A DNA stretch of 64,000 nucleotides from Aggregicoccus sp. 17bor-14 (GTDB lineage: Bacteria > Myxococcota > Myxococcia > Myxococcales > Myxococcaceae). Of this stretch, positions 1 through 64,000 are shown piece after piece (positions within the stretch are counted from its first letter, which is position 1; each line of letters opens with the position of its first letter). The notes below the pieces were generated by a model. The model was not told the DNA's origin. It was given only the letters and a program-made list of their open reading frames with translations, and did no database searches. The translations under genes and the position numbers were made by a program. The DNA is taken from contig NZ_VJZZ01000001.1 in NCBI RefSeq assembly GCF_009659535.1, positions 387,424 to 451,423 of the forward strand. The letters are read 5' to 3'.

Positions 1-1772
1 GCACGCTGGTGAGCAGCAACCTGCCCTTCCTGAGGGCGTTCCGGCTCCACGGCCTGCTGCCGGAGTGGGAGTTCGAGGTGGACGGCGCCCGGCTGCGGCG
101 CCGGCTCGTCCTGGTCCACGGCACCAACAGCCTCTTCGTCGCGTGGGATCTGCTCTCGGGCTCCGAGCTCACCCTGCGCGTGCGCCCCTACCCGGTGATG
201 CGCCCGCACGACCAGGGGATGCCGCCGCAGCCGTGGAGCCCGGTGGTGAACCTGCGCGAGGACCGCGTCGAGGTGCGCGCGAACGAGCACTCGCCCGCCA
301 TGCGGATGAAGATCTTCGCGCCCCGCCCCATGCCCTTCGTGGGCCTCTACGACGTGTCCGCCCCGCTGCTGTACCGGACGGAGAAGGCGCGCGGCTACGA
401 TCACGTGGAGACGCAGGCGAGCCCCGGCTACTTCGAGTGCACGCTGCGCGCCGGAGAGACCGTGGTGCTCGGCGTCACCACCGAGGACTGGAGCTCGCTC
501 GGGACCCTGCCCACGGAGGCCTTCGAGCACGAGCAGACGCGCGAGCGGCACCTGCTCTCACGCGCGCCGGCCGCGACCCACGACAAGGTCGCCGAGCGGC
601 TGGTGCTCGCGGCGGACCAGTTCGTCATCGAGCCCATGCGCCCGCGCGACGATGCCTGGGCGCGCGCCATCGGGCACGACGCGCGCAGCGTCATCGCCGG
701 CTACCACTGGTTCACCGACTGGGGCCGCGACACGATGATCTCCCTGGAGGGGCTCACCCTGTGCACGGGGCGCCTGCGCGAGGCGGCGGCCATCCTGCGC
801 ACCTTCCGTCACTACGTGCGCGACGGCCTGCTGCCCAACCTCTTTCCCGAGGGCAACAGCGAGGGCCTGTACCACACGGCGGACGCCACGCTCTGGTTCT
901 TCCACGCCATCGACCGCTACCTGGAGACCACGAAGGACCGGGCGCTCCTTCAGGACTTCTTCCCCACCCTGCAGGAGATCGTCACCCGCCACCTGCAGGG
1001 CACGCGCTTCAACATCCGCATCGATCCCGCGGACGGCCTCTTCACCCAGGGCGAGCAGGGCTACCAGCTGACCTGGATGGACGCGAAGGTGGACGGCTGG
1101 GTCGTCACCCCGCGCCGCGGCAAGGCCGTGGAGCTCAACGCGCTCTGGTACAACGCCCTGCGCCTGATGGCCACGTGGGCCGAGCAGCTGGGAGAGGACC
1201 CGGCCCCCTACGTGCGCGACGCGGACCGCACCGAGGCCTCGTTCAACCAGCGCTTCTGGAACGAGCGCGAGGGCTGCCTCTACGACGTGGTGGACGCCGA
1301 GGGCGGTGGCAACGACGCCGCCGTGCGCCCGAACCAGATCTTCGCGATCTCGCTGCGCAACCCCGTGCTGCGCCGCGACCGCTGGGAGCCGGTGCTGCGC
1401 AAGGTCACCGAGCAGCTGCTCACCCCCGTGGGGCTGCGCTCGCTCGCCCCGGGCCACCCCGACTACAAGCCAAACTACGACGGCAACCTCCGCGCGCGCG
1501 ACGCCGCCTACCACCAGGGCACCGTGTGGAGCTGGCTCATCGGCCACTACGTGGATGCGCGCCTGAAGGTGGACCCGGACCGCTCGCGGGCCCGCGAGGT
1601 GCTCAGCGGGCTGCAGGAGCACCTGGAGCACGCCGGCGTCGGCCAGGTGAGCGAGATCTTCGACGCCACCGAGCCCTACCGCCCCCGCGGCTGCATCGCC
1701 CAGGCCTGGGGCATCGCCGAGGCCCTGCGGGTGTTCCTCAAGACGACCCCGGCGCAGGCTCCCGGCCGCTGA
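1..1772 (+). CDS. Glycogen-debranching enzyme (amylo-alpha-1,6-glucosidase), 5' end cut off by the window
   Basis: The reading frame is already open at the left edge, so the N-terminus is missing. About 587 residues remain; family members are usually 640-720 aa. The visible part opens inside the N-terminal beta-sandwich domain and continues into the (alpha/alpha)6-barrel catalytic domain. Landmarks are WFTDWGRDTMISLEGL near residue 234 of the visible part, TWMDAKVDGW, and a late GTVWSWLIGHY segment. The family hydrolyses alpha-1,6 branch points of glycogen and related glucans in the cytoplasm. A GTG codon at 9 could serve as a start, but the missing N-terminal part of the fold argues against it. 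The EVE-domain gene follows about 45 bases downstream on the same strand and may be cotranscribed. The family call is firm; the exact substrate is not shown by the sequence. Confidence 0.9.
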   Translation, partial: TLVSSNLPFLRAFRLHGLLPEWEFEVDGARLRRRLVLVHGTNSLFVAWDLLSGSELTLRVRPYPVMRPHDQGMPPQPWSPVVNLREDRVEVRANEHSPAMRMKIFAPRPMPFVGLYDVSAPLLYRTEKARGYDHVETQASPGYFECTLRAGETVVLGVTTEDWSSLGTLPTEAFEHEQTRERHLLSRAPAATHDKVAERLVLAADQFVIEPMRPRDDAWARAIGHDARSVIAGYHWFTDWGRDTMISLEGLTLCTGRLREAAAILRTFRHYVRDGLLPNLFPEGNSEGLYHTADATLWFFHAIDRYLETTKDRALLQDFFPTLQEIVTRHLQGTRFNIRIDPADGLFTQGEQGYQLTWMDAKVDGWVVTPRRGKAVELNALWYNALRLMATWAEQLGEDPAPYVRDADRTEASFNQRFWNEREGCLYDVVDAEGGGNDAAVRPNQIFAISLRNPVLRRDRWEPVLRKVTEQLLTPVGLRSLAPGHPDYKPNYDGNLRARDAAYHQGTVWSWLIGHYVDARLKVDPDRSRAREVLSGLQEHLEHAGVGQVSEIFDATEPYRPRGCIAQAWGIAEALRVFLKTTPAQAPGR

Positions 1773-1817
1773 CGCTTGTGCTTGGCCCGCGCGGGCCGCC
1801 GGGTAGCATGCGCCGCC

Positions 1818-2252
1818 ATGGCGAAGACCCAGTACTGGCTGATCAAGAGCGAGCCCTCCGTCTACCCCTACGCGCAGCTGGAGCAGGAGGGGCGCACCGC
1901 GTGGACCGGGGTGCGCAACTTCGAGGCGCGCAACAACCTGCGCGCGATGCAGCCGGACGACCTCTGCCTCTACTACCACTCCAACGAGGGCAAGGCCGTG
2001 GTCGCCGTGGCGCGCGTGCTCACCGCAGCGTCCGAGGACCCCACCGCGCCCGGCGAGAACTGGGCCTCGGTGGAGGTGGGCCCCGTGGTCGCGCTGAAGG
2101 AGCCGGTGACGCTCGCCACCATCAAGGCCACGCCGGAGCTCGAGGAGATGCAGCTGCTCACCCGCAGCCGCATCTCGGTGGTCCCCGTGTCCGCCGAGCA
2201 CTTCAAGCGCGTGCTCAAGATGGGGAAGACCGCGCTGCCGAAGGCGCGTTGA
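1818..2252 (+). CDS. EVE-domain (PUA-like fold) protein
   Basis: This 144-residue protein consists of one EVE domain and begins MAKTQYWLIKSEPSVYPY. The motifs WLIKSEP, TAWTGVRNFEARNNL and the LCLYYHS strand are typical of the thymocyte nuclear protein 1/EVE family, which adopts a PUA-like fold and is thought to bind modified bases in DNA or RNA. The ATG at 1818 is chosen because it gives the conserved N-terminus; the upstream extension from 1776 shows no homology features. The last 38 bases overlap the convergent APC permease gene. No partner enzyme is adjacent, so the modified base it reads cannot be inferred. Confidence 0.9.
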   Translation: MAKTQYWLIKSEPSVYPYAQLEQEGRTAWTGVRNFEARNNLRAMQPDDLCLYYHSNEGKAVVAVARVLTAASEDPTAPGENWASVEVGPVVALKEPVTLATIKATPELEEMQLLTRSRISVVPVSAEHFKRVLKMGKTALPKAR

Positions 2253-3678
2253 GCGAGACCCGCGGCCCCACGAAGGTGTGGCGCCGCGAGAGCCCCCAGT
2301 AGGCGCCCAGCAGCACGAGGCAGCCGGCGAAGGTGTAGCCGGCGAGCTGGTTGGGCGGCAGCACGAAGAGCACCATCACCGCGGCGCTCCACGCGAGCGC
2401 CGCCACGTTCACCGGCAGGGCCCAGCGCCCGAGATCCCAGGGCCCCCGCTGGCTCCAGATCCCGCTCGCCCGCGCCCGCAGCCCCACCAGGATGGGCAGC
2501 GCGTAGGATGCGTAGAGCGCCAGCGTGCTCAGCGCCACCATGGCCGCGTAGGCGCCGCTCCACAGCGCCACCACGAGCGCCGCCGCCGCCGAGACCCACA
2601 CCGCCACCGCCGGACTGCGAAAGCGCGGCGACACGCTCGCGAGCTGGCGTGAGAAGGGCAGCCCTCCGTCGCGTGCGAACGCGAAGAGCATGCGCGAGTT
2701 GGACGTGATGGAGGCGAGCCCGCAGAACCACATGGCGCCGATCGCCACCCACACCAGCGCGCCGCCGAGCCGCGCTCCGAGCGCGCCGCGCAGCACGTAG
2801 AGGAAGGGGTTCTCCGCGCGCACCGTCGCCCCGAGGTCCCCGATGCTCAGCGTGACCGCGGCGATGAGGGCCCAGCCCACCAGCGCGCTCACCACGACGG
2901 AGAGGAAGATGCCCCAGGGGGCATTGCGCGTGGGGTCCACCGTCTCCTCGGACACGTGGGCGCTCGCGTCGTACCCGGTGAAGGTCCACTGCGCCTGCAG
3001 CAGCGAGATGAGGAAGGCGTAGCCGTACCCGTAGGGCTCGGCGGTGACGCGGGTGAGGAGGAAGGCGGGCTCGCGCTGCGGGGCGAGCAGCAGGAGCGCG
3101 CCCAGGATCAGCCCCACCCCCACCAGGTGGTACCAGGCCGAGAGCGCGTTGAGCACCGCCACCGCCCGCACGCCCACGTGGTTGAGGGCCGCATGGGAGA
3201 CGAGGATTCCCGCGTAGATGGCGAGCACCGTGCTGCGCTGGCGCGAGCCCGTCAGCATGTCCGCCATGAACTCTGCGAGGCCGTAGTCGATGCCCGCGGT
3301 GATGGCGAACTGCCCCACCGTGTTGAGCCACGCGGTGAAGAAGCCTGCGCGCTTCCCACCGAGCATCGCGCTCCAGTGGTAGAGCGCGCCGGCGGTGGGA
3401 AACGAGGACGCGAGCTGCGCGAGGCTCGCCGCCACCGTGAGCGTGCCGAGTGCCACCAGCGGCCAGCCCACCCCCATGGCGAAGGGCCCGCCGAAGCGCA
3501 GCCCATGGCCGTAGAGCGTCACCGCGCCGGTGAGGATGGAGATGATGGAGAAGGACAGGGCGAAGTTGGAGAATCCGCCCATGTCGCGCAGCAGCTGCTG
3601 CGCATAACCCAGCCGCCCCAGCTGCGCCGCGTCCGCGTCCCGCTGGCCTGCCCTGTCGCTCGCCATGGGCCGCAGCAT
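2215..3678 (-). CDS. APC-superfamily amino acid/polyamine permease
   Basis: This 487-residue integral membrane protein has about 12 hydrophobic segments. The first begins near GGFSNFALSFSIISILTGAVT, the N-terminal signature of amino acid permeases of the APC family. It would take up an amino acid, GABA-like compound or amine by proton or sodium symport or exchange; the substrate is not evident. The ATG at 3678 is preceded by a GGAG-type ribosome binding site 7 bases upstream, which favours it over the ATG at 3666. The C-terminus after the last membrane helix is short and polar. The stop lies inside the convergent EVE gene, giving a 38-base antiparallel overlap. Confidence 0.9.
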   Translation of the reverse strand: MLRPMASDRAGQRDADAAQLGRLGYAQQLLRDMGGFSNFALSFSIISILTGAVTLYGHGLRFGGPFAMGVGWPLVALGTLTVAASLAQLASSFPTAGALYHWSAMLGGKRAGFFTAWLNTVGQFAITAGIDYGLAEFMADMLTGSRQRSTVLAIYAGILVSHAALNHVGVRAVAVLNALSAWYHLVGVGLILGALLLLAPQREPAFLLTRVTAEPYGYGYAFLISLLQAQWTFTGYDASAHVSEETVDPTRNAPWGIFLSVVVSALVGWALIAAVTLSIGDLGATVRAENPFLYVLRGALGARLGGALVWVAIGAMWFCGLASITSNSRMLFAFARDGGLPFSRQLASVSPRFRSPAVAVWVSAAAALVVALWSGAYAAMVALSTLALYASYALPILVGLRARASGIWSQRGPWDLGRWALPVNVAALAWSAAVMVLFVLPPNQLAGYTFAGCLVLLGAYWGLSRRHTFVGPRVSLNAPSAARSSPS

Positions 3679-3735
3679 GTTCCCGCTCCGCCGCAGAGCG
3701 AGGCCCCCCTGTCCCGGAGATCCGGGGGCGTGTCC

Positions 3736-4908
3736 TCAGGGAAACTCGTAGCGGGCCCCCGCCCGCAGCAGCGCCGTGGGGTACAGCGTGCCGCGCCACG
3801 CGATGCCCCCGCGCCGGTGGGCGAGGTAGCCGGAGCGCAGGAGGCAACCCACGAAGAAGAGCGTGCCCAGCGGGAGCAGCAGGTTGGGGAGCACCGGGCG
3901 CGCCATCCAGCGGCTGCCCACCATGCTCGCGCCCACCGCGAGCGCGGCGATGGCCCCGCCCGCCAGCTGCACGAGCGGATGCCCGAAGGCGAGCAGCGCC
4001 GCGAAGGGGGTCCCCTCGAGGGCGAGCAGCGTGAGGCAGAAGAGCACGAGCCGCAGCTGGCTGAAGCGCCCCGCGCCCGCGAAGCCGTTCTTCTCCGTGC
4101 CGCGCGCGAGCTCTCGCAGCGACGGGTAGAAGGTCAGCCCCACCCTGCCCCGCCCCATCGCCATGCCGCAGCGCGCTCCGCTGCGCTTGAGCATCTGCCC
4201 CAGCGCCGCGTCGTCGAGCAGCTCGAGCCTCAGCCAAGAGAGCCCGGGGCTGCGCTCGAGCGCGCTGCGCCGCACGAGGTTGAAGGCCCCCACTCCGAAG
4301 GCCGCGCGCGAGCGGGGGTCCTCCACCGCGTGGGGGCGGGCCGCGAGCGCCACCAGGCGCCCGAAGGTGCCCAGGGCCACGTCGAGGCGGAAGGAGGCGC
4401 TCCACACCTCGGGGAAGACGCCGAGGTGATCCAGCCCGCGCGACTCGCAGTACGCGACGGCCGTGCGCAGCGTGCCGGGCTCCAGGTGCACGTCCGCATC
4501 GGTGAAGAGCAGCCACTCGCCGCTGGCCTGCTCGACGCCGCGGTGCAGCGCGTGGACCTTGCCCAGCCACCCCTCCGGCAGCGAGCGGATGTGCAGCGCC
4601 CGCACGCGCGCATCCTCTGCGGCCACCCGGTCCACGATGGCGCCGGTCGCGTCGGTGGAGCGATCGTCGATCACCACGAGCTCGAGCTCGGGGTAGTCCT
4701 CCCGCAGGCGCGAGCGCAGCGCCGGCTCCAGGGTGGCCTCCTCGTCGCAGGCCGGGATGACGAGCGAGAGTCGCGGCCAGCGCGGGGGCGGCGGGGGCTG
4801 CAGCTCGGCGAGCTGGGGCACCTGGCGCATCGCGCGAAGGAGCTGCAGCGCGACGAAGGCCCAGTAGAGGGCACTGAGGACGAGCAACGCGGGGATCAGG
4901 ATGATCAT
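3736..4908 (-). CDS. Membrane-anchored family 2 glycosyltransferase
   Basis: The ATG at 4908 gives a 390-residue protein that opens with a transmembrane helix (MIILIPALLVLSALYWAF). A GT-A fold follows: PRLSLVIPACDEEATLE, the nucleotide-sugar binding VVIDDRSTDATG segment, the metal-binding LLFTDADVH (DXD-type) motif and a DDAALGQMLKRSG acceptor-side motif. The C-terminal third has several hydrophobic helices. This architecture resembles hopanoid-associated (HpnB-like) and ceramide-type glycosyltransferases acting on lipid acceptors at the inner membrane. The acceptor is unknown. The upstream in-frame extension to 5061 runs through a hairpin repeat and is rejected. The gene follows the SDR epimerase gene in a minus-strand run. 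Confidence 0.87.
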   Translation of the reverse strand: MIILIPALLVLSALYWAFVALQLLRAMRQVPQLAELQPPPPPRWPRLSLVIPACDEEATLEPALRSRLREDYPELELVVIDDRSTDATGAIVDRVAAEDARVRALHIRSLPEGWLGKVHALHRGVEQASGEWLLFTDADVHLEPGTLRTAVAYCESRGLDHLGVFPEVWSASFRLDVALGTFGRLVALAARPHAVEDPRSRAAFGVGAFNLVRRSALERSPGLSWLRLELLDDAALGQMLKRSGARCGMAMGRGRVGLTFYPSLRELARGTEKNGFAGAGRFSQLRLVLFCLTLLALEGTPFAALLAFGHPLVQLAGGAIAALAVGASMVGSRWMARPVLPNLLLPLGTLFFVGCLLRSGYLAHRRGGIAWRGTLYPTALLRAGARYEFP

Positions 4909-4920
4909 CGTGACACCGTC

Positions 4921-4953
4921 CCCTCTCCCCCTGGGAGAGGGTCGGGGTGAGGG
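4921..4953. repeat. REP-like hairpin repeat, copy A
   Basis: The arms CCCTCTCCC (4921-4929) and GGGAGAGGG (4933-4941) form a perfect 9-base stem, followed by the tail TCGGGGTGAGGG. A second copy in opposite orientation lies at 5801-5836. Copy A fills the gap between the stop of the SDR gene and the start of the glycosyltransferase gene. It could act as a transcription terminator or mRNA-stabilising element, but its repetition suggests a dispersed REP-type element. Confidence 0.6.
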
Positions 4954-4954
4954 A

Positions 4955-5749
4955 TTAGTGGCTCTCGTCCCGGAGCACCGCCTCGAAGCCCGAGCGGTAG
5001 TCCGGATAGCGCAGGGTCCAGCCGAGCCCCTTGAGCCGCGCGTTCTGCACGGCCCGGTCACCCCGCAGGCTCGGGTGCAGCTCGCTCAGCTCCACCTCCG
5101 GCGGCCGCGGCACGCCCAGCCGCTCGCACAGCCAGCCCACGGTCTCGGCCTGCGTCACCGCGCGATCATCCGCAACGCAGTACACCTCGCCCGGGGTGCC
5201 CCGCTCGAGCGCGCACTGCACGGCTCCGACGAGGTCATCCACGTGGACGCGCGAGATGCGCCCTCCACCGTCTCGAGGGAGGCGCAGCGTTCCGGCGAGC
5301 AGGCGCGTGTGCGCCCCGCGCCACGGCCCGTAGATGCCGGCGATGCGCAGCGCCACCGCGCCCAGCGGCCGCAGCAGCGCCTCGGCTGCGAGACGGCCTG
5401 CACCTGCGACAGGGTCTACGGGGGTCTCTTCGTCGACCACTCCGCGCGCACTGCCGTACACGCCCGTGGACGACAGGTACACGCACTTCGCGGGTGGCTG
5501 CGCCTGGAACGCCTCGGCGATGCGTGCGTCCCAGCCCGCCTCGGGCGGCAGGCCCATGACCACGTGCGCGTCACGCGAGCGCGCGAGCGCGGCCTCCAAC
5601 GGGAGCACCTGGACGCCGGCCGCCTCGAGCGCCGCGATGCGCTCGGGGTGGCGGGTGCTCGCGAGCACCGTGCGCCCCGACTGCGCCTCACGCAGCGCGA
5701 GCCGCGTGAGGGTGTAGCCACTGCCCAGCAGGATCAGCGCAGGCGTCAT
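4955..5749 (-). CDS. NAD(P)-dependent epimerase/dehydratase-like SDR protein
   Basis: The ATG at 5749 gives 264 residues. The N-terminal Rossmann fold has a variant dinucleotide motif (LLGSGYTLTRLA). A VYLSSTGVYG segment supplies the Ser/Thr and Tyr region, and further segments are ALRIAGIYGPWRG and RVHVDDLVGAV. These match short atypical/extended SDRs related to nucleoside-diphosphate-sugar epimerases (YeeZ-like). The canonical YxxxK dyad is not clear, so the protein may bind NAD(P) without standard epimerase chemistry. It lies between two inverted copies of a hairpin repeat and upstream of a glycosyltransferase, which suggests but does not prove a role in glycoconjugate metabolism. Confidence 0.82.
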   Translation of the reverse strand: MTPALILLGSGYTLTRLALREAQSGRTVLASTRHPERIAALEAAGVQVLPLEAALARSRDAHVVMGLPPEAGWDARIAEAFQAQPPAKCVYLSSTGVYGSARGVVDEETPVDPVAGAGRLAAEALLRPLGAVALRIAGIYGPWRGAHTRLLAGTLRLPRDGGGRISRVHVDDLVGAVQCALERGTPGEVYCVADDRAVTQAETVGWLCERLGVPRPPEVELSELHPSLRGDRAVQNARLKGLGWTLRYPDYRSGFEAVLRDESH

Positions 5750-5800
5750 GCTCCGCGCGATAGCGGGCGGGGCACGGGGGCGCAAGGGGTGAGCGTACTT

Positions 5801-5836
5801 CCCTCACCCCGACCCTCTCCCAGAGAGAGAGGGAGG
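5801..5836. repeat. REP-like hairpin repeat, copy B (inverted relative to copy A)
   Basis: The segment CCCTCACCCCGACCCTCTCC matches the reverse complement of copy A at 4921-4953, followed by CAGAGAGAGAGGGAGG, which closes a slightly imperfect hairpin. It lies just downstream of the stop of the minus-strand sigma-54 regulator and upstream of the SDR gene. The two copies therefore bracket the SDR gene as an inverted pair. Confidence 0.55.
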
Positions 5837-5846
5837 ACACGGGTGC

Positions 5847-7478
<1,632 letters not shown>

Positions 7479-7560
7479 CCCCATCTCCCTCGCCCCTTTC
7501 CTGCCACCCCGATGCTCTGCTCACGCCGCAAGCCCCGCCCGCGCGGGGGGCGGCGCCACC

Positions 7561-8523
7561 TCAAATCGAAAGCCTCGGCCCGCTCGCCGTGCGGCGTGCC
7601 TCGCGGCCGCGCCGCAGATCCGCGAGCGCCGCCGTCAACAGCTGGCCCGGGCTGCCCACCGTGTCCGGGAAGCTCACCGAACCGAGCGAGACGTCCGTGC
7701 GCACCACCTTGCCCTCCACCTGGAAGCGCGCCTGCTCGAAGCGCGCGTGCACGCGCCCGGTCAGCTCCGCCACCGACTCCTGCGGCGTGCCCGGCAGGAA
7801 GAGCGCGAAGGCCTCCTCGTCCACGCGGGCCACCACGTCCGCCTCGCGCACCGTCTGGCCCAGCACCACGGCCGCGTACACCAGCAGCCGCTCCGCCACG
7901 CCGCGCCCGTAGGTCTTGCGGAAGGGCCCCATCCCGTCCACGCACGCGGCCACCAGCGAGAAGGTCCCGCCGAAGCGCTCGGCGCGCCGCACCTCCTGGC
8001 CGATCAGCGCGAGCAGGAAGGGGCGCGTGAAGGCGCCAGTGAGCGGATCGTGCAGCGTGGTGTGCGCGTCCTCGGAGCGGGTCGCGCGCTGCACGCTCTC
8101 GCGCAGCCGCAGCTGGGCGTAGAGCTTGAGCGGCAGCTCGCCGCCGTCGTACCCCGCGTAGCCGCGCGGCGCGAGGTCTACGCACTGCCCGCGCTCGGTG
8201 CAGAAGCGCCGCGCCTCCGGGTCCGAGGCGTCCACCAGGTAGAGCAGCGGCACGCAGCCGTGCGAGAGCTGGCGGATGCGGCGCGCCACGCCCAGCGCGC
8301 TGTAGTCCGGGCCCTGCGCCGCGAGCACCACGGCGTCCGGGCGCAGCACCTGGAAGAGCGGCACGGCGGCCTCGTAGCGGCTGAGCGGCACGACGCGGAA
8401 GCCCGCGTCCATCAGCACGACGCGGGTCGCCTCCAGGCTCTCCGCCCGCGGCTCCACGAGGAGCACGGTCGGAGCCTGACGCCCGCCGCCTGCCGATGCT
8501 GCCCGCTTGGCCTTCACACCCAC
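7561..8523 (-). CDS. Pseudo-receiver plus degenerate GGDEF-domain protein
   Basis: This 320-residue protein has an N-terminal receiver-like fold (PTVLLVEPRAESLEATRVVL). The strand that should carry the phosphoacceptor Asp reads RPDAVVLAAQ, so the Asp is absent. The C-terminal domain begins DPLTGAFTRPFLL and aligns with diguanylate cyclases, but the GGDEF signature is replaced by DEEAF (ARVDEEAFALFLPGT). The upstream metal-site Asp (ACVDGMGPFRKTYG) remains. Cyclic di-GMP synthesis is therefore unlikely; a nucleotide-binding or scaffold role is more probable. The start is a GTG at 8523, with a second GTG at 8517 possible. It lies directly upstream of the sigma-54 response regulator and may be cotranscribed with it. 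Confidence 0.85.
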   Translation of the reverse strand: MGVKAKRAASAGGGRQAPTVLLVEPRAESLEATRVVLMDAGFRVVPLSRYEAAVPLFQVLRPDAVVLAAQGPDYSALGVARRIRQLSHGCVPLLYLVDASDPEARRFCTERGQCVDLAPRGYAGYDGGELPLKLYAQLRLRESVQRATRSEDAHTTLHDPLTGAFTRPFLLALIGQEVRRAERFGGTFSLVAACVDGMGPFRKTYGRGVAERLLVYAAVVLGQTVREADVVARVDEEAFALFLPGTPQESVAELTGRVHARFEQARFQVEGKVVRTDVSLGSVSFPDTVGSPGQLLTAALADLRRGREARRTASGPRLSI

Positions 8524-8702
8524 CGCCCCGACCCCCGGCCCGTCCGCATTTTCTTCCCCACCGCTCAGGCCCCTTGCCTACCCAGAATTACAGCCCCGAC
8601 CGCCTGGCTGCCCCCGCTATCCCCTGATTCTTCCTGGGATGGGGCATGAAGTTGCTCACCCTGGCCGCCGGTTTGAGCAACAGCTGTGCCACGGGCTTCC
8701 CT

Positions 8703-8954
8703 TCATGCGCCCTCGGCTGCCCGCTCGCGCAGGCGTGCCTCGAGCGCGCCCTCGTCCACCGCGTGGTGGAAGGCGCGCTGCCCGTCGATGAACACCACGG
8801 GGATGTCGAAGCGCAGCTCGGCGAAGCGCTCGGGCGACATCCGCACGTCGTGCACGTAGAGCTCGAAGGGCACGCGCTCGCGCACGCGCTCGATCACGGC
8901 CAGGGCTTTGTCGCAGAGCGAGCAGGCAGGTTTTGAGTAGAGATCGACTCTCAT
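8703..8954 (-). CDS. Glutaredoxin-like small thiol protein
   Basis: This 83-residue protein has a thioredoxin fold that starts MRVDLYSKPACSLCDKAL. CSLC is the redox-active CxxC, and the cis-proline appears in FDIPVVFIDG. It resembles the DUF836/glutaredoxin-family proteins that act as small cytoplasmic thiol-disulfide exchangers. Its ATG is only 20 bases from the ATG of the divergent DUF4388 gene, so promoters of both genes must overlap or lie inside the neighbouring coding sequences. No clear ribosome binding site precedes the ATG. Confidence 0.85.
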   Translation of the reverse strand: MRVDLYSKPACSLCDKALAVIERVRERVPFELYVHDVRMSPERFAELRFDIPVVFIDGQRAFHHAVDEGALEARLRERAAEGA

Positions 8955-8974
8955 CGGTTGCAGGATGGGGCGCG

Positions 8975-10144
8975 ATGCGCGGCCTTGCAGGCGATTTCGC
9001 GACGATGCCCCTCAAGGATCTCGTCGTCTACCTCGGCAACCGCCGCGCCACGGGTGCGCTCCGCCTCGAGCGCGCGGGCGTCCAGAAGCAGGTGGCGCTG
9101 CGCGACGGTCAGGTGGTGAACGCGAGCAGCAACCAGCCGCGCGAGTACTTCGGTCAGTTCCTCATCAACATGGGGCACCTGACGGAAGAGCAGTTCATGA
9201 AGGCCTACGCCACCCAGAAGCAGACCCGCGTCTTCCTCGGGAAGATCCTGGTCATGATCGGGCTGGTCACCGAGCAGGCCGTGCTCAGCGCGCTGAACAT
9301 GAAGTTCCGCGAGACCCTGCTGGACGCCTTCGCCTGGGACGAGGGCGCCTTCAGCTTCGACCCGGACGCCACCCTGCCCTCCTTCGAGGGCATGGAGGTG
9401 GTGGTGGACCTGCTGGACATCCACCGCGAGGGCGAGTTCCGCGAGACCGCGTGGCAGGCCATCCGCCAGGCCTTCCCCTCCGGCTCGGTGCGGCTCGCCG
9501 TGGACGAGAGCCGGCTGCCGCAGCCGCCCAAGCCCGGCAGCCTCGATGCGCGCCTCGTGGCCCTCATCCACGAGGACATGACCATCGACGACATGGTCCT
9601 CGCGCTGCACGCCTCGGACTTCTTCCTCTACCAGCGCCTCTACGCGCTCTACCGGCTGGAGGCGGTGCGCGTGGCGGAGGAGCCCTTGAACCTGGGCGAG
9701 GCGCTCGAGGAGCCGCCCAGCGTCATCGGCGCCGAGTCCCCCGCGAGCGAGGTGGTGGCCGCGGCGCGCAACTTCCTGGACGCGGGCAACCTGCGCGACG
9801 GCGAGGCGCTCGCGCGCCGCGCGCACGAGATGGACCCCTCCACCGAGACGGCCGAGCTGCTCAAGGGCGCGGAGAGCGCGCTGCTCGGCCAGCTGCGCCG
9901 CGAGCTGCTGGATCGCCCCCAGGTGCCCAGCCTCCTGGTGCCCCCGGCGCACCTCAAGACGCTCGCGCTCACCGCCCCCGAGCGCTACCTGCTCAGCCGC
10001 ATCGACGGGCGCCGGGACGTGGCGAACATCGTCCACGTCTCGCCCCTGCAGGAGCTCGAGGCGCTGCGCTACCTGCAGGGCTTCGTGGACTCCGGGTTGG
10101 TGCGGATGACGCCCAAGCCGCGCGCCACCCCGTCCCCCCGCTAG
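8975..10144 (+). CDS. DUF4388-domain protein
   Basis: The 389-residue protein begins MRGLAGDFATMPLKDLVVYLGN, the hallmark of the DUF4388 domain found widely in myxobacteria and Geobacter-type bacteria. Typical residues for this domain include TGALRLERAG and VALRDGQVVNASS. Two repeats resembling the N-terminal domain of type II/IV secretion ATPases follow (FLINMGHLTEEQF and ILVMIGLVTEQAV). The C-terminal half is acidic and helical with no known catalytic motif. DUF4388 is usually linked to regulation or motility, without a defined biochemical role. The ATG at 8975 is chosen because the domain starts there. Its TAG stop shares CTAG with the stop of the convergent aminotransferase gene. Confidence 0.82.
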   Translation: MRGLAGDFATMPLKDLVVYLGNRRATGALRLERAGVQKQVALRDGQVVNASSNQPREYFGQFLINMGHLTEEQFMKAYATQKQTRVFLGKILVMIGLVTEQAVLSALNMKFRETLLDAFAWDEGAFSFDPDATLPSFEGMEVVVDLLDIHREGEFRETAWQAIRQAFPSGSVRLAVDESRLPQPPKPGSLDARLVALIHEDMTIDDMVLALHASDFFLYQRLYALYRLEAVRVAEEPLNLGEALEEPPSVIGAESPASEVVAAARNFLDAGNLRDGEALARRAHEMDPSTETAELLKGAESALLGQLRRELLDRPQVPSLLVPPAHLKTLALTAPERYLLSRIDGRRDVANIVHVSPLQELEALRYLQGFVDSGLVRMTPKPRATPSPR

Positions 10145-11385
10145 CCGGCGCGCGCGGGCGTCGAGCGCTCCACGTGGCGCTGCAGCACGCGGCCGATGCG
10201 TCCGAACACCTCGCGCAGCTGCGTGGGCTCGGGCAGCAGGGTGACGCGGAAGTGGTTGCGCCAGGGGACGTTGAAGCTCGAGCCCGGCACCACCAGCACG
10301 TCCTCGGTCTCCAGCAGCTCGAGCGCGAAGCGGTGATCGTCGAAGCCCGCGGCGGCCGTCCCCACCACCGCCGGGAAGGCGTACAGCGCGCCGGCCGGGG
10401 CCACCAGCTCCAGGTGGGGACTCGCCTCCACGCACTCGCGGATGGCGCGCCGCGCTTCGTAGAGCCGGCCGCCGGGCGCGCACAGGGGCGCGATGGTGTC
10501 CTCGCCGTGCAGGGCCGCCTCGATGGCGAACTGCCCCGGGACGTTGGCGCACAGCCGCAGCGCGCCGAGCAGATCCATCGCGCGGTGCAGGTCGGCGCTC
10601 GCGGCCGGGTCTCCGGAGAGCACCGCCCAGCCCACGCGCCAGCCGCAGGCGCGGTGCACCTTGCTCAGGCCGCCGAAGGAGATGCAGGGCAGGTCGCCTG
10701 CGAGCGGCGCGAGCGGCTCGAAGCGCGCCCCGTCGTAGAGGATCGAGTCGTAGATCTCGTCCGAGAGCAGCAGCAGCCCGTGGCGCTGCGCCACCGCCAC
10801 CAGCTGCTCGAGCAGCGCGCGCGGGTATACGGCGCCGGTGGGGTTGTTCGGGTTGATCAGCACCAGCGCCCGGGTGCGCGGCGTCACCAGGCGCTCGAGC
10901 TCCTGCGGATCCGGCAGGAAGCCGTTCTGGGCGCGGCACGCGTAGTACACGGGGCGGCCGTCGTTGAGGATGGTGGCGGCGCTCCACAGCGGGTAGTCCG
11001 GCGAGGGCAGCAGCACCTCGTCGCCGGGGTTGAGCAGCGCGCGCAGCGTGAGATCGATGAGCTCGCTCACGCCATTGCCCACGAACACCCGCTCCGCGCT
11101 CGCGCCCGGGGTCCCGCGCGCGCGGTGGTAGCGGGCGATGGCCTCGCGCGCCGCCGGCAGCCCCTGCTGGTGCGTGTAGGGGTCGGTGTCGGCGATGCGC
11201 TCGGCGATCGCGCGCTGCAGGTGCTCGGGGGCGCGGAAGCCGAAGGCGCCGGGATTGCCGATGTTGAGCTTGATCTGCTTGCGGCCCTGCCCCTCCAGCT
11301 CGCGCGCGCGCCGGGCGAGCTCTCCGCGGATCTCGTAGCGGACCTCGGACAGGCGCTCGCGGGTCTTCAGGGGGACGGGGGGCAT
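10141..11385 (-). CDS. Pyridoxal-phosphate aminotransferase, class I/II (alanine/aspartate type)
   Basis: The ATG at 11385, with GGAG five bases upstream, gives 414 residues. The fold-type I motifs are complete: LNIGNPGAFGF near the N-terminus, DYPLWSAA, LINPNNPTGAVY, LLLSDEIYDSI with the Asp that contacts the pyridine nitrogen, and SFGGLSKVHRACGWRVGW with the Schiff-base Lys. The NIGNP start and the GWRVGW motif are characteristic of AlaA-like alanine transaminases. It would move amino groups between an amino acid, probably alanine, and 2-oxoglutarate in the cytoplasm. It lies 25 bases upstream of nothing else on its strand, ends tail-to-tail with the DUF4388 gene, and follows the transpeptidase gene. 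Confidence 0.9.
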   Translation of the reverse strand: MPPVPLKTRERLSEVRYEIRGELARRARELEGQGRKQIKLNIGNPGAFGFRAPEHLQRAIAERIADTDPYTHQQGLPAAREAIARYHRARGTPGASAERVFVGNGVSELIDLTLRALLNPGDEVLLPSPDYPLWSAATILNDGRPVYYACRAQNGFLPDPQELERLVTPRTRALVLINPNNPTGAVYPRALLEQLVAVAQRHGLLLLSDEIYDSILYDGARFEPLAPLAGDLPCISFGGLSKVHRACGWRVGWAVLSGDPAASADLHRAMDLLGALRLCANVPGQFAIEAALHGEDTIAPLCAPGGRLYEARRAIRECVEASPHLELVAPAGALYAFPAVVGTAAAGFDDHRFALELLETEDVLVVPGSSFNVPWRNHFRVTLLPEPTQLREVFGRIGRVLQRHVERSTPARAG

Positions 11386-11410
11386 GGGCACTCCGGCAGC
11401 GAGAGGCGCT

Positions 11411-12799
11411 TCAGGGGGTGGCGGTGGCGCTCACGGCCGGGGCGGCCACCCCGCCATCCACCGCCTCGGAGCCGCCGGTGGCGGCGACGGCGGGGGCCGC
11501 GGGCGCGGCCACGTGCGCGGGGGCGCGCTCGAGGCCGAGGCGCAGCGCCTCGCGCGCGACGTAGGCGGCGCGGATGCGCCACTTGGGCTCGTTGACGATG
11601 ACCGCAGCCACGGCCACCTGGGGGTTGTCCCGCGGCGCGAAGCCCACGAACCACGAGTAGTCGCGGAAGGGCGCCTTGTCCGCGAGCGTCCCGGTCTTGC
11701 CCACCGCCCCCTTCACCTGGAAGCCGCGCTGGCGGAACACCGCGCGCGCGGTGCCGTTGGTGACGGTCTCCTCCATCATGTCGGTGAGCTCGGCGGCCGC
11801 CTGCGCCGTGAGCACGCGGCGCGACTCGGGGTCCACCGCGGGCGCGGGCGCGCTGCCGGGCCTGGGCTCCACCAGCACCGGGTCGGTCCACAGGCCGCGG
11901 TTCGCCGCCACCGAGGCCATCAGCGCGCCGTGCAGGGGCGAGAGGTACACGTTGCCGAAGCCCGCGCCCGCCTGCGCGAAGCCGAACTCGTCGTCCGGGA
12001 TGCTCGCGAGCGACACGTCCGTGGGCACGTCGAAGTCGATGCTGCGGTTGAAGTGGAAGGCGGCCGCCATGTGGCGCAGGCGCTCGGGCGCGAGGTGCTT
12101 GAGCGCGAGCTTGGCGAACACCACGTTCGCGCTCTTGCCCATGGCCTCCGCGAGGCTGAGGCACTTGCCGCTGAGGGCACCGTCCTCGAGCATGCGCTCG
12201 GTGAGCCGGCGCTTGCCGCCGCGGAAGCACTCCTGCACGTCCTTGGAGACGCCGGCCTCCGCGAGCGCGCTGCCGGTCACGATCTTGAAGACGCTGGCCG
12301 CGGGGAACACTGCGCGCGTGGTCAGCCCGCGCATGCCGGGCTGCGCCTGGGAGTGCTCGGCCATCGCGAGCACCCGGCCGGTGGAGGGCTCCAGCACCAC
12401 CACCGCGCCGTAGGGCACCTCGTAGCTCTCGAGGATCTTCGTGAGCGCGCCCTGCAGCTCCGGATCCACCGTGAGGCGGCGGCCGTCGGGCAGCACCAGG
12501 TGGCCCTTGCCGTCCGGACGCGCGCGCGCGAGCAGGTCCTCCTTCGCGGAGAGGCTGCGCAGCCCCGCGATGGGCGGCGCCTTGAGCCGGTCCGGCACCA
12601 CGCTCGGAGGCAGCAGCCCCGCCGCCGCGACCGCCTCCACGCCCGCGTCCGCGCTGGACGCCGCGGTGCCACCGTCCGTGGCGCTGCCCGCGTCCGCGGC
12701 GGGGCTGGCGAGGGATGTGTGCACGAGCCCACCCAGGGCCCCCACCACACACACCAGGGTGACGAGCAACGCGGAGAGCAGTCGGCGGGAGGGGTTCAT
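11411..12799 (-). CDS. Penicillin-binding protein transpeptidase without a dimerisation domain
   Basis: This 462-residue protein has an N-terminal signal anchor (LLSALLVTLVCVVGALGGLV), an Ala/Asp/Gly-rich linker and a transpeptidase domain from about residue 130. The three active-site motifs are present: SVFK (SxxK, in PAASVFKIVTG), SAN (SxN, in MGKSANVVFAKL) and KTG (in GAVGKTGTLAD). It should crosslink or bind peptidoglycan peptides in the periplasm and react with beta-lactams. Unlike PBP2 or PBP3 it has no PBP-dimer domain, so it resembles the short transpeptidase-only proteins related to PbpA/MrdA and could be a specialised enzyme. It is transcribed toward the aminotransferase gene, with a 25-base gap, and diverges from an ABC exporter operon. 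Confidence 0.88.
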   Translation of the reverse strand: MNPSRRLLSALLVTLVCVVGALGGLVHTSLASPAADAGSATDGGTAASSADAGVEAVAAAGLLPPSVVPDRLKAPPIAGLRSLSAKEDLLARARPDGKGHLVLPDGRRLTVDPELQGALTKILESYEVPYGAVVVLEPSTGRVLAMAEHSQAQPGMRGLTTRAVFPAASVFKIVTGSALAEAGVSKDVQECFRGGKRRLTERMLEDGALSGKCLSLAEAMGKSANVVFAKLALKHLAPERLRHMAAAFHFNRSIDFDVPTDVSLASIPDDEFGFAQAGAGFGNVYLSPLHGALMASVAANRGLWTDPVLVEPRPGSAPAPAVDPESRRVLTAQAAAELTDMMEETVTNGTARAVFRQRGFQVKGAVGKTGTLADKAPFRDYSWFVGFAPRDNPQVAVAAVIVNEPKWRIRAAYVAREALRLGLERAPAHVAAPAAPAVAATGGSEAVDGGVAAPAVSATATP

Positions 12800-12972
12800 C
12801 GGATCTCGGTCACGGGTTCAGCGCGGCGCGGCATCCTAATCGGCGGGATCGCGCGGTCCATTCCCGCAAAGCGCAGTGCGGTGACGAATGCCTCCGGAGC
12901 AGGTGCCGGCAGGTGCCGCGGAGTGCGAGAAAGTGGGAACCGCGGCGCAGAGTTCCGCTAGGGTCGCCCACC

Positions 12973-13860
12973 GTGGAACGACACGGAGAAGGCCTCAGGG
13001 AAATCGTCGTCATCTGGAGCGCGGAGCTGCGCCGCGCGCTGCGCAGCGCGCGCACCGTGGTGCTCCTCGGTCTCTACGCAATGTTCACCGCGCTCGTGCT
13101 GCTGGTGGTGGGCGGCATCACCCGCCAGGTGCGCGAGCAGCTGGAGCGGGCCTCGGCGAGCGGCAACGGCGCGGAGACGCAGGCCGCCATGGAGCAGGCG
13201 CACCAGGGGGTGCTCGGGTTCTTCGTGAACAAGGACCCGGCGATGATGGAGGCGCTCAGCCGCGTGCCCATCCTCGTGCTCGTGGTCTTCAAGATGACCC
13301 TCTTCTTCCTGCCCGCGTACATCGTGCTGATGGGCTTCGATCAGCTCAGCGGCGAGGTGGGACCGCGCTCCATCCGCTACGTCACCGTGCGGGCGCGCCG
13401 CTCCTCGGTGCTGCTGGGCAAGTTCCTCACCCAGGCGGTGCTGCTGCTCGGCCTGGTGCTGCTGGTGGACCTCGCCATCTTCGTCTTCGCGAAGGCGACC
13501 ACGCCGGGCTTCGGCTGGGGGCTGATGGCCCTCACCTTCGTGCGCTTCTGGGGGGCGGCGCTCGTCTACAGCCTCGCCTACGTCGCGCTCACCTCGCTGT
13601 GCTCGGCGCTGTTTCGCAGCCCCGGCGTGAGCCTCGTCGTCAACTTCATCCTGCTCTTCGTGTTCTGGCTGGTGGACGTGATCGCGAGCGTGCTGCCCTC
13701 GCCGGCGGACGCCCTGCGCTACCTCTCCCCTTCCGCCTACTCCACGAACCTGCTGCACCCGCAGCCGGGCCCCTTCCTCGCGAGCGCCGCGGCCTACGTG
13801 GCCTTCGCGGCGGTCTTCCTGGGGCTCGCCCACCTCACCCTGCGCCAGAGGGATCTGTGA
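12973..13860 (+). CDS. ABC-2 type transporter permease
   Basis: This 295-residue membrane protein has six predicted hydrophobic segments, for example TVVLLGLYAMFTALVLLVVG, ILVLVVFKMTLFFLPAYIV and LVVNFILLFVFWLVDVIASV. A large external loop lies after the first segment. The layout is that of ABC-2 export permeases. The GTG at 12973 (coding VERHGEGLREIV) is preferred to the in-frame ATG further upstream, because the upstream residues are Arg/Pro-rich and uncharacteristic. Its stop overlaps the GTG start of the ATPase gene by four bases (GTGA), indicating translational coupling of a two-gene exporter. The exported substrate is not evident. Confidence 0.88.
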   Translation: MERHGEGLREIVVIWSAELRRALRSARTVVLLGLYAMFTALVLLVVGGITRQVREQLERASASGNGAETQAAMEQAHQGVLGFFVNKDPAMMEALSRVPILVLVVFKMTLFFLPAYIVLMGFDQLSGEVGPRSIRYVTVRARRSSVLLGKFLTQAVLLLGLVLLVDLAIFVFAKATTPGFGWGLMALTFVRFWGAALVYSLAYVALTSLCSALFRSPGVSLVVNFILLFVFWLVDVIASVLPSPADALRYLSPSAYSTNLLHPQPGPFLASAAAYVAFAAVFLGLAHLTLRQRDL

Positions 13861-14768
13861 GCGACCGGGCCATCCATCTCGAGGGGGTGAGCAAGCGCTT
13901 CGGCGAGAAGCTCGCCGTGGAGGACCTCAGCCTCAGCGTGCCGCGCGGCAGCGTGTTCGGGCTCATCGGGCCCAACGGCGCGGGCAAGACCACCACCTTC
14001 AGCATGATGTGCGGCTACCTCGCGCCCACGGCGGGGCGCCTGGAGGTGATGGGCGTGGACCCGCGCGTCTCGGGCGCGCTCAAGGGCCGGCTCGGCGCGC
14101 TGCCGCAGGATGCCGTCCTGCCGCCCGGCTGGGAGACGGGGGCGCTGCTCACCTACTGGGCGCGGCTCTCGGGGCTCGCGGACCCGGCCGGCGAGGCGCG
14201 CTCCGCGCTCGAGCGCGTGGGGCTGCAGGAGGCCTGGCGGGTGCAGACCCAGGCGCTGAGCCACGGCATGGCCAAGCGCGCCGCCATGGCGCAGGCGCTG
14301 ATGGGCGCTCCGCCGCTGGTGCTGCTGGACGAGCCCACGGCCGGGCTGGACCCCCGGGTGGCCGCGCAGGTGCGCGCGCTGATCAAGGAGATGCGCGGCC
14401 GTCAGACGGTGGTGGTCTCCAGCCACAACCTGCAGGAGCTCGAGGAGCTGTGCGACGCGGCGGCCATCCTGGACCGCGGCGCGCTCACGCGCGCGGGCAC
14501 CATGGGCGAGCTCACGGGCCAGGCGGCGGAGTTCCGCGTGCAGATTGCGAGCGGCATGGTCATCCCTCCCGAGCTCACCCAGCTTCCGGGCGTGAGCGAT
14601 GCGCGCCTGGAGAGCGAGGGCGTCTTGCTGGTGCGCTTCGACGGGCAGCAGCACCGCCCCGAGGAGGTCATCAGCCGCACCGTGGCCCACCTGCTCTCCA
14701 CCGGCGTGCTCATCCTGGGCGTCTCGCGCGGCCAGAAGCTCGAGGAGCGGGTGCTGCAGCTGCTCTAG
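13857..14768 (+). CDS. ABC transporter ATP-binding protein
   Basis: The 303-residue ATPase starts at the GTG at 13857 inside the stop of the permease gene. It contains Walker A GPNGAGKTTT, a Q-loop (ALPQDAVLP), a signature motif degraded to LSHGMAKRAAMAQAL, Walker B LVLLDEPTAGLD and the H-loop VVSSHNLQEL. LSHGM replaces the usual LSGGQ, a variant seen in ABC-2 exporters of the CcmA/NodI type. It energises export by the permease encoded just upstream. The gene ends in a CTAG shared with the stop of the convergent TusA-like gene. Confidence 0.93.
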   Translation: MSDRAIHLEGVSKRFGEKLAVEDLSLSVPRGSVFGLIGPNGAGKTTTFSMMCGYLAPTAGRLEVMGVDPRVSGALKGRLGALPQDAVLPPGWETGALLTYWARLSGLADPAGEARSALERVGLQEAWRVQTQALSHGMAKRAAMAQALMGAPPLVLLDEPTAGLDPRVAAQVRALIKEMRGRQTVVVSSHNLQELEELCDAAAILDRGALTRAGTMGELTGQAAEFRVQIASGMVIPPELTQLPGVSDARLESEGVLLVRFDGQQHRPEEVISRTVAHLLSTGVLILGVSRGQKLEERVLQLL

Positions 14769-15037
14769 GGCGCCCTGCCCTGCGTGAGCACCCGGGCGAC
14801 GAAGCGCTCGCCCTGCTGCTCGAGCCCGAGGAGCCGGTGGCCCGTCGCCTCGCACCAGGCGGGGAGGTCCGCCCGGATGCCGGGATCGGTCGCCCACAGC
14901 TCCACGAGGGTGCCGGCGGGCAGGCCCCGGCACGCCTTGGCGATCTCGAGGATGGGCACCGGGCAGTAGCGCCCCGAGGTGTCGAGGAGCACGGCGGCAG
15001 GCGGGGCGGGGCTCTGGGGCATCGGCGTGGGGGGCAT
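14765..15037 (-). CDS. TusA/YedF-family sulfur carrier-like protein
   Basis: The protein is about 90 residues from the ATG at 15037, or 85 from the in-frame ATG at 15022. It carries the family signature LLDTSGRYCPVPILEIAKA, where the Cys of CPxP is the sulfur-accepting residue. The C-terminal half (AGTLVELWATDPGIRADLPAWCEATGH) is the conserved TusA fold. Such proteins relay persulfide sulfur for tRNA thiolation, molybdenum cofactor formation or related pathways. No obvious sulfur-pathway partner is adjacent, so its exact route is unknown. The FdhF-like molybdoenzyme is 28 kb away. The long in-frame extension to 15466 runs antisense through the DsbA gene and is rejected. Confidence 0.87.
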   Translation of the reverse strand: MPPTPMPQSPAPPAAVLLDTSGRYCPVPILEIAKACRGLPAGTLVELWATDPGIRADLPAWCEATGHRLLGLEQQGERFVARVLTQGRAP

Positions 15038-15142
15038 CCTGGCATGCGGCCGCTCGAGGGCGCTGGAATCCCGGGCCACCCTGGCCGCTTTCTCTGGGCC
15101 TGAAACTTCCGGCGCCCTCGTCTCACCATGGGTCCGGGCGGC

Positions 15143-15171
15143 TTGCACCGCCGTTTTTCGCCCTGTTAAGT
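15143..15171 (+). promoter_or_regulatory. Candidate sigma-70-type promoter of the triple-DsbA gene
   Basis: TTGCAC (15143-15148) and TTAAGT (15166-15171) are separated by 17 bases in the region between the TusA-like and DsbA-like genes. Four or five of six bases match the housekeeping consensus in each box. The leader to the ATG is about 75 bases and holds GAAGGAG at 15236-15242, which is a little far from the start codon. This is motif matching only. Confidence 0.35.
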
Positions 15172-15254
15172 ACCGCCGCCCTGCCGACGGGCGGCTCTGT
15201 CTTCGGAAGCCGCACGTTGGAACCCGTGAATCACTGAAGGAGTAGACCCGACTT

Positions 15255-17219
15255 ATGAAGCCCAGCGTTCTGGTGGCCCTCCTGGTGGGCCTTGTATTGG
15301 GATTTGTGTTCGGCAAGGCCGCCACCGGTCCCAGCAGCGACAGCCCCACCGCCGCCGCGGCCGCCCCCAGCGCCGCCCGCCCCTCGGCGCGGCCCACCAA
15401 CACCGCCGTGCTGAAGGTGCCGGTGGATGGCGCCCCGGTGCGCGGCCCCGCCGACGCGCTCGTCACGCTGGTGGAGTTCTCCGACTACCAGTGCCCCTTC
15501 TGCAGCCGCGCGCACGTCACCGTGCAGCAGCTGGAGAAGCAGTACGCCGGCAAGCTGCGGGTCGTGATGAAGCAGAACCCGCTCTCCTTCCACCCCCGCG
15601 CCCGCCCCGCCGCGCTCGCCGCGCTCGCCGCTGGCCAGCAGGGCAAGTACTGGGAGTACCACGACACCCTCTTCGCCAATCAGCGCAACATCGAGGACGC
15701 GGACCTCGAGAAGTACGCGGGCCAGGTGGGCCTCGACGTGGCGCGCTGGAAGCGCGACATGCAGGACCCCAAGCTCGCCGAGGTCATCTCGCATGACCAG
15801 GCGCAGGCGCAGAAGCTCGGCGCGAGCGGCACCCCGGCCTTCTTCATCAACGGCCGCTTCCTCTCGGGCGCCCAGCCCATCGACAACTTCAAGGCCGTCA
15901 TCGACGAGGAGCTCACCAAGGCCGAGGCCCTGGTGAAGGCCGGCACCCCGCGCGCCAACGTGTACGCCGCCACCATGGACAAGGCGCAGGACGCGCCCTC
16001 CGCCGCTCCCGCGCAGGAGGCCCAGGCCCCGGCGCCCGCCGTGCGCAAGGTCACCTTCCCCGCGGACGCGCCGGTGCGCGGCCCCAAGGCGGCCAAGGTC
16101 ACCATCGTGGAGTGGTCCGACTTCGAGTGCCCCTTCTGCGGCCGCGTCACCCCCACGCTGAAGCAGATCGAGGAGACCTACGGCAAGGACGTGCGCGTGG
16201 TGTTCCGCCACCAGCCCCTGCCCTTCCACCAGAGCGCGAAGCTCGCCGCCGAGGCCTCCATGGCCGCGCACGAGCAGGGCAAGTTCTGGGAGATGCACGA
16301 CAAGATGTTCTCGAACCAGCGCGCCCTCGACCGCGCGTCCCTCGAGCGCTACGCCCAGGAGATCGGCCTGAACCTGCCCAAGTTCAAGGCGGCGCTGGAC
16401 AGCGGCAAGTTCCGCAGCCGCGTGGAGCAGGACGCGCGCGACGGCGCCGCGGTGGGCGCCAACGGCACCCCGACCTTCTACGTGAACGGCCGTGAGGTGG
16501 TGGGCGCCGTGCCCTTCGCGAACTTCAAGCAGATCATCGACGAAGAGATCGCCAAGGCGGACAAGCTGCTCGCCAGCGGCACCAAGCTCGAGGACGTGTA
16601 CGAGAAGCTGATGGCCCAGGCCGCCGCGGCCCCCGCCCCCAGCGCTGCTCCCGAGGCCCCCGCTGCGCCCGCCGCGGTGCAGAAGGTGGAGCTCGGCAAC
16701 GCCCCGGTGAAGGGTGCGAAGAACGCCCCCGTCACCATCGTGGCCTTCTCGGACTTCGAGTGCCCCTTCTGCGGCCGGGTCATCCCCACGCTCAAGCAGA
16801 TCGAGGACACCTACAAGGGCAAGGTGAAGCTCGCCTTCAAGAACCAGCCCCTGCCCTTCCACCCGAACGCGAAGCCCGCGGCCATGGCCGCCATGGCGGC
16901 GAACGAGCAGGGCAAGTTCTGGGAGATGCACGACAAGCTCTTCGCGAACCAGCGCGCGCTGGACCGCGCCTCGCTCGAGCGCTACGCGCAGGAGATCGGC
17001 CTGAACATGCCCAAGTTCAAGGCCGCCATGGACTCGAACAAGTTCGAGGCCCAGATCAACGCGGACTCCCAGCAGGGCATGAGCCTGGGCGCCAACGGCA
17101 CCCCCACCTTCTTCATCAACGGCCGCCAGGTCGTCGGGGCGCTGCCCTTCGACTCCTTCAAGGCCGTGATCGACGAGGAGCTGAGCAAGGCGGGCCCGGT
17201 CGCGCGCGACCAGAAGTAG
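15255..17219 (+). CDS. Exported protein with three tandem DsbA-like thioredoxin domains
   Basis: This 654-residue protein opens with a signal or anchor helix (VLVALLVGLVLGFVFGKA). Three thioredoxin-fold DsbA domains follow, joined by Ala/Pro linkers. Each has a CPFC active site, at residues 80-83, 292-295 and 503-506, and each repeats the GTP cis-proline motif (ASGTPAFFING, ANGTPTFYVNG, ANGTPTFFING). The repeat period is 211-212 residues. Domains 2 and 3 are much closer to each other than to domain 1, which points to a more recent duplication. A single DsbA is about 200 aa, so this is a triplication. It should oxidise or isomerise disulfides outside the inner membrane, or act as an electron relay. 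No DsbB-like partner is adjacent. A strong terminator follows. Confidence 0.9.
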   Translation: MKPSVLVALLVGLVLGFVFGKAATGPSSDSPTAAAAAPSAARPSARPTNTAVLKVPVDGAPVRGPADALVTLVEFSDYQCPFCSRAHVTVQQLEKQYAGKLRVVMKQNPLSFHPRARPAALAALAAGQQGKYWEYHDTLFANQRNIEDADLEKYAGQVGLDVARWKRDMQDPKLAEVISHDQAQAQKLGASGTPAFFINGRFLSGAQPIDNFKAVIDEELTKAEALVKAGTPRANVYAATMDKAQDAPSAAPAQEAQAPAPAVRKVTFPADAPVRGPKAAKVTIVEWSDFECPFCGRVTPTLKQIEETYGKDVRVVFRHQPLPFHQSAKLAAEASMAAHEQGKFWEMHDKMFSNQRALDRASLERYAQEIGLNLPKFKAALDSGKFRSRVEQDARDGAAVGANGTPTFYVNGREVVGAVPFANFKQIIDEEIAKADKLLASGTKLEDVYEKLMAQAAAAPAPSAAPEAPAAPAAVQKVELGNAPVKGAKNAPVTIVAFSDFECPFCGRVIPTLKQIEDTYKGKVKLAFKNQPLPFHPNAKPAAMAAMAANEQGKFWEMHDKLFANQRALDRASLERYAQEIGLNMPKFKAAMDSNKFEAQINADSQQGMSLGANGTPTFFINGRQVVGALPFDSFKAVIDEELSKAGPVARDQK

Positions 17220-17246
17220 CGCGCTCTCCGGAGCCCTGAAGCACGG

Positions 17247-17294
17247 AAGGCCGTCGGAGCTCCTCGAGGGGAGCTCCGGCGGCCTTCGCCTTTT
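17247..17294. terminator. Bidirectional intrinsic terminator
   Basis: A long hairpin lies between the convergent DsbA-like and RidA genes. The arms AAGGCCGTCGGAGCTCC and GGAGCTCCGGCGGCCTT pair almost completely around a short TCGAGG-type loop, and CGCCTTTT follows on the plus strand. The stem strength and the T-run support an intrinsic terminator serving mainly the plus-strand gene. Confidence 0.75.
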
Positions 17295-17680
17295 CAGGCC
17301 ACCGCGATCGCGTCGATCTCGACCTTCACGCCGCGCGGCAGCGCCGCCACCTGCACCGTGGCGCGCGCGGGGGGCGGGCCCTTGAAGTAGCGGCCGTACA
17401 CCTCGTTCACCTTGGTGAAGTCGTTGAGGTCGGTGACGAAGATGCCGCAGCGCACCACGTGGTCGAAGCCGAGGCCCGCGGCCTCGAGCACCGCCTGCAG
17501 GTTCTTCATCACCTGCTCGGTCTGCGCCACCACGTCCCCCTCCACGATGTTCATCGTCTTGGGGTCGAGGGGGATCTGCCCGGACAGGAAGGTCATGGTG
17601 CCCGCGGGCACCTGCGCTGCCTGCGAGTAGGGGCCGATCGCCTTGGGGGCGTTGTCGGAGTGGATCGTCTTGCGCGCCAT
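17294..17680 (-). CDS. ridA: RidA-family reactive intermediate deaminase
   Basis: The ATG at 17680 gives a 128-residue protein with the complete RidA pattern: APKAIGPYSQAAQVPAGTMTFLSGQIPLDP, a central VVRCGIFVTDLNDF segment, and the catalytic Arg in PARATVQVAALPRGVKVEIDAIAV. The enzyme hydrolyses enamine/imine intermediates released by PLP-dependent dehydratases, protecting PLP enzymes in the cytoplasm. The upstream extension to 18091 is not conserved-looking and overlaps the divergent membrane gene. Length and motifs fit the active subfamily. Confidence 0.93.
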   Translation of the reverse strand: MARKTIHSDNAPKAIGPYSQAAQVPAGTMTFLSGQIPLDPKTMNIVEGDVVAQTEQVMKNLQAVLEAAGLGFDHVVRCGIFVTDLNDFTKVNEVYGRYFKGPPPARATVQVAALPRGVKVEIDAIAVA

Positions 17681-17851
17681 TGCGGGACCTCGGAAGGAAG
17701 AGGCCGCACCGGGATGAGGCGCGGCCAGGGAGACCCCGGGCTCTAGCACGCTGGCGGCGGGAGGCGAGCGCCGAGATGCGGCGCACGCGCGACGCCCGAC
17801 GGAGGGAGGGCCCTGGCGGGAGGGGCACCCGTCGCGTTTGAATGTCGTGGC

Positions 17852-18598
17852 ATGCCCGTCTTCCATCTCAATCCCTCTCTGCTCGAGCAGGCGCAGCGCG
17901 ACCACCGCACCCGCCAGCTTCGCGCCACCTTCTTCACGCTCCCGCTCCTGCTGCTGATCCCGGTCCCCGCCTATCTCCTGACGGGCACCGTGGACCGGAC
18001 CCTGCTCGCCGTTCTCGGCATCTTCGGCACCTTCCTGATGGCACAGCCGTGGCTCACGGCAGGGAGGGTCCGTGCGCGGCTCGAGCAGCACTTCGAGAGC
18101 TACCGCCTCGAGGTGGACGAGGAAGGGCTGGTCCAGCGCAGCACCTTGATGCCCGAGCGGCGCCTTGCCCGCAGTGAAGTAGCGCGCATCCGGGACATCC
18201 CCGGGATGGGACTCGTGCTCGCAGGGAGGGGGGCTGGCCTCGCGACCGTGCTCCCCCCCTACCTGGACAGGCCGGACGCGGTGCGCGAGCTGCTCGCTGC
18301 GTGGGCACCCCTGGAGCAGAGCAGCGAGCGGGAGGCGCGTCGGAGCACGACCCTCGGTGGGCTTCTGTCACTGCTTGCCGCGCTCGGATGGGTCGCGCTC
18401 TGGTTCGGGGTCGGGCTCTTCTCGGACATCCGCCTCGCCATGGCCAGCGGAGCAGCCATGCTCGCCGTGGACGCGTGGTTCCTGCACTTTCTCGCCAAGA
18501 ATGCCGCGGGCATCAAGCGCGCCCCCATCGTCGCCATGATGGTGCTCGCGGGTCTCTCCGTACCCGCGCGCCTCGTCCTTCACTTCTGGCACGGCTGA
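17852..18598 (+). CDS. Integral membrane protein of unknown function
   Basis: This 248-residue protein has two hydrophobic segments near residues 26-65 (ATFFTLPLLLLIPVPAYLL and LLAVLGIFGTFLMA). A soluble middle region of about 85 residues follows, and three more hydrophobic segments lie near the C-terminus (LGGLLSLLAALGWVALWFGV and following). The middle region, with EVDEEGLVQRSTLMPERRLARSEVARIRDIP, resembles the PH-like/YdbT-type domain that often follows a pair of helices in bacterial membrane proteins; this is a weak inference. I do not recognise a function. The gene is followed 59 bases later by the peptide transporter gene on the same strand. Confidence 0.7.
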   Translation: MPVFHLNPSLLEQAQRDHRTRQLRATFFTLPLLLLIPVPAYLLTGTVDRTLLAVLGIFGTFLMAQPWLTAGRVRARLEQHFESYRLEVDEEGLVQRSTLMPERRLARSEVARIRDIPGMGLVLAGRGAGLATVLPPYLDRPDAVRELLAAWAPLEQSSEREARRSTTLGGLLSLLAALGWVALWFGVGLFSDIRLAMASGAAMLAVDAWFLHFLAKNAAGIKRAPIVAMMVLAGLSVPARLVLHFWHG

Positions 18599-18657
18599 GG
18601 AGCCGGGCGCAGCGCGGCGCTTGACTCGGCGCATGCCTGCCCGTTGCATCTCATCCC

Positions 18658-20049
18658 ATGGCCCTCTCGACTGAACTGCCCGCGCAGCACGAGCGCATGC
18701 CCCCGCAGGCCCGCTACATCGTCGGGACCGAGGGCTGCGAGCGCTTCAGCTACTACGGGATGACCGCCATCCTGGTGCTGTACATGGCCAAGCACCTCGG
18801 GTTCGACGAGGTCGAAGCGCGGGAGAAGTACCACTGGTTCAACTTCGGGGCGTACTTCGCCCCGCTGCTGGGCGGCTTCCTCGCGGACCGCTTCCTGGGC
18901 CGCTACGCGACCATCCTCTTCGTGTCGCTGGGCTACGTGCTGGGACACGCGCTGCTGGCGGTGGTGCCCGGCAGCCTCGGCCTCTACGTGGGCTGCCTCT
19001 TCATCGCCATGGGCGCGGGCGGCATCAAGCCGTGCGTGTCCACCTTCATGGGGGACCAGTTCGGCCCGGAGAAGCAGCACCTGGTGGAGAAGGCGTATGG
19101 GTGGTTCTACTTCGCCATCAACGTGGGCTCGGTGCTGGGCGTCCTGCTCATCCCCAAGGTGCTCGACTGGTACGGCCCGCATTGGGCCTTCGGCCTGCCC
19201 GGCATCGCGATGGCGCTCGCCCTGCTCGTCTTCTACCTGGGGCGCCGGCAGTACGTGAAGCCGCCACCCACGGGTCCCAACCCCCACGGCTTCCTGCGCG
19301 TGTCGTTGGCGGCGCTCGGGGCGAAGCCCGCGCCGGGCCAGTCGCGCCTGGACAGCCTGCGCGGGCGCTTCCCCGCGGAGGCGGTCGACGGCGTCCGTGC
19401 AGCCATCCGCATCGTGTTCGTGTTCTCGCTGGTGTCCGTCTTCTGGGCGCTCTACTTCCAGTACGGCTCCAGCTGGACCCTGCAGGCCGACAAGATGGGC
19501 CTCGGGCTGCCGGGGGGGATGCGGATGAGCGCAGGCCAGCTCTCCTCGTACGCCTCGGCCTGGGTGCTGGTGCTCATCCCCGTGATGAACCGCCTCTACG
19601 ACGTCCTGCGCCGGCGCGGGCTCGAGGTGACGCCCCTGCGCAAGATGACCGCAGGGATGTTCATCGCCGCGCTCGCGTTCCTCACCGCGGCGCTCGTCGA
19701 GCACCGCATCCAGTCGGGGCACGCACCGCACGCGCTCTGGCAGGGGGTGCAGTACTTCTTCCTCGGCGTGGCCGAGGTGCTCATCTCGGTGACGGGCCTC
19801 GAGTTCGCCTTCACCCAGGCGCCGCCGTCCATGAAGAGCGTCATCATGGGCTTCTGGTTCGTGTTCATCGCGGTGGGCAACGCCATCACCGCGCTCGTGC
19901 CGCTGTTCGTCCCCTTCACGGGAGTGGCCTACTACCTGTTCTTCTCGGCCCTGATGGTGGTCTTCGCGGTGCTCTTCGCGCTGGTGGCCCGCTGGTACAA
20001 GCCGGTGGACTTCACCACCCCGGCCGAGCCGCGCGGGTCGGCGGCGTAA
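18658..20049 (+). CDS. POT/PTR2-family proton-dependent oligopeptide transporter
   Basis: The 463-residue protein has about 14 membrane helices and the POT hallmarks. These are GTEGCERFSYYGMTAILVLYM, containing the ExxERFxYY motif on helix 1, and a GAGGIKPCVSTFMGDQF segment that corresponds to the PTR2 signature. A WFYFAINVGSVLG segment follows. The family takes up di- and tripeptides with protons, and some members carry nitrate or other solutes. The Glu and Arg of ExxER needed for proton coupling are present. Myxobacteria live on protein-derived peptides, so a peptide substrate is plausible. A compact terminator hairpin begins at the stop codon. Confidence 0.92.
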   Translation: MALSTELPAQHERMPPQARYIVGTEGCERFSYYGMTAILVLYMAKHLGFDEVEAREKYHWFNFGAYFAPLLGGFLADRFLGRYATILFVSLGYVLGHALLAVVPGSLGLYVGCLFIAMGAGGIKPCVSTFMGDQFGPEKQHLVEKAYGWFYFAINVGSVLGVLLIPKVLDWYGPHWAFGLPGIAMALALLVFYLGRRQYVKPPPTGPNPHGFLRVSLAALGAKPAPGQSRLDSLRGRFPAEAVDGVRAAIRIVFVFSLVSVFWALYFQYGSSWTLQADKMGLGLPGGMRMSAGQLSSYASAWVLVLIPVMNRLYDVLRRRGLEVTPLRKMTAGMFIAALAFLTAALVEHRIQSGHAPHALWQGVQYFFLGVAEVLISVTGLEFAFTQAPPSMKSVIMGFWFVFIAVGNAITALVPLFVPFTGVAYYLFFSALMVVFAVLFALVARWYKPVDFTTPAEPRGSAA

Positions 20050-20069
20050 GGGCGAGCCGGCTCGCCTTT
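20048..20069 (+). terminator. Terminator of the POT transporter gene
   Basis: A perfect 16-base palindrome, GGCGAGCCGGCTCGCC (20051-20066), begins one base after the TAA stop. It is flanked by AAG on the left and TTTC on the right, which extend the stem. It is short but very stable and well placed. Confidence 0.55.
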
Positions 20070-20272
20070 CGAGGTCGCAGGCCATGGCCGCGCCGGCTCA
20101 CCTCGGCGCCAGGTGCCTCGCCGCGCCTGGCTACAAACGCGTTCGCAGGGGCGCGTAGGGCTCGCGGAGCCCCCCTTCACACCTCTCCCGCAGCCCCCCT
20201 GGCCCCGGCTTGCCTCACCGGATTGAATGGCAGGCCGCACCGCACGTCCGGACGCTCCGAGTGGAGGTCCGC

Positions 20273-21013
20273 ATGCACAGTCCCCAGTCCTCCCGTGCCC
20301 GCCTCTGGAAGGCGTCTGGCCTCGCACTCCTCCTCGCGTCGGGGGTGGCCAGCGCGCAGCCGCTTCGCGCAGGCCCCTTCCTGCGTTGGGACCTGGAGGA
20401 GCGACCGGGCGCGTCGGTGCCGCCCCTCGCGCAAGCGGTGTCGGTGAGCTGGTTGGATGCGCACGACCGCGTGCGCTGGACGGTGCGGCTCCCGAGTCGA
20501 ATGCGCGAGGCGGACCGCGTGCCCAGCGACTGCCGACGCGCCCACGACGGGGCCGCGTGTGCCTCGGAGCTGGAAGCGTACCGCGCCCGGCCCCGTGCCT
20601 CACAGCCGCCGTTTGCCATCGGAGTGCTCCGCGACGGTGGGGTCGTCGCAGTGGCCGATGCCACGGGCGTGCTCTTGCTGGACGTGCGTGACGGGAAGGT
20701 CCTGCTGGACTGGGAGGCCCCGCGGGACGCCAGCGCGCGCTTCTTCGTGGACGAGGGGCACTTCGCACTCGAGGGAGCGCCGAGCTGCGCCGGCGCGTTC
20801 CTGCGGGGTCGCATGCTGCAGCGCTGTGGCTCCCGGCTCGTCTACTTCAACGGCACGGCGGCCGCGCTGCTGCAACTCGCTCCACCCCGCCTGCGAGCGC
20901 AGGCCCGCCTGGAGGCCGCTCAGGTCGTCTCGCCGAAGCCGGGCCGCCTTCGGGCGCGCATCCCGTTCGGCAGCCGTACGCTCGTGCTGCAGGGGGTGGT
21001 CTACCTGCACTGA
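20273..21013 (+). CDS. Secreted or periplasmic protein of unknown function
   Basis: The ATG at 20273 gives 246 residues starting MHSPQSSRARLWKASGLALL. A Sec signal peptide follows, with likely cleavage after ASGVASA. The mature protein is beta-rich, with segments such as IGVLRDGGVVAVADATGVLLLDVRDGKVLLDW that resemble single blades of a PQQ/WD-type propeller. It contains four Cys residues after the signal (DCRRAHDGAACASE; SCAGAFL; LQRCGS), compatible with disulfides. No known family is recognised. It is monocistronic, about 220 bases downstream of the POT transporter, and convergent with the universal stress protein gene. Confidence 0.68.
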   Translation: MHSPQSSRARLWKASGLALLLASGVASAQPLRAGPFLRWDLEERPGASVPPLAQAVSVSWLDAHDRVRWTVRLPSRMREADRVPSDCRRAHDGAACASELEAYRARPRASQPPFAIGVLRDGGVVAVADATGVLLLDVRDGKVLLDWEAPRDASARFFVDEGHFALEGAPSCAGAFLRGRMLQRCGSRLVYFNGTAAALLQLAPPRLRAQARLEAAQVVSPKPGRLRARIPFGSRTLVLQGVVYLH

Positions 21014-21076
21014 TGACGGCGCGGGAGGCGGGCACGGAGCGCGCAGCCGGCAGCGCGCGCCGCGCGTTGGGGCGGC

Positions 21077-21538
21077 CTATGCGTGCTCGGGCTGGCAGGT
21101 GAAGACGGGCACCGGGCTGTCCTGCACCACCTGCATCGCAACGCTGCCCACGAAGCGCGAGAGCCCCTTGCGCCGGCCTCGGGTGCCGATCACCACCAGG
21201 TCGTAGCCGCCGTCCTTGATGCGCTGGACGATGACCTCGCCAGGCTTGCCCTGCTCGATCTCGTCGTTGCGCACTTCGCGGTCGAAGCCCGCGTCGCGCA
21301 GCAGCACCGTCAGCGCGCGCTGCGCGTCGCGCTCGTTGTACGACTCCAGCGTGGAGCCGGGCACGCCCTTGAGCAGCACGGAGACCTCGTCCAGGCCCCG
21401 CATCTCGGCCTCCGAGCCCACGTGCAGTACGTCCACCGTGGCGCCGAGCTGCTGCGAGAGAGCGCGCGCGTACTTCAGCGCGCGCTGAGAGGCGACAGAG
21501 AAGTCCAGCGGAACCAGGATCTTGTTGACCTTGAACAT
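21077..21538 (-). CDS. Universal stress protein, ATP-binding type
   Basis: The ATG at 21538, preceded by a strong GGAGGGG ribosome binding site, gives a 153-residue single UspA domain. It starts with KILVPLDFSVASQRALKYA and ends with the ATP-binding motif GTRGRRKGLSRFVGS, which fits the G-2x-G-9x-G(S/T) pattern of ATP-binding UspFG-type proteins. Such proteins accumulate in growth arrest and stress; their biochemical role is unclear. It lies immediately downstream of the rel gene on the same strand (105-base gap), which fits a stress-linked pair. Confidence 0.92.
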   Translation of the reverse strand: MFKVNKILVPLDFSVASQRALKYARALSQQLGATVDVLHVGSEAEMRGLDEVSVLLKGVPGSTLESYNERDAQRALTVLLRDAGFDREVRNDEIEQGKPGEVIVQRIKDGGYDLVVIGTRGRRKGLSRFVGSVAMQVVQDSPVPVFTCQPEHA

Positions 21539-21643
21539 GGCATTCCCCTCCAGAGGTAGCCGCGGCTGCGGCGGCCCCGACGCTAGCAGCGCCCGCATCC
21601 CGGTAGCCACAGGTACCGCGTCCACGGCCTGCGGGCCGCGCGC

Positions 21644-23878
21644 CTAGATGCGCTCGACGGAGAACACGCCCTGCAGCCCCTCGATGGTGCGGATGAGGTC
21701 GGTCAGCTGCTTCAGGTCCGAGATGACCACCTCGAAGGTGTTCACCGCGCGGTCGTCCCCGGTGGCGCGGCAGTTCGCCTGGGAGATGTTCACGCCCTTC
21801 TTGCTGAAGGTGTTGGAGATGTCCGCGAGCAGGCCGGGGCGGTCCGCGGTGAGCACGCGCAGGGTGACCGGGCGCTTGAAGGCGCCGCGCACGTCCCAGG
21901 CCACGTCCACGCGGCGCTCGGGGTCCGTGGCGAGCGCCTTCTCGCAGCCCACCGTGTGCACCGTGACGCCGCGCCCGCGGGTGATGAAGCCCGCGATGGG
22001 GTCTCCGGGCACCGGGTTGCAGCAGCGCCCGAAGCGCACCAGCACGTCGTCCACGCCGCCGATCTGCACCCCGCTGCGGCTCTGCCGGCCCACCAGCTTC
22101 TTGGCGAGGTCCGTGACGCGCGAGAACGAGGGCAGCATGCTCGAGGCGCTCGCGCCCGCCCGGTCGCTGCCGGTGGCTGCGGCGCCGGAGGCCTCGTGCC
22201 CCGCCCGCTGCTCGTTGACGGCGCTCACCTTCTCGGGCGGCAAGAGCTGCTGCACGATCTGGTGGGGCGCCACCTTCCCGTAGCCCACGGCCACGAGCAG
22301 GTCCTCCTCGATGCGGTAGCCGTAGCCCTCGGCCACCTTCTTGAGCTCGCCGCCCTTGAGCAGCTTGTTCAGGTTGAGCGAGTAGCGGCGCAGCTCGCGC
22401 TCGGTGAGCTCGCGGCCCAGCTGCAGGCTCTTGTCGCGCTGCTGCTGCTTGATGAAGCCGCGGATGCGCTGCTGGGCGCGGCTCGTCTTGACGAAGGTGA
22501 GCCAGTCCTTGCTCGGGTGCGCCTGGGGGCTGGTGAGCACCTCCACCGTGTCCCCGTTCTTCAGCTTGTAGCGCAGCGGGACGATCTTCCCGTTCACCTT
22601 GGAGCCCACGCAGCGGCTGCCCACGTCCGAGTGGATGGCGTAGGCGAAGTCCACCGGCGTCGCGCCGCGCGGGAGCGAGCGCACGTCCCCCTTGGGGGTG
22701 AAGACGAAGACCTCGTCGGTGAAGAGGTCCACCTTCACCGTCTCGAGGAACTCCTTCGGGTCCTTGAGGTCCTGCTGCCACTCCATCAGCTGGCGCAGCC
22801 AGGCGAACTTCTCGTCGTCCTTGGAGACGAGCGCCTTGCCCTCCTTGTAGGCCCAGTGCGCGGCGATGCCCTCCTCCGCGATCTTGTGCATCTCCAGCGT
22901 GCGGATCTGCACCTCCACGCGCTCTCCCAGCGGGCCGATGATCGTCGTGTGCAACGACTGGTACATGTTCGGCTTGGGGATGGCGATGAAGTCCTTGAAG
23001 CGCCCCGGCACGGGCTTCCACAGCTGGTGCACCAGGCCCAGCGCCTCGTAGCAGCTGGGTACCGTGGGCATGATGATGCGGAAGGCGATGATGTCCGGGA
23101 TCTGCTCGAACTCGATGCCCGAGCTCTTGATCTTCTTGTAGATGCTGTAGACGTGCTTGAAGCGGCCGCTGACGTCTGCGGTGAGCCCGCGCTCCTGTAG
23201 CTTGTCGCGCATGAACTGGCAGACGTCCTCGATGTACTTCTCGCGCTCCTTCTTGCGCTTATCGAGCTTCTCCTTGAGCGCGAAGAAGTCCTGGGGCTTC
23301 ACGTAGCGGAAGGAGAGGTCCTCCAGCTCCGTCTTCACCCAGCTGATGCCCAGCCGGTTCGCCAGCGGCGCGTAGATGTCCAGCGTCTCCTGCGCGATGC
23401 GGACCTGCTTCTCCTCGGCCATGTGATCCAGCGTCCGCATGTTGTGCGTGCGGTCCGCCAGCTTCACGAGGATGACGCGAATGTCCTGCGCCATCGCGAT
23501 GATCATCTTGCGGAAGTTCTCCGCCTGCTTCTCCTCCTGCGAGAGGCTCGCCGAGGCGCTGAACTTGGACAGCTTGGTGACGCCGTCCACCAGCTGCGCC
23601 ACCTCGGGGCCGAACAGGTCGGTGATCTCCGTGGAGGTGGCGAGCGTGTCCTCGATGGTGTCGTGCAGGAGCCCCGTGACGATGGAGGCCTCGTCCAGCT
23701 TCAGCTCCGCGAGGATTCCGGCCACCTCGAGCGGGTGGATGAGGTAGGGCTCGCCGGACTTGCGCAGCTGCCCCTGGTGCACCTTGGCGGAGTAGACGTA
23801 CGCCTTCTTGATGATGTCGAGGTCGGGGTCCGGATGGTACGAAGCCACCCGCTGGAGGATGTCGTTCAGGCGAATCAT
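21644..23878 (-). CDS. rel: Bifunctional (p)ppGpp synthetase/hydrolase, Rel/SpoT family
   Basis: The ATG at 23878 gives 744 residues, normal for long RSH proteins. The N-terminal HD hydrolase domain has HDTIED at residues 72-77. The synthetase domain contains IAFRIIMPTVPSCYEALG and RFKDFIAIPKPNMYQSLHTT; RFKD is the RxKD signature of bifunctional Rel rather than the ExDD of RelA. A TGS domain (VFTPKGDVRSLPRGATPVDFAY), a helical region, the conserved-cysteine domain (FGRCCNPVPGDPIAGF) and a C-terminal ACT domain follow. It makes and degrades (p)ppGpp in response to starvation, the trigger of fruiting-body development in myxobacteria. Upstream sequence to 23962 is a non-conserved extension. A zinc-ribbon FHA gene is divergent. 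Confidence 0.96.
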   Translation of the reverse strand: MIRLNDILQRVASYHPDPDLDIIKKAYVYSAKVHQGQLRKSGEPYLIHPLEVAGILAELKLDEASIVTGLLHDTIEDTLATSTEITDLFGPEVAQLVDGVTKLSKFSASASLSQEEKQAENFRKMIIAMAQDIRVILVKLADRTHNMRTLDHMAEEKQVRIAQETLDIYAPLANRLGISWVKTELEDLSFRYVKPQDFFALKEKLDKRKKEREKYIEDVCQFMRDKLQERGLTADVSGRFKHVYSIYKKIKSSGIEFEQIPDIIAFRIIMPTVPSCYEALGLVHQLWKPVPGRFKDFIAIPKPNMYQSLHTTIIGPLGERVEVQIRTLEMHKIAEEGIAAHWAYKEGKALVSKDDEKFAWLRQLMEWQQDLKDPKEFLETVKVDLFTDEVFVFTPKGDVRSLPRGATPVDFAYAIHSDVGSRCVGSKVNGKIVPLRYKLKNGDTVEVLTSPQAHPSKDWLTFVKTSRAQQRIRGFIKQQQRDKSLQLGRELTERELRRYSLNLNKLLKGGELKKVAEGYGYRIEEDLLVAVGYGKVAPHQIVQQLLPPEKVSAVNEQRAGHEASGAAATGSDRAGASASSMLPSFSRVTDLAKKLVGRQSRSGVQIGGVDDVLVRFGRCCNPVPGDPIAGFITRGRGVTVHTVGCEKALATDPERRVDVAWDVRGAFKRPVTLRVLTADRPGLLADISNTFSKKGVNISQANCRATGDDRAVNTFEVVISDLKQLTDLIRTIEGLQGVFSVERI

Positions 23879-23983
23879 CGAGGCGTCTGGCAATCGTAAC
23901 TGTGCGAGACAGGGGGGGCAACGACCGCCATCATCGCGCGCGTTGACCCGGTGTTTTCCCACCCCCTAGAGTCGGCCGTTCCC

Positions 23984-25114
23984 ATGTCACAGCTCCTGCT
24001 GTCCTCACTCGCCGTCGTCTGCCCGAACTGTGACGGGTACAACCCTCCGCAGAGCGCTGCCTGCCAGGCGTGTGGCACGTCGCTGGGCGCCCCCGCGCGG
24101 GGTGCCCCGGCGGCCGTCTCCACCTTCCCCAAGGCCGGCGAGGCCCCGCGCCCCACCCGCCCGCCGGAGAGCGTGCCTCCCGGGCTGCGCCCGTCCGCCC
24201 GCACCCCGCCTCCGGCGCCCTCGGGCCTGGCGACCGTTCCCCCGCGCGCTCCGGCACCCGCCGCGCCGCCTCCGCGCACCGCCAGCGCCGCCGGAGTGCC
24301 CGCCTCGCCGCCGCGCACCGCCAGCTCCCCGGCGGCCCCGACGGCTGCCCCCCCGCGCACGGCGAGCGCCGCAGGCGTGCCCGCGGCCCCTGCCCCGCTC
24401 GTCGGTCGCGCCCTCACCCCGCCTGCGGCCCGCACGGGGCTGGCCCCAGCCGGGACTGCGGCGGCCGCGCCCAAGTTCGGGCTCGCCGTGCTGGCAGGCG
24501 CCTCCCGGGGCCAGCGCTACCGGCTGCCGCTCACCGGCTGTGTGGTGGGCCGCACTCGGGGTGCGCTGCTGCTCGCCGAGGACCCCTACGTCTCGCCCCT
24601 GCACGCCACCTTCGTGGTGAAGGACGGCGCGCTCTTCGTGCGCGACGAGTCCAGCACCTCCGGCGTCTACGTCACCATCGCCGGCACGGAGAGCCTCGCC
24701 CCGCACGGGCTCTTCGCCGTGGGCCAGCGGGCCTTCCGCTACGTCGGGCTGCTCGAGGCCCCGCCGCCCCTGGCCGGGCGCCCCCTGGTGTACGGCGCGC
24801 CGGTGCCCTCGGGCCAGGCGCTCTACGCGGTGGAGGAGGTGCTGGTGGGCGGGCGTCCCGGCCGCGCCGTCACCACCGCGGGCCCCATGCTCACCGTGGG
24901 GCAGACCCACTGCGACCTCTCCTATCCCCAGGACGAGTCGCTCGCGGTGCGCCACTGTGAGCTCAGCCCGCATCCCTCGGGCGCCACGCTGCGCGACCTG
25001 TCCGGCGGGCTGGGCACCTACGTGCGCATCCCCCCGCTCACCGAGCGCCCGCTGCGCGCGGGCGACCGGGTGCGGATGGGACAGCACGTGCTGCAGGTGG
25101 AGCTGCTCGGCTAG
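23984..25114 (+). CDS. Zinc-ribbon protein with two FHA domains
   Basis: The 376-residue protein starts at the ATG at 23984. An N-terminal zinc ribbon with two CxxC knuckles (VVCPNCDGYN and CQACG) comes first. A Pro/Ala/Thr linker of about 120 residues with PPRTAS repeats follows, then two FHA-like modules at about residues 165-260 and 285-376. The first contains GCVVGRTRGALLL, PYVSPLHATF and DESSTSGVYV; the second has MLTVGQTHCDLSYP and AVRHCELS. The second lacks a clear GR-SxxH core, so phosphothreonine binding there is doubtful. It lies tail-to-tail with a Ser/Thr kinase gene, only 8 bases away, and may read phosphorylation made by that kinase. Confidence 0.86.
   Translation: MSQLLLSSLAVVCPNCDGYNPPQSAACQACGTSLGAPARGAPAAVSTFPKAGEAPRPTRPPESVPPGLRPSARTPPPAPSGLATVPPRAPAPAAPPPRTASAAGVPASPPRTASSPAAPTAAPPRTASAAGVPAAPAPLVGRALTPPAARTGLAPAGTAAAAPKFGLAVLAGASRGQRYRLPLTGCVVGRTRGALLLAEDPYVSPLHATFVVKDGALFVRDESSTSGVYVTIAGTESLAPHGLFAVGQRAFRYVGLLEAPPPLAGRPLVYGAPVPSGQALYAVEEVLVGGRPGRAVTTAGPMLTVGQTHCDLSYPQDESLAVRHCELSPHPSGATLRDLSGGLGTYVRIPPLTERPLRAGDRVRMGQHVLQVELLG
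24272..24367 (+). repeat. Imperfect 15-base repeat coding the PPRTAS linker
   Basis: Units of the type CCGCGCACCGCCAGC start at 24272, 24311 and 24353 (the last with a few changes) inside the first FHA gene. They encode repeated PPRTAS in a disordered linker. This is simple low-complexity coding expansion, not a CRISPR or mobile element. Confidence 0.7.
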
Positions 25115-25122
25115 GGGCTCTG

Positions 25123-26751
25123 TTAGGGCCCTGTGGGGCTCGCCTGGGGCTCCGCCGAGACGTCCGACATGGCCTGCTCGATGTAGCGGCGGGCGTGCGA
25201 GTCGCTCGCGTCGCGCAGGTGGCGCTGCCACCAGCCGCGCGCCTCCGCCGTCGCATCGCGCTGCCAGGCGAGCTCACCGAGCTTCAGCGCGAGCTCCGGA
25301 TCCGGATCCAGCCGGAAGGCCTCGCGGTAGCGCTGGGCCGCCACGTCGAGCTGGCCGTGCTCGTGCGCCGTGTCGCCCGCCTGCGCGAGCTGCTGGGCGC
25401 GCGCCGGGTCGCGCGCATCGAGCGGCACCTCGAGCGCGTAGAGCGGCTCCCCGGCGGCCGCGGGCCCTGCGGCCGCGACCTCGGCCGCGGGCGCCACGGC
25501 GGCGGGTGCCGGGGGCCTCACCCACCCCTGCAGCGCGTAGCCGGCCACCGCGAGCGCGGCCACGACCAGGGCGCCCGTGAGCACCTTGAAGCCGAGCAGG
25601 CTGCGGCCTCCGGCGGCGGTCGCCGGACGAGGCGCAGGCTCGGGCGCGCGAAGCGCCACGGGCCGCGTGGAGGCGAAGCTGGCCGCCTGCGGGGCCGTGG
25701 GCGGGGCGGGCGTGGTGAGCAGCAGCGGGCGCGGAGCGGGCGTGCCCACGGCCTCCTGCTGCAGCGCGCGCAGCTCCTCGCGGAAGGCCTCGGCGCTCTG
25801 CGGACGCAGCTCGGGGTCCTTGGCGAGCGCGCGCAGGATGAGCTGCTCGAGCCCCGTGGACACGCGCACGCCGGGGCGGCGCTGGCTCGGCGGCGGCGGC
25901 ACCTCGGTGAGGTGCTTGGTGGCGAAGCCCACGGCGGAGTCGGAGTCGAAAGGGAGCAGCCCCGTCACCAGCTGGTAGAGGATGACGCCCACCGCGTAGA
26001 GGTCCGAGCGCGCGTCCAGCGTCGCGCCACGGGCCTGCTCCGGGGACATGTACTCGGGCGTGCCGCACACGAAGCCGGCGCGGGTGAGCGCGGGGCCGTC
26101 GCTGTCGCCCGCCTCCTGGATCTTCGCGATGCCGAAGTCGAGCACCTTCACGAAGTCCGGCGCGTTGCGCCGTTGCTCCACCATGATGTTCTCGGGCTTC
26201 AGGTCCCGGTGGATGACGCCCGCGATGTGCGCGTCGCCCAGCGCCGAGAGCACCTGCGCCACGATGCGCACGATGCGCGCCTCGGGCAGCGGCCACTCGG
26301 TGCTGAGCACCTGGTGCAGGTCCTTGCCGGAGACGAACTCCATCGCGATGAAGAAGGCGCCGTCCTCGGCCTGGCCGAAGTCCAGCACGTTGATGGAGTT
26401 GGGGTGGTTGAGGCGGCTCGCGGCGCGCGCCTCGCGCTGGAAGCGCGCCACGGTGCGCTCGTCCGACATCAGCGACTGGCGCAGCACCTTGAGCACCACC
26501 GGCTTGTCCAGCGCGAACTGGCGGGCGCGGTACACCTTGCCCATGCCGCCCTCGCCGATCAGCGCCTCCACCCGGTACTTCTGGGCGACGATCCGGCCCT
26601 CGTACGCATCGCTCGGCGCGCTGCGCGCCAGGGTGATGCCGCAGGCGGGACAGAACTTGGAGCTCTCGCCGGCGTCGACGCCGCAGGAGGGGCAGAGCAA
26701 GGGGGGACCTTCCGGGGTGGGCCCGTCGCAGCGGGCGGGGAAATTTCGCAC
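25123..26751 (-). CDS. Zinc-ribbon Ser/Thr protein kinase with a transmembrane segment
   Basis: The protein is about 542 residues. An N-terminal zinc ribbon (CPSCG and CPACG) leads into a Hanks-type kinase domain with GEGGMGKVYRA, VVLKVLR (catalytic Lys), HRDLKPENIMV, LDFGIAK and a GTPEYMSPEQARG activation segment. A Pro/Ala linker, one transmembrane helix (FKVLTGALVVAALAVAGYAL) and a C-terminal TPR-like region (AQAGDTAHEHGQLDVAAQRYREAF) follow. It probably phosphorylates Ser/Thr targets at the membrane. The GTG at 26751 has GGAGGGGGGAC directly upstream; a GTG at 26769 and a TTG at 26700 (giving MLCPSCG) are alternatives. FHA genes lie on both sides. Confidence 0.93.
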   Translation of the reverse strand: MRNFPARCDGPTPEGPPLLCPSCGVDAGESSKFCPACGITLARSAPSDAYEGRIVAQKYRVEALIGEGGMGKVYRARQFALDKPVVLKVLRQSLMSDERTVARFQREARAASRLNHPNSINVLDFGQAEDGAFFIAMEFVSGKDLHQVLSTEWPLPEARIVRIVAQVLSALGDAHIAGVIHRDLKPENIMVEQRRNAPDFVKVLDFGIAKIQEAGDSDGPALTRAGFVCGTPEYMSPEQARGATLDARSDLYAVGVILYQLVTGLLPFDSDSAVGFATKHLTEVPPPPSQRRPGVRVSTGLEQLILRALAKDPELRPQSAEAFREELRALQQEAVGTPAPRPLLLTTPAPPTAPQAASFASTRPVALRAPEPAPRPATAAGGRSLLGFKVLTGALVVAALAVAGYALQGWVRPPAPAAVAPAAEVAAAGPAAAGEPLYALEVPLDARDPARAQQLAQAGDTAHEHGQLDVAAQRYREAFRLDPDPELALKLGELAWQRDATAEARGWWQRHLRDASDSHARRYIEQAMSDVSAEPQASPTGP

Positions 26752-26852
26752 GTCCCCCCTCCCCGCCACAAGCAGCCGACCGGTGCGGAAGCGAGCGCTC
26801 CCCGCGCGTCCTTGATATGACGCGCCCCAGCCCCCTGCTGCTCCCCGGCGCC

Positions 26853-27611
26853 ATGACCCACTGCCCCCGCTGCAACGCCCAGAACCTCCCGGACGCCTCC
26901 ACCTGCATCGCCTGCGGCAGCCCCCTGCGCGCGGCCGGCACCCTGGTGATGCAGGCCGCCGGCGCCGGGGCGCGCCCGCGCGTGTCCCTGCGCGTGGTGC
27001 GCGCGGACGGGGGCACCGAGCAGGTGCTCGCGATGCAGAAGGACATGCTCACCTGCGGGCGGCACGCGGACCTCTCCCTGCCGGACGACCCCTTCATCCT
27101 CCCCGTGCAGGCGCGCTTCTTCTTCGCGGGCCCCCGGCTCGCGGTGGAGGACGTGGGCGGAGCGAACGGCGTCTTCGTGCGCCTGCGCCAGGAGCGCGAG
27201 CTGGGCACGGGCGGAGAGCTGCGCGTGGGGCGCCAGCGCCTGGTGCTCGAGCCCGTGCCCGCGGCCTCGCCCGGGCCGGGAGGCACCCAGGTGTGGGGCT
27301 CGCCGGACGCGGGCTACCGGTTCCGGCTTGTGCAGATGCTCGAGGGGGGCGTGCGCGGCGCGGCCTTCCCGCTCAAGGACGGGGAGAACCTGCTGGGGCG
27401 CGAGGCGGGCGACCTCACCTTCCCCACCGACGGCTTCGTCTCCGGGCGCCACGCGCTGCTCACCGTCCGCCAGGAGCGCGTCGTGGTGCGGGACGTGGGC
27501 TCGTCCAACGGCACCTTCGTGAGGGTCATCGCGCCCTCGTTCGTGGAGCACGGCGACCAGTTCCTCATCGGGCGGCAGCTGCTGCGCGTGGAGCTGCAGC
27601 CGGCCGCCTAG
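26853..27611 (+). CDS. Zinc-ribbon protein with two FHA domains
   Basis: The ATG at 26853 gives 252 residues starting MTHCPRCNAQN; an ATG at 26817 would add 12 residues. The zinc ribbon (CPRCN and CIACG) is followed by two FHA domains. The first has LTCGRHADLSLPDD and VEDVGGANGVFVRL; its usual SxxH is replaced by ILPVQAR. The second is canonical: NLLGREAGDLTFP, FVSGRHALL and DVGSSNGTFVRV contain the GR, SxxH and N residues that bind phosphothreonine. It diverges from the kinase gene and is a probable reader of kinase output. Confidence 0.88.
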   Translation: MTHCPRCNAQNLPDASTCIACGSPLRAAGTLVMQAAGAGARPRVSLRVVRADGGTEQVLAMQKDMLTCGRHADLSLPDDPFILPVQARFFFAGPRLAVEDVGGANGVFVRLRQERELGTGGELRVGRQRLVLEPVPAASPGPGGTQVWGSPDAGYRFRLVQMLEGGVRGAAFPLKDGENLLGREAGDLTFPTDGFVSGRHALLTVRQERVVVRDVGSSNGTFVRVIAPSFVEHGDQFLIGRQLLRVELQPAA

Positions 27612-27620
27612 GGGGCTCGG

Positions 27621-27640
27621 GCCCGGGCAGCTGCCCGGGC
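27621..27640. terminator. Palindromic terminator-like hairpin
   Basis: A perfect 20-base palindrome made of GCCCGGGCAG and CTGCCCGGGC lies in the 51-base gap between the convergent FHA and DksA/TraR-type genes. It can form a very stable stem on either strand. There is no T-run, so termination efficiency is uncertain. Confidence 0.45.
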
Positions 27641-27662
27641 CGGCCTTCCTGCGGGACTGCGA

Positions 27663-28025
27663 CTACCCGTAGGACTTCTCCTTCTTCTCCTGCTCCTCCT
27701 TGCAGCGGATGCAGAGGGTCGTCACCGGGCGCGCCTCGAGGCGCTTCTGGGCGATGTCCTCCTCGCAGCGCTCGCAGATGCCGAAGGTGCCGTCCTCGAT
27801 GCGGGCGAGCGCCTTCTCGATCTTCTTGAGCAGGAACTTCTCGCGGTCCCGCAGGCGGAACACCATGGACTGCGCGTACTCGGACGAGGCGAGATCGATC
27901 TCGTCGGGCAGGTCGTCCGTGTCGAAGTTGGACTCCTCCACCAGAGTCTTCTTCGCGCTCTCGAGCAGGCTCGTCTTGCTGTCCTCGAGCATCTTCTTGT
28001 AACGCTTGAGATCTTTCTGATTCAC
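27663..28025 (-). CDS. DksA/TraR-family zinc-finger protein
   Basis: This 120-residue protein has an N-terminal coiled coil (KDLKRYKKMLEDSKTSLLESA) and a C-terminal four-Cys zinc finger (GICERCEEDI and TLCIRCKEE). The pattern matches the DksA/TraR family, whose members bind in the RNA polymerase secondary channel and often work with ppGpp. The acidic tip (NFDTDDLPDEIDLASSEYAQ) fits DksA-type proteins. The start is a GTG at 28025 with GGAG 10 bases upstream. The gene lies about 4 kb from rel, so both halves of a stringent-response circuit are close together. Confidence 0.92.
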   Translation of the reverse strand: MNQKDLKRYKKMLEDSKTSLLESAKKTLVEESNFDTDDLPDEIDLASSEYAQSMVFRLRDREKFLLKKIEKALARIEDGTFGICERCEEDIAQKRLEARPVTTLCIRCKEEQEKKEKSYG

Positions 28026-28153
28026 GACCGCGGCTCCGGTGTGGAGAGTAGAAAAACGCCTTCGACCTCTAAAAAAAGGCCGGAAAGCTTTATTCAGACT
28101 GCTGCAGGTGTCAAGGTGACCCGCACCCAGCAGGCAGCCAGGGGAGGGAGCGC

Positions 28154-29035
28154 ATGAACGATCTTTCGAAGTTCGACCGCGAGTTCCTCCGCAACGCCCT
28201 CTCGCTCGCAGCCAAGAGCGACGTCGACCACTTCCTCTATATCTGCGACCAGCCGATTCCCGCTGACGATTTGCGGGGTCGCTCGATGAGAAAGAAGCTG
28301 GTGTACGCCGTCACCCTGGAGGCCATCGCGCACGAGCAGCGCGCCAAGGGCCTGCGCGCGCTCGTCATTCCGGCCTACGACTACTCCCGCGTGGAGCGCG
28401 TGAAGGTGGCGCTCGTCTCCGCGCTCTCCCAGGGGGCCTTCAAGGAGGGGGAGCTCATCCTCTGCATGACAGGCCGGGTGGGCCGCCCGCCGGACACCCT
28501 GATGCAGATGCGCATCGGCGGCAGCCTGGACGACCGGGTGACCATCGAGGGCGTGAAGCTGGGCGAGGAGTTCAACTCCCAGGTGGTGGATGCCCTCATC
28601 CAGCTCGCGCTGCAGATCGGCCAGGAGGGCTTCGAGGGCCATCCCATCGGCACCATCATCACCATCGGCGACCACAACTCCGTCCTGGAGAAGAGCCGCC
28701 AGATGACCATCAACCCCTTCCAGGGACTCTCCGAGGCCGAGCGCAACGTGCTCGACCCGAAGATCCGCGAGGCGATCAAGAACTTCTCCGTCCTCGACGG
28801 CGCCTTCGTCATCCGCGAGGACGGCGTGGTGCTCTCCGCCGGCCGCTACCTCTCCGCCGCGGACGAGGGCGTGAAGATCCCCCTCGGGCTCGGGGCGCGC
28901 CACGCCGCGGCCGCGGGCATCACCTCCACCACCAAGTGCGTGGCGCTCGTCGTGAGCCAGACCTCGGGCGCGGTGCGGCTCTTCAAAAACGGCAGCATCC
29001 TGCTCGAGCTGCACCAGACGGCACGCCGCACCTAG
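28154..29035 (+). CDS. Diadenylate cyclase-like (DisA_N/DAC domain) protein
   Basis: This 293-residue protein has an N-terminal alpha/beta domain of about 150 residues and a C-terminal DAC domain. The DAC domain has DGAFVIREDGVVLSAGRYL (the DGA motif) and GLGARHAAAAGIT, at the place of the canonical RHR motif. The layout resembles the DacZ-type two-domain cyclases more than DisA or CdaA; there is no DNA-binding domain and no membrane helix. Known members make cyclic di-AMP from two ATP. The third position of RHR is Ala here, so activity needs testing. A GGGAGG ribosome binding site precedes the ATG. The stop shares CTAG with the convergent PspA-like gene. Confidence 0.82.
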   Translation: MNDLSKFDREFLRNALSLAAKSDVDHFLYICDQPIPADDLRGRSMRKKLVYAVTLEAIAHEQRAKGLRALVIPAYDYSRVERVKVALVSALSQGAFKEGELILCMTGRVGRPPDTLMQMRIGGSLDDRVTIEGVKLGEEFNSQVVDALIQLALQIGQEGFEGHPIGTIITIGDHNSVLEKSRQMTINPFQGLSEAERNVLDPKIREAIKNFSVLDGAFVIREDGVVLSAGRYLSAADEGVKIPLGLGARHAAAAGITSTTKCVALVVSQTSGAVRLFKNGSILLELHQTARRT

Positions 29036-29586
29036 CGGCGCTGCTCCTCGCGGTAGAGCTCGGCGAGCGCGTGCGCGCGCTCCACCTCGTCCCGTGCGGC
29101 GTCCAGCGCCACCCGGTGCTCGAAGCGCTCGCCCGGCAGCCGCAGCGCCTCCTGCACCAGCTCCCCTGCGCGCAGGCGCAGCGCCGCGTCCTCGCGCTCG
29201 CGCCGCAGCGCGCCCAGGCGCTCCTCGAGCGAGCGCGCGGCGGCCACCAGCACCTCGGCATCCGCCTCCACCCGCGCGAGCGCTGCCCGTGCCGCCCTGC
29301 CCTCCTCCTCCGAGCGCGCCCGGTCCGCGTGCAGCACCTGGGCCGCCCGGTCATCGCCCCGGCGCCTGGCGTCGTCCGCGCGGCCATCGAGCTCGCGCAG
29401 GTGCGCCGCGGCGCGCTCGGCGCTGCGGCGCAGCTCGCCCTGCAGCGCGAGGAGCGCGGCGGCGGCACGGCGCACCCGCGCCGCCTCCTGCTCGAGCTCG
29501 CCGAGGACCCGGTCGTAGGTCGCGAGCGGATCCGGAGCCGCGCGGGCCCTGCGCTTTCGCCACCAGTCGAAGAGCACGCGTCTCAT
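29032..29586 (-). CDS. PspA/IM30-like coiled-coil protein
   Basis: The ATG at 29586 gives 184 residues. After a short amphipathic N-terminus (RRVLFDWWRKRRARA) the protein is almost entirely charged alpha-helix with heptad character, as in PspA/Vipp1/IM30. A central GDDRAAQVLHADRARSEEEGRAA segment resembles the PspA hairpin. These proteins bind stressed inner membranes and polymerise there. Sequence similarity is low-complexity in nature, so the family call is moderate. The start overlaps the stop of the VWA gene (ATGA), so it is translationally coupled as the last gene of a MoxR-VWA operon. Confidence 0.66.
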   Translation of the reverse strand: MRRVLFDWWRKRRARAAPDPLATYDRVLGELEQEAARVRRAAAALLALQGELRRSAERAAAHLRELDGRADDARRRGDDRAAQVLHADRARSEEEGRAARAALARVEADAEVLVAAARSLEERLGALRREREDAALRLRAGELVQEALRLPGERFEHRVALDAARDEVERAHALAELYREEQRR

Positions 29587-31811
29587 ACCCTGGGCCCTCC
29601 GAGCGGTGCGCACAGCAGGCGCACCCGGGCAAGGGCCTCGCGCACGGGCGGGCCTCCCGCCGCCAGGGCCTCCAGGTACGCCTCGGCGGGGAGCCCGTAG
29701 AGCTGCAGCAGGTGGCGCAGCAGCAGCTGACTCTCCCGCGCGCGCTCGGCCGCCCCCGTGAGCGAGGCCACCTCCGCCACCGCCCCGAGGATGTCCGCCA
29801 CCCGTTCGTCCCGCAGCGGTTCCTGCCGGAGGCGCCCTGTTGCATCCGGGTGCTCGGGGAAGAGCGCGGCGAATGACACCTCCAGGACCACGGGCATCCG
29901 GGGAGCCTCGCGGGTGGCAAGGGCCTCCAGCGCTTCGAGATGGGGGGCGAGCGCCTCCAGGGCCTCCGCACCGACCGCCACGTCCTGCGGCAGCAGCGTG
30001 CGCCAGGGCGAGGAGAAGGCGCCCTGCGCCCAGGCGAGGTCCGCGTCCGAGAGCGGCTGGTAGAAGGCGCGGGCCCCCTGCTCGCGCTGCTCGCGTACGA
30101 GCGCGCGCAGATCCGGGTTCTCCTGCCCGAGCGAGATGACGCTCAGGGCGATGTCGACGCGGCCGAGCGGAGCGCGCACGCGCCGCAGCAGCTCCAGGTC
30201 CACGCGGTCCTCACCGTCGGTCACCAGCACCAGCGTCGCATGGGCCAATCGCGCGTCCTTCGCCCGGGCGCTGCGCAGAGACTCGAAGGCGGAGACGAGC
30301 GCGGCGGTGATGTTCGTCTGTCCCTGCGCGGGGGAGCTCGCGAAGAGCCGCTCCATCTGCCGGGTGGCCTCGGCCGCGCTGTCCACCCGCACGAGCTCGC
30401 CGGGTGCCTCGTCGAAGAGGGTGAAGAGCACCGGGTCGAAGGGCTGGCGGTGCAGCGCGCGCTGGCGCAGGTGCGCGAGCTCCGAGAGCAGCAGTGCGTC
30501 GCGCAGGCGCGCTCGCGCTCCCTGCATCGAGCCCGAGGCATCGCAGACGTAGACGCGCACCGCCGAGCGCTCGCGAGGGGCAGGCTCCGCGGGCTCCTCG
30601 AACCACGCGCGCACCGGCTGCGCGTGCGCGGCGAGATCCACCAGCACGCGGCGCGGGTCCTGGATGACGAAGGAGGCGACCTCGCCCGGGTCTCCCGTGG
30701 TGTCGAAGCCCAGCCGCGCGGTCGGATAGGGCACCCGCCGCGGCGCCGAGCGCGGCGCCCCGGCGAGGACCTGCGAGAGCGACTCCGGCGCCTGGACGTC
30801 GAAGAAGTGCGCACTGCCGGCCGCGAGCTGCAGGAGCGCGAGGCGCTCCGGGTCCAGGCCATACGCCACGGCCGCGAGCGACCCACCTCCGGCTTCGCCC
30901 CACAGCCCGAGCGGCTCCCACTCAGCACGCTCGACGAGCCCGGCGAGGGCCTCGGGCTCGGGGAGCAGCGCCTCGAGCGCGGGTCGCACCGCGCCCGCGA
31001 GGCCCTCCTCCCCTGCTTCCAGTGCCCGCTCGTAGAGGCCTCGCAGCAAGCCGTAGGCGCGCTGTGGGTCTCGCAGCGTGGCGCCGCGCACCTCGCGCAG
31101 CAGTGCCGCCAGGCTGCGCACTGCGGGCGCTTCCGCGAGCCGCTCTCGCGCCTGCGCCACCTCCCACCGGAGCGCGAGGGTGCGCTCGCGCTCGGCCTCA
31201 GTGCCCAGGTGCAGCAGCAGCTCGTGGGCGAGCGTGAGGTCTCTTCGCCGCGCTTCCACATCCAGCGGCTCGGCGCGGGCGCGCTCGTAGAGGTACTCGG
31301 CTGCCGCAAGCCGTGCCGCCGCGGGAGCGCCCGTGCGCCACGCAGGTGCCGCACGCGGGAGCAGGCCCAGGGCTCGGTCCTGCGGGTGGCGGTCCCCCGC
31401 GAAGACCTCGGCCACGCGCAGCACGCGCGAGAGTTGCACGAGGCCGCGTCCGAGCGCGAGCGAGGCGCCCGGAGCGAGCGCCCCGGAGCGCCACGCTCGC
31501 TCTGCCCAGCCCAGCTCCCGCTCGAACTCGATGAAGGCCTCGTCCGCGCGCGCTGCGAGCCCCTGCGCGAGCGCCCCGGCGCGGCCGCGCTGCACGCCCA
31601 GGCGATGCAATAGTCGAGCGTCCGCGAGCGTCAGCACGCCCACGCGGTTCAGGTCCCGGTCCAACGCCTCCAGCACCGGCAGCTGCAGGGTCAGCTCCCC
31701 CCTCTGCCAACGCCTCCGCACCCACCCCAGGAGCCCCGTGCGCCGCGGAGGCTCGGCGCCGAGCGCATCGAGGCGGCGGCGCAGCCGCTCGAGCCGGGAG
31801 GCGCGGTCCAC
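29583..31811 (-). CDS. VWA-domain protein (ViaA-like partner of a MoxR ATPase)
   Basis: The GTG at 31811, with GGAGGG eight bases upstream, gives about 742 residues. The N-terminal two thirds is helical and of unknown fold. A von Willebrand A domain begins near residue 440 with an intact metal site: DASGS (DxSxS), the Thr in QTNITAAL and the Asp in LVTDGEDRV. A C-terminal helical region follows. Proteins of this type partner with MoxR/RavA AAA+ ATPases, as ViaA does with RavA, in membrane stress or metal-insertion tasks. ViaA is shorter (about 480 aa), so this is an enlarged version. The gene starts 16 bases after the MoxR stop and overlaps the PspA-like gene. Confidence 0.88.
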   Translation of the reverse strand: MDRASRLERLRRRLDALGAEPPRRTGLLGWVRRRWQRGELTLQLPVLEALDRDLNRVGVLTLADARLLHRLGVQRGRAGALAQGLAARADEAFIEFERELGWAERAWRSGALAPGASLALGRGLVQLSRVLRVAEVFAGDRHPQDRALGLLPRAAPAWRTGAPAAARLAAAEYLYERARAEPLDVEARRRDLTLAHELLLHLGTEAERERTLALRWEVAQARERLAEAPAVRSLAALLREVRGATLRDPQRAYGLLRGLYERALEAGEEGLAGAVRPALEALLPEPEALAGLVERAEWEPLGLWGEAGGGSLAAVAYGLDPERLALLQLAAGSAHFFDVQAPESLSQVLAGAPRSAPRRVPYPTARLGFDTTGDPGEVASFVIQDPRRVLVDLAAHAQPVRAWFEEPAEPAPRERSAVRVYVCDASGSMQGARARLRDALLLSELAHLRQRALHRQPFDPVLFTLFDEAPGELVRVDSAAEATRQMERLFASSPAQGQTNITAALVSAFESLRSARAKDARLAHATLVLVTDGEDRVDLELLRRVRAPLGRVDIALSVISLGQENPDLRALVREQREQGARAFYQPLSDADLAWAQGAFSSPWRTLLPQDVAVGAEALEALAPHLEALEALATREAPRMPVVLEVSFAALFPEHPDATGRLRQEPLRDERVADILGAVAEVASLTGAAERARESQLLLRHLLQLYGLPAEAYLEALAAGGPPVREALARVRLLCAPLGGPRV

Positions 31812-31827
31812 CCTCAGCGCCCTCCGC

Positions 31828-34275
31828 TCATGGCGCCGCTCCCCGCTCGAGGAGCGCCTGCGCGAGCTGCTCGAAGGCGCCCTGCAAGGACTCGAGGCGC
31901 GCACGCAGCGGCGCCGCCCGCGCAGCCTCCCCCTCGGCCTCGAGCAGGGCGAGCGCCGAGCCCAGCCGGGCGAGCTCTCCGTCGCGCAGCAGCAACTGGG
32001 GGAAGCGACTGTGGATGAGGACGTCGAAGCTCGCGACGGCCTCGCGGCGATTCGAGGGGGCCGCGGGGAGCGCCTCCCTCAGTCGGCCGAACCAGGCCTC
32101 GAGGCTGGCCACCCGTGCCTCGAGCTCCTCGTGCAGCGCCCGGGAGAGCTGTGCGCCCACCTCAGCGTCGATCGGCAGGTACGCGCGCACCGCCGGGAGC
32201 GCCGCGAGCTCGCGGGCCGCAGGCCCCTCGGCGAAGGCGTCGCGGTAGCGCGAATACGCGAGCCCCTCCCGCGCCTCACTCCCGGAGGGCGTGAGCGCCG
32301 GCGGAGCCTGCAGCGTCTGCACGTGGGCGAGCAGGTGCGGACCCAGAACGTGGGCGCAGCCGCCCAGGAGCTCTGTCGGTTCGAGCCCCCAGCGCCGCAG
32401 CGACTGCGCGAGCGCACGCAGGTGCTGCTCCAGCTCGCCGAGCTGCCCAAAGACTACGCCCGCGAGTGCGGCCTCCACCTTTGCGCGCGCGAGCGGCGCG
32501 AGCAGCCGCGCCGTGAGCCCCTGTTGTCCGGGGGCGAGCGCGACGAGGGCCGCCTCCAGGGCGTGGAGCTGAGCCACTGCCTCATCGAGGGAGGACTGCT
32601 CCGCGGGCGCTTCGAAGAGCGCCGGAGCACACCGGGCGAGGGCTGACGCCGCCTCCTCGCGGACGCGCTGCTCGCACCGCGCGAGCCGGGCCTGCACGGC
32701 CTCGGGCAGTGTGCGCCGACTCTCGCGCAACCGCTCGAGCTCGGCAGCGAGCTCACGGGCGCGCAGGGCAAGCTGGGCGAGCGAGCGTCGCGACTCGAAG
32801 GCCGCTCCCTGCGCCGCAGCGCCTGCGCCGGAAAGTGCCGCCTCCAGCGCGCGCTCCAGCGCAGCGGCAAGCGGTGCCCGCTCCGCCGCGAGCTCCGGCG
32901 CCCTCTGCGCGAGCCCGAGGGCGCGCGCTCCGGCAGCGAGCACGTCGCCACCCGGTTGCGGGCGCGCGAGCGCCTCGCGCGCCGCGGAGAGCAGGGCCCG
33001 CGCCGCCTCCAGGAGGGGCGCGCGGTTCTCCGCGTAGCGTGGTCCCGGGACGAGCCGGGCCTCCAGCGTGGCGGCGAGCGCCGTGGCCGCACCCGGCTCG
33101 AAGCTGCGCGCGATGGCGTCCGCCGCCTCCTGCGCTGCGAGGCCATGCAGCGCGCGAGCCTCGCGCGCGGGCCCCTCTCCCAGGGCGGCGCGCACGTGGG
33201 CCAGCGCCTCGTCGAAGGCGCGGTGCTCCAGGCGCACCCGCTCGAGCTGGGCGCGCTCGCGCGCATCGATGCGGCCCTCGCGCAGCAGCGCCTCGACGCC
33301 CTCGGGAGGAGGCCCGCCCAGCAGGAAGTAGGCGCGCAGCGACTCGAGGTCCTCGAAGCCCGCGACGCGCGCACGCTCCGGCCGGTGCAGCGCGCAGTCG
33401 CGCACCACGGCCGCGCGCAGCACCCACAGCGCCTTCACGAGCGAGCGCTGCGAGAAGGTCTTGGTGGGCAGCAGCTCGGGCAGCTGCGCGGTGCGCGCCG
33501 CGAGCAGCCGCTCCAGCTCCTCCGCGAGGTGCTCGAGCGCCTCGAGCACCGGCGGAGGCACCGCGACCCGCTCCGCCTCCTCCTGCAGCAGGGCGAGCTG
33601 CTGCAGCGTGAGGGACGCGTGCAGCCGGGGCTGAGGGCCCTCGGAGGCGCGCTGCAGCAGCGTGGCCCGGCTGTCCGGGCGCACGAAGGTGCGCGGCACG
33701 AAGGAGACGAAGCCGATGCGGTCGGCGAAGGCGAGCAGCAGCTCCGGCGAGCGCGCCAGCACCTCGGAGAGGTAGCGGTTGCTCGTCATCAGCACGGACT
33801 GCGTGCGTCCCACGGCGATGCTGCGGCCCTGCTTCAGCTCGCGCTCGTAGAGCGCGTTGAGGATGGCGCGCAGGAGCATGTCCCGGCCGTCGAACACCTC
33901 GTCGAGGAAGGCGTGGGTGGCGCCCAGCATCCCCTCCTCCACCAGGTGCCGGGTGCGCCCCGTCTCGGTGAGCACCTTGAAGTCCACGGGCCCCACCAGG
34001 TCCGTCTGCACCGTGCTCTCGGAGAGCTGCTTCGCGAAGAGCGAGGGCGCCCCCGTCTCCCCGTCCACGATGCGCCCGAGCACCGCGGCGCACAGCGCGC
34101 TCTTCGCCGTGCCCGGGGGGCCCACCACCAGCACGTGCTCGCGCGAGAGCAGCGCGAGCTCCACCTGGGTGAAGAGCGCCTCGCGCTCGAGGTAGAGCGC
34201 GCGCAGCTCCGCGAAGTACGCGCGAAAGGCGCGGGCGGCCTGCTCGAAGCTCGGTGCGGGGGGCGTGGGCGTCAC
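31828..34275 (-). CDS. MoxR-family AAA+ ATPase (RavA-like)
   Basis: This 815-residue protein has an AAA+ module in the first 300 residues. It contains Walker A GPPGTAKSAL, Walker B HAFLDEVFDG, sensor 1 LMTSNRYL and a MoxR-type LVGPVDFKVLTETG insert. The remaining 500 residues are helical, Ala/Arg/Glu-rich and probably coiled coil, well beyond the roughly 500-residue RavA. MoxR ATPases act as chaperones with VWA partners. The start is a GTG at 34275 (MTPTPPAPSFEQ) without an obvious ribosome binding site. It is the first gene of an operon with the VWA and PspA-like genes. Confidence 0.9.
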   Translation of the reverse strand: MTPTPPAPSFEQAARAFRAYFAELRALYLEREALFTQVELALLSREHVLVVGPPGTAKSALCAAVLGRIVDGETGAPSLFAKQLSESTVQTDLVGPVDFKVLTETGRTRHLVEEGMLGATHAFLDEVFDGRDMLLRAILNALYERELKQGRSIAVGRTQSVLMTSNRYLSEVLARSPELLLAFADRIGFVSFVPRTFVRPDSRATLLQRASEGPQPRLHASLTLQQLALLQEEAERVAVPPPVLEALEHLAEELERLLAARTAQLPELLPTKTFSQRSLVKALWVLRAAVVRDCALHRPERARVAGFEDLESLRAYFLLGGPPPEGVEALLREGRIDARERAQLERVRLEHRAFDEALAHVRAALGEGPAREARALHGLAAQEAADAIARSFEPGAATALAATLEARLVPGPRYAENRAPLLEAARALLSAAREALARPQPGGDVLAAGARALGLAQRAPELAAERAPLAAALERALEAALSGAGAAAQGAAFESRRSLAQLALRARELAAELERLRESRRTLPEAVQARLARCEQRVREEAASALARCAPALFEAPAEQSSLDEAVAQLHALEAALVALAPGQQGLTARLLAPLARAKVEAALAGVVFGQLGELEQHLRALAQSLRRWGLEPTELLGGCAHVLGPHLLAHVQTLQAPPALTPSGSEAREGLAYSRYRDAFAEGPAARELAALPAVRAYLPIDAEVGAQLSRALHEELEARVASLEAWFGRLREALPAAPSNRREAVASFDVLIHSRFPQLLLRDGELARLGSALALLEAEGEAARAAPLRARLESLQGAFEQLAQALLERGAAP

Positions 34276-34366
34276 GGGGGCTCGGGCACAAGGCTAATGC
34301 GCCCTCTGCGCCCGGGCAGCGCGCTTCCCCGCGCGCCGTCCGGCCATGAACGCCCGTGAAACGGCA

Positions 34367-34409
34367 CGAGGGCCGGGGCACCCCGCTGTGGGAGGTGCGC
34401 CGGCCCTCG
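34367..34409 (-). terminator. Terminator-like hairpin downstream of dnaK
   Basis: The arms CGAGGGCCGG (34367-34376) and CCGGCCCTCG (34400-34409) pair perfectly. An inner GGCACC/GGTGC pairing extends the stem. It lies 30 bases past the dnaK stop on the minus strand and before the MoxR gene. Only a short T-run (GTTTC) follows. Confidence 0.5.
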
Positions 34410-34439
34410 GGCCTACGACTCAGTGCTGTCCGTCAGCGA

Positions 34440-36347
<1,908 letters not shown>

Positions 36348-36714
36348 GGTCGTTAACCTCCGGAAAAGACTGCGTTTTCTCAGAAACCTTCCGATGTACG
36401 ACCAAGTTAACCAGCCCCCCCACCCTGTCAAACCGCTCCGGGGTGCCCGCAGGTCGCTTCCCCAGCGCTCGCACGCGGCCCCGCCCCGGGCGCGGCCGCC
36501 GCTGCGCGTCACCGGTGCGTAACGCGCGCGCCACCTGGCTGTTCGCTGGGTAACGGCTTACGCACCCGGTCAGGGGCTGTGAACGCGCCAAGCCGTGATT
36601 ATTCCTTGAGGGAGGCCCTTTGACTCCCAGCGTCAAAGGTTGGCGGAGAAAATGCAGCAATCCTGCCCGGTTGCCGCAGTGCGCAACGACATGCCCCTAC
36701 CCTGGAGCTTGCCC
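36348..36714. other. 366-base divergent intergenic region between dnaK and the lipid-kinase-like gene
   Basis: No gene is seen. The region holds the dnaK leader with its ribosome binding site (CCTCC on the plus strand at 36357-36361) and a relatively AT-rich stretch at 36360-36415 that is the likely dnaK promoter zone. Nearer the other gene lie an inverted repeat at 36617-36639 and the AT-rich GTGATTATTCC stretch at about 36594-36604. No CIRCE element or clear heat-shock promoter was found by eye. Confidence 0.6.
36617..36639. promoter_or_regulatory. Inverted repeat, candidate operator
   Basis: The 8-base arms CCTTTGAC (36617-36624) and GTCAAAGG (36632-36639) are perfect and separated by 7 bases. 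It lies about 75 bases upstream of the diacylglycerol-kinase-like gene. The arm length and spacing suit a dimeric helix-turn-helix regulator; TTGAC within it could also be part of a -35 box. No regulator can be assigned. Confidence 0.4.
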
Positions 36715-37809
36715 ATGCTGGTCCCCGACCTCCGCCCCGCTGACTCACACGGCCTGCCGCAGGCCGTCCCGTCGGCGGAGCCGAAGGTGGCGGTGTTGCT
36801 GAACGCCAACGCGCGCAAGGTGAACGCGCGCGTGGTGCGTGCCCTCTCGCACGTGGTGCCCGAGCAGGACCTGTTCCTCAGCCGCTCGGAGCTGGACGCG
36901 CGGCGCATCGTGCAGACGGTGCTCGAGCGCAACTACCACACGGTCTTCACCGGCGGCGGCGACGGCACCTTCATGGGCTTCGTCAACGAGGTGTACCGCC
37001 AGCTGGAGCACCGCGGCCGCCTGCCCGGCCAGCGGGCGCCCCGCTTCGGCGTGCTGAAGCTGGGCACGGGCAACGCCATCGCGCACTTCACCAACGCCTC
37101 GGACACCCGCAACGACGGCATCCTGCACGACGTGCTGCGTGCGCGCGCCAACGAGGCGACGGCGAGCCGCCGCATGGACCTGCTCAGCGTGGACGGGCAG
37201 CGCGCGCCGTTCGCCGGCATGGGCGTGGATGGCAAGCTGCTCAACGACTACATCTGGGTGAAGCACAACCTGGGCAAGGGCGTGCTCAAGCGCGTGATGA
37301 CGGGCGGGGGCGGCTACTTCTCCGCCGTCACCTTCAAGACCGTGCCGCACTACCTCACGAACTCCACGCTGGTGGAGTGCGAGATCACCAACGGCCCCCA
37401 CACCGAGGCCTACCGCCTCGGCCCCGACGGGCAGCCGGTGGGCGAGCCCATCGCGCCGGGTGCGCAGCTGTTCCGCGGCAAGCTGATGATGGCGGCCGCC
37501 GCCACCATGCCCTTCTACGGCTACGGCATGCGCATGTTCCCCTTCGCCGACAAGCGCCGCGGGATGATGCAGCTGCGCCTGGGTCAGGTGGGCACCACCA
37601 GCGTGATCGCGAACCTGCCCAAGCTGTGGGCCGGCCGCTGGTTCCCCGAGGGCATCCTCGACTTCCACGCGAGCGAGGTCACCATCCGCTCCGCGCGCCC
37701 CGTGCCCTTCCAGGTGGCGGGCGATGCGGCGGGCTACCGCGAGCAGGTCACCTTCGGCATCGCGCCGGAGGCGGTGGACCTGGTGGACTTCAGCGCCCCG
37801 ATGCACTGA
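36715..37809 (+). CDS. Diacylglycerol kinase/sphingosine kinase-like lipid kinase (DAGK_cat)
   Basis: The ATG at 36715, preceded by GGAG, gives 364 residues; ATG at 36691 is an alternative. The catalytic DAGK domain is recognised by VAVLLNANARKVNARVVRAL and TVFTGGGDGTFMGFVNE, where GGGDGT is the nucleotide-binding motif, then FGVLKLGTGNAIAH, matching the LPxGTxN-type motif. The C-terminal beta-rich half (FAGMGVDGKLLNDY) is typical too. Such enzymes phosphorylate diacylglycerol or related lipids at the membrane. The exact lipid is not evident. It is divergent from dnaK and monocistronic. Confidence 0.88.
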   Translation: MLVPDLRPADSHGLPQAVPSAEPKVAVLLNANARKVNARVVRALSHVVPEQDLFLSRSELDARRIVQTVLERNYHTVFTGGGDGTFMGFVNEVYRQLEHRGRLPGQRAPRFGVLKLGTGNAIAHFTNASDTRNDGILHDVLRARANEATASRRMDLLSVDGQRAPFAGMGVDGKLLNDYIWVKHNLGKGVLKRVMTGGGGYFSAVTFKTVPHYLTNSTLVECEITNGPHTEAYRLGPDGQPVGEPIAPGAQLFRGKLMMAAAATMPFYGYGMRMFPFADKRRGMMQLRLGQVGTTSVIANLPKLWAGRWFPEGILDFHASEVTIRSARPVPFQVAGDAAGYREQVTFGIAPEAVDLVDFSAPMH

Positions 37810-37858
37810 GCCCGCGCGCCCGCTCCTTCCGGGAGAGGGCGCCTGACCCACGCCCTCC

Positions 37859-38578
37859 TCAGCCGCGGTCGTGAGGCATCGGCGGCCGCTCACCCGGCTC
37901 TCGGCGCCGGCCCATCACGAGCGCGTAGCTCACGCCGCCGCGCCCGCCCTCCTCGCGCCACGCGCGCAGCAGGGGCTCCTCACTGGCCTCGGCCTGCGCG
38001 AGCGCCTCCAGCTCCGCGGGCGCGAGCGCCTCGGCCGCCTCGGGCTCGTAGCCTGCGTCGCGCAGCAGCGCGAGCAGCGCGAGCGGGCCCAGCAGCGGCG
38101 CGCCCTGCATCGCCTCCCAGCGCGCCTGCTCCTCCGGGTCCACGCTGCGCCCCACACAGGTGAGCGCGACGAGGCCCAAGCGTCCGTCGGGGGCGAGCAG
38201 TGAGCGCAGGCGCTCGGCGGCCTCCCGGGTCCGGTACAGGCGCTCCCCGCGCACCAGCACGCCCTGGAAGCCGCCCTCCTCCAACCCCTCGAGCGCGCCC
38301 TCCAGCGGGCATACCCGGAGCAGGTGCCCCAGCGCCTGCGCCTCGAGCTCGCGCTGCAGCGGCTGCAGCGCCTGCGGGTCCTCGGCCGCCGCCACCACCT
38401 GGCAGCCGTAGTCGCGCGCGAGCACGAGCGGGGCCTCGCCGCAGCCGCCCAGCAGCAGCACCCGGTCGCCGGGTGCGAGCAGCGCGACCTTCGCGAAGCG
38501 GCGCGTGGCCTCCTCGGAGGCGAAGGCCTGACGTGCGCCAGCGGGCTGCACGTGCGGGAGGGGCTCGTCAGGGCTCAT
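37859..38578 (-). CDS. SAM-dependent methyltransferase-like protein
   Basis: This 239-residue protein has a class I methyltransferase-like Rossmann fold. The motif I region is VLLLGGCGEAPLVLARDYGC, the motif II acidic residue is in VAAAEDPQALQPL, and a LLAPDGRLGLVALTCVG strand fits motif IV/V. The glycine-rich loop is atypical, so SAM binding is likely but not certain. The substrate is unknown. It is the last gene of a minus-strand run after PIN-PhoH and DUF493, 39 bases from the latter. Confidence 0.7.
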   Translation of the reverse strand: MSPDEPLPHVQPAGARQAFASEEATRRFAKVALLAPGDRVLLLGGCGEAPLVLARDYGCQVVAAAEDPQALQPLQRELEAQALGHLLRVCPLEGALEGLEEGGFQGVLVRGERLYRTREAAERLRSLLAPDGRLGLVALTCVGRSVDPEEQARWEAMQGAPLLGPLALLALLRDAGYEPEAAEALAPAELEALAQAEASEEPLLRAWREEGGRGGVSYALVMGRRREPGERPPMPHDRG

Positions 38579-38617
38579 GGCGCGGGGTTTAACCTGCCCT
38601 TGCTCTGTCCGGAAGGC

Positions 38618-38935
38618 CTACAGGTAGTAGACCACCCGGGGGTCCTTGTGCAGCTCGGCGTAGATGGCGCGCCGCTGCTCCTCCGAGGTCAGGTGCACGG
38701 TCACGTTGATCGAGAGGTACTTGCCCTTGCTGCTGGGCTGCTCGCTCAGGGCGTCCGGGCGCAGCGCGCCGCCCATGAGCCGCTCGAAGAGCTCGCGCAC
38801 GTAGTCGCGGAAGTCGCCGGCCTGCACCCCCATCACCTTGAAGGTGTAGTCGGTGGGGTACTGCACCGTGAGCTTCTTCTCCTCGATGTCCGGCGTGCCG
38901 TTGGGCTTGCTCGGGTCTCCGTTGCCTTCCTTCAT
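38618..38935 (-). CDS. DUF493/YbeD-like protein
   Basis: The 105-residue protein contains a YbeD-like ferredoxin-fold (ACT-like) domain. Conserved features are LTVQYPTDYTFKVMGVQ and KGKYLSINVTVHLTSEEQRRAIYAELHKDPRVVYYL. The family (UPF0250) is conserved, and its E. coli member YbeD sits near lipoate genes, but no biochemical role is established. It lies between the PIN-PhoH and methyltransferase-like genes with gaps of 31 and 39 bases, which suggests one transcript. Confidence 0.9.
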   Translation of the reverse strand: MKEGNGDPSKPNGTPDIEEKKLTVQYPTDYTFKVMGVQAGDFRDYVRELFERLMGGALRPDALSEQPSSKGKYLSINVTVHLTSEEQRRAIYAELHKDPRVVYYL

Positions 38936-38966
38936 GTGCCCTGGTCCTTGCCGCGCCAGCGCGCGG

Positions 38967-40286
38967 CTAGAGGAGGTTCGCGGCGAGCTCCGCGAGCTGG
39001 CTGCGCTCGCCCTTCGCCATGGTGATGTGGCCGGCGATCTTCTCGTTCTTGAACCGGTTCACCACGTGCACGAGCCCGTTGTTGGTGGCGTCCACGTAGG
39101 GGTTGTCGATCTGGAAGGGGTCGCCGGTGAGGATGATCTTCGTGTTGTCGCCCACGCGGGTGATGATCGTCTTCACCTCGTGGGGGGTGAGGTTCTGCGC
39201 CTCGTCCACGATGATGAACTGGTTGGGGATGCTGCGGCCGCGGATGTAGGTGAGCGGCTCGATCTCCATCAGCCCCAGGTCGATGAGCTCGTGGTACCCG
39301 CGGCCCGCCTTCTTGTCGGCGCGGCTGAGGTTCATGAGGAACTCGACGTTGTCGAAGATGGGCTGCATCCAGGGGTTGAGCTTCTCCTCGACGCTGCCGG
39401 GCAGGTAGCCGATGTCGCGCCCGAGCGGGAAGATGGGCCGGCTCACCAGGAGCTTCTGGTACAGGCTCTCCTCGGTCACCTTCTGCAGGCCCGCGGCGAT
39501 GGCGAGCAGCGTCTTGCCCGTGCCCGCCTTGCCCACGATGGTGACGAGCTTGATCTCGTCGTTGAGCAGCAGGTCCAGGGTGAAGGCCTGCTCCATGTTG
39601 CGCGGGCGCACGCCCCAGACGCCCTCCTTCATCACCCGCATCAGCGGGACCACGCGGCCCTTGGCGCCGTTGAAGCGGCCCATGGCGGTGTGGCTGGGGT
39701 TGGTCTCGTCCTTGAGCAGGACGAACTGGTTGGGCGAGAGCTGCCCCACCTGCGCCACCTCGACCTCGGCGCCCTGCTTGTACATCTGGTCCACCGCGTC
39801 CTTGGGGACGAGCAGCTCGGTGAAGCCGGTGTACAGCTCGGTGATCTCCACGCGCTCGGCGTCGTAGTCCTCGGCGACGAGCCCCAGCGCATCCGCGCGG
39901 ATGCGCAGGTTGGTGTCCTTGGTGATGAACACCGCCTGGAAGTCCGGCTCCTTCTCCTGGAGGTCCACCGCGACCGCGAGGATGCGGTTGTCCATCAGGT
40001 TGCTGTCCGCCATGGACAGCGGCAGCTCGCGGCTGGTGAAGCGCACGTAGAGCATGCCGCCACCGGGCAGGGGTACGCCCTCCTTGAGCGAGCCCTCCGC
40101 GCGGAAGCTGTCCAGGTAGCGCGCCACGAGGCGGGCGTTGCGGCCCAGCTCCGAGAGGTCGCGCTTGAACTGGTCGATCTCCTCGATCACGTAGATCGGG
40201 ATGATGACGTTGTTGTCCTTGAAGCCGTAGATGGAGCGGGGATCGTGGAGGAGGACGTTCGTGTCGAGGATGAAGTTCTTTCGCAT
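38967..40286 (-). CDS. PIN-domain/PhoH fusion ATPase
   Basis: The 439-residue protein joins an N-terminal PIN nuclease domain (NFILDTNVLLHDP, IEEIDQFKRD and TKDTNLRIRADALG carry the acidic metal-site residues) to a C-terminal PhoH ATPase. The ATPase has Walker A VGKAGTGKTLLA, Walker B IIVDEAQNLTPHE and the FQIDNPYVDATNNG region. This PhoH2/YlaK architecture is known for RNA helicase and RNase activity in mycobacterial homologues. It would act on RNA in the cytoplasm. Start ATG at 40286. It heads a probable operon with DUF493 and methyltransferase-like genes. A 12-base perfect palindrome lies upstream. Confidence 0.94.
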   Translation of the reverse strand: MRKNFILDTNVLLHDPRSIYGFKDNNVIIPIYVIEEIDQFKRDLSELGRNARLVARYLDSFRAEGSLKEGVPLPGGGMLYVRFTSRELPLSMADSNLMDNRILAVAVDLQEKEPDFQAVFITKDTNLRIRADALGLVAEDYDAERVEITELYTGFTELLVPKDAVDQMYKQGAEVEVAQVGQLSPNQFVLLKDETNPSHTAMGRFNGAKGRVVPLMRVMKEGVWGVRPRNMEQAFTLDLLLNDEIKLVTIVGKAGTGKTLLAIAAGLQKVTEESLYQKLLVSRPIFPLGRDIGYLPGSVEEKLNPWMQPIFDNVEFLMNLSRADKKAGRGYHELIDLGLMEIEPLTYIRGRSIPNQFIIVDEAQNLTPHEVKTIITRVGDNTKIILTGDPFQIDNPYVDATNNGLVHVVNRFKNEKIAGHITMAKGERSQLAELAANLL

Positions 40287-40341
40287 CGTGGGCTGCGCGA
40301 CCTCTGGGTTAGGTGCGACGTCCGTGCGACGGTGCTTCGAC

Positions 40342-40353
40342 TAGTGATCACTA
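40342..40353. promoter_or_regulatory. Perfect 12-base palindrome, candidate operator
   Basis: TAGTGATCACTA is a perfect palindrome in the 98-base divergent region between the PIN-PhoH gene and the broken ASCH-type gene. It is AT-richer than its surroundings and is followed by TAAGC. It could bind a dimeric repressor controlling either gene; no regulator is adjacent. Confidence 0.4.
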
Positions 40354-40384
40354 TAAGCACCCACTCCCCAGGGAAGCAGCCACC

Positions 40385-40935
40385 ATGGCCCGAGGAAAGC
40401 AGGCTGTCGGAAAAGACACGGGGTCTGGATCCCGGGAGCGTCCCATCCTGTTCAGTGCCCCGATGGTGCACGCGCTACAGGCCGGGACGAAGCGGCAGAC
40501 GCGTCGGGCGATGAACCCCCTGCCCACGCGCGAGGGCGCCGCGTGGCGCTGGCGGGAATGGACCTGGAGAGGTGCACCTCCGGACGAGCTGCTCGCCCTC
40601 TCTCCCTACGGAAAGGCCGGGGACCGCCTGTGGGTGAAGGAGGTCTGGGCCCCGCGGGCGAGGGCTTCGTGTACCGCGCCGACGCGCCTGCGAGTCCCCC
40701 GGCGAAGTGGAAGTCTCCGCTCTTCCTCCCGCGCCGCGCCTCGCGGCTGCTGCTGCACGTGGAGGCCGTGCGCATCGAGCCCCTGCAGGACGTGAGCGAG
40801 GCGGACGCGCGGGACGAAGGGGTCGCGGACCGGGATGCGTACCGCGCGCTCTGGGACAGCATCAACGGGGAGCGCGGCCACGTGTGGGCCACGAACCCGT
40901 GGGTCTGGGTCGTGACCTTCGACCGGGTGCGCTAG
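40385..40935 (+). pseudogene. Frameshifted phage-type ASCH-like gene
   Basis: The first half, from the ATG at 40385, reads MARGKQAVGK and then RERPILFSAPMVHALQAGTKRQTRR and GDRLWVKEVWAP. This pattern matches the N-terminal half of prophage ASCH-type proteins (PUA-like fold, RNA or nucleotide binding). After about 40654 the frame fails. The rest continues in another frame with GEGFVYRADAPASPPAKWKSP, LFLPRRASRLLLHVEAVRIEPLQDVSEADA and NPWVWVVTFDRVR, which is the family's C-terminal half. One missing base near GGGCCCCG (40647-40654) would restore one frame. It is a recent pseudogene or a sequence error. It ends tail-to-tail with greB, sharing CTAG. Confidence 0.78.
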
Positions 40936-41465
40936 CGGTACTCGATCTTCACCACGGTGAGCTCGATCTCCCCGCGCGGCCGCATCACCTCCACGCTGTC
41001 CCCCACCCGCTTGCGCAGCAGTGCCCGGCCCACCGGCGAGTCCACGCTGATGCGCCCGCCCGAGGTGTCGATCTCGTCCGAGCCCACGAGCTGGTACGTG
41101 GTGCGCGTGCCGTCCTCGTCCTCGAGCAGCACGGTGGCGCCGAAGTACACGTGCTCGCGGTCCACCTGCTCCGCGGGGTCCACGATGGTGGCGGTGTCCA
41201 GGCGCTTCTGCAGGAAGCGGATGCGCCGGTCGATCTCGCGCAGGCGCTTCTTGCCGTAGATGTACTCGGCGTTCTCCGAGCGGTCGCCCTGGGCCGCCGC
41301 CGCCGAGACCTCGGCCGTCACCTTGGGGCGCTCCTCGTTGAGGAGCTTGAGCAGCTCCTTGTGCATCCGCTCTGCGCCCGTGCGCGTGAGGTAGCGCTTC
41401 CCCGGGCCCTTGGGGGCGTCCTCCTCGTCCTCGTCCTCCTCGGCGCGCTCGTCGTGCTCTCGCAT
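40932..41465 (-). CDS. greB: Transcript cleavage factor GreB
   Basis: The ATG at 41465 gives 177 residues: an acidic N-terminal tail (EHDERAEEDEDEED), then a GreA/GreB protein. The coiled coil begins YLTRTGAERMHKELLKLL and contains AAAAQGDRSENAEYIYGKKRLREID, where the tip residues D and E (GDRSENAEY) position the catalytic Mg ion. The C-terminal FKBP-like domain has VYFGATVLLEDEDG, SPVGRALL and KRVGDSVEVM. The RSENAEYIYGKKRLREIDRRIRF pattern is GreB-like. It rescues backtracked RNA polymerase. The charged N-terminal extension is unusual but common in myxobacteria. Confidence 0.93.
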   Translation of the reverse strand: MREHDERAEEDEDEEDAPKGPGKRYLTRTGAERMHKELLKLLNEERPKVTAEVSAAAAQGDRSENAEYIYGKKRLREIDRRIRFLQKRLDTATIVDPAEQVDREHVYFGATVLLEDEDGTRTTYQLVGSDEIDTSGGRISVDSPVGRALLRKRVGDSVEVMRPRGEIELTVVKIEYR

Positions 41466-41622
41466 GGTGCCTCTATAGCCAAAGCGCGCGGCGGGCAGGC
41501 GGCCGGCGTCTGCCCGCCCGGCCCCCAGGTCCACGGCGCTGGCAGCCCGGGAGCAGTGCTGGTAGAGAGCCGCTCACGCGGGGTGTCCAGCCGAGCCCGG
41601 CGTGGCCAAAAAAGAATAGTGC

Positions 41623-41695
<73 letters not shown>

Positions 41696-41704
41696 CTGCC
41701 GTAG

Positions 41705-41777
41705 GTCCCCGTCGTCTAGAGGCCCAGGACGCTGGCCTTTCAAGCCGGTAACACGGGTTCGAATCCCGTCGGGGACA
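41705..41777 (+). tRNA. tRNA-Glu (anticodon TTC)
   Basis: The acceptor arms GTCCCCG (41705-41711) and CGGGGAC (41770-41776) pair fully, with discriminator A at 41777. The sequence closely follows bacterial tRNA-Glu (CGTCTAGAGGCCCAGGAC), with anticodon loop CTTTCAA giving TTC and T-loop GGTTCGAATCC. It lies nine bases after tRNA-Lys, so both are likely cotranscribed. CCA is not encoded. Confidence 0.97.
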
Positions 41778-41780
41778 TGC

Positions 41781-41829
41781 CACGAAGGCCGGAAGCGCTG
41801 GAGCAATCCAGGGCTTCCGGCCTTCCGTG
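41781..41829. terminator. Bidirectional hairpin terminator between tRNA-Glu and the MFS gene
   Basis: The core arms AAGGCCGGAAGC and GCTTCCGGCCTT pair perfectly over 12 bases. A CTGGA/TCCAG inner pairing and a CACG/CGTG outer pairing give a long stem with a GCAA loop. It starts four bases after the tRNA and ends three bases before the MFS stop, so it can end transcripts from both sides. Confidence 0.7.
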
Positions 41830-41831
41830 CT

Positions 41832-43220
41832 TCAGGCCTTCTGGAAGCTGGCGCCGGCCGGTGCCCCGGTCGGTTCCGCAGTGCGCACGTGGTAGCGGGC
41901 GTTCACCTCGCGGACGAAGAAGTTCGCGACGAAGCCCAGCACCAGCAGCCCGGCCATGATGTACAGGGTGATGGTGTAGACCTCGCTCTTGGGCACGCCG
42001 TGGGCGAGCTGGTAGTCGCGCACGTAGGTGACGAGCGTGGGCCCCACGAGCGCCGCCGCGCTCCACGCGGTGAGCAGGCGGCCGTGGATGGCGCCCACCT
42101 GCAGCGTGCCGAACATGTCGCGCAGGTACGCGGGCACGGTCGAGAAGCCGCCGCCGTACATGCTCATGATCACGCAGAAGGCGGCGACGAAGAGGAACAC
42201 GCTGCCCGAGCGCCCCAGCGTGGGCACCGCCGCGTAGAGCACCGTGCCCAGCGCGAAGTAGACCATGTACGTGTTCTTGCGGCCGATGTAGTCGGACGTC
42301 GAGGACCAGAAGAAGCGGCCCGCGAGGTTGAAGAGGCTGAGCAGGCCCACGAAGCCCGCGGCGGCCGCCGGCGTGATGGTGCCCGGGAACATCTCCTGGA
42401 TCATCGGAGACGCCTGCGCGAGCACGCCGATGCCGGCCGTCACGTTGAGGAAGAGCACCGCCCACAGGAGCCAGAACTGCGGCGTCTTGATGGCCGTGTC
42501 CGCCGTCACGTTCGCATTCGTCACCAGCTTCTTCTGGTGCTGCGAGGGCACCCACCCCTCGGGCCGCCAGCCCTCCGCCGGCACGCGCACGGTGAAGACG
42601 CCGAACATCATGAAGGCCAGGTACAGCAGGCCCATGGTGGCGAAGGTCTCCGCGACGCCCACGGACGTCGCGCTGCTGTAGTGCTCCATCAGGTTCTGCG
42701 CGAGCGGGCTGCCGATCATCGCGCCGCCGCCGAAGCCCATGATCGCCATGCCGGTGGCCATGCCCGGGCGGTCGGGGAACCACTTGATCAGCGTGGACAC
42801 CGGCGAGATGTAGCCGAGCCCCAGCCCGATGCCGCCGATGACGCCGTAGCCCAGGTACACGAGCCAGATCTGGTGCAGGTGCACGCCCAGCGCGGAGACG
42901 AGGAAGCCTCCGCCGAAGCACAGCGCGCTCGCGAACATCGCGCGGCGCGGGCCCACGCGCTCGAGCCACTTGCCGAACAGCGCCGCGGACAGCCCTAGGA
43001 AGAAGATCGCGATGTTGAAGATCCACACCGTGGTGGTGAGCGGCCAGTCCTCGGGCGCCGGCTTGGTGATGCCGATGAGCCGGCTCATCGGCAGGTTGAA
43101 CACGCTGAGCGCGTAGGCCTGACCGATGCACAGGTGGATGGCGAGTGCTGCGGGGGGGACGAGCCAGCGGTTGAAGCCCGGTCTTGCGACCGTGTGATCA
43201 CGATCCAGAAAAGACGCCAT
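41832..43220 (-). CDS. OFA-family MFS transporter (oxalate/formate antiporter type)
   Basis: The ATG at 43220, preceded by GAGAGGT, gives 462 residues and 12 membrane helices. The MFS signature between helices 2 and 3 appears as LFGKWLERVGPRRAM. The segments HLCIGQAYALSVFNLPM, GLGLGYISPVSTLIKWFPDRPGMATG and FWSSTSDYIGRKNTYM are typical of the OFA family, which exchanges or exports small carboxylates such as oxalate, formate or lactate. It is 71 bases downstream of the FdhF/YdeP-like gene on the same strand. A 40-residue membrane peptide, of a kind usually encoded beside OFA transporters, is divergent from the fdhF-like gene. Confidence 0.92.
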   Translation of the reverse strand: MASFLDRDHTVARPGFNRWLVPPAALAIHLCIGQAYALSVFNLPMSRLIGITKPAPEDWPLTTTVWIFNIAIFFLGLSAALFGKWLERVGPRRAMFASALCFGGGFLVSALGVHLHQIWLVYLGYGVIGGIGLGLGYISPVSTLIKWFPDRPGMATGMAIMGFGGGAMIGSPLAQNLMEHYSSATSVGVAETFATMGLLYLAFMMFGVFTVRVPAEGWRPEGWVPSQHQKKLVTNANVTADTAIKTPQFWLLWAVLFLNVTAGIGVLAQASPMIQEMFPGTITPAAAAGFVGLLSLFNLAGRFFWSSTSDYIGRKNTYMVYFALGTVLYAAVPTLGRSGSVFLFVAAFCVIMSMYGGGFSTVPAYLRDMFGTLQVGAIHGRLLTAWSAAALVGPTLVTYVRDYQLAHGVPKSEVYTITLYIMAGLLVLGFVANFFVREVNARYHVRTAEPTGAPAGASFQKA

Positions 43221-43291
43221 GCGACCTCTCTCCTTCATCGCTTCGGGGACCGAGCGGGAGAGGGGCTCCCGCGCGGATGCTGCGGGGAGCC

Positions 43292-45745
<2,454 letters not shown>

Positions 45746-45880
45746 CGGGAGGGACTCCAAGGGAGGTGAGGGGAAGAAGACGCTGCGAGGCGGGGGGTGG
45801 CTTGCGCTGACTCCGCGCGCCGCCTAGACCTGTGCGCCAGGCCGCCCACCCAGGGCGCGCCCGCGCAACCGGAGGTTCCC

Positions 45881-46003
45881 ATGGCGGAGTCGAAGGCGCA
45901 GTCGAACGTCGCGTTGGTGCTCGGTGCCTGGTTCGTCGTCGCGGTGCCGCTCGCCTGGGGGGTGCTCTCCACCTTCAGCAAGGCCGCGGCGCTCTTCAAG
46001 TAG
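45881..46003 (+). CDS. 40-residue single-helix membrane peptide (MFS/OFA small subunit type)
   Basis: The ATG at 45881, with GGAGG five bases upstream, encodes 40 residues: a polar start MAESKAQSN and one hydrophobic helix (VALVLGAWFVVAVPLAWGV), then LSTFSKAAALFK. The pattern matches the short peptides annotated as MFS transporter small subunits that accompany OFA transporters. It probably associates with the transporter encoded at 41832-43220, although it is divergently transcribed from the fdhF-like gene rather than in the transporter operon. Longer in-frame starts upstream lack ribosome binding sites. Confidence 0.75.
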   Translation: MAESKAQSNVALVLGAWFVVAVPLAWGVLSTFSKAAALFK

Positions 46004-46184
46004 CGATGGCGCAGGTCGGGCTGTGGGCGGACGAAGGGGGACACCGGTGACCTCGGCAATGGCACTCCGGGCACCTGCGCAGCCCGGCCGACTCGCAAGA
46101 CGGGGAGAACTTTCTCAGCGCTCTGGACGGCCGAACTAGACACGCTGCGTCACCCTCGCCTGCCTGCGTGCAGTGCGAGACACC

Positions 46185-46586
46185 TCAGGGCTGGCGCGCC
46201 GCGCGGGCGCCCGCTGCGGCGCGGGCCCGCCGCGGCGCACGCGCGGAGGCGCCTCCGGCGCTGCGCCGGCCCTGCTCGAGCTGCTCGCCCCAGCGGCTGA
46301 TGGAGTCGAGCACCGCCCGGAAGCCCTCGCCGGCGGGCGTGAGCCGGTAGCGCACGCGCACCGGCGGGCCGGGCTCCACCTCGCGCACCAGCACCCCGCC
46401 CGCCTCCAGCTCCTTCAGCCGGGACGAGAGCATCCGGTCGCCGATGCCCTCCACGCGCTCGGCGAGCTCGCCGAAGCGCAGCGGGCCCTCCTCGAGCGTC
46501 GCTACGATGAGGCCGTTCCAGGGCCGCGCGAGCAGCTCCATCGCCAGCTGGAAGCGCTCGCACAGGTGCTGACAGTGTCGCTGCAT
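46185..46586 (-). CDS. HxlR-family transcriptional regulator
   Basis: The ATG at 46586, with AAGGAG upstream, gives 133 residues. The winged-helix pattern of HxlR proteins is clear: RPWNGLIVATLEEGPLRFGELAERVEGIGDRMLSSRLKELEAGGVLVREV, then YRLTPAGEGFRAVL. Two Cys near the N-terminus (MQRHCQHLCERF) occupy the region where YodB and HypR have redox-sensing Cys. The C-terminal 30 residues are Ala/Arg-rich. It diverges from an Old Yellow Enzyme gene and is a likely regulator of it in response to electrophiles or quinones. Confidence 0.9.
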   Translation of the reverse strand: MQRHCQHLCERFQLAMELLARPWNGLIVATLEEGPLRFGELAERVEGIGDRMLSSRLKELEAGGVLVREVEPGPPVRVRYRLTPAGEGFRAVLDSISRWGEQLEQGRRSAGGASARAPRRARAAAGARAARQP

Positions 46587-46670
46587 CACGGCGGGCTCCT
46601 TCCTCGCTCCCGGAGCCACTCCGGGCAGCGCGCATTCCCAATTCTGTCATCCGCGGCGCGGCGGCGCCAC

Positions 46671-46683
46671 CCTTCCGGAAAGG
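46671..46683. promoter_or_regulatory. Near-palindromic candidate HxlR operator
   Basis: CCTTCCGGAAAGG has a perfect TTCCGGAA core. It lies 7 bases upstream of the -35 box of the Old Yellow Enzyme gene and 84 bases from the start of the hxlR-type gene. Position and symmetry fit a dimeric winged-helix regulator. Confidence 0.35.
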
Positions 46684-46690
46684 AAGTCGC

Positions 46691-46718
46691 TTGACAGGAG
46701 GAAGCGTCCCGTTAGATC
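46691..46718 (+). promoter_or_regulatory. Sigma-70-type promoter of the Old Yellow Enzyme gene
   Basis: A perfect TTGACA (46691-46696) is followed after 16 bases by TAGATC (46713-46718), or after 15 bases by TTAGAT. The predicted leader is about 40 bases and ends in GGAGGAAGTAACC before the ATG. It is one of the best housekeeping-type promoters in the window. Confidence 0.55.
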
Positions 46719-46766
46719 TGCCCCATCGCTTCCCTTTTTGCAGTAACCGCTTCGGAGGAAGTAACC

Positions 46767-47855
46767 ATGTCCCGCGCTCCCCTCTTCCAGCCCTACACGC
46801 TCGGGCCCCTCACGCTGCAGAACCGCTTCGTGATGGCCCCGATGACCCGCACCCGCGCCCCCGAGCGCATCCCCACTCCGCTCATGGCCGAGTACTACCG
46901 GCAGCGTGCCTCCGCGGGCCTCATCGTCACCGAGGCCACCCAGGTGACCGAGGTGGGCGCGGGCGGCATGCGCACCCCCGGCCTGCACACCCCGGCGCAG
47001 GTGGCCGGCTGGCGCGGCGTGACGCAGGCAGCGCACGCGGGCGGCGCGAAGGTGTTCGTGCAGCTGTGGCACGCCGGAAGGGCGCACCACCCCAGCTGGA
47101 ACGCGCGCAACGAGCAGCCGGTCGCCCCCTCGGCCATCGCCGTCCAGGGGCCGACCTACACGCCCACCGGCGTTCAGCCGCACGTGACGCCGCGCGCGCT
47201 CGAGGTCTCGGAGCTGCCCGGCATCGTCGCGCAGTTCGTGCACTCGGCGCGGCTCGCGCTGGAAGCGGGCTTCGACGGCGTGGAGCTGCACGCGGCGAAC
47301 GGCTACCTGCTGGACCAGTTCCTGCGCGACAGCGCCAACCGCCGCACGGATGCGTACGGAGGCAGCGTGGAGAACCGGGCGCGCCTGCTGCTCGAGGTGA
47401 CGGACGCGGTGGCCGCGGCGATCGGCCGCGAGCGCGTAGGCGTGCGCGTGAGCCCCACGGGCACCTACCAGGACATGAAGGACTCGGACCCCGTGGCGCT
47501 CTTCACCTACGTCGCCCGCGAGCTCTCGAAGCGCCAGGTGGCCTACCTGCACGTGAGCGAGCCCGTCGCAGGCCCCGCCGCAGTCCCGGGCCCCCGCGTG
47601 ACGCCCGCGCTGCGCGAGGCCTTCCGGGGCACGCTCATCCTCTCCGGCGGCTACACCGGCGAGAGCGCGAACGCGGCGCTCGAGCGCGGCGAGGGTGACC
47701 TGGTGGCCTTCGGCGTCCCCTTCCTCGCGAACCCGGACCTGCCCGAGCGCCTCGCGAGCGGCGCGGCCCTCAACGCGCCCGACTTCCAGACCTTCTACAC
47801 GCCGGACGCGAAGGGCTACACGGACTACCCGGCCCTGGGTGCCCAGGCCGCGTAG
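46767..47855 (+). CDS. Old Yellow Enzyme-family alkene reductase
   Basis: This 362-residue flavoenzyme has the complete OYE pattern. It begins LFQPYTLGPLTLQNRFVMAPMTRTRA (FMN-binding TIM barrel strand 1), continues with FVQLWHAGRAHHP (substrate-binding His region) and GFDGVELHAANGYLLDQFLRDSANRRTDAYGGSVENRARLLLEV, and ends with LILSGGYTGESAN and LVAFGVPFLANPDLPER for the phosphate group. It reduces activated C=C bonds, quinones or nitro compounds with NAD(P)H in the cytoplasm (NemA-like). Its promoter region is shared with the divergent HxlR regulator. Confidence 0.95.
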   Translation: MSRAPLFQPYTLGPLTLQNRFVMAPMTRTRAPERIPTPLMAEYYRQRASAGLIVTEATQVTEVGAGGMRTPGLHTPAQVAGWRGVTQAAHAGGAKVFVQLWHAGRAHHPSWNARNEQPVAPSAIAVQGPTYTPTGVQPHVTPRALEVSELPGIVAQFVHSARLALEAGFDGVELHAANGYLLDQFLRDSANRRTDAYGGSVENRARLLLEVTDAVAAAIGRERVGVRVSPTGTYQDMKDSDPVALFTYVARELSKRQVAYLHVSEPVAGPAAVPGPRVTPALREAFRGTLILSGGYTGESANAALERGEGDLVAFGVPFLANPDLPERLASGAALNAPDFQTFYTPDAKGYTDYPALGAQAA

Positions 47856-47903
47856 GAATCGCGTTGCACGCAGGCGCGGGGGGCCGTAGGGAAACAGGTC
47901 CCC

Positions 47904-50852
47904 ATGTCCGCGTTCTCCCAGCTCCTGGAAGCGGTGCGCGCCGAGGCCAAGCCCGGCATCTGGTCCAACGGCGTCAACCTCGCGCGCGCGGGCGCCGTCG
48001 CCGTGCAGGCGCAGAGCGAGAAGGAGATCGAGCTGCGCGTGCGCGCCTCCGGGCGCCCCGTGCCCCTCACCGTCATCCTCTACCCGGGGGACGACGCGTG
48101 GGAGTGCAACTGCCCGAGCCGCGTGGACCCCTGCGAGCACGTGGTCGCGGCCGCCATCTCGCTGCAGCAGGCGGAGAAGGAGGAGGCCCCGCTCACCCCG
48201 GCGGCGAACCGCTGGGGCCGCGTGGTCTACGACTTCAAGCGCGTGGACGGAGGCCTCCAGCTGCAGCGGCTGATCGCGCACGCGGACGGCCGCCACGAGC
48301 CCCTGGAGGGAAGCCTCGCCGCGGTGCTCGCGCGGCCCGCGCAGGCCGCCACGATGCAGCTCGAGCAGCACGATCTCGTCATCGACAAGCTGCTCGAGAA
48401 GCAGCTGCGCGGGCCCATCCCGCCCGAGCGCCTCGCGGCCCTGCTGCAGCTCTTGCAGCCCGCGCGCAACGTGCAGCTGGAGGGCAAGCCGGTCGCGGTC
48501 GCGAGCGAGCCGGTGAACCCGAAGGCCGTGGTGGAGGACCGCGGCGAGCAGTGGGCCGTGCGCCTCACCCGCGACCCGGACGTCACCGAGGTGCTCGCTC
48601 CGGGCGTGGCGCTGGTGGGCGACTCGCTCGCCATGCTCGGCGCCACGGACCTGAGCGGGCCCTGGCTGCAGCACCTGCCGCTCACGCGCACCTACGGCGC
48701 GAACCAGCTCGGCGAGCTGAGCTCGAAGGTGCTCCCCGAGCTCGCGCGCCGCCTGCGCGTCGAGGTGCGCAGCAAGCGCCTGCCGCCCATCGACCGCGAG
48801 CTGCGGCCGCGCATCCTGCTCGAGCTCACGCAGCTGGACGCGGGGCTCTCGCTCCTGCCCACGCTGGTCTACGGCGCGCCGCCCTCGGTGCGCATCGACG
48901 GCGGGCGGATGACCTACCTGCGCGGCGCCGTCCCCTTGCGCGACGAGGCCGCCGAGCAGCGGCTCGTGCACCAGCTGCGCGACGAGCTCAACCTCGTCCC
49001 CGGCAAGCGCGTCACCGTGCAGGGCACCGAGATGGTGCGCTGGGCGGACAAGCTGCGGCGCTGGGGCGGTGGGCTCGCGGGAGACGCGGCGGGCATCGTG
49101 AGCCCCCACGTGAAGCTGCAGCCCTCGCTGCAGCTCGAGTCCGCGCTGGGCGCGGGCGGCGTGCCCGAGGTGCGCTTCAAGCTCGAGTTCCAGGCCACCG
49201 GCGCCGAGGGCGGCGCCCAGAGCGTGGACGCGGAGGCCGTGGTGCGCGCCTGGCGCGAGGGGCTGGGGCTCGTCCCGCTGGTGGGCGGCGGCTGGGCGCC
49301 TCTGCCCCAGGCCTGGCTGGACAAGCACGGCGAGCGCGTCGCCGCCCTGCTCGCCTCGCGAGGCGCGGACGGCAAGCTCGCGAACCACGCGCTGCCCGAG
49401 CTCAGCGCGCTGTGCGAGACGCTGGAGCAGCCGCCCCCGCCGGGCTTCGAGCGGCTCGCGCCACTGGTCGAGGGCTTCGAGCGGCTTCCGCCCCCCACCC
49501 TCCCCGCGGATCTCACCGCCACCCTGCGCGCCTACCAGCAGCAGGGCGTGAGCTGGCTGCAGTTCCTCCGGGGCGCGGGGCTGGGCGGCATCCTCGCGGA
49601 CGACATGGGCCTGGGAAAGACGCTGCAGACGATCTGCGCGCTCGGCCCCGTCACGCTCGTGGTGTGCCCCACCAGCGTGCTGCCCAACTGGGCCGCGGAG
49701 CTCGCGCGCTTCCGCCCCTCGCTCAAGGTGTCCGTCTACCACGGCCCGGAGCGCGAGCTGGACCCCGCCGCGGACGTCACCCTCACCACCTACGCCATCC
49801 TGCGCCTGGACCAGGCGGCGCTCGGCGCGCGCACCTGGGAGACGCTGGTGCTGGACGAGGCCCAGGCCATCAAGAACCCCGACAGCCAGGCGGCCCGCGC
49901 GGCCTTCGCGATGAAGGCGCGCTTCCGGCTCGCGCTGAGCGGCACGCCGCTGGAGAACCGGCTCGAGGAGCTGTGGAGCATCATGCACTTCACGAACCCC
50001 GGCCTGCTCGGGGGGCGCCGCGACTTCGAGGAGCGCATCGCGCGGCCCATCACGGACGGGCAGCCCGACGCTGCGGCCCGCCTTCGCAAGCGCATCCGCC
50101 CCTTCGTGCTGCGCCGCCTCAAGCGCGACGTGGCGCCGGAGCTTCCGCCGCGCAGCGAGTCCGTGCTCCACGTCTCGCTGGATGAGCGCGAGCGCAGCGT
50201 CTACGACGCCGTGCTCGCCGCCACGCGCAAGGAGGTGGTGGCGCTGCTGCAGGAGGGAGGCAGCATCCTCAAGGCGCTCGAGGCCCTGCTGCGCCTGCGC
50301 CAGGCGGCCTGCCACCCCGCGCTGGTCCCCGGCCAGCAGGCGAACACCTCGTCCAAGGTGCAGACGCTGCTGGACCGGCTCGGCACCGCCGCGGCGGATG
50401 GGCACAAGGCGCTCGTCTTCTCGCAGTGGACCTCGCTGCTGGACCTGCTGGAGCCGGCGCTCACCCAGGCCTCCATCCCCTTCGAGCGCCTGGATGGCGC
50501 CACGCAGAACCGCGGCGAGGTGACGGCGCGCTTCCAGTCCGCGGAAGGGCCTCCGGTCATGCTCATCAGCCTCAAGGCAGGCGGCACCGGCCTCAACCTC
50601 ACCGCCGCCGATCACGTATTCCTCATGGACCCCTGGTGGAATCCCGCCGTCGAGGCGCAGGCCGCCGACCGCGCGCACCGCATCGGGCAGGAGCGGCCCG
50701 TGATGGTGTACCGGCTCGTGGCCCAGGGCACCGTGGAGGAGCGCATCCTCGGGCTGCAGGAGAAGAAGCGGGCCCTCTTCGAGTCGGCGCTGAGCGAGGC
50801 CTCGGCCGGAGCCTCCATCACCCGCGACGATCTGCTCGCGCTCTTCGCCTGA
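47904..50852 (+). CDS. SWIM zinc-finger SNF2-family helicase
   Basis: This 982-residue protein has a SWIM finger near residues 60-85 ([20 protein letters not shown], the CxC...CxH pattern). A long middle region of about 450 residues is unassigned. A complete SNF2 ATPase follows: [15 protein letters not shown], Walker [16 protein letters not shown] box [26 protein letters not shown], then the helicase C lobe ([40 protein letters not shown] and [17 protein letters not shown]). Such proteins are DNA-stimulated ATPases thought to act in transcription (RapA/HepA-like) or repair. The gene is 48 bases after the OYE gene on the same strand. Confidence 0.94.
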
Positions 50853-50971
50853 CCGAACCGTGACGAAAGGATGGCCGTCCCTCCGCACCCGCCCCGCGCG
50901 CGGTGCGTAGCGTGACGTTGCGGGCCGAAGCCGTGTGACGCGGCCCGCACACGCACGCGAAGGAGGACTCG

Positions 50972-51403
50972 ATGGCCATCTCGGTGGGCAACGGCAGAGG
51001 CGGAGCGAAGAGCGAGATCAACGTCACACCGCTGGTGGACGTGGTGCTGGTGCTGCTCATCATCTTCATGGTGGTGACGCCGCAGCTGCAGCCGGGCAAG
51101 GACGTGAAGCTGCCGCAGGCCTCGGGGGCGCGCGAGGGCGCGCCGCCTCCTCCCGCGCTCGTGGTCTCCATCACGCAGGCGGGCGAGGTGTTCGTCGACG
51201 CCGCCTCGCGGCCCGCGGGCGCGGCGCTGCCGCAGCAGCTCACCCAGGCGCTGCGCGAGCAGCCGGGACGCAGGCTGGTCCTGCGCGGAGACCGCAGCCT
51301 CACCTACGGCGAGGTGCGCCGCGTGATGCAGGAGAGTCGCGCCGCCGGCGCACGCGGGGTGGCGCTCGCCGTGGAGCCGGGCAAGGCGGAGGGCGCGCGA
51401 TGA
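50972..51403 (+). CDS. ExbD/TolR-family biopolymer transport protein, first copy
   Basis: This 143-residue protein has the ExbD hallmarks. A short N-terminus with SEINVTPLVDVVLVLLIIFMVVTP is a single transmembrane helix carrying the conserved Asp that senses proton flow. A periplasmic domain follows. ExbD works with ExbB to energise TonB- or Tol/gliding-type systems. No ExbB is adjacent. AGGAGGACTC precedes the ATG at 50972. It overlaps the second ExbD gene by four bases. Confidence 0.93.
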   Translation: MAISVGNGRGGAKSEINVTPLVDVVLVLLIIFMVVTPQLQPGKDVKLPQASGAREGAPPPPALVVSITQAGEVFVDAASRPAGAALPQQLTQALREQPGRRLVLRGDRSLTYGEVRRVMQESRAAGARGVALAVEPGKAEGAR

Positions 51404-51846
51404 GGCCCCCGAAGCAGCGCCGCACCCTCCTCACGCCGCAGGGGCGCGCGAACGCGGACATCAACGTGACGCCCCTGGTGGACGTCGTGCTCGTGCTGCT
51501 CATCATCTTCATGGTGGTGACGCCGCTCGCGCAGGCGGAGCTGCCCCTCGCTCTTCCCAAGACGGCCATCGAGGAGTCCGGTGCATCCAGCAGCTCGCAG
51601 CTGCTGGTGAGCCTCGACGCGGCGGGGCAGCTGCGCGTGGCCGGCGCCCCCGTGCCCGCGGACGACCTCACCGGGCACCTGCGGCAGGCGCTCGCGCAGC
51701 GGCGGCCGGGCGAGCGGCAGGTCTTCTTCGAAGCTGCGGACGGCGCCAACTACGCCACCGTCGTGGCCGCGCTGGACGCCGTCCGGGACGCGGGCGCGGA
51801 GTCGCTGGAGGTGGTGACGGAAGCGCAGGGCTCGGTCCCCCATTGA
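51400..51846 (+). CDS. ExbD/TolR-family biopolymer transport protein, second copy
   Basis: The ATG at 51400 overlaps the previous stop (ATGA) and gives 148 residues. The transmembrane segment ADINVTPLVDVVLVLLIIFMVVTP is nearly identical to the first copy, including the essential Asp, but the periplasmic parts differ (LPLALPKTAIEESGASSSS). The pair is probably translated together and may form an ExbD heterodimer with an ExbB encoded elsewhere. Paired exbD genes are common in myxobacteria. Confidence 0.93.
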   Translation: MRPPKQRRTLLTPQGRANADINVTPLVDVVLVLLIIFMVVTPLAQAELPLALPKTAIEESGASSSSQLLVSLDAAGQLRVAGAPVPADDLTGHLRQALAQRRPGERQVFFEAADGANYATVVAALDAVRDAGAESLEVVTEAQGSVPH

Positions 51847-51954
51847 CCCGGGTGCCGATCCGCTCGCCTGCGGCCCGAGGCACCAGCCGGGTGCGGCGGC
51901 CCCCCCCGCCCGGTGCTTTCACCGGCGGACCGCACGCGCAATAGTGCGCAGAGC

Positions 51955-53597
51955 ATGAGCCCGGACGCCGCGAAGAGCGCACCGCAGGGTCCTCCCACCC
52001 CCACCCCGAGCGCACGCCTCGCGAGCGCCCACCGGCCCTTTGCCCGCGCGGTGGGCATGGGGCTCGCGCTGCTCGCGGCCATCGCAATCATCGGCCCTCT
52101 CATCTCCTACCGCAGCGACGTCAGCGCGAGCCGCGTGCAGATGCAGGCGCGGCTCGCCCGGGAGTCGGCGCTGTACGCGGACGCCCTCTCCCTGCACGTC
52201 TCGCTGCTGCAGGCCGAGCTGGAGCGCGTGGCCCAGCAGCCCGAGGTCAACCTGCGCGACGACACGGCCGCGCCGGAGGAGCTGCTCTTGCGCATCGCGC
52301 ACCAGGGCTCCTCGCTCTTCACCGGCGGCGTGGCGCTGCTGGACCTCCAGGGACAGGTGATCCGCAGCGAGCCGCACGGCCTCTTCGCGGCGAACACCGC
52401 GCTGCAGCGCTCGCCGTGGTTCCAGCGGGTGCTGGCCACCCGAGGCTCCACCGTGGACGTCTTCTCCGCGGGCGAGGAGACGCTGGCCGTGGCGGTGCCC
52501 GTGCGCAACGAGGGCGTGCTGCTGGGGCTGGTCCAGGCCTCCCACCGGCTCGTCCCCCAGCTGCACGACGAGGGCGAGTCGCTCGCGGTGCTGGGCCCCA
52601 CGGGCAACGTCCTCTTCCCCAGCAGCGCGCCCGCATGGGTGCGCCAGGGCGGGATGCTCGAGCGCGTGCAGGCGCTCGCGGCCGGCGGTGAGGGCGAGCA
52701 GTGGGAGCTCGCGGGAACGCCCGTCTTCGCGGCAGCCAACGCCGTGCGGGGCACGCCCCTGTGGCTGCTGATGATCGCGGACCAGCACGCCGCCATCGCC
52801 CCGCTGCGCGGCCGCATGCGCCTGCAGCTGCTCTTCATCGCGGTGCTCCAGGTGGCGACCCTGCTGCTCTTTGCGCTCTCGCTGCGCCGCATCTACCGCG
52901 GCTTCCTCGCCTTCGAGGCGCGGGTGACCCAGAGCGAGAAGCTCGCGGCCCTGGGCACCGCGTCCTCGCTGATCGCGCACGAGGTGAAGAACTCGCTCAA
53001 CGGGCTCGGGGCCGCCGTGTCGATGCTCGAGCTGGGCGGGGACGCGGCGACCTCGGTCAAGACGCTGCGGGGCCAGACCAACCGCCTCGGCCACCTCGCG
53101 CGCTCGCTGCTCGCCTTCGGAAAGCCTCCGGTGGTGCACCGCGTGCCGGTGCAACTGGAGCGCGTCGCGCAGGAGGCGGTGGACGGGCTCGCCGCGCTCC
53201 CGGAGCGCAGCGAGGTGCAGGTGACGGTGCACTCCGCGGGCCCGCTGCGCGTGCAGGCCGACCCGCTGATGCTGGTCACGGCGATCGACAACCTGGTGCG
53301 CAACGCCATCGAGGCGGCCGTGGGCGCCAAGGACCTGGGCCGCGTCAGCGCCCCCTGGGTGCGCGTGAGCGCGGAGCGCGATGGCCGCTGGGGGCAGGTC
53401 CGGGTGGAGGACAACGCCGGCGGCCCGCCACCCGGCTTCGAGGAGCGGCTCTTCGAGCCCTTCGTCACCTCCAAGCCCAAGGGCATCGGCCTCGGGCTCT
53501 CCATGGCCCACCAGGCGCTGGTCGACATGGGCGGCAAGCTCGCCTTCGAGCGCACCGCGGCCGGAAGCTGCTTCACCGTGAGACTCGAGCTCGAGCC

Positions 53598-53601
<4 letters not shown>
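51955..53601 (+). CDS. Membrane sensor histidine kinase
   Basis: The ATG at 51955 gives 548 residues. One transmembrane helix (VGMGLALLAAIAIIGPLISY) precedes an extracytoplasmic sensor of about 230 residues with Cache-like features (SLFTGGVALLDLQGQVIRSE and TLAVAVPVRNEGVLLGLVQAS). A second helix (LLFIAVLQVATLLLFALSL) follows, then a HisKA domain with H-box LIAHEVKNSLNGL and an ATPase domain with DNLVRNAIEAAV (N box), VEDNAGGPP and GIGLGLSMAHQ. It phosphorylates the response regulator encoded next, with a four-base overlap. Both probably control the RND operon just downstream. The ligand is inferred to be a metal, without direct evidence. Confidence 0.94.
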
Positions 53602-54950
<1,349 letters not shown>

Positions 54951-54957
54951 GCGGGGG

Positions 54958-54980
54958 CCGCTGAAAGAATCCTTCAGCGG
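54958..54980. promoter_or_regulatory. Inverted repeat 1, probable activator site upstream of the RND operon
   Basis: The arms CCGCTGAA (54958-54965) and TTCAGCGG (54973-54980) are perfect, separated by 7 bases. The CTGAAAG and TTCAG elements repeat in the second site 32 bases away. It begins 7 bases after the stop of the sigma-54 regulator. It is a likely binding site for that regulator. Confidence 0.65.
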
Positions 54981-54990
54981 CGGGCAGCCC

Positions 54991-55011
54991 CGCTGAAAGT
55001 CCCTTTCAGCG
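54991..55011. promoter_or_regulatory. Inverted repeat 2, probable activator site upstream of the RND operon
   Basis: The arms CGCTGAAAG (54991-54999) and CTTTCAGCG (55003-55011) are perfect, separated by TCC. Its centre is 32 bases, about three helical turns, from the centre of inverted repeat 1. It lies about 87 bases upstream of the start predicted from the -24/-12 element, the usual distance of sigma-54 enhancer sites. It could also be a transcribed hairpin, but no T-run follows. Confidence 0.65.
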
Positions 55012-55061
55012 CGCGCGGAGGGGACGAGGACAAGCGCGCGGAATCACGTGCCCCACGCGCG

Positions 55062-55077
55062 CGGCACGGGCCGTGCT
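55062..55077 (+). promoter_or_regulatory. Candidate sigma-54 (-24/-12) promoter of the RND operon
   Basis: CGGCACGGGCCGTGCT aligns with the consensus TGGCACG-N4-TTGCA. The invariant GG (55063-55064) and GC (55075-55076) are spaced correctly and only two other consensus bases differ. It predicts a start near 55088, 23 bases before the TTG start codon, with GGAG between. A CCGTGCT/CGGCACGG pairing makes the site partly self-complementary. Confidence 0.6.
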
Positions 55078-55110
55078 CAGGGGAGCCCGCACACCTGCGG
55101 AGCCCCCACC

Positions 55111-56433
55111 TTGAGCCCCCGTCCCCTCGCCTCTCTCGGCGCCGTCGCCGCGCTGCTGCTCTCCCCCTTCGCCGCACACGCCGAGCCCCCCACCCTCGCC
55201 CTCTCGACCCTTCCCTCGCAGTCCGAGCTCGCGGCGCTGCTGTGGCAGCGCTCGCCGGAGCTCGCCGCCGCGCGCGGGCGCATCGGCGCGGCACTCGCGG
55301 AGCAGCGGCGCGCGCACCTGCTGCCCAACCCCGGGCTGGACCTGTCGTGGAACACCATCCCGGTGGGGCCGCACAACCCGGAGGACCTGCCCTTCTCGCA
55401 GATCCCCAACTACGCGGTCTCGGTGTCCGAGCTCATCGAGCTGGGCAAGCGCGGGCCTCGCCAGGAGGCCGCGGCGGCGAGCGCCCGCGCCTCCCGCCTC
55501 GATGCCGAGGAGCAGCTGCGCCAGCGCTACTTCGAGCTCCTGGACGTCATCGCCGAGGTCGCCGCCGCGGAGCTGCGCACCGCCGCGCTGACGCAGCTCT
55601 CCACGGACGCCTCGGATCTCACCGAGCTGCAGCGCCAGCGCGCGCGCCACGGGGACACCCCGGGCCTGGACGCGGACCGCGCCGAGCTGGAGGAGGCGCA
55701 CTTCAGCAGCGCGCTCGCCGAGGAGCACGCCCACCTGGCCAGCGCGCTGCGCACGTGCGCCGGCGCGGTGGGCATGCCCTGCGAGCCCTTCGGCAGCAGC
55801 GAGCGCGCGGCGGCGTTCCTCGCGCGCCTCCCCGAGGCCCCCGGCGGGGCGCCCACCGCGCAGCGTCCAGACCTCGCCTCGCTCGACGCCCAGGCGCAGG
55901 CCGCCCGCGCCCAGGGAGCCCTCGCCCGCGCCCACCGCATCCCGGATCCCACGCTGCGCGTGGGCTACGTGCGCGACCAGTTCGTCGCCGCGGGAAACCA
56001 GCCCAACAGCCTCTTCGTGGGCGCCTCCATTCCCCTGCCCCTCTTCGACCAGGGCCAGGCAGACGACCAGGCCGCGGCCGCCAGCGCCGGCGCCGCCGAG
56101 CGCGCGCGCACCTTGCTGCTGGAGAGCTCCCGCCAGCAGCTGCAGCAGCTCGCCGCAGAGCGCTCCCTGCTGGAGCAGCGCCGGTCCCGGCTGCAGGCGC
56201 ACACGCTGCCGCTCGCGCGCAGCGTGGTGCAGGACCTGCAAGCCGCCGTGAGTGCGGGCGGCGCGCCGCTCCAGGAGCTGCTGCTGGCGCGGCGCACGCT
56301 GGGCGAGACGTTGCTCGAGTCCGCCGACCTCGAGCTCTCCGCGTTCCGCCTCGCGAGCGCCCAGGCGCTCACCGCCGGCGCGCAGCCCCCGCTGCCGGCC
56401 GACCTCTCCGCGTCCCCTTCCTCCACTCCTTGA
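55111..56433 (+). CDS. TolC-family outer membrane efflux protein
   Basis: A TTG start at 55111 with GGAG nine bases upstream gives 440 residues and a clear signal peptide (PLASLGAVAALLLSPFAAHA). The mature protein has the two-fold helical repeat of the outer membrane efflux family: LLWQRSPELAAARGRIGAAL with ISVSELIELGKRG-type segments, and later LRVGYVRDQFV and GASIPLPLFDQGQADD. It forms the outer membrane duct of a CusC/CzcC-type pump with the adaptor and RND genes downstream. An in-frame start at 55048 would place non-signal sequence in front and is less likely. Confidence 0.9.
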   Translation: MSPRPLASLGAVAALLLSPFAAHAEPPTLALSTLPSQSELAALLWQRSPELAAARGRIGAALAEQRRAHLLPNPGLDLSWNTIPVGPHNPEDLPFSQIPNYAVSVSELIELGKRGPRQEAAAASARASRLDAEEQLRQRYFELLDVIAEVAAAELRTAALTQLSTDASDLTELQRQRARHGDTPGLDADRAELEEAHFSSALAEEHAHLASALRTCAGAVGMPCEPFGSSERAAAFLARLPEAPGGAPTAQRPDLASLDAQAQAARAQGALARAHRIPDPTLRVGYVRDQFVAAGNQPNSLFVGASIPLPLFDQGQADDQAAAASAGAAERARTLLLESSRQQLQQLAAERSLLEQRRSRLQAHTLPLARSVVQDLQAAVSAGGAPLQELLLARRTLGETLLESADLELSAFRLASAQALTAGAQPPLPADLSASPSSTP

Positions 56434-56444
56434 GCGAGCCCTCC

Positions 56445-57653
56445 ATGTCCCACGCCACCCACTCCGCCGCCCCTTCCGTCTCCTCCCCTGACGCGCCCCC
56501 TCCCTCGCCCCGCACCTTTCCGGCGAAGCGCGCGGCCCTGATCGTCACGCTCGCACTGGGCATCCTCGCGCTGGCCTTCCTCCTCCACCGGCGCGACCCG
56601 CAGCCCGCGCCCGCCGCCCCCGCCCTCCGCGCAGATGCCCAGGGCGTCACGCTCGCCCCGAACGCGCCGCAGTGGAAGTACGTGGAGCTCGCGGCCGCGC
56701 GCAGCGCGCCCGCGCTCGCGCCGCTGCCGGTGCCGGGCCGCGTGGACTTCGACGAGAAGCGCACCGCGAACCTGGGCGCACCGCTGGCCGGCCGCGTGGA
56801 GAGCGTGCGCGTGCAGCTGGGAGACAGCGTCAAGGCCGGTGACCGGCTCTTCTCCGTGCGCAGCGCCGCGCTCGCGGACCTCGCGCGCGAGGTGGCCAGC
56901 GCCCGCGAGGAGGTGGCGGTGAAGGCCCGGCTCGCCCAGCGCTCGCGCGAGCTGCTCGGGCTCAAGGCCACGGCCGAGAAGGACGTGCTGGAGGCCGAGG
57001 CCGAGCTCACCCAGGCGCAGCTCTCGCTGAAGGCGGCGCTCGCGAAGCAGTCCAGCCTCACGGTGGCCCCCGAGGGCGAGAACCTCTACTGGGTGCGCAG
57101 CCCCCGCGCGGGCACCGTGGTGGAGCTGGACGTGCACCCCGGCGCCGAGGTGGGGCCCGAGCGCGAGCGGCCGCTGGTGCGGGTGGCGGACCTGGACGAG
57201 CTGCGCGTGCTCGCGGACGTGAGCGAGGCGGACGCGGCCGACCTCGCGCAGGGCGGCGCGGTGCGTGTCGTCACGCAGGACGCCGCGCTGGAGCGCCCCG
57301 GCGTCATCGAGCACCTCTCCGAGGTGGTGGACCCCCAGCGCCGCACCCTCGAGCTGCGCGTGCGCGTGCCCAATGCGGACCACGCGCTGCGCCCCAACGC
57401 CTTCGTGGAGGTGGCCCTGGCCGCGGACCCGAGCACGCAGCGCGTGCGCGTCCCCGAGGAGGCCGTGGTGAGCGAGGGCGAGCAGAGCCTCGTCTTCGTG
57501 GCGCGCGCGCCCGACCGGCTCGAGCGCGTCCCGGTGGTGACCGGGCGCAGGCGCGGCGGCGAGGTGGAGCTGCGCTCGGGCCTGGAGCCGGGGGCGCGCT
57601 ACGTGGCCCGCGGCGCGCTGCTGCTGCTCAACCAGATCGATCTCGCGGACTAG
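56445..57653 (+). CDS. RND efflux periplasmic adaptor subunit (CusB/CzcB type)
   Basis: The ATG at 56445, 11 bases after the TolC-family stop, gives 402 residues. An N-terminal transmembrane anchor (AALIVTLALGILALAFLL) is followed by the barrel-sandwich domain (GRVDFDEKRTANLGAPLAGRVESVRVQLGDSVKAG), an alpha-hairpin of about 60 residues, and beta-barrel and membrane-proximal domains ending GLEPGARYVARGALLLLNQID. This matches heavy-metal efflux membrane fusion proteins. No His-rich N-terminal metal-binding tail is present. It bridges the RND pump and the TolC-family channel. Confidence 0.92.
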   Translation: MSHATHSAAPSVSSPDAPPPSPRTFPAKRAALIVTLALGILALAFLLHRRDPQPAPAAPALRADAQGVTLAPNAPQWKYVELAAARSAPALAPLPVPGRVDFDEKRTANLGAPLAGRVESVRVQLGDSVKAGDRLFSVRSAALADLAREVASAREEVAVKARLAQRSRELLGLKATAEKDVLEAEAELTQAQLSLKAALAKQSSLTVAPEGENLYWVRSPRAGTVVELDVHPGAEVGPERERPLVRVADLDELRVLADVSEADAADLAQGGAVRVVTQDAALERPGVIEHLSEVVDPQRRTLELRVRVPNADHALRPNAFVEVALAADPSTQRVRVPEEAVVSEGEQSLVFVARAPDRLERVPVVTGRRRGGEVELRSGLEPGARYVARGALLLLNQIDLAD

Positions 57654-57656
57654 GCC

Positions 57657-60600
57657 ATGTTCGAGAACATCGTCACCTTCTCCCTGAAGAATCGCAGCGC
57701 CATCGCCTTCCTCACGGTGCTCGCGGCCATCTGGGGCTACTTCTCCTTCCGCGACCTGACGGTGGAGGCCTTCCCGGATCCCACCGACACCCAGGTGGAC
57801 GTCATCACGCTGTTCGACGGTCAGCCCTCCGAGGAGGTGGAGCGGCAGATCGGCCTGCCCCTGGAGCGCGCCCTCAATGGCACGCCCGGGCTCGCGCGGC
57901 TGCGCAACCTCTCCATGTTCGGCCTCTCCTTCGTCACCATGACCTTCAACGACGGGGTGGACGGGCAGTGGGCGCGCCAACAGGTGCTCGAGCGCCTGCG
58001 CGACGCGGAGCTGCCGGAGGGGGTCACCCCGGAGCTGGGCGCCTTCGCCACGCCGATCGGCGAGGTGTACCGCTACTCGCTCAAGGGCGCCGGCGGCGAC
58101 CCGATGAAGCTGCGCACCCTGCAGGACTGGGTGGTGCGCCCCCAGTTGATGCGCGTGGACGGCGTCGCGGACGTGGTGAGCTACGGCGGGCTCGTGCGCG
58201 AGCTGCACGTGCAGCCGCGGCCCGGCCGCCTCGCCGCGTTCGGCCTCACGCTCGCGCAACTGGAGAGCGCCATCCACGAGGGCTCGGTGAACGCGAGCGG
58301 TGGCACCCTCGAGCGCGGCGCCGAGCAGTTCGTCATCCGCAGCGAGGGCCTGTTCCGCTCGCTGGAGGACCTGCGCAAGGTGCGCGTCGCCACCCACGAG
58401 GGCACGCCCGTGTTCCTGCAGGACGTGGCGGACGTGAGCGAGGGGTGGGCGCCCCGCCAGGGCGTGGTGAGCGTGGGCTCGCAGCTGGATGCGGTGGAGG
58501 GCATCGTGCTCATGCGTCGCGGCGAGAACCCCTCGGTGGTGCTCTCGCGCCTGCGCACGCAGGTGGAGGCGGTGAACGCCCGCCTCGCCGTGGACGGGGC
58601 CTCCATCGAGCCCTTCTACGATCGCACCGACCTGGTCTCCACCACCCTGCGCTCGGTGGGCCACAACCTGCTCGAGGGCGCGGTGCTGGTCACGCTCGTG
58701 CTCTTCGTGTTTCTCCTGGATCTGCGCGCAGCCCTGGTGGTGGCGGTGCTCATCCCCCTCTCGCTGCTCGCGTCCTTCATCTACTTGAAGCTGCGCGGCA
58801 TGTCGGCGAACCTGCTGTCCATGGGCTCCGTCGACTTCGGGGTCATCGTCGATGGCGGCGTGGTCATCATCGAGAGCATCCTCACGCGGCTCAGCCACGA
58901 CGAGGCGCGCGACGCCGGGCTCACGGCGACCGAGCGCATCCGCCGCGCCACCATCGCGGTGGTGCGCCCCACGGTGTTCGCGCTGCTGATCATCATCGCG
59001 GCCTACCTGCCCATCTTCATGCTGCAGCGGGTGGAGGGCCGCATCTTCGCCCCCATGGCCAACACCGTGGTGGCCGCGCTGGTGGGCGCACTGCTCTTCT
59101 CCATCACCCTGGTGCCGGTGCTCGCGTCCTTCGTGTACCGGGGCAAGGTGAAGCACCGCGAATCGCCGGTGCTGCGCTGGGCGGACCGGGCCTACGCCCC
59201 CACGCTGCGGCTCGCGCTGCGCCGCCCCGCACTGGTCATCGCGCTCGCGAGCGCGGCGCTGCTCGCCGCGGGCCTCACGCTCCCGCACCTCGGCTCCGAG
59301 TTCCTGCCCGAGCTCAACGAGGGCGCGCTGTACATGACCTTCACCCTGCCCTCGAACGTGTCGCTCACCGAGGCACGCAAGCTGGTGCCGCGCATCAACC
59401 AGCTCATCCAGGCGAAGCCGCAGGTGGAGTCGCTGCTCTCCCAGCTCGGCCGGCCCGAGGACGGCACGGACGCCACCCTCACGAACAACCTCGAGTTCTT
59501 CGTGAAGCTCAAGCCCCCCGAGGAGTGGCCGGCGAGCACGCCCACGCTCGCGGACGTCATCGCGGACCTGCAGTCCTCCATCGACGAGATCCCCGGCCTC
59601 GAGGTGAACTTCAGTCAGCCCATCCGCGACAACGTCAACGAGAGCATCAGCGGCCAGTTCGGCCAGGTGGCCGTGAAGCTGTACGGCGACGACCTGGTCG
59701 CGCTCCAGAAGCAGGCCGAGCGGGTGAAGGACGCCATCTCGAAGGTCGCGGGCGTGGCGGACCTGGGCATCGTGAAGAGCGGCGAGGTGCCCCAGCTGCA
59801 GGTGGTGCCGGACCGCACCGCGCTCGCGCGCCACGGCATGTCGCTGGGCGACTTCCAGCACGTCTTCCAGACCGCGGTGGGCGGCCGCCCCGTGGCGGAC
59901 TTCTGGGAGGGCGAGCGGCGCCTGGACGTGGTGATGCGCCTGCCGCTCTCCAGCCGCGACGACGTGGAGAAGCTGCGCAAGCTGCGCGTCCCCGTGGAGG
60001 GGGGCGCGAGCATCCCCCTCGAGGCGCTCGCCCGCGTGAGCACCGGCCTGGGGCGTGCCTCCATCAACCGCGAGAACGGCCGGCGCTACATCGGCATCCG
60101 GATGAACGTGCGCGGCCGCGACCTGGGCGGCTTCGTGAGCGAGGCGCGCGCCCGCGTCGCCCGCGAGGCACCGCTCGAGGGCGGGATGCAGATCGAGTGG
60201 GGCGGCGAGTTCGAGAACAAGGAGCGGGCGATGAACCGGCTGCTCACCGTGGTGCCGGTGGCGCTGCTGCTCACCCTGCTGCTGCTCTTCAAGGCCTTCG
60301 ACTCCTTCGGGCGGGCGGTGCTCACGCTGCTCAACGTGCCCTTCGCCCTGGTGGGAGGCGTGTTCGGGCTCGCGCTCGCCGGGATGCCCGTGTCGGTGGC
60401 CGCCTGCGTGGGCTTCATCGCGCTCATCGGGCAGGCCGCGCTCAACGGCGTCCTGGTGACCTCGGCGATCGCGGAGCGGCGCAGCGCGGGCGAGCCTCTG
60501 GACGAGGCCATCGTGCGCGGCTGCCGCGAGCGGCTGCGGCCCGTGCTGATGACGGCGGCCCTGGCCGCGCTCGGCCTCGTGCCGGCGGCGATGAGCCACG

Positions 60601-60788
60601 CCATCGGCTCCGAGACGCAGCGGCCCCTGGCGGTGGTGATCGTCTTCGGCACGCTGTCCGCGTGCTCGCTCACCATGGTCCTGCTCCCGGTGATGTACCG
60701 GCTCTACGCCCGCTGGGGCGAGCGGGTCATCGAGGTGCGCGCCCCCCGCGAGGACACCGTGCACGAGGGCAGCTCCGCCGCGAGCTGA
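57657..60788 (+). CDS. Heavy-metal efflux RND transporter (CzcA/CusA family)
   Basis: This 1043-residue pump starts three bases after the adaptor stop. It has 12 membrane helices and two large periplasmic loops, with the HME-RND segments FPDPTDTQVDVITLFDGQPSEEVERQIGLPLE near the N-terminus and GSVDFGVIVDGGVVIIESIL in helix 4. The HME1 (zinc/cobalt/cadmium) signature DFGxxxDGAxxxVEN is close, with G for A and S for N, so the metal is uncertain. It should expel metal cations using the proton gradient. A GC-rich hairpin follows the stop. Confidence 0.95.
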   Translation: MFENIVTFSLKNRSAIAFLTVLAAIWGYFSFRDLTVEAFPDPTDTQVDVITLFDGQPSEEVERQIGLPLERALNGTPGLARLRNLSMFGLSFVTMTFNDGVDGQWARQQVLERLRDAELPEGVTPELGAFATPIGEVYRYSLKGAGGDPMKLRTLQDWVVRPQLMRVDGVADVVSYGGLVRELHVQPRPGRLAAFGLTLAQLESAIHEGSVNASGGTLERGAEQFVIRSEGLFRSLEDLRKVRVATHEGTPVFLQDVADVSEGWAPRQGVVSVGSQLDAVEGIVLMRRGENPSVVLSRLRTQVEAVNARLAVDGASIEPFYDRTDLVSTTLRSVGHNLLEGAVLVTLVLFVFLLDLRAALVVAVLIPLSLLASFIYLKLRGMSANLLSMGSVDFGVIVDGGVVIIESILTRLSHDEARDAGLTATERIRRATIAVVRPTVFALLIIIAAYLPIFMLQRVEGRIFAPMANTVVAALVGALLFSITLVPVLASFVYRGKVKHRESPVLRWADRAYAPTLRLALRRPALVIALASAALLAAGLTLPHLGSEFLPELNEGALYMTFTLPSNVSLTEARKLVPRINQLIQAKPQVESLLSQLGRPEDGTDATLTNNLEFFVKLKPPEEWPASTPTLADVIADLQSSIDEIPGLEVNFSQPIRDNVNESISGQFGQVAVKLYGDDLVALQKQAERVKDAISKVAGVADLGIVKSGEVPQLQVVPDRTALARHGMSLGDFQHVFQTAVGGRPVADFWEGERRLDVVMRLPLSSRDDVEKLRKLRVPVEGGASIPLEALARVSTGLGRASINRENGRRYIGIRMNVRGRDLGGFVSEARARVAREAPLEGGMQIEWGGEFENKERAMNRLLTVVPVALLLTLLLLFKAFDSFGRAVLTLLNVPFALVGGVFGLALAGMPVSVAACVGFIALIGQAALNGVLVTSAIAERRSAGEPLDEAIVRGCRERLRPVLMTAALAALGLVPAAMSHAIGSETQRPLAVVIVFGTLSACSLTMVLLPVMYRLYARWGERVIEVRAPREDTVHEGSSAAS

Positions 60789-60800
60789 GGCCGACGCGCG

Positions 60801-60824
60801 GCGCCCGGACGCATCGCCGGGCGC
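60801..60824. terminator. Terminator-like hairpin at the end of the RND operon
   Basis: The perfect arms GCGCCCGG (60801-60808) and CCGGGCGC (60817-60824) lie in the 55-base gap between the convergent RND and lipoprotein genes. A second overlapping GCGCCCGG motif follows. There is no T-run. Confidence 0.45.
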
Positions 60825-60843
60825 TGCGCCCGGCGGGCGCCGC

Positions 60844-62397
60844 TCACGGCGCGAGCCGCAGGACGAAGACGTCCGTCTCGGCGGGTGTGCGCGTCCCTGT
60901 CCCGAAGTCCGTCGGCGCGGAGAACTGGCCCGCGAGCACCGAGGCGCCCGCGCCGCCTGGCACCATCGCGGCACCCTTCAGCTCCTCGGCGAAGAGGTCC
61001 GGCCGCCCATCACCGCGAGGAAAGACGTGGGTCCAGAGCGGAGTGCCGTCGAGGTTGAAGCGCGAGGCGAACAGGTGCGGGTCGTTCAGCGGGTCCACAC
61101 CCGGGCGCTGCGGATCCTCGTACGTGCGGGTGAGCCCTCCAACGACGAGGCTGCCCAGCGGCTCCACCGCGAGCACCGGCCGCTCACCCGCGCCGAGGTC
61201 CTTCGCCCAGCGCGCCTTCCCATCGCGCTCCGCCACGAGAAGAAAGATCTGGTCCGTCGGCGCGGTCTTGTCGAGCCGGGTGCCCGCCCAGTCGAGGTGC
61301 CCCGCCGCGTACTGCGTGCCGGTGGCGGCCACCGTGCCCTTCGCGCTCTGGCCCACGCCCGTCACGGCGCCCGACGCACTCGAGAAGGGCTGCAGCCACG
61401 CGAGGCCTCCCTGCGCGCCCAGGACGGCGAGGTAGGGGCTGAAGGCCGTGGTGCGGTAGCGCTGCTCCCCGAAGCGCAGCTCCCCGCTGAACGCGCCCCC
61501 CAGGGCGACCCGCCCGGAGGCGTCCACGCTCAGCGCGCGCACCTCGGCGCGGTGCCCATCGCACTGCGCACCGCCGATGCTCGTCTCCCAGACGCGCGCT
61601 CCCTGCGCGTCGAACTTCGCCACGCGACCGTCCGTCGGGTAGCACTGGGTGTCCGGCTGATACGCCCCCTGCACCTGCACGCCCACGTAGGTGTTGCCCG
61701 CGCCGTCCGCCGCGAGCGCGCCCACCTCGTAGCCCGCGGGAAGCGCCACCGACCAGCGGTGCTCGCCCGCGGGGGTGAGCCCCGCGAGGAAGCCGCCTGA
61801 GGTCAGGGTTGCACCGCCGAAGCTCACGCTGCCGCGCAGCTGTCCCGCGAGGTACACGTTGCCTGCGGCGTCCGCCGCCACGCGCGCCTGCACCGAGCCG
61901 GAGTCCTGGATGTCGCCCGTGGGCGGCGGCCGGCTCACCGGGAAGGCGCGCGTCCACGCGACGCGCCCGTCCGGCTCGAGCCGCGTGACCACGAGGCGCA
62001 GCTCCGTCTCGCCCGCGGTGCTGTAGGCGGCCTCCACGCCGTGCGTGGCCACGCTGAAGATGCTGCCCGCGTCACTCACCGCGACGCCGCCCGAGACCTC
62101 GTGCTTCGGCTCCGAGGGGTGGTGCAGCCAGCGCGTCTGTCCCTGCGGCCCCGCGTCCGCAGCGCCGCCATCGCCGGCGCCCGCATCCGGGCTGCCCGCG
62201 TCGCGCCCGCCGCCGTCGCTCGCGCCGCCGTCGCCAGAGCCGGCGTCCCCGGGGCGGCCCGCGTCAGGCTGCGGCGTGGAGGGAGCCTCGGAGGCGGGAG
62301 GTGGGTCCGACGCGGGCGCAGGGCTCGAGCTACAGCCCGCTCCCAGCAGCACGCACAGTGTCCAGTTCCCGACCGCACCCGCCCACCGACGCCCCAT
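60844..62397 (-). CDS. Predicted lipoprotein with beta-propeller-like repeats
   Basis: The ATG at 62397, with GGAGG nine bases upstream, gives 517 residues. A lipoprotein-type signal ends at VLLGAGC (Cys22; the -3 residue is Gly rather than the preferred Leu/Val). A roughly 60-residue Asp/Ala/Gly/Pro linker rich in DAG and DGG is typical of myxobacterial lipoproteins. The rest is built of repeated blades such as ADAAGNVYLAGQLRGSVSFGG and AFSGELRFGEQRYRTTAFSPYLAVL, resembling SBBP-type propeller repeats. A structural or binding role at the cell surface is possible; no enzyme motif is seen. It is convergent with the RND operon. Confidence 0.82.
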   Translation of the reverse strand: MGRRWAGAVGNWTLCVLLGAGCSSSPAPASDPPPASEAPSTPQPDAGRPGDAGSGDGGASDGGGRDAGSPDAGAGDGGAADAGPQGQTRWLHHPSEPKHEVSGGVAVSDAGSIFSVATHGVEAAYSTAGETELRLVVTRLEPDGRVAWTRAFPVSRPPPTGDIQDSGSVQARVAADAAGNVYLAGQLRGSVSFGGATLTSGGFLAGLTPAGEHRWSVALPAGYEVGALAADGAGNTYVGVQVQGAYQPDTQCYPTDGRVAKFDAQGARVWETSIGGAQCDGHRAEVRALSVDASGRVALGGAFSGELRFGEQRYRTTAFSPYLAVLGAQGGLAWLQPFSSASGAVTGVGQSAKGTVAATGTQYAAGHLDWAGTRLDKTAPTDQIFLLVAERDGKARWAKDLGAGERPVLAVEPLGSLVVGGLTRTYEDPQRPGVDPLNDPHLFASRFNLDGTPLWTHVFPRGDGRPDLFAEELKGAAMVPGGAGASVLAGQFSAPTDFGTGTRTPAETDVFVLRLAP

Positions 62398-62537
62398 GTC
62401 GCCATCCTCCGGCGGCCAAGGTCGACACGTGGGGCGCGGGCGGCAACGGTGCCGCCCGGATCAGCAGGGGCGCGAGCCGCCGGACTGCGGGTCAAGGAGC
62501 GCCGCGCTGTTCAGGAGGCGACAGCGCGCGGCGACCT

Positions 62538-63041
62538 TCAGCGGCTGCGCGCGGGCAGCGCCCCGGGCAGGGTGCTGCTGCCCGAGGACAGCGCCTCGGC
62601 GCGCTTGCGCTCGCGGTGGCGCAGGATGCGCTCGTACGCGGCGTTCAGCTCGCGCATGCGCTCGGCGGAGCCGCCGCGGTCCGGGTGGCGCTCCATGGCG
62701 AGCTCGCGGTAGCGGTTGCGCACCGTCTCCGCGGAGTCGAGCGGCGAGACGCCGAGCACGCGGTAGGGGTCCTGGTCCTCGAGCTGAGTGAGCCAGCGCT
62801 CGAGGCGATCCTTCACCTCGATGAAGCCGGCGCTCTCGGGCGCCTCCTTCACCGGGTGGGTGCGCATCTTCGCGTCCGCGCGGAAGATGTCCGTGTACGT
62901 GCTGGAGACCCAGCGGTGGCACGAGCCGCAGCGGAAGTACTTCACGCGCGCCCCGGCGTGCATCGTCATCCGAACGCCACAGTGGGTGCACTCGACGTCC
63001 ACGCCCTCCAGGGTCTGCCAGGCCGCCACCGTCGCCGTCAT
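62538..63041 (-). CDS. Zinc-ribbon J-domain protein
   Basis: This 167-residue protein has an N-terminal four-Cys zinc ribbon (VECTHCGVRM and FRCGSCHRW). A spacer follows, then a J-domain at residues 90-145: DPYRVLGVSPLDSAETVRNRYRELAMERHPDRGGSAERMRELNAAYERIL, with the essential HPD motif. The zinc ribbon and J-domain order differs from classical DnaJ, and no Gly/Phe region or peptide-binding domain is seen. It should stimulate an Hsp70 ATPase, perhaps the DnaK at 34440-36347 or a paralogue. It diverges from the DivIVA gene, 235 bases away. Confidence 0.9.
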   Translation of the reverse strand: MTATVAAWQTLEGVDVECTHCGVRMTMHAGARVKYFRCGSCHRWVSSTYTDIFRADAKMRTHPVKEAPESAGFIEVKDRLERWLTQLEDQDPYRVLGVSPLDSAETVRNRYRELAMERHPDRGGSAERMRELNAAYERILRHRERKRAEALSSGSSTLPGALPARSR

Positions 63042-63276
63042 GTTGTCCCCTTGCCTCCCGTGCGCAACACGCCTGTAGCGCCGGCGTTTGTGCCACGGGC
63101 GCGGATCGGGTCAAGAAATTGCCCACATGCTTTTTCGCGAGCGATCTCCGGTGGACGCCCCGGCTGCGTTCTTCTTCCCTGACTGCAGGGCAAGCAGGCG
63201 TTCATCGGCGGACGGCGCCCCCATCCCGGACGGCCAGTTCCTGGAGCGCGGGGAGCCCTGCCCTATACTCGCGGCC

Positions 63277-63804
63277 ATGAAGATCACCCCTCTCGACATC
63301 CGGCAGAAGCGCTTCGAAGCCGGCTTCCGCGGCTTCTCGCGCCGCGAGGTGGAGGCCTACCTCGAGCTGCTCGCCGGCGAGTTCGAGGAGGTCGTGAAGG
63401 AGAACATCGCGCTGAAGGAGGAGCTCAAGCGCACCCAGTCGCGGCTCGAGCAGCACCTCGAGCGCGAGCGCACGCTGCAGGAGACCATGGTCACCGCGCA
63501 GCGCATCAGCGAGGACCTCAAGTCCGCGGCGAAGAAGGAGGCGGACATCATCCTCGCGGACGCCGAGCACCAGGCCGAGAAGATCGTCCAGGGCGCGCAC
63601 ACCAAGCTCGTGCAGGTGGTGGAGGACATCAACGAGCTCAAGCGCCAGCGCGTGCAGTTCGAGAGCCAGGTGCGCTCGGTGGTGGACTCGCACCTCAAGC
63701 TGCTGGAGACCTTCCGCAGCCCCTCGTTCGCGGACCGCGACTACGAGCGCATCGAGGACAACGTGGCCTACCTCGCCCAGAAGAAGGCCGGCGCCACCGA
63801 GTAG
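63277..63804 (+). CDS. DivIVA-domain coiled-coil protein
   Basis: The ATG at 63277 gives 175 residues. It begins with the DivIVA lipid-binding pattern (KITPLDIRQKRFEAGFRGFSRREVEAYLELLAGEFEEV) and continues as an uninterrupted charged coiled coil (VKENIALKEELKRTQSRLEQHL), then a SFADRDYERIEDNVAYL tail. DivIVA proteins gather at curved membrane and cell poles or septa and recruit division or growth factors. An upstream in-frame start (63088) has no conserved sequence. Confidence 0.92.
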   Translation: MKITPLDIRQKRFEAGFRGFSRREVEAYLELLAGEFEEVVKENIALKEELKRTQSRLEQHLERERTLQETMVTAQRISEDLKSAAKKEADIILADAEHQAEKIVQGAHTKLVQVVEDINELKRQRVQFESQVRSVVDSHLKLLETFRSPSFADRDYERIEDNVAYLAQKKAGATE

Positions 63805-63856
63805 TCCCGCCGCGCGGGTGACACCGCGCGTCGAAGCGGGGCGCACGCAGCGGGTC

Positions 63857-63886
63857 TTGATGCCGCACGGCGCGAGGCTGTTATCT
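63857..63886 (+). promoter_or_regulatory. Candidate promoter of the terminal partial gene
   Basis: TTGATG (63857-63862) and TTATCT (63881-63886) are separated by 18 bases, ten bases upstream of a GTG start. A near-leaderless transcript would result. Motif matching only. Confidence 0.3.
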
Positions 63887-63896
63887 CTGGTGCGCC

Positions 63897-64000
63897 GTGA
63901 AGCGCCTCCTGCCCCCCGCCCTGCTGCTCCTGCTCGCCCTGCTGGGCGCCCCGCGCGCGCTCGCCGCCACGCCGCAGCCCTCTCCGGTCGAGGACGTGCG
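63897..64000 (+). CDS. Partial secreted-protein gene cut by the window edge
   Basis: A GTG at 63897 opens a frame that remains open to the last base. It encodes VKRLLPPALLLLLALLGAP followed by RALAATPQPSPVEDV, a strong signal peptide with likely cleavage after ALA. Only about 34 residues are visible, so no family can be named. A possible promoter lies at 63857-63886. Confidence 0.7.
   Translation, partial: MKRLLPPALLLLLALLGAPRALAATPQPSPVEDV

Follow-up and report, generated by a model that had tools for sequence, protein, structure and literature searches.

Two-component systems are linked to tripartite HME-RND metal pumps in CzcRS-CzcCBA and CusRS-CusCBA, where the regulators are OmpR-type and the promoters are of the sigma-70 class. 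To our knowledge, HME pumps with dedicated regulators are usually under OmpR-type, MerR/ArsR-type or ECF sigma control. In the ZraSR-ZraP system of Escherichia coli, a membrane kinase and an NtrC-type sigma-54 activator are linked to metal/envelope stress. Six heavy-metal efflux systems of M. xanthus were reportedly the subject of a 2010 study in AEM. Sigma-54 control of RND efflux has precedent in myxobacteria: the NtrC-like regulator Nla28 of M. xanthus binds and controls the promoter region of MXAN7147, a locus annotated as RND/ABC efflux (PMC9765219). We analyzed a 64,000-nucleotide stretch of DNA from Aggregicoccus sp. 17bor-14 (the window), in which a control region of 120 bases, two palindromes and then a sigma-54 promoter, is found between a two-component regulator and a metal-efflux pump. 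We consider it highly probable that this region serves as the regulated promoter for the pump operon, at which a dedicated NtrC-type two-component system would activate an HME-RND pump via sigma-54. The layout is very probably the real on-switch of the pump and not a chance pattern, because a large part of the myxobacterial family has the same arrangement ahead of the related pump.

The two palindromes are located downstream of the regulator stop codon (54950) and are copies of one 21-bp motif, CGCTGAAAG-N3-C[C/T]TTCAGCG. The distal palindrome, CCGCTGAAAGAATCCTTCAGCGG (54958-54980), has arms CCGCTGAA (54958-54965) and TTCAGCGG (54973-54980) and is centred at 54969; the proximal palindrome, CGCTGAAAGTCCCTTTCAGCG (54991-55011), has arms CGCTGAAAG (54991-54999) and CTTTCAGCG (55003-55011) and is centred at 55001. 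Both are putative regulator sites, with pairs kept in orthologs and helical-step spacing of the proximal site in relatives. The perfect inverted repeats described in the first-pass annotation were thus present to the base, with centres 32 bases apart. The sigma-54 -24/-12 match, CGGCACG-GGCC-GTGCT (55062-55077, forward strand), was also found in the place proposed for it. It consists of CGGCACG (55062-55068), N4 and GTGC (55073-55076), and the required GG-N10-GC is present. Compared with TGGCACG-N4-TTGC, it keeps the invariant GG/GC and deviates from the consensus at two positions. This match is weaker than those at the homologous position in orthologs (CGG and GTGC vs. TGG and TTGC). With C55076 taken as -12, the predicted transcript start (+1) is at 55088 on the forward strand; the palindrome centres are then at about -119 and -87, the same distances as estimated previously, and the predicted leader to the TTG start at 55111 is 23 nt. 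A GGAG sequence (55099-55102, forward strand), the predicted ribosome-binding site, is 8 nt ahead of this TTG. The proximal centre is 62 bp from the GG of the -24 element. No sigma-70 promoter was detected in the gap between regulator and pump.

The sensor histidine kinase (51913-53601, forward strand; a later ATG or GTG start is possible) has an N-terminal TM segment, a weak dCache-type periplasmic domain (dCache_1 match at 4.9e-6, under the Pfam gathering score), and HisKA and HATPase_c domains (Pfam). ZraS is the nearest solved structure to its catalytic core. Two tandem exbD/tolR-like genes (50972-51846) are found just upstream of the kinase; by similarity, no such pair was seen beside the kinase in the relatives' loci examined. 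The NtrC-family response regulator (53598-54950, forward strand) overlaps the kinase stop codon (ATGA) and contains Response_reg, Sigma54_activat and HTH_8 domains, all above the Pfam cut-offs. The receiver, the sigma-54 AAA+ domain with GAFTDA and the Fis-type HTH identify it as an NtrC-family bEBP, and the paired upstream palindromic sites conserved in orthologs are as expected of putative bEBP binding sites. The assignment of a sigma-54 activator and its kinase directly upstream of the control region was well founded. The genome has one rpoN gene. GAFTDA is kept in nearly all regulator orthologs and accounts for 13 of the 62 motifs found in other relatives' loci. It is listed as an activation-competent variant, and the Desulfovibrio EBP DVU2106, which carries GAFTDA, has assigned target operons (PMC4641369); the effect of GAFTDA is unknown in one regulator (PMC10714721). 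An rpoN-mutant test of the promoter is probably unworkable, because M. xanthus reportedly does not survive the deletion of sigma-54 (PMC12316311, citing Keseler & Kaiser 1997).

No gene is found between the regulator and the pump, and the three pump genes are all on the forward strand. The CzcC-like outer membrane factor (55111-56433; Pfam OEP) begins with the TTG, followed by a signal peptide. A longer version of this protein from a GTG at 55048 was disfavoured, since it would swallow the promoter. The CzcB-like periplasmic adaptor (56439-57653; Pfam HlyD_D23) probably starts a few codons in, at ATG 56445. It passes the general RND adaptor model TIGR01730 and fails the cut-off of the CzcB/NccB subfamily model TIGR00999 (145.4 vs. 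319.3), so that the pump is not CzcCBA in the strict sense. The ZneA/CzcA-like HME-type RND transporter (57657-60788) scored 957.6 bits with TIGR00914 (cut-off 701.45). The nearest solved structure to the transporter is ZneA (774 bits across the whole length), with CusA at ∼561. The Zn-site ligands of ZneA, which we take to be E136, D602, and D654, are aligned with E136, D605, and D658 of the transporter. A perfect inverted repeat, CGCCGGGCGCTGCGCCCGGCG (60815-60835), is present between the transporter stop codon and a convergent gene, and is a possible bidirectional terminator.

The regulator was searched in 145 genomes of the order and the outer membrane factor (OMF) in 96 genomes of the family; for each locus the surrounding DNA was extracted and oriented, and the gaps before the pump were read. 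Kinase-regulator-pump synteny is widespread among the relatives, and Corallococcus has an ortholog. In the ortholog half-sites GA and TC can stand in for each other, a variation that the exact motif of the window does not capture. The ortholog gaps contain paired CT[GA/TC]AAG-N3-CTT[TC/GA]AG sites and a -24/-12 element that is often stronger than that in the window (e.g., CGGGCACACGGCTTGCG and CGGGCACGCGCCTTGCC). Thirty pump loci were fetched, window included, and 19 passed the full composite rule, a count that is partly circular since the scoring scheme was built after the ortholog sites were known; shuffles, whole-locus scanning, and three regulator-less genomes served as safeguards. The paired repeats do recur in related RND operons, with GA or TC in the half-site. 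Three further loci (L087, L102, L104) have paired sites and an altered -12, and four have a strong -24/-12 with either diverged sites (L092, L099) or one weak site (L090, L093). The composite is missing in the remaining four (L078, L096, L105, L106). L078 is a second copy, and the other pump copy in the same genome (L068) has sites; the other three are from genomes (G090, G133, G130) with a related OMF and no regulator match at E ≤ 1e-100. The GC of the -12 is replaced by GG or GA in three of the 30 pump loci and also in L101 and L103, both of which pass the scan. One lineage (L063, L067, L068, L069, L073, L074) carries a [T/C]TGGC-type -24 with GG/GA at -12, e.g., TTGGCCCGCCGCTTGGAATG. GG/GA at -12 is possibly a lineage-specific sigma-54 promoter variant.

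Scanning of ∼636 kb of loci on both strands gave 23 composites, all directly upstream of an outer-membrane-factor or SulP gene. One of them (L072) is from a genome of another family with the gene order pump-kinase-regulator. Among 13 extra, more distant loci, a single composite at a score of at least 39 was found (L195, 39.7), away from any pump start. Three sister-family loci that were read directly have a -24/-12 ahead of the pump; several sister-family loci keep the kinase-regulator-pump order with a -24/-12, and L198 has a perfect CTGAAAGGATCTTTCAG, 72 bp from the -24. The pump is apart from the regulator in G082, G129, G072, G073, and G074 (L081, L089, L094, L095, L097); in G075 and G052 (L100, L068) the two are also separated, by a shorter gap. 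In these separated loci the sites and the promoter adjoin the pump, and none is seen downstream of the regulator. Of 27 genomes in the genus taken to be Myxococcus, a single one yielded an OMF relative at E ≤ 1e-50. The proposal of an enhancer pair and sigma-54 promoter for the RND operon, served by the adjacent kinase and regulator, is supported by these comparisons: the layout is conserved, moves with the pump, and is absent from the three genomes without a regulator match at E ≤ 1e-100.

A second group of loci has the transporter SulP downstream of the regulator (L056-L062, L064, L066, L071, L075), and the SulP-linked regulators form a well-supported clade (99/98). The SulP loci contain the same motif in pairs and a near-consensus -24/-12 such as TTGGCACGGCTCTTGCC. 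In L056, the one locus read, a beta-carbonic anhydrase gene follows SulP (both named from sequence). Exact matches to the motif in six further genomes numbered 10, of which 9 fall in these pump or SulP control regions. From the layout we infer that a duplicated regulator would drive the SulP transporter operon via the same architecture.

For the locus in the window we infer the following series of events. In the presence of the signal, the membrane kinase would phosphorylate the NtrC-type regulator, and regulator dimers would bind to the two CTGAAAG-N3-CTTTCAG palindromes ∼119 and 87 bp upstream of the presumed transcript start. The bound regulator would assemble into an AAA+ oligomer, which would loop to the sigma-54 RNA polymerase waiting at -24/-12 and open the complex. 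The outer membrane factor-adaptor-RND operon would then export a divalent metal, probably Zn-like. What the sequences show is that the sites and the promoter are present and conserved, that they go with the pump and the regulator, and that their distance is kept in helical steps. Metal as the direct signal for the kinase is the weakest step, because the kinase sensor domain shows no conserved His/Cys/Met metal-ligand cluster. It is a serious possibility, although not the one we favor, that the architecture is right and the pump serves as a general output for envelope or ion stress under a kinase that does not sense metal; this is compatible with the series above except for its last step. Such a reading would fit the sensor, whose one well-conserved His is also found in the SulP-linked paralog, and the paralogous system, which controls a SulP transporter (with the beta-carbonic anhydrase adjoining in the locus read) and no metal pump. 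The transporter itself argues for metal, since it clearly belongs to the HME family, is nearest to ZneA among solved structures, and matches the presumed Zn-site ligands of ZneA.

The pairing of the regulator with the sites was deduced from sequence, and palindromic operators are common to many regulator families. The sites could in principle be true operators that belong to a different protein, either a repressor or a further activator, and not to the adjacent NtrC-type regulator. We regard this as improbable: the sites co-occur with this regulator clade and are missing in the three genomes without it, they recur with the SulP-linked paralog, and their distances upstream of a -24/-12 are those typical of enhancers. 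In addition, the sites have diverged in one regulator subclade whose HTH is altered. The regulators of this subclade (L047, L054), in which SYPT of the HTH is replaced by AYAT, pair with ATTGCAG-N3-CTGCAAT sites (L099 and L092, respectively), and these loci retain a strong promoter. The two pairs represent one evolutionary event and are a candidate case of regulator-operator co-divergence.

The distance from the centre of the proximal site to the GG of the -24 is 49-52 bp in most pumps, 60-62 bp in the window and some relatives, 60-63 bp in the SulP loci, and 72-73 bp in two loci. The distance classes of 49-52, 60-63, and 72-73 bp are one helical turn apart. The rule chose the farther site (80) in L098/L053, whose third listed site, TTCAAAAAAGCTTGAAG, is at 52. 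When the distances were collapsed by lineage, a Rayleigh test gave R of ∼0.8 at a 10.5-bp period; this value is descriptive, as the lineages are not fully independent and the SulP set is a single clade. The site-to-site spacing is looser, at 21-34 bp in relatives, with 43 bp scored at L064, a SulP locus. Conservation applies to the distance from the proximal site to the -24, not to that from site to site. The three helical turns previously noted between the two sites hold in the window and fail as a general rule.

The palindromes could alternatively be RNA hairpins that end or stabilize the kinase-regulator transcript, next to an accidental -24/-12 match. Both fold well (-16.1 and -12.0 kcal/mol) and sit just past the regulator stop codon. 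We rejected this reading, which we rate as slightly less probable still than operators of another protein: the hairpins are good ones and come without a T-tract terminator, many ortholog sites (CTGAAAGGATTTTGAAG) are not RNA-complementary across the core, the spacing relative to the -24 follows helical steps, and in the separated loci the sites stay by the pump and are absent behind the regulator.

Perfect palindromes are common in the 64 kb of GC-rich DNA (64 with arms of at least 8, many overlapping), and -24/-12 matches with the score of the window promoter occur four times on its two strands. The window motif at one mismatch or less is found only in these two places in the 6.9 Mb genome (next best, three mismatches), and the relaxed ortholog-derived motif finds only two further one-mismatch places. 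This near-uniqueness fits the description of the cassette as self-contained. The composite of two sites and promoter was found once in the window, both strands searched, and was reproduced by none of 3000 dinucleotide-shuffled versions of the upstream region. Each element alone is unremarkable; the conjunction is remarkable. A chance pairing of GC-rich palindromes with a promoter-like match, to which the commonness of the single elements would lend itself, has a negligible probability and is already refuted computationally by the shuffles, the near-uniqueness of the motif, and the layout kept across genera and in sister families.

Returning to the sigma-54-controlled pump promoter, we tentatively suggest that it may be part of an order-wide module, in which the ancestral specificity CT[GA|TC]AAG-N3-CTT[TC|GA]AG was kept after duplication, the outputs split into metal efflux and SulP/carbonic anhydrase, and the enhancer-promoter distance evolved only by whole helical turns. 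If true, both outputs would answer to a common envelope or ion signal, and loop phase would be under strong selection. The module supplies testable DNA sites for one of many uncharacterised myxobacterial sigma-54 activators. Naturally occurring differences in site sequence, in spacing, and in the -12 element offer a test bed for the evolution of enhancer phase and regulator specificity.

The locus differs from the systems described previously. The ZraSR kind, to which it was assigned at first, is an analogy only: the window proteins are far under the cut-offs of the ZraS (78.7 of 479) and ZraR (256.1 of 760) models, and the output is an RND pump directly downstream of the regulator with no intervening gene. 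CzcRS and CusRS share with the window a two-component system linked to a tripartite pump, whereas the window regulator is NtrC-type with a sigma-54 promoter. The likeness to ZneCAB of Cupriavidus metallidurans comes from the transporter sequence, the RND subunit having ZneA as its closest solved homologue, and the sequences give no evidence for similar control. In the literature searched, we found no description of a dedicated NtrC/sigma-54 cassette with its own near-unique operator for an HME pump, and the Desulfovibrio sigma-54 regulon paper mentions no RND or heavy-metal target. Nla28 and MXAN7147 share with the window a myxobacterial NtrC-type activator, an RND-family efflux locus, a putative sigma-54 promoter (TGGCACG-N4-TCGCT), and clustered half-sites. 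However, Nla28, a starvation regulator, has a large regulon and the half-site CT(C/G)CG(C/G)AG, whereas the CTGAAAG-type sites in the window are nearly unique within the genome, and the one apparent target of the regulator lies next to it.
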